From: Myxococcota bacterium
Lineage (GTDB): Bacteria > Myxococcota_A > UBA9160 > PR03
Length of the DNA stretch: 15,873 nt
NCBI GenBank assembly: GCA_030066475.1
Contig: JASJBO010000177.1
Span: forward strand, 1 to 15,873
Direction: 5' to 3'
The position numbers and the translations under genes are program-made. The notes under the pieces were generated by a model, which was not told the DNA's origin, searched no databases, and saw nothing but the letters and a program-made list of their open reading frames with translations. Shown one piece after another: positions 1 through 15,873 of this stretch. How positions within the stretch are numbered: the first letter of the stretch is position 1; each line of letters begins with the position of its first letter.

Positions 1-5
1 CCTAG

Positions 6-86
6 CTGATGGACTTCGTTCGGCTGCGCCTCACTGCGCGCGCCCTCCGGGCGCTTGCGGAGGGCTTCTGCCGCGCAGACTCCTAG
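6..86 (-). repeat. CTAG-bounded 81-bp dispersed repeat, copy 1
   Basis: An 81-bp unit in reverse orientation relative to the pair near 12.9-13.1 kb. It consists of a 77-bp core at 6-82 and a CTAG at 83-86, with another CTAG at 2-5, so the core is flanked by CTAG on both sides. By eye it differs from the 12914 copy at 4 of 81 positions (one in the GGCTKCGCC stretch, three around GCTTGC). The hairpin GCGCCC-TCC-GGGCGC lies at 40-54 and is unchanged. It sits directly upstream of the leader of the glutamate-synthase-like gene. Being non-coding, dispersed and hairpin-bearing, it resembles a REP/MITE-type element; no transposase is present in the window. Confidence 0.85.
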
Positions 87-116
87 ACCTAGAGGCCGCA
101 TTCCCCACCAGGGAGT

Positions 117-122
117 AGGAGG
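117..122 (+). promoter_or_regulatory. Shine-Dalgarno of the glutamate-synthase-like gene
   Basis: A perfect AGGAGG sits five bases before the ATG at 128. It decides between that start and the in-frame ATG at 140, which lacks a site at the right distance. Confidence 0.7.
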
Positions 123-127
123 AGCCC

Positions 128-1738
128 ATGTCTCTCTCGATGCTCAGTGATCTCGTCATCCTGGCCGTCTTCGTCCTGCTGGTCATCGTGTTCGCGTTGC
201 CGCCGCTGGTGCTCGGCTACCTCTACTTCGTCGACCGCCGCCAGAGCCAGCACGCGGTGCTGCGCAACTTCCCGATTCTCGGGCGCGTGAGGTACCTGCT
301 CGAGCACGTCGGGCCCGAGCTTCGCCAGTACTTCTTCGACGGCGATCTCGAGGGGCGCCCCTTCGCGCGGGACGAGCACCGCGCCGTCACGCTCGCCGGC
401 AAGTATCTCCAGACGCTGATCTCCTTCGGCTCGAAGCGCGACTTCGAGGCTCCGGGCTGGTACCTGCGCAACGCGCTCCTCCCGACCCTGGCGGACCAGA
501 TGCAGGTGGTGACCGAGCCGCGCATCCCCACGCGCCGCTACGTGACCGACGAAGAGGGCCTGTTCTCGCGCGACGAGCACATGGAGGATCACCAGGTCTG
601 CCCCTACACGCTCGCGGACGAGCACGTCGTGACGGTCGGCGCGGGCCTGCCCCAGCCCTGGCGGCTGCGCGGGCTGGTGGGCATGAGCGCCATGTCCTAC
701 GGCGCCCTCGGTCGCAATGCCATCCGGGCCCTCAGCCAGGGACTCGCCATGACGGGCGGCAGCTGGATGAACACGGGGGAGGGCGGGCTGTCCGAGCACC
801 ATCTGGCGGGCGGCGGCGACGTGGTGTTCCAGATCGGCCCGGGCCTGTTCGGCGTGCGCGACGAGGGCGGGGCGTGGTCGTGGGATCGCTTCCGCGAGCA
901 GGCTGCGGTTGGAGAGGTCTGCGGCTTCGAGCTGAAGCTCCACCAGGGCGCGAAGATTCGCGGGGGCCACGTGGAGGCGTCGAAGGTGACGCCGGAGGTG
1001 GCGCGGATCCGGGGGGTCCCGGAGGGCTGCGCCATCGACTCCCCCAACCGCTTCCCCATGTGCCAGGGCCTCGAGGACCTGCTGGACTGGGTGGCGCGCA
1101 TGCGGCGCGAGGGCGGCAAGCCGGTGGGGCTCAAGATCGTGGTGGGGGGGCCCGGCTCCTGCGACGACCTGGCGGCCGCCATCGCGCGCCGCGGCGACGA
1201 GGGGCCCGACTGGATCACGGTCGATGGCGGAGAGGGCGGCTCCGGCGCGACCTACCAGGAGATGGCAGACAGCATGGGGGTGCCGCTGCGCTCCGGCATC
1301 GTGGAGCTCGACGACGCGCTGCGCCGCCAGGGCGTGCGGGAGCGGGTGCGGATCTTCGCATCGGGGAAGCTCTTCTCACCCGATCGCATCGCGGTGGCGC
1401 TCTCGCTGGGCGCCGATGCGGTCAACATCGCCCGGGGGCTGATGATCAGCGTGGGCTGCATCCAGGCGCAGCGCTGTCACGCCAACACCTGTCCGGTCGG
1501 CGTCGCCACGACCGATGAGAACCTGATGCGCGCCCTGGTGGTGGACGAGAAGCAGTACCGCGTGCTCAACTACGTGGTGGCGCTGCGCGCGGGTCTCACC
1601 TCGCTGGCCGCTGCCGCGGGGCTCGCGTCGCCCACCCAGTTCGAGCGAAGGCACGCGGTCTACAAGGACGAGTTCGGGCGCACCTACGCGGCGGACCAGC
1701 TGTTCCCCTACCCGGACCGGGCCGCCGACGCCGCCTGA
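128..1738 (+). CDS. Membrane-anchored FMN-binding glutamate synthase-family protein
   Basis: A 536-residue protein of the FMN-binding glutamate synthase family (GltB central/FMN domain, COG0069 type). A hydrophobic N-terminal segment at about residues 8-34 is likely a membrane anchor, followed by the family-typical FPILGRVRYL and GPELRQYFF stretches. FMN-barrel motifs include NTGEGG (215-220), the GAK-IRGGH loop, SPNRFPMCQG and DGGEGGSGA (from 366). Cys444, Cys450 and Cys455 (C-x5-C-x4-C, followed by PVGVAT) match the 3Fe-4S ligands of GltB. The class II glutaminase domain and the GXGXG domain of full GltB are missing and there is no GltD partner nearby, so it is unlikely to be a classical glutamate synthase; the substrate is unknown. 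The gene is monocistronic and converges on the antiporter gene with only 26 bp between the stops. Confidence 0.92.
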   Translation: MSLSMLSDLVILAVFVLLVIVFALPPLVLGYLYFVDRRQSQHAVLRNFPILGRVRYLLEHVGPELRQYFFDGDLEGRPFARDEHRAVTLAGKYLQTLISFGSKRDFEAPGWYLRNALLPTLADQMQVVTEPRIPTRRYVTDEEGLFSRDEHMEDHQVCPYTLADEHVVTVGAGLPQPWRLRGLVGMSAMSYGALGRNAIRALSQGLAMTGGSWMNTGEGGLSEHHLAGGGDVVFQIGPGLFGVRDEGGAWSWDRFREQAAVGEVCGFELKLHQGAKIRGGHVEASKVTPEVARIRGVPEGCAIDSPNRFPMCQGLEDLLDWVARMRREGGKPVGLKIVVGGPGSCDDLAAAIARRGDEGPDWITVDGGEGGSGATYQEMADSMGVPLRSGIVELDDALRRQGVRERVRIFASGKLFSPDRIAVALSLGADAVNIARGLMISVGCIQAQRCHANTCPVGVATTDENLMRALVVDEKQYRVLNYVVALRAGLTSLAAAAGLASPTQFERRHAVYKDEFGRTYAADQLFPYPDRAADAA

Positions 1739-1764
1739 GGCACTGGCTCTCGCGCAGGACGGGA

Positions 1765-3006
1765 TCAGTCGGCCCGCAGGTCGGCCGCCTCCCCGGCATC
1801 GGCCACGCGCAGCCAGCGCGCCGCCGGGACCAGCGTCAGGCCCTGGATCCCCACCGACAGCAGCACGATGAAGAAGACCAGGTGGAAGATCGTCTCGGCG
1901 CTCTCGACCCCGTAGGCGGCCGGGAAGGTCGCCAGGACGATCGGCACGGAGCCGCGCAGGCCCACCCAGGACACGTAGGACAGCTCGTTGCGCTTCATGC
2001 GAAACGGCAGCAGGCCGGCGAGGACGCTCAGGGGTCGCGCGGCGAACATCAGGAACAGCGCGATCGCGCTCGCGACGCCGGCCAGAGGAAACAGCTGGGA
2101 GGGGAACACCAGCAGGCCCAGCATGATGAACATCCCGATCTGCATGAGCCAGGAGAGGCCGTCGTGAAAGCCCATCACGGCGGCGCGGCCGCGGGCGATC
2201 GTGTTCCCGATCACCAGCCCTCCCGTGTAGACGGCGAGGAAGCCGTTGCCGGAGAGGGCCTCGGCGAGTCCGAAGGCGCAGAAGCCGAGGGCGAGCACGA
2301 GGATTGGATAGAGGCCCGCGGCGGGCAGCGCGACGCGGTTGGCGAGCTGCGCGCCCGCGTAGCCCACGGCACCGCCCGCCAGACCTCCGACGGCGAACTG
2401 GAGGACCAGGGTCCCGACGATCTCCCAAGGAGTGGAGCCGCCCTGCGTCATGATCGCGAGGACCGCGGTCGTCAGCAGCACCGCCATGGGGTCGTTGCTG
2501 CCGGATTCGAACTCGAGCAGCGAGCGGAGGTGACGGGCGGGCTGCACCCGGCTGGTCCGGTAGACCGAGAAGACCGCCGCCGCATCGGTCGAGGAGACGA
2601 TCGCGGCGAGCAGCAGCGACTCGAGCCAGCTCAGTCCGCCGGTGCCCAGCCCGAAGGAGGCGTAGGTGGCCAGGGCGAACCAGGCGAAGCCGGCCAGGAT
2701 GAGGGTCGTCGCGATCACGCCCCCGGTGGCGAGCACCAGCCCCGGGGCCAGGACCGGGCGGACGGCCGACCAGTCGGTGTCCAGCCCGCCGGCGAACAGG
2801 ATCACGAGCAGGGCAACGGTCCCGATCGAGCGGGCGGTGTCGTAGGCGGCGAACTCGATCCCACCGAGTCCCTCGGAGCCCGCCAGCATCCCGATCGCCA
2901 CGAACAGCAGCAGCGACGGTACGCCGAGTCGGTCGGAGAGCTTGCCGGCGAGGGCGCCCGTCAGCAGCAGGACGCCGATCGCGAGGATGGCGGCTTCGAT
3001 CGACAG
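1765..3006 (-). CDS. NhaP/CvrA-type cation/proton antiporter (CPA1), unconventional start
   Basis: A polytopic inner-membrane antiporter that exchanges Na+ or K+ for H+ (CPA1 family, NhaP2/CvrA-like). Motifs visible: KLSDRLGVPSLLLF near the N terminus, LFAGGLDTD, SSTDAAAVFSVYR (Asp141 by the start used here), FESGSNDP with the Asn-Asp pair at 171-172, and GLRGSVPIVLATFP near the end. The first conventional start in the frame is GTG at 2901, but it would remove the family-conserved first helix. The frame is open upstream to a TGA near 3151 and contains no ATG, GTG or TTG; CTG at 3006, 16 bases after the MscS stop, restores a normal N terminus and gives 413 residues. The C-terminal TrkA-C regulatory domain of longer CvrA proteins is absent. 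It is the last gene of the operon. Confidence 0.88.
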   Translation of the reverse strand: MSIEAAILAIGVLLLTGALAGKLSDRLGVPSLLLFVAIGMLAGSEGLGGIEFAAYDTARSIGTVALLVILFAGGLDTDWSAVRPVLAPGLVLATGGVIATTLILAGFAWFALATYASFGLGTGGLSWLESLLLAAIVSSTDAAAVFSVYRTSRVQPARHLRSLLEFESGSNDPMAVLLTTAVLAIMTQGGSTPWEIVGTLVLQFAVGGLAGGAVGYAGAQLANRVALPAAGLYPILVLALGFCAFGLAEALSGNGFLAVYTGGLVIGNTIARGRAAVMGFHDGLSWLMQIGMFIMLGLLVFPSQLFPLAGVASAIALFLMFAARPLSVLAGLLPFRMKRNELSYVSWVGLRGSVPIVLATFPAAYGVESAETIFHLVFFIVLLSVGIQGLTLVPAARWLRVADAGEAADLRAD

Positions 3007-3022
3007 CGTCGTCGCCCCGCCG

Positions 3023-5572
3023 CTAGCGCCTGCGGCGCAGGCTACCGAGCCACGACGGACGCCGCCGGCCCGGCGCCGGCGACTCCGGCGGCGCCGCGCC
3101 CGGGTCGGAGGGCGGCCGGTAATCGGGCGAGCCGGGGGGCGGGTACTCGATCACGTCGGTGAGATGGCGGCGCTCTTCGGGCGCGAACTCGGGGAACGGG
3201 AGCCGGTCCTCGGCGCGCCACTGCTCCACGCGCGCCTCCGCCTCATGCCGGCGCTCCGCGTCCAGCGCGGTGTCCTGCGTGAGGTAGGCGGTCTGGGCGG
3301 GGACCGCGAAGGCCGTGCCCGCATCGCGCACGATGTCCTCGACTCGCAGCAGCAGGTCCTCCTGGATCGCGAGGAAGGTGTTCTGATCCTGGCAGCGCAG
3401 GTAGGCGAAGATCTCCACGTTCTTGGAGTGCGGCCCGTGGCCGACGAAGCGGACCCGGGCGGGGTCGGGCGTCACCATCGGATGGCCGAGCAGCAGCTGG
3501 CGCAGCTCGGCCAGGACGCAGCGCAGCTGCTCCGGGGTGGTCTCGATCCGCAGCGCCAAGGTAGTGCGGAGCAGGCGCCGGTCGCGCTTCGAGAAGTTGT
3601 CGAGCTGCATCTGGGCGAACTCGGCGTTCGGCACGCTCACGACGGTGCGCTCGAGGCTGCGGATCCGTGTCGAGTGCAGGCCGATCTCCTCCACCGTGCC
3701 GATCTGGTCGCCGTAGCGGCAGAAGTCGCCCTCGCGGACCGGCTTGTTCGTGAACAGGATCAGGCTGCCGATGAAGTTCGCGAAGGTGGTCTGCGCGGCC
3801 AGCGCCACGGCGAGGCCGCCGACCCCGAGGCCCGCGACCAGCGGCACCACGTCGAGGCCCAGGCTGCGGATTCCGGCCACCACGATCCAGACGCCGAGCA
3901 GGAAGCCGATCACGCGCGCGGCGATCCGGGTCACGCTGGCGTCGAGCTCCGCCTGCGCATCCGATCGCGCCGAGGACGCGACGAGCGTCTCCGCCACGGC
4001 GCGGCACAGCGCGAACACCCCCCAGACCAGCATCGCGATGACGATCGCCGCCGCCCCCGTCGTCACGACGCTGAACACGCGCCCCGTCACGTTGAGCTGT
4101 TCGTCGACGACCCGGACGGCGACCAGGACGAGCGCCGCAACGGCCGCCGGCGCCAGGATCGCCAGCCACCCGTCCCAGGGCGCGGCGACCCGCTCCGAGA
4201 GCCCCCGAACGACACCGATGGCGAGCCAGGAAGCGAGCGGCAACAGCAACAGCCCGAGGAGCCCCAGACCGATCCACTGCCAGAGCGTCTGCCCGGCGTA
4301 CAGCGTCCTCGACCAGGCCGGCAGGCCGTCGATCAGGCGCCCCTGCCAGGTGGCCCGCGGCACCAGGTGACCCGGCGTCGCGACGAAGTCCTCGTAGAAG
4401 CCGGGCGACGTGCCGGGCGAGCGGTAGTCGGCGACCAGGGCGTCGAGGAGCGGCGCGCGGTACGGCAGGTCGCGGAGCCTCCCGTAGTCGCGGCCGATCC
4501 GTTCGACCGCGGCAGCGCTGAACAGGAACTCGCCCGCGCGCTCGCCCTCGGTGATCTCGACGAGGTCGAGCTTGGTGTCGGCGACCCGCCAGCGGAGCGG
4601 CCTGCCCGTGGCACGCTCCCGTCGCGCGCGGACGCTCCGGGCGCCGGGAATCGAGTCGAGCGGCGGGAGCGCGATCCGATCGAGCACCTCCTTCAGCTGG
4701 AGCACGGTCTCGATACCGACCTGGGTCCGGATCGCTTCGGGCACCTGGCTCAGGTCGAGCGCGCCCTGGGCCCGTCGCAGGAAGTCGTCGGCCCGCGCCT
4801 CCATCTCGAGGGCTCGCGCCGTGGGGATCGCAGGCGGGTCCTCCCGCAGGGCGGCATCGGCCTCCCGGACCAGGCGGTAGGCCCGGTTCACGCTCTCGAG
4901 GAAGCCCTCGAAGGTGGATCGCGGGCTCGATGCATCGATCGGCTGCAGCCGGTGGCGCACCTGCCTCGAGAGCGCATACGCGCTGTTCTCCGCGGCGAGG
5001 AACCTCTCGTAGATCCCCTCCGACGCGCCCGGCTGATAGGGCAGGTGCCGCACCCGCCCGTAGTAGCGTTCGAGCCGCTCGACGGTGCCCGCCGAGAACA
5101 GGAACTGCCCGACGCGCGGACCGGACTCGACGCGGCGGATGCGGATCCGGGTGTCGGGAACCGTCCACTCGGTGATGGACCCCTCGGCGACCTCCCGCGC
5201 GCCCGGGATCTCGTCGAAGGGCGGCAGCTCGATGCGGCCGAGGATCTCCTTCAGGAGCAGCAGCCGCGCGCCCTGCACCCCGAAGGAGTCGCCGTGCGGC
5301 GTCGTGCTCAGGTCGAGCGTCTCCACGGCTCGCTCCCGGGCCGCAAAGTCCCCCTGGGCCGGATCCCACTCGATCGCCTCCAGCTCGCGAAGGACCCGCT
5401 CCATGCTGGTCAGGAAGCTGCGCAGGGTGGCGCGCGGACTCGACGTGTCGGCCGGTCGGAGCGGGTGGGGGTCGAAGGCGTCGCCCTGGGCGAGCGCGAC
5501 TGGCGCCGGCAGCAGCAGGGGCAGCAGCGTCGCGCCGAGCCGGAGACCCTGGCGAACCCGTCCTGCGATCAT
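3023..5572 (-). CDS. MscS-family mechanosensitive channel with duplicated N-terminal domain
   Basis: An 849-residue mechanosensitive-channel protein, far larger than E. coli MscS (about 286). A signal peptide (cleavage near ALA-QG, residues 28-29) is followed by two homologous extracytoplasmic units, at about 44-190 and 214-390. Paired landmarks are SSPR, LKEILGRI/LKEVLDRI, LPPFDEIPGAR/LPPLDSIPGAR and QFLFSAG/EFLFSAA. Membrane helices lie at about 430-452, 465-486, 500-530 and 550-575. The MscS pore helix and beta domain follow: the Gly/Ala-rich GLGVGGLAVALAAQTTFANF (581-600), then SLILFTNKPVREGD and the VPNAEF loop (647-652). The tail is proline/arginine-rich and probably disordered. The ATG overlaps the upstream TGA (ATGA at 5572-5569) and GGAG lies 4 bases before it. 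A longer open frame to 6238 is only a read-through of a shadow frame. Gating of ion or osmolyte efflux under tension is inferred from the family. Confidence 0.93.
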   Translation of the reverse strand: MIAGRVRQGLRLGATLLPLLLPAPVALAQGDAFDPHPLRPADTSSPRATLRSFLTSMERVLRELEAIEWDPAQGDFAARERAVETLDLSTTPHGDSFGVQGARLLLLKEILGRIELPPFDEIPGAREVAEGSITEWTVPDTRIRIRRVESGPRVGQFLFSAGTVERLERYYGRVRHLPYQPGASEGIYERFLAAENSAYALSRQVRHRLQPIDASSPRSTFEGFLESVNRAYRLVREADAALREDPPAIPTARALEMEARADDFLRRAQGALDLSQVPEAIRTQVGIETVLQLKEVLDRIALPPLDSIPGARSVRARRERATGRPLRWRVADTKLDLVEITEGERAGEFLFSAAAVERIGRDYGRLRDLPYRAPLLDALVADYRSPGTSPGFYEDFVATPGHLVPRATWQGRLIDGLPAWSRTLYAGQTLWQWIGLGLLGLLLLPLASWLAIGVVRGLSERVAAPWDGWLAILAPAAVAALVLVAVRVVDEQLNVTGRVFSVVTTGAAAIVIAMLVWGVFALCRAVAETLVASSARSDAQAELDASVTRIAARVIGFLLGVWIVVAGIRSLGLDVVPLVAGLGVGGLAVALAAQTTFANFIGSLILFTNKPVREGDFCRYGDQIGTVEEIGLHSTRIRSLERTVVSVPNAEFAQMQLDNFSKRDRRLLRTTLALRIETTPEQLRCVLAELRQLLLGHPMVTPDPARVRFVGHGPHSKNVEIFAYLRCQDQNTFLAIQEDLLLRVEDIVRDAGTAFAVPAQTAYLTQDTALDAERRHEAEARVEQWRAEDRLPFPEFAPEERRHLTDVIEYPPPGSPDYRPPSDPGAAPPESPAPGRRRPSWLGSLRRRR

Positions 5573-6606
5573 CGGTCTCCGCCGGCGCGCCCGGTGGGCG
5601 ACGTTTCGAGCCACGGCTCGACCCGCTCGCGCCAGACGCGCTCGCGGTCCTCGATCAACTCCAGGCGCACCGCGCAGTCCAGCAGCAGGATGCGGTCCGA
5701 GTCGGGGCGGCGCGGCGCCTTCGGGTGGATCGCGTCGCCCTTCAGGTGACCCGTCAGGTGCAGGAACTGTGCGCAGGCGTGCTTGTAGGCCGGGATCGGG
5801 TCGCGGAAGCCGACGTTGCCGAGGTGCTGGATCGCGTCGCCCAGCATCAGGCAGGCCGCGTCGTCGTCGGCCAGCGCGCGGTCGCGTGCGGCGAAGCGGT
5901 CGGGGGCGAAGCTGGCGAGGCCCAGCAGGTAGTCGCTCCCGAACAGCACCAGGTCGGCCGCCAGGTCGTTGCCGGTGTAGACGCGGAACTCCGGGCGCGC
6001 CGCGTCGCGCGCGGCCAGCCGCCGCAGCTCGGTGCCGCGGTCGAGCGACGAGTGCTTGGCGCCGCGCAGCGCCGGGATCTCGACGAGGCGCGCGAAGGTC
6101 TCGTCGTCCCAGATCTCGCCGTGCGGCGCGAAGCGCGGCGAGAGCTCGAAGCCGAGCGCGCCGTCCGCCGTCGCGCCCGCCACATCGGCGTAGAGCGCGG
6201 CCTTGCCGGCGGCGTCGAGCTCGCGCATGGCGGGACACTGCACGATCACGGGCCGGCCGCCGCGCCGCTCGATCGCGGCCACCGCCTCGCGGTAGGCGGC
6301 GCGCGGGTCGGCGGCGCCCAGCGCGTAGGCGCCGGCGTAGAACGGGACGCCCGGCCCCAGCGCGGTGCGCGTGGCGTCGAGCACGGCCTCGCGCTCGTCG
6401 GGCGCCAGCAGGTCGCCGAAGCCGGTGTCCATGTTCACGGCCGAGTCGAGCCCCGCGTCGCGGTTGCGCACCACCAGGCGCTCGAAGGCGCCCCAGTCGA
6501 TCGCGCCCTCGCGCGTGTAGGGCAGCAGCACCGCCGCGATGCCGTGCAGGCTCCGGCCGGGGCGCAGCCGCGCCAGCGCGCCGCTCAGTGTGGCATCTCC
6601 GCTCAC
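5569..6606 (-). CDS. Dihydrodipicolinate synthase-family aldolase/lyase
   Basis: A 345-residue TIM-barrel protein of the DHDPS/N-acetylneuraminate lyase superfamily, about 50 residues longer than DapA. GAKHSSLDRG places Lys184 at the Schiff-base position. The strand carrying the catalytic tyrosine in DapA reads VIVQCPAMREL here and has no Tyr, so it is probably not a true dihydrodipicolinate synthase. Near the N terminus LLPYTREGAIDW matches the family opening, and TGNDL (211-215) and GDAIHPKAPRR near the C terminus are further landmarks. The start is a GTG whose GTGA overlaps the stop of the upstream flavin oxidoreductase (6606-6603); a GGGAG 5 bases before it supports the choice. Class I retro-aldol cleavage of a 2-oxo acid is the likely chemistry; the substrate is unknown. 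Confidence 0.88.
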   Translation of the reverse strand: MSGDATLSGALARLRPGRSLHGIAAVLLPYTREGAIDWGAFERLVVRNRDAGLDSAVNMDTGFGDLLAPDEREAVLDATRTALGPGVPFYAGAYALGAADPRAAYREAVAAIERRGGRPVIVQCPAMRELDAAGKAALYADVAGATADGALGFELSPRFAPHGEIWDDETFARLVEIPALRGAKHSSLDRGTELRRLAARDAARPEFRVYTGNDLAADLVLFGSDYLLGLASFAPDRFAARDRALADDDAACLMLGDAIQHLGNVGFRDPIPAYKHACAQFLHLTGHLKGDAIHPKAPRRPDSDRILLLDCAVRLELIEDRERVWRERVEPWLETSPTGRAGGDR

Positions 6607-8048
6607 CGAAGCTCCCGGTCGCGCTTCTTGGCGGCCTCGAGCGCGCGGTGCTCGGGGCGCCGCTTGTAGTAGGTGTCGAGCGGATAGCAGCCCGACACCA
6701 GGCCGTTGCGCGGCGCGGTGGTGCAGTCGCTGAAGGTGCGGCAGACGAGCCCGCGGGCGAGCGGTCGGCCCGCCAGCGTGTCGGCGGGCAGCTCGGGGTA
6801 GGACAGCACCATGCGCCCCAGCCCCACCGTGTCGAACCAGCCCTGGCGCACGCAGGCCTGTGCCACGCGCGGGATCCACTCCTGCAGGTACGTCCAGCCG
6901 GACGAGACGACGACGACCTCGGGCACCGCCGCCTTGAGCGCGCGAGCCGCCCCCAGCAGCCGGCTCACGCCCAGCAGCGGATCCTCCGGCGGCGGATAGC
7001 CGTCGGACGGCGGGAACAGCGCCGGGCGCTGCACGTGGGGCGCGTAGTAGGGGCTCGACGCGGTCACGTTGATCCAGCCCACGCCGTGTCCCGCGAGGCG
7101 GCGCACCAGCTCGATCGGCTCGCTCAGGTCGATCACGGTCGGGTCGTCGGCGTCGAGGCCGAAGCCGTACGGGTAGGGGCGCGGGTGCGGCTCGGGGCCG
7201 GCCGCGCCGCCGGGCCGCGCGCGGTGCGGCACCACGTCGAAGACCGACAGCCGCACGCCGACCGGCAGCCCCGGCGCCGCCGCGCGCACCGACTCGACGA
7301 TCGTCTCGCCCAGGTGCGCGCGCTCGGCGAGTGAGTCTCCGCCCCACTCCCCGGGGCGCGTACGCGCCGACAGGAACTCGTGGAGCAGGTAGCCGTGGCA
7401 GTGCTTCACGTCGACGAAGTCGAAGCCGAGCTGCTGGGCCAGCACGGCGGCGCGCGCGAACGCCTGCACCAGCTCCTCCACCTCCTCGTCGCTCAGCACC
7501 GGGCGGTCGTCCACCACGCCGACGCGGCGATCGAGCAGCGGGTTGCGCACCGCGATGCGCGGCTGGCGCATGCCCGGCTCGGGAGCCGCCCAGCGCCCGC
7601 TGTGGGTGAGCTGGAGGCCCACGACCGGCGTCGGATGGCCCGCCTCGGCCGCGGCCTCGAGCGTGTGCTCGCGCAGCCGACCGATCTCGCGCGCCGTCGC
7701 GTCGCTCAGCACGAGCTGGTGCGGATTGGCGCGCCCGTCGGGTCGCACCGCCACCGCCTCGCCGCCCCAGATCCAGCCCGCCCCCGACTGGCCGAAGCGC
7801 ATCCAGCGGCGGCGCGTGAGGTCGGTGGGACCGCCCTCGGGTGTCCCGTCCCAGCCCTCCATCGGCTGGATCACGAAGCGGTTCGGCGCGACCAGTCCGC
7901 CGCCGAGCTCGAGCGGCGCGGCCAGCGGCGATTCGGGCGCCGCCAGGACCTCGTCGTCCACCGGCAGCTCGGCGCCCAGCGTGGCCAGGCGCTCGCGCAG
8001 CTCCTCGGGGGCGCGCAGCGAGGCCATGCGGGGGAAGCGCGCGCTCAT
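6603..8048 (-). CDS. Old Yellow Enzyme-family NADH:flavin oxidoreductase
   Basis: A 481-residue FMN-dependent TIM-barrel oxidoreductase of the OYE/2,4-dienoyl-CoA reductase superfamily. Seen in order: NRFVIQPMEGWDG (56-68) at the first strand, LQLTHSGRW (145-153), HCHGYLLHEFLSARTRPGEWGG (from 216) corresponding to the YLLHQFLSP...N-R-D-YGG signature, and GLGRMVLSYPELP (409-421) binding the FMN phosphate. The C terminus has CRTFSDCTTAPRNG with Cys436, Cys442 and Cys454, which resembles the Fe-S cysteine loop of FadH with one ligand lost (Phe439). There is no C-terminal FAD/NAD domain, so it is a single-domain OYE. An insert rich in Pro at about 275-300 precedes the last strands. The ATG overlaps the isomerase TGA (ATGA at 8048-8045). 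Reduction of an activated C=C bond is inferred from the family; the substrate is unknown. Confidence 0.92.
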   Translation of the reverse strand: MSARFPRMASLRAPEELRERLATLGAELPVDDEVLAAPESPLAAPLELGGGLVAPNRFVIQPMEGWDGTPEGGPTDLTRRRWMRFGQSGAGWIWGGEAVAVRPDGRANPHQLVLSDATAREIGRLREHTLEAAAEAGHPTPVVGLQLTHSGRWAAPEPGMRQPRIAVRNPLLDRRVGVVDDRPVLSDEEVEELVQAFARAAVLAQQLGFDFVDVKHCHGYLLHEFLSARTRPGEWGGDSLAERAHLGETIVESVRAAAPGLPVGVRLSVFDVVPHRARPGGAAGPEPHPRPYPYGFGLDADDPTVIDLSEPIELVRRLAGHGVGWINVTASSPYYAPHVQRPALFPPSDGYPPPEDPLLGVSRLLGAARALKAAVPEVVVVSSGWTYLQEWIPRVAQACVRQGWFDTVGLGRMVLSYPELPADTLAGRPLARGLVCRTFSDCTTAPRNGLVSGCYPLDTYYKRRPEHRALEAAKKRDRELR

Positions 8049-8854
8049 CGCCCCAGCTCCGCGAGCAGGCGCCGCAGGTACGCGACGTCGGCCGCCAGCT
8101 TCTCCTCCACCGGCCGCTCGTCCCACGCCAGGAACTCGATCGTGAGCGGGCCGGCGTAGCCCGCCTCGAACGCGGCCGCGAGGAGTGCCCGGTAGTCGAG
8201 CACGCCGCCCTCGAGGGCGCCGCCGGGGGGCATCGGGCCGGCGCCGTCCGCGGCCGGGCGCGTGTTCTTCAGGTGGAAGTAGCGCGCTCGGGGCACCAGC
8301 CGGCGCGCGTCGGCGGGCTGCGCCGAGGCCTCGCTCTGCGGCAGCAGGTCGAGCACCTGGTAGTTGAGCGCGAAGTTCGGGCGCCCGACCGCGTCGAGCA
8401 GGCGCTCGACGCGCTCGGGCGTGTCGGCGAACGAGCCGATGTGGCGCTCGACCACGAGCTGAACGCCGGCGTCGGCCGCTACGTCGCAGGCGGCCTGGAA
8501 GCCCGCCACGACCGCGGCGAAGCCCGACTCGGGCTCGCCCTCGAGCGGCTCGGCCCAGACGCGCAGCAGCGGGGTGTCGAGCGCCGCCGTCACCGCCACC
8601 TCGCGGCGGGCGTTCGCCGCGTCGAGCGTGCCCGCGCGGCCCAGGTACGATCCGTAGGCCACCACCTCGGTGCCGGCGTCGCGCACCACGTCGGCCGCGC
8701 GGCGGGCCGCCGCGGGGTCGGCGTCGGGAGCGAGGTGGGGATCGCGGGCGGTCACCTCGAGCGCGAGGCCGTGCGCCGCCGCGAGGGCCGCCGCCTCCGC
8801 GAGCGGGCGGTCGAGCGCAGAGATCGAGCACAGCGCCAGGATCGGGTCGGCCAT
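8045..8854 (-). CDS. Sugar phosphate isomerase/epimerase (AP endonuclease 2-type TIM barrel)
   Basis: A 269-residue, one-domain xylose-isomerase-like TIM barrel. Likely metal ligands are Glu136 and His138 (VVERH), Asn164 or Asp169 in the NYQVLDL strand, His194 in the FHLKN motif (family HxK[DN]) and Glu240 in LTIEF. Asn164 replaces the usual acidic ligand. Proteins of this family isomerise or epimerise keto sugars and polyol derivatives (IolE, IolI, hydroxypyruvate isomerase, tagatose epimerase), and the sequence alone does not distinguish these. GAGGAG lies 11 bases before the ATG. The gene follows the dehydrogenase after 35 bp and overlaps the flavin oxidoreductase by 4 bp, so its product is very likely in the same pathway. 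Confidence 0.88.
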   Translation of the reverse strand: MADPILALCSISALDRPLAEAAALAAAHGLALEVTARDPHLAPDADPAAARRAADVVRDAGTEVVAYGSYLGRAGTLDAANARREVAVTAALDTPLLRVWAEPLEGEPESGFAAVVAGFQAACDVAADAGVQLVVERHIGSFADTPERVERLLDAVGRPNFALNYQVLDLLPQSEASAQPADARRLVPRARYFHLKNTRPAADGAGPMPPGGALEGGVLDYRALLAAAFEAGYAGPLTIEFLAWDERPVEEKLAADVAYLRRLLAELGR

Positions 8855-8889
8855 GTGGGTCTCTGCTCCTCGCTCCAGGCGTCTGCCGG

Positions 8890-9900
8890 TCAGGCGATGC
8901 GCGCCCAGTCGGCGCGGCGCACCTCGTGCCGGAGCGCCTCGCCCCGCACGTACCGCTCGATCTCGTCCACCGCCAGCTCCGCCATGCGGCGCGTCTCGGT
9001 TCCCATCGCTCCCGCGATGTGCGGGGTCAGGAACACGTTGTCGAGGTCGTAGAGCGGCGAGTCGGCCGGCAGGACTTCCGGGTCGGTCGTGTCGATCACC
9101 GCGTCGATGCGGCCGCTGCGCAGCTCGTGGATCAGCGCCTCGTGGTCGACCAGGGCGCCGCGCGCCGTGTTGACCAGCACGGCGCCGTCGCGCAGGCGCG
9201 CCAGCCGGGCGCGGTCGAGCAGGTGGTGCGTCTCGGGCAGCGCCGGGGCGTGCAGGCTCACCACGTCCGAGCGCTCGAGCAGGGCGTCCAGCCCGACCGG
9301 CTCGACGCCCAGGGCGCGGGCCTCGGCGTCGTCGAGATGGGGATCGTGGACCAGCACCGCGAAGTCGAAGGGGCGCAGCGCCTCGATCACCAGCCGCCCG
9401 ACCCGCGAGGCGCCCACCAGGCCCACCACCTTCCGGTAGCTGCCCAGCGGCGGGACCTCGCGCGCCCACAGGCGTCCGCCCCGCACCTTCCGGTACAGCC
9501 GCTGGAGACGGAACGCGCGCTTGTTGGCCAGCAGGATCGCGGCCAGCGTGTACTCGGCGACGGGCACGGCGTTGGCCGCCGCCGCGCTGCTCACGAGCAC
9601 GCCGCGATCGAAGCAGGCCTCGCGCACGTGGCCCTTCACGCTCCCCGCGGCGTGCACGATCGCCCGCAGGCCGGGCGCCGCGTCGAGCACGTCCTCGTCC
9701 ACGGCCGGGCAGCCCCAGCCGGTCAGCAGGATCTCGACGCGCGGCAGCAGGCTCCCCGCGCGCTCGTCGTCGAAGCGGGTGAGCGGCTCGGCGTCGGGCA
9801 GCTCGCACAGCCCGCCCAGGCGCTCGAGCAGCGCGGCGTCGAACAGGTCCGGCGTGAGCACCGGGACCATGGCGAGCGCGACGGTGGGCTTCTGGGCCAA
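8890..9900 (-). CDS. D-isomer-specific 2-hydroxyacid dehydrogenase
   Basis: A 336-residue NAD(P)-dependent oxidoreductase that interconverts a 2-hydroxy acid and its 2-keto acid. The catalytic triad is visible as Arg247 in NTARGAL, Glu275 in DTTDPEVL and His294 in TPHIAGA. The dinucleotide site reads GLVGASRVGR (160-169), with Ala-Ser instead of the second Gly-containing turn. I chose TTG at 9900 because GGAG lies 5 bases upstream and translation yields QKPTVALAMVP, a normal first beta strand. ATG at 9870 would cut that strand, and the GTG at 10011 would add an unlike Arg-rich extension that covers the divergent promoter region. It is the first gene of the six-gene minus-strand operon. Confidence 0.92.
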   Translation of the reverse strand: MAQKPTVALAMVPVLTPDLFDAALLERLGGLCELPDAEPLTRFDDERAGSLLPRVEILLTGWGCPAVDEDVLDAAPGLRAIVHAAGSVKGHVREACFDRGVLVSSAAAANAVPVAEYTLAAILLANKRAFRLQRLYRKVRGGRLWAREVPPLGSYRKVVGLVGASRVGRLVIEALRPFDFAVLVHDPHLDDAEARALGVEPVGLDALLERSDVVSLHAPALPETHHLLDRARLARLRDGAVLVNTARGALVDHEALIHELRSGRIDAVIDTTDPEVLPADSPLYDLDNVFLTPHIAGAMGTETRRMAELAVDEIERYVRGEALRHEVRRADWARIA

Positions 9901-10013
9901 GGCTGCTCCGAAGACGCGACGAGCCGGTACGCTAGCCCCGCCGCGGTCGCCGCGCTGCCGGCTTGCTGCCCGTGGCGCCCTCTCCAGATCGGGTACTCTG
10001 CCGCCGGTCACGG
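9901..10013. promoter_or_regulatory. Divergent intergenic promoter region
   Basis: A 113-bp spacer between the minus-strand metabolic operon and the plus-strand metzincin-like gene. On the minus strand a -10-like TAGCGT sits at 9934-9929, about 30 bases before the TTG start. On the plus strand TACTCT sits at 9994-9999 inside GGGTACTCT, 14 bases before the ATG. No convincing -35 hexamer was seen for either. No clear operator palindrome was recognised and there is no regulator gene next to it. Confidence 0.4.
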
Positions 10014-11687
10014 ATGCCCACGCCCGCCTGTCGCTGCCGCCTGCCGATCGCGATCATTGCCGCCTGTCTGCTGGGGGGGAGCGCCGCGCTCGCGCAGTCG
10101 CCGAGCGAAGACCTGCACAGCCTGCGCTGGTTCGTCCACGAGGACCTGCTGACCGCGCAGCGGCCGCTGGCCTTCTACCAGGAGCTCGTCGCGCGCTCGA
10201 CGGCGCAGGCCAACGTCATGCTGCAGGGCGCCACGGGCCCCGCCGACCAGCCGTGCTGTACCGCGCTCGACGACGTCTCGGTGCAGGCGTTCTCCGACGT
10301 GAGCCCCGGCCGCGACCTGCTCGTGATCGACACCTCCGAGGAGCTGGACGACCTCGATGCGATCGGGGGAGCGGGCTCGCGCGCCTTCATCGTGCAGACG
10401 CTCGGCTACTGCTCGGGAGCGCCGGGCGAGAGTCCGATCGGCTGCGCCGACACGCCGGTCTGCAACGCCAACGCCGACGACGACCCCGACCTGGTGCTGG
10501 TGGTGACGATGGACGCCCTGGATCAGTTCGACGCGTTCGCCAGCACCCTGGCCCACGAGCGCGGCCACAACGCCTGCCTGTGCCACACCGACGAGCCGAG
10601 CTGCCCGAACTACGACGGCGGCTTCTCGTGCAGCCTGATGAAGTCCTCCTCGGGCGGCGCCTGCATCAAGAGCGACGAGTGCACCGACTATCGCGAGGCG
10701 CGCACGGGGGGCGACACGGGCGCCGTCTGTGAGTGCTTTGCCAGCGACGAGGTGGTGGCGCCGGACGGCGCGGGCTGCAGCGCCGGGTTGTGCTCGGGCG
10801 GCATCTGCGACGCCGTGGGGAGCGCCGCCTCGACGCAGGTGTTCGTGGCGGGCGGCACCGTGAGACAGCTCGGCGACACGATCGACGATCCGCTGGTGCT
10901 GAGCGGGCGCACCGGCGGCTGGACCGACCGGGGCCGCTTCGGCATGGGCCTCGAGCCGACCGGCATGGCCCACGCGCCGGCGCGCGGGATCACGTTCGGG
11001 GTGGCTCCCACGGGTGGCGCCGACCTGCTGTTCACGGTCGATCCCGACGACGGCTCGGTCACGGTGGTCGGCAGTGTCCTGGACGGCGGCTCGCCGGTCG
11101 CGGGCCTGGTGAACCTGGCGTTCGACCCGGGCGCAACCGATGCGCCCGGCGACGATCGGCTGCTGGCGCTCGGGCCGGAGGACCTCGCCACCCTGCACGC
11201 GATCGATCCCGACTCCGGCAGTGCCGACGCGCTCGGGAGACTCAATCTGGGCGTGGAAGGGGGTGGCGTGGCGTTCCCCGGGCTCGCCTACGATGCCGAC
11301 AACCGGCGGCTGTTCGCGTCGTCGTCGATCGGCCTCGCGGGTGACGCCGGCCTCTTCGAGATCGACTACGCGTGCCCCGGGTCGACATGCGCGACGGGAC
11401 CGGTCGAGGGCATCGATCTGCCGCGCTTCGAGAGCGGACTCGCCTGGTCCGCCGCGAGCGGCGACCTGCTGCTGGTCGGCTACCAGAACGGACCGCGCAC
11501 GCTCTACGACACGATCGACGCCACCACGCTCGAGCCCGGGCTCTCGCTCCAGGTGCAGGGCTTCAGCACCGGCGCGGTCGCCGCGCTGCCCGTGCCCGAG
11601 CCGACCGGCGGCGCGTCGCTGGGAGCGGCCGTCCTCGCGCTGGCCGCGTGCGCGGCCGCAGCGGCCCGGAGGCGTCACACGGCGTAG
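10014..11687 (+). CDS. Secreted Cys-rich metzincin-like protein with VPEP C-terminal sorting signal
   Basis: A 557-residue exported protein. The signal peptide is residues 1-27 (cleavage after ALA). Zinc-protease motif: HERGHNACLCH (181-191) fits HExxHxxxxxH, with the metzincin Gly replaced by Cys188, and CSLMKS (206-211) is placed like a Met-turn. At least 16 cysteines lie between 81 and 265, suggesting disulfides. From about 275 to 520 there are beta-propeller-like units such as LLFTVDPDDGSVTVVG and LHAIDPDSGSADALG. The end has VPEP (527-530), a hydrophobic stretch and a terminal RRR, matching the tripartite PEP-CTERM/exosortase signal, so it is probably cleaved and surface-anchored or released. 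Whether it is an active protease is inferred. The ATG at 10014 is preferred to upstream starts because it precedes the signal peptide directly. Confidence 0.82.
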   Translation: MPTPACRCRLPIAIIAACLLGGSAALAQSPSEDLHSLRWFVHEDLLTAQRPLAFYQELVARSTAQANVMLQGATGPADQPCCTALDDVSVQAFSDVSPGRDLLVIDTSEELDDLDAIGGAGSRAFIVQTLGYCSGAPGESPIGCADTPVCNANADDDPDLVLVVTMDALDQFDAFASTLAHERGHNACLCHTDEPSCPNYDGGFSCSLMKSSSGGACIKSDECTDYREARTGGDTGAVCECFASDEVVAPDGAGCSAGLCSGGICDAVGSAASTQVFVAGGTVRQLGDTIDDPLVLSGRTGGWTDRGRFGMGLEPTGMAHAPARGITFGVAPTGGADLLFTVDPDDGSVTVVGSVLDGGSPVAGLVNLAFDPGATDAPGDDRLLALGPEDLATLHAIDPDSGSADALGRLNLGVEGGGVAFPGLAYDADNRRLFASSSIGLAGDAGLFEIDYACPGSTCATGPVEGIDLPRFESGLAWSAASGDLLLVGYQNGPRTLYDTIDATTLEPGLSLQVQGFSTGAVAALPVPEPTGGASLGAAVLALAACAAAAARRRHTA

Positions 11688-11730
11688 GCGAGCGCGCTCC
11701 CGCGTGACTCGCATTCCCCCCGATTCGGCG

Positions 11731-11736
11731 TAGTCT
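11731..11736 (+). promoter_or_regulatory. -10-like box before the alpha/beta hydrolase gene
   Basis: TAGTCT, within GCGTAGTCT, ends 11 bases before the ATG at 11748. It resembles GGGTACTCT before the preceding gene (shared GNGTANTCT). No clear -35 and no Shine-Dalgarno are seen, so initiation could be nearly leaderless. The same 60-bp spacer holds a GAGCGCGCTC palindrome (11690-11699) without a T-run. Confidence 0.35.
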
Positions 11737-11747
11737 CAAGCTCGCCG

Positions 11748-12908
11748 ATGTCCGCGCCCGCCCCCGAGGAACGCACCCCCGAGCCCGCGCCGCGCCGACG
11801 CACCCCGCGCTGGCGGCGCCTGCTGCGGGGCCTCGTGGGGGCCGCCGTGGTGACCGTGGCGGGCGCCCTCGCCCTGGTGGCGATCGACCGGCAGGGCGCG
11901 GTGCGCGAGCTGCGCGAGCGCACGGCGATCCGCAACCCGGACGGGATCGAATCGCTCGAGCCGGTCGAGATCCGCGGCAGCCAGCAGTGGGTCCTGATCC
12001 GCGCCGAGCGCCCAGACGCGCCCGTGCTGCTGTTCCTGCACGGCGGGCCGGGCATGCCGCTGCTCCAACGCGCGCGCTACTTCGACTCGCGGCTCGTGCA
12101 GCACTTCGTGGTGGTGCAGTGGGACCAGGCCGGGGCGGGGCTGTCGCGCTGGGCGGGCTACCCGCGCACCGCGCTGCGCGTGGAGCGCTACGTCGAGGAC
12201 ACCCTCGCGCTGGTCGCGTGGCTGCGCGAGCGCTTCGGCGTGGAGCGCATCTTCCTCGCCGGCACCTCGTGGGGGGCGATGCTCGGCAACCTGGTGGTGG
12301 CCCGCGCCCCGGAGTCCTTCCATGCCTGGGTCTCGGGTGCGACCGCGACCGATCTGCGCCGCGACGAAGCAGTCGGCTACGAGTGGCTGCTCGCCGAGGC
12401 GCGCGCCGCCCGTGATGACGTGGCCGTGGCCGAGCTCGAGGCGATCGGCCCGCCTCCGTACCGGCGCCTGCTCGACGTGGGCCGGCAGCGCACCTGGCTG
12501 CGTCGCTACGGGGGCGTGCACCACCAGCCCTTTCCGGGCTACCTGGCCGTCACCTACGGCTGGGCCTCGCCCGAGTACGACCTGCTCGACGTGGCGCTCG
12601 CGCCGCTCGCCGAGCTGTGGTCGGTCAGCGCCACGTACTTCCAGATCGTCGAGGGGGTCGACCTGCTCGCCCAGGTTCCCCGCCTCGAGGTCCCGGTGTG
12701 GTTCGTGCACGGGCGTCACGACATGAACACGCCCGGTGCGGTGGCGCGCGAGTTCTACGAGAAGCTCGAGGCGCCGAAGGGCAAGCACTGGGTCTGGTTC
12801 GAGAGCTCGGCCCACATGCCCCACTTCGAGGAGAACGCCGCCTACCAGCGCCTGCTGATCGAGGAGGTGCTGCCCCTGGCCGGCCCGGCCGCCGCCGCAC
12901 CTCGCTAG
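11748..12908 (+). CDS. Membrane-anchored alpha/beta hydrolase, proline iminopeptidase-like
   Basis: A 386-residue serine hydrolase of the alpha/beta fold. An Arg/Pro-rich N terminus (1-24) precedes a membrane helix at about 27-46, so the catalytic domain is probably periplasmic and tethered to the inner membrane. Motifs: HGGPG (98-102) forming the oxyanion hole, QWDQAGAGLS (124-133), the nucleophile elbow GTSWG with Ser174, Asp325 in GRHDMNTP and His356 in SSAHMPH. HGGPG with the WDQ[RA]G stretch is typical of proline iminopeptidase-like (S33) enzymes; whether the substrate is a peptide or an ester is not determinable. The stop TAG at 12906-12908 lies within CTAG, and a tandem repeat begins six bases later. 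It may be expressed on its own or together with the upstream gene, 60 bp away. Confidence 0.9.
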   Translation: MSAPAPEERTPEPAPRRRTPRWRRLLRGLVGAAVVTVAGALALVAIDRQGAVRELRERTAIRNPDGIESLEPVEIRGSQQWVLIRAERPDAPVLLFLHGGPGMPLLQRARYFDSRLVQHFVVVQWDQAGAGLSRWAGYPRTALRVERYVEDTLALVAWLRERFGVERIFLAGTSWGAMLGNLVVARAPESFHAWVSGATATDLRRDEAVGYEWLLAEARAARDDVAVAELEAIGPPPYRRLLDVGRQRTWLRRYGGVHHQPFPGYLAVTYGWASPEYDLLDVALAPLAELWSVSATYFQIVEGVDLLAQVPRLEVPVWFVHGRHDMNTPGAVAREFYEKLEAPKGKHWVWFESSAHMPHFEENAAYQRLLIEEVLPLAGPAAAAPR

Positions 12909-12913
12909 CTTGG

Positions 12914-12994
12914 CTAGGAGTCTGCGCGGCAGAAGCCCCTTGCAAGCGCCCGGAGGGCGCGCGCAGTGAGGCGAAGCCGAACGAAGTCCATCAG
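12914..12994 (+). repeat. CTAG-bounded 81-bp repeat, copy 2 (tandem unit A)
   Basis: The unit opens with CTAG (12914-12917) followed by a 77-bp core, and the next CTAG at 12995 begins an identical unit. The hairpin GCGCCC-GGA-GGGCGC lies at 12946-12960. It is in the spacer between two convergent genes, so the hairpin could help end transcription from either side, although no T-run follows. It is identical by eye to the next copy at all 81 positions. Confidence 0.95.
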
Positions 12995-13075
12995 CTAGGA
13001 GTCTGCGCGGCAGAAGCCCCTTGCAAGCGCCCGGAGGGCGCGCGCAGTGAGGCGAAGCCGAACGAAGTCCATCAG
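12995..13075 (+). repeat. CTAG-bounded 81-bp repeat, copy 3 (tandem unit B)
   Basis: An exact head-to-tail duplicate of the unit starting at 12914, with a period of 81 bases. It is closed by a third CTAG at 13076-13079, which also supplies the TAG stop of the minus-strand RND exporter (13078-13076). The hairpin lies at 13027-13041. Perfect identity suggests a recent duplication, a second insertion into the boundary CTAG, or an assembly artefact. Confidence 0.95.
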
Positions 13076-15715
13076 CTAGCGAGGCCGGAACACGCGCACC
13101 AGCGCGGGGAGCAGGATCAGGTTCGACACCAGGACGAGGGCGATGCCGAGGGCGAGCAGGCGGCCCAGGCTCGCCATGCCGCTGTGGGTGGCGAAGCCGA
13201 GCGTCCCGAAGCTCGCCACGGTGGTGAGGGCGCTGAACCAGACGGCCCGGGCGGTGCTGGTGGCGAGCAGGTTGCCCGACTCGGGCGCCTCGCGGCGCTG
13301 CCGGTGCACCATGTGGACGCCGCTGTCGACGCCCATGCCGAGCAGCAGCGGGATCACGATCACGTTGGCGAAGTTGAGCGGGATGCCGAGCACCGTGGCG
13401 GCGGCCGCGGTCAGCAGCGCGGCGAAGCCGAGCGGGAGGGCGACCAGGGCGGCGTCGGCCGCGCTGCGCCAGAGCAGGAGCAGCAGCAGGCTGATGCCGA
13501 CCGCCGCGAGCGCGAGCGCCCGCTGCAGCGAGCGCACCACCGCCCGGCCCGACTCCAGGATGATGCTGCCTTCCCCGAACGCGTCGGGCGCAATCCGGCG
13601 GATCTCGGCGACGTAGGCGGCGAGCGCGCGGTTGTCGCTCAGGTCGTCGCGCGGGAACACCTCGACGCGGGCGCGGCCGTCGCCGGCCACGTAGTACTCG
13701 ACCAGGTCGGCGGGCAGGTCGGAGCGGCCCACCGGTCCGGTCGCGAGCGCCCGACGCAGCTGGCGGAGCTGGCTCGGAAGCGACCCGATCAGGCTGACCT
13801 CGAGGCGCGCGAGCCCGGTGTCGGCTGCCTTCGGGTGCCCCCAGCGCTCGAGCAGCACGGCGAGGTCGCGCCGCAGGCGCGCCGCGGACCCGGCCAGCGC
13901 CGGCGCCACGTCGGCTCGCTCGAGCGCCGCGAGCCCCTCGGCGAGCGCCGCCATGGCGGCCAGCTGCGCGTCCCGGTCGGGAGGCGTGCCCGGCTCCGGC
14001 ATCTCCAGCACCGGCCCCAGCAGGAGCCCCGCGTCCGCGAGCACCGCGAGCCGCGCCGCCTGGTCCTCCGGGACGTAGCTCGACAGGGTGACGGCCTGGT
14101 CGACCGCGGGCAGCTCGCGCAGGCGCTCGGCAATCGCGTCCGCCTCGCCCAGGCTCGGCGCGACCACGTTCAGGTTCCACGGGAACGCGGTGCCCTCGGC
14201 CAGCATCTCGTTGAACACCTGGACCGAGTCCGTGCTGGCATCGCGCACGCGCAGGGGATTGAGGTCGAACTCGAGGCGCGCGGCGAGCCAGGCGGCGGCC
14301 GCCGCCACCAGCACGGCGCCCAGCACGACCGCGCGCGCATGCCGCACCGCGAAGCCGAGCCAGCCCTCCGCCTGCCAGAGCGGCACGCCGGCGCTGCGCC
14401 GGGCCCTGCCGTTCGCGCCGAGCGCCAGCAGCGCGGGGAGCAGGGTCAGGTTCACGAACAGCGTGATGAACATGCCGGTGCCCGCGATCAGGCCCAGCTC
14501 GGCCACGCCGCGGTACTCGGTCGGGACGAAGGCGTAGAACCCGATCGCGGTGCTGACGGCGCAGATCGTGAGCGAGCCGCCCACGCTGCGGGCCGCGGCC
14601 TGCATGGCAGCACCCCGCGGCGCGTGGCGCGACATCTCGTCGAAGCGGATGCAGACGTGGATCGCGAAGTCGATCGAGAGGCCGATGAAGAGCACCCCGA
14701 ACGTGACCGAGACCAGGTTCAGCTGGCCGACCGCGAGGGCGGCGAAGCCCGCCGTCCAGGTGAGACCGACCAGCAGCGTGGCGAGTGCGGCGCCGATCAT
14801 CGCCCCCGAGCGCAGCCCGACGAGCAGCGCGAGCGACACCAGCAGGAAGGACGCCGCGCCGGCCAGGGCGGACTGGACGCCGACCAGGTCCGCCTCCTCG
14901 TACGAGAGCGGGAAGATCCCCGTGAGCCGCACGCGGACGCCCGCGGGCTCGGCCAGGCCGAGGGCCGCCACGGCTTCCTGGATCCCCCGGATGGTGTCTT
15001 CGGCGGGGCGCACGCGCGAGAAGTCGATGCGCGGCTGCACGATCACGAAGCGGCGCCGATCGCTCGGCGTCGGCGTGTGGCCCAGGATCACGTCGGACCA
15101 GGCCAGCCGGTAGGGGCGCCCGGCGAGCACCGCCGCGGTCGCCGCGCTGACCCGCTCGAGCGCGTCGCTCAGGTCCACCTGCGACAGCTCGCCCGCGGCG
15201 ACCGCCTCGCTTGCCCGGCGCAGCAGGTCGAAGAAGCCGCGCAGGCTCGGGTCGCGCGACAGCGCCGCCAGGTAGGGCTGCACGCGCACCAGGCGATCCA
15301 CCCACTCCTCGAGCTCGTCGGCGCTCAGGTACAGCAGACCGTGCGCCTCGAAGAAGGGCCCGCCGCCCGGCACGAAGACGCGCGGGAAGCGCGCCGGGTC
15401 CTCGCGGAGCCGGGCGGCCAGGGCGGCGGCTCCGTCCACGGCGGCATCCACGGTCTCGCCGTCGAGCACCACGACGATCGGGTCCGCGAGCAGCGGGTAG
15501 GCTCCGTAGACGTCGATGCGCTGCTGGAAGTAGGGGACGTCTTCCGAGAACATCGCGTTCTCGTCGGCGTTCAGGCCCAGGCGTCCCGGGAGCAGCGCGA
15601 GCACGACCAGCGTGATGCCGGCACAGGCCGCGACGACGGCGCGGGCGCGCGCCTGCACCGCGCCCACCCAGCGGGCCGCGGCCTGCCCCAGCGCCTCGTC
15701 GAGCGCGCCCGCCAA
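13076..15715 (-). CDS. hpnN: HpnN-like RND/MMPL-family lipid exporter
   Basis: An 879-residue inner-membrane RND transporter of the MMPL/HpnN subgroup, close to the roughly 880 residues usual for HpnN. Using the TTG start: TM1 at about 26-45, a large periplasmic domain beginning LGLNADENAMFSEDVPYFQQ, and a first helix bundle from about 275-430 with GLSIDFAIHV (345-354) and PTEYRGVAELGLIAGTGMF (398-416). A second periplasmic domain follows, then a second bundle with GMGVDSGVHMVHR near the end. The two transmembrane Asp residues in those motifs are candidates for proton relay. HpnN moves hopanoids to the outer membrane, but no hopanoid gene is in this window, so the cargo is inferred. TTG at 15715 has GGAG 7 bases upstream; the in-frame GTG at 15742 lies in a 14-bp tandem repeat and has no such site. 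Confidence 0.88.
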   Translation of the reverse strand: MAGALDEALGQAAARWVGAVQARARAVVAACAGITLVVLALLPGRLGLNADENAMFSEDVPYFQQRIDVYGAYPLLADPIVVVLDGETVDAAVDGAAALAARLREDPARFPRVFVPGGGPFFEAHGLLYLSADELEEWVDRLVRVQPYLAALSRDPSLRGFFDLLRRASEAVAAGELSQVDLSDALERVSAATAAVLAGRPYRLAWSDVILGHTPTPSDRRRFVIVQPRIDFSRVRPAEDTIRGIQEAVAALGLAEPAGVRVRLTGIFPLSYEEADLVGVQSALAGAASFLLVSLALLVGLRSGAMIGAALATLLVGLTWTAGFAALAVGQLNLVSVTFGVLFIGLSIDFAIHVCIRFDEMSRHAPRGAAMQAAARSVGGSLTICAVSTAIGFYAFVPTEYRGVAELGLIAGTGMFITLFVNLTLLPALLALGANGRARRSAGVPLWQAEGWLGFAVRHARAVVLGAVLVAAAAAWLAARLEFDLNPLRVRDASTDSVQVFNEMLAEGTAFPWNLNVVAPSLGEADAIAERLRELPAVDQAVTLSSYVPEDQAARLAVLADAGLLLGPVLEMPEPGTPPDRDAQLAAMAALAEGLAALERADVAPALAGSAARLRRDLAVLLERWGHPKAADTGLARLEVSLIGSLPSQLRQLRRALATGPVGRSDLPADLVEYYVAGDGRARVEVFPRDDLSDNRALAAYVAEIRRIAPDAFGEGSIILESGRAVVRSLQRALALAAVGISLLLLLLWRSAADAALVALPLGFAALLTAAAATVLGIPLNFANVIVIPLLLGMGVDSGVHMVHRQRREAPESGNLLATSTARAVWFSALTTVASFGTLGFATHSGMASLGRLLALGIALVLVSNLILLPALVRVFRPR

Positions 15716-15720
15716 TCGAG

Positions 15721-15729
15721 CTCTCCCCC
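15721..15729 (-). promoter_or_regulatory. Shine-Dalgarno of the RND exporter gene
   Basis: Minus-strand GGGGGAGAG, with GGAG 7 bases before TTG at 15715. It favours the TTG start over the GTG at 15742. Confidence 0.55.
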
Positions 15730-15730
15730 A

Positions 15731-15758
15731 ACCCGTCCGCACCGACCCGTCCGCACCG
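15731..15758. repeat. Exact 14-bp tandem duplication in the exporter leader
   Basis: ACCCGTCCGCACCG occurs twice without a gap (15731-15744 and 15745-15758). It lies between the ribosome binding site and the putative -10 of the exporter. It could arise by slippage, or be a binding site pair; nothing in the sequence decides this. Confidence 0.85.
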
Positions 15759-15784
15759 GCGTCTCGCGCCCCGCGGCGCCGCGA

Positions 15785-15790
15785 AGCCTA
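15785..15790 (-). promoter_or_regulatory. Putative -10 element of the RND exporter gene
   Basis: Minus-strand TAGGCT within GGCTAGGCTTC, about 70 bases before the TTG start. No strong -35 was seen. It lies between the gene and the diverged repeat copy at the window edge. Confidence 0.25.
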
Positions 15791-15814
15791 GCCGACACCG
15801 GTCTGCTACCCATG

Positions 15815-15873
15815 CCGACGGACTTCTTCGGCTTCGCCTCACGGCGCGCGCCCGCCGGGCGCGTGCAAGGGGC
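15815..15873 (-). repeat. Diverged, window-truncated copy 4 of the 81-bp repeat
   Basis: The last 59 bases align with the reverse complement of the 81-bp unit with about five mismatches and one single-base gap. The stem GCGCCC/GGGCGC is kept while the loop changes from TCC to GCC. The position of the bounding CTAG reads CATG here (15811-15814). The copy continues past the end of the window. Confidence 0.75.

Follow-up and report, generated by a model that had tools for sequence, protein, structure and literature searches.

The ends of IS200/IS605 elements and the attC sites of integrons are folded single strands in which conserved unpaired bases lie beside variable hairpins, and 'D. alkenivorans', one of the organisms with repeats of the kind discussed next, is a sulfate reducer. 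REP elements, carrying GTAG or CGTC tags, are in the part of PMC3733652 available to us short palindromic sequences of high copy number that prefer convergent gaps and gene 3' ends, occur in tandem groups, lie also within genes (including DnaE2) and supply TAG stop codons from their edges. That same part records a GTAG family in 'D. alkenivorans', identifies the Rickettsia palindromic elements (RPE) RPE-4 and RPE-6 as CGTC repeats, and has no word starting with delta, Myxococ, Anaeromyxobacter or Desulf. RPE in general are palindromic inserts found in-frame within protein genes. The double-hairpin or repetitive hairpin-forming elements of mitochondria, according to the accessible part of PMC2800124, are adjacent hairpins, proposed to be mobile, in both intergenic and intragenic positions, with flanking duplications noted as absent for those of Allomyces.

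Here we analyzed a stretch of 15 873 nucleotides from a Myxococcota bacterium (hereafter the window), and found that its tandem 81-bp repeat probably belongs to a family of two-hairpin repeats in myxobacteria-related genomes. As far as the available parts of these papers allow comparison, this double-hairpin family shares with REP elements all of the properties listed above, except that it lacks the GTAG or CGTC tag and any association with Y1 transposases, and that it has two hairpins in fixed order, three conserved unpaired anchors and wholesale replacement of hairpins. It resembles RPE as a palindromic in-frame insert and the mitochondrial elements in its adjacent hairpins, proposed mobility, lack of flanking duplications and genomic placement; RPE, however, belong to another phylum and the mitochondrial elements to organelles of fungi and sponges, both likenesses being at the level of description. 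Conserved unpaired bases beside variable hairpins are also reminiscent of IS200/IS605 ends and attC sites but, unlike IS200/IS605, the family could not be tied to a transposase in a Y1 co-occurrence analysis. No published description of it was found in the literature searched.

Table 1. Repeat copies, their parts and adjoining genes in the window
Feature	Position	Strand	Remarks
Alpha/beta hydrolase gene	11748..12908	+	Ends 5 bp upstream of the array; stop TAG within a CTAG
Inverted repeat flanking the array	12900..12910 (left arm, CCTCGCTAGCT); 13074-13084 (right arm)	.	11 bp, perfect; contains the stop codons of both adjoining genes
81-bp tandem	12914-13079		CTAG at 12914, 12995 and 13076
Repeat unit A	12914..12994	+	81 bp; CTAG at start
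Repeat unit B	12995..13075	+	Identical to unit A; CTAG at start; closing CTAG 13076-13079
Family core, unit A	12941..12990	+	TGCAA-hairpin 1-GCGCAG-hairpin 2-CGAAGTCCA; R1 match of 79 bits, the sequence being among the 9 R1 training rows; matched to relatives independently by BLASTN
Family core, unit B	13022..13071	+	R1 match
Hairpin 1, core A	12946..12960	+	GCGCCC-GGA-GGGCGC; in unit B 13027-13041; arm-swap test at family level, coordinates read off the sequence
Hairpin 2, core A	12966..12982	+	GTGAGGC-GAA-GCCGAAC; two internal GA mismatches; in unit B 13047-13063; arm-swap test at family level, coordinates read off the sequence
MMPL (HpnN-like) transporter gene	13076..15742	-	Convergent; stop codon within the last CTAG
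Third copy	2..86	-	CTAG at both ends (2-5, 83-86); core 10-59
Fourth copy, diverged	15814..15873	-	Truncated at the window end; core 15819-15867, 51.8 bits

The original prediction had described two identical units, whose three junctions all read CTAG, and an isolated copy edged by CTAG on both sides, and the sequence confirmed each of these observations. The isolated third copy lies on the strand opposite to the tandem and is 95% complementary to the 81-bp unit. The fourth copy reads CGGCATGG at the place where the others have CAGCTAGG, that is CATG against CTAG, and thus lacks CTAG at its single visible edge. Additional CTAGs adjoin the units at 89-92 and 12905-12908. A possible second module, GGAGTCTGCGCGGCAGAAG, was rejected when a search of 16 genomes allowing two mismatches gave one match as compared with three for a reversed-pattern control; a 25-aa ORF read off the unit and ending at CTAG was likewise discarded, the fourth copy lacking one base inside it. 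Neither exact-pattern scans of genome contigs and viral contigs, nor blastn searches of plasmid and phage sequences (E<=1e-5), gave any match to the repeat. A Pfam scan of the ten window ORFs revealed no transposase, as had been noted, and left one ORF without any match. At gathering threshold no Rfam covariance model matched the window; at E<=5 the region 12800-13200 gave a single 12.4-bit match outside the repeat, and among ten related loci the matches at E<=1 were two tRNAs and two sub-threshold ones to mir-642.

CTAG had been proposed as the target of a mini-element that inserts at this tetranucleotide and duplicates it, the second copy having entered the duplicated CTAG. With all five edges of three copies being CTAG in a window where it is otherwise scarce (10 occurrences, where 200 dinucleotide shuffles average 20.6), the five at the unit edges are not due to chance, though as homologous copies of one unit they represent only two independent sites. 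In six other related genomes, with flanks searched from 40 nt upstream to 20 nt downstream of the core, CTAG on one side was seen for 10 of 120 arrays with full flanks, as compared with about three expected from a density of 0.42 per kb, but on both sides for none of them. Tandem linkers in other genomes contained CTAG once (L185) among the 35 fully read, out of 40. Together with the CATG of the fourth copy, which like the relatives lacks the direct CTAG duplication at both ends that would mark a MITE, these results make a CTAG-targeting element very improbable. Pairing of the CTAG ends as a closing stem was also rejected, as they were unpaired in DNA folds of both strands of unit A. Most likely, CTAG is part either of a local inverted repeat at the two gene ends or of the unit of this organism, and not a target-site duplication.

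The 11-bp inverted repeat around the array was compared with 65 arrays from five related genomes (G004, G012, G013, G016 and G017), none of which scored higher and one of which (L191 in G012) scored equally. In G014, 30 of 49 arrays had an outer inverted repeat of at least 10 bp, versus 34 of 196 when flanks were swapped between arrays. As a general feature it was rejected, since only one of 64 arrays in G004, G012, G013 and G016 reached 10 bp and the means there equalled the swapped means. Among the 80 transporter loci compared for an empty site of the window array, none had a hydrolase relative at E<=1e-5.

BLASTN with the 81-bp unit gave matches at E<=0.1 in 9 of 16 related genomes, the best at 2.8e-12. 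In eight of the nine the best match lay within the core region, and the sole match of the ninth (G007) lay outside it. A model of the core, R1, trained on 9 rows that include the unit A core of the window, gave matches at E<=0.01 in 31 of 50 genomes, some of these being single weak ones; with 120 candidates scored per genome, the numbers were at least 122 in G014, at least 60 in G012, at least 59 in G016 and at least 47 in G004. In one phylum, strong R1 matches (best E<=1e-10) were found in 17 of 188 genomes, or 14 of 185 when the three training genomes were removed; in two other phyla, none of 200 and none of 118 genomes had one, the best values there being 7.7e-7 and 1.5e-7.

The relatives share a core of about 50 nt, GCAA-[hairpin 1]-GCGCAG-[hairpin 2]-CGAAGTYCA, in which the short unpaired anchors are retained while the hairpins vary with matched changes in both arms. 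The unit had been called a hairpin, and this part of the prediction stood through the paired changes among relatives, not through the folding energy of single copies, which is ordinary in the window (with DNA parameters, the two strands of the tandem unit gave z values of -0.43 and -0.71, the copy at 2-86 gave -1.74 and the partial copy -1.80). When arms were swapped between the 142 of 169 copies that could be parsed, an arm fitted its own partner better, the permutation count being 0 of 2000 for hairpin 1 with arms of length 4-6 and for hairpin 2 with arms of length 5 and 7; hairpin 2 at arm length 2 gave a weak result (73/2000). In the outer stem of the G014 form, two-sided changes outnumbered one-sided ones by 116 to 11 over 30 rows. 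Loops of the type C-GNA-G made up 28 of 49 distinct triloops in hairpin 1 and 38 of 56 in hairpin 2, TNC loops numbering 3 and 4; of 666 background triloop hairpins, 14 had the C-GNA-G type. This excess points to the strand that folds. The anchors CAAG, CGCAG and CGRAG were present in 143, 151 and 154 of 165 copies, respectively, a conservation that is overstated because the copies outside the window were chosen with R1.

With regard to gene context, 50 of 127 arrays lay in convergent gaps and 4 in divergent gaps, so that gene 3' ends are favoured, and outside G012 the orientation was sense in 33 of 39 cases. Both observations would fit a non-mobile transcription terminator or mRNA 3'-end structure, gained by many genes through convergence or slow divergence. 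The sense bias fails in G012, with 9 sense versus 13 antisense. In G014, a RuvX-like gene contains an in-frame insert at which all 13 spanning relatives have a gap of 14-19 residues, and other genes also hold copies in-frame, as seen from their reading frames, with the orthologue comparison made for the RuvX-like gene. For the crotonase-like gene of G004, the family of G004 consists of G004 alone. Insertion into coding sequence, the conserved unpaired anchors and the long similar flanks common to groups of copies all argue against the terminator explanation, which we consider unlikely. An exact insertion junction or target could not be defined from the copies compared.

The many palindromic copies near gene 3' ends in related genomes are REP-like in the wide sense, the window itself having four copies with one array between convergent genes, and the in-frame copy missing in orthologues is RPE-like for the one gene tested. 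Together with the insert missing from relatives, this supports the predicted small, non-autonomous REP- or MITE-like repeat. What we observed directly is the homology of the copies, their number, the paired changes of the two hairpins, the gene context, copies lying in-frame (compared for one gene with relatives lacking the insert) and head-to-tail arrays in related genomes. We find it likely that the 81-bp unit represents a form, specific to its lineage and duplicated in tandem, of an interspersed double-hairpin family of about 50 nt in Myxococcota-type genomes, spreading in the manner of REP and RPE.

As in gammaproteobacteria, the mover could be a REP-associated transposase of the Y1 type (RAYT). 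REP elements, as described in PMC3733652, are likewise short and palindromic, prefer 3' ends, enter genes and supply stop codons at their edges, and Y1_Tnp genes are indeed present in G012 and G013. The core ends, GCAA and CGAAGTYCA, nevertheless carry no unpaired GTAG or CGTC tag, and no Y1_Tnp was found in G004, a single-contig chromosome, in the draft G014, or in G016 and G002. Y1_Tnp occurred in 8 of 17 strong-positive genomes and in 83 of the 171 remaining ones (Fisher p 1.0), so that the earlier suggestion of a tie to REP-associated tyrosine transposases found no backing in this co-occurrence test, and we regard a RAYT-moved element as highly unlikely. Reverse transcriptase (RVT_1) showed no association either (8/17 versus 90/171). 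Since neither enzyme co-occurs with the repeat, the mover might be neither of them, and the family could, tentatively, form a class of its own of mobile DNA with two hairpins, in which three short unpaired anchors are recognised and hairpins are rebuilt by arm-to-arm copying.

Taking the double-hairpin family to be an interspersed repeat, we propose that a non-coding, non-autonomous unit would spread chiefly to gene 3' ends and to tolerant intragenic spots, and would duplicate head to tail. The strand reading GCAA...GAAGTYCA may be what folds and serves as substrate, probably in the form of single-stranded DNA at forks or of mRNA 3' ends, with an enzyme supplied in trans that would recognise the anchors instead of the stems.

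The locus adds a family of small repeats that can be defined and counted and that has no strong match in either of two control phyla; it alters the ends of genes as well as the sequences of proteins in a large and mostly uncultured group. The family is also a natural record of how the arms of hairpins stay alike and, if its mover is found, it may represent a new route for the movement of non-coding DNA.

The arrangement CTAG-77-CTAG-77-CTAG, which the original prediction had read as a small mobile element inserting at CTAG and duplicating that target, was found to be exact to the base, with both 81-bp units identical and CTAG present at both ends of the inverted copy. A fourth copy, new to the first reading and truncated by the window end, has CATG at its trailing edge where the other copies have CTAG. 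Repeat copies occupy both ends of the window, as would be expected if the assembly broke at repeats. The tandem array fills a convergent gap between two genes that both use TAG as stop, each within a CTAG, and both of these stop codons fall within a perfect inverted repeat of 11 bp (CCTCGCTAGCT/AGCTAGCGAGG).

Coordinates of the repeat copies and associated genes
Feature	Position	Strand	Remark
CTAG-bounded tandem array	12914-13079		
Tandem unit A	12914-12994		
Tandem unit B	12995-13075		
Inverted copy	2-86	-	window end, repeat from 1
Fourth copy	15814-15873	-	core match 15819-15867
Alpha/beta hydrolase gene	end 12908		convergent
MMPL transporter gene	end 13076		convergent
Protein without Pfam match	10014-11687		C terminus VPEP..., hydrophobic stretch, RRR; presumably resembling a PEP-CTERM sorting signal
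RuvX-like gene (presumed), G014	L144:2458-2952		one in-frame copy
CinA-like gene (presumed), G014	L144:3728-5173		three in-frame copies; 0.8 kb from the preceding gene

The best transporter match among the proteins found had 59% identity, and thus no close relative of this organism was found. The transporter search gave 80 related loci, almost all in metagenome-assembled genomes named as Deltaproteobacteria, Myxococcota, Gammaproteobacteria, Rhodospirillales and others. With the window unit as BLASTN query, 9 of 16 transporter-locus genomes matched at an E-value cutoff of 0.1. The strongest match had an E-value of 2.8e-12, and most matches fell inside positions 28-77 of the unit; the sole match in genome G007, outside this segment, is probably due to chance. 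A covariance model of the core, R1, was trained on nine copies, of which two came from the window and seven from genomes G002, G004, G012 and G014. With 120 candidates per genome scored, it found matches at E<=0.01 in 31 of 50 genomes, several of these genomes having one weak match each; matches under this scoring numbered at least 122 in G014, 60 in G012, 59 in G016 and 47 in G004. Within the phylum of G004, called Myxococcota because G006 and G012, recorded as such, belong to it, 43 of 188 genomes matched at E<=1e-4 and 17 had a best E<=1e-10 (31 candidates scored in each), the latter becoming 14 of 185 when training genomes G002, G004 and G012 were removed. Among genomes sampled from two other phyla, 14 of 200 and 2 of 118, respectively, reached E<=1e-4, and no match there fell below 1.5e-7. 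The family had no match in Rfam, and no description of it was found in the papers searched.

The copies follow the layout GCAA-hp1-GCGCAG-hp2-CGAAGTYCA, where hp1 and hp2 are hairpins. Among 165 copies outside the window, found using R1 and therefore biased upward in these counts, the anchors CAAG, CGCAG and CGRAG were seen in 143, 151 and 154, respectively. The stems were highly variable: counting per genome, the 142 parsed copies held 71 different forms of hp1 and 66 of hp2. Pairing of distinct 6-nt hp1 arms was 5.40 natively vs 3.09 when swapped between copies, and that of 7-nt hp2 arms 5.14 vs 3.76, with 0 of 2000 permutations reaching the native value in either case; with 2-nt hp2 arms, 73 of 2000 did. 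The commonest hp2 forms, GCGAGCC/GGCGAGC (45 copies) and GTGAGCC/GGCGAAC (40 copies; mixed, 3), differ by a C-G to T-A exchange. The hp2 interior has two mismatched GA steps of the type called tandem sheared G-A pairs, and these are Watson-Crick paired in some copies. C-GNA-G made up 28 of 49 distinct hp1 triloops and 38 of 56 for hp2, where the script mis-centred some loops, vs 14 of 666 background triloop hairpins with stems of at least 6 bp. Such loops are very stable in DNA, and their excess hence hints at a DNA fold, short of proof. A single window copy did not fold clearly better than shuffled sequences. At three loci of G012 (L183, L187, L189), neighbouring copies combine different hp1 and hp2 modules, as though the anchors stayed in place and the hairpins were exchanged.

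Head-to-tail duplication is habitual in the family, as seen from 41 adjacent same-strand pairs (the window's included; spacing 41 to 129), 11 of which have cores identical except for the first base. CTAG occurred in 1 of 35 fully read tandem linkers, of 40 from other genomes. Among 120 arrays with full flanks in six other genomes (four further arrays had flanks too short), none had CTAG on both sides and 10 had it on one side. These counts and the CATG of the fourth copy speak against reading CTAG as a target-site duplication; the window's organism may have a CTAG preference of its own. The CTAG-bounded tandem unit stands as an observation and the repeat is real, but the CTAG insertion mechanism falls.

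Nor did the suggested link to REP-associated tyrosine transposases find support. Y1_Tnp was present in 91 of 188 genomes, among them 8 of the 17 strong R1 positives (p 1.0 for these against the remaining 171), and RVT_1 in 98 of 188, again including 8 of the 17 (p 0.80), showing no association across the phylum. The single-contig chromosome of G004, with 47 R1 matches, had neither domain at E<=0.001.

In G014 (L140-L179), a larger element encloses many of the copies; its outer stem, roughly 21 bp long, differs in sequence from copy to copy. Over 30 rows, which had been retained for good pairing, this stem paired at 0.983 vs 0.704 with right arms permuted; 116 base pairs were changed on both sides relative to consensus, with 11 one-sided changes (6 G-T, 5 mismatched). 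So few intermediates suggest that one arm was copied from the other in a single step, as occurs in quasipalindrome correction, rather than two separate mutations per pair.

With regards to genes, as called by a custom script, the 127 arrays (three in the window) fell as follows: 50 in convergent and 4 in divergent gaps, 26 downstream sense and 18 antisense, 12 at edges and, within genes, 16 in sense and 1 in antisense. Sense prevailed over antisense (42 of 61, p 0.004), and did so in 33 of 39 without G012, which itself had 9 sense vs 13 antisense. The sense bias inside genes may reflect selection on the peptide. Several genes with copies within the reading frame were seen, in G014, G004 and G016 among others, with the caveats that several copies lie near uncertain gene starts, that the copy at L174:872 is a weak match (20.9 bits) and that the gene at L208 contains Ns. 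We presume these genes to resemble CinA, crotonase (G014, G004), DnaE2 (G014, G016), a GspE-type ATPase and others. By eye, the inserts lie at a similar place in the presumed DnaE2-like genes of L174 (G014) and L218 (G016), and likewise in the presumed crotonase-like genes of L150 (G014) and L204 (G004).

In the presumed RuvX-like gene of G014, a core encodes an insert in the protein. Fourteen relatives were aligned, one only upstream of the site; all 13 that span it lack the insert, with a gap of 14-19 residues (17 residues, or 51 nt, in the closest, G235). As with the copies in the presumed DnaE2-like genes, REPs are reported inside DnaE2 (PMC3733652). The present repeat is a REP/RPE-like double-hairpin family, resembling those repeats in its position near gene 3' ends and its in-frame occurrence inside genes, and the insert missing from all 13 relatives is our evidence, from one gene, on its mobility.
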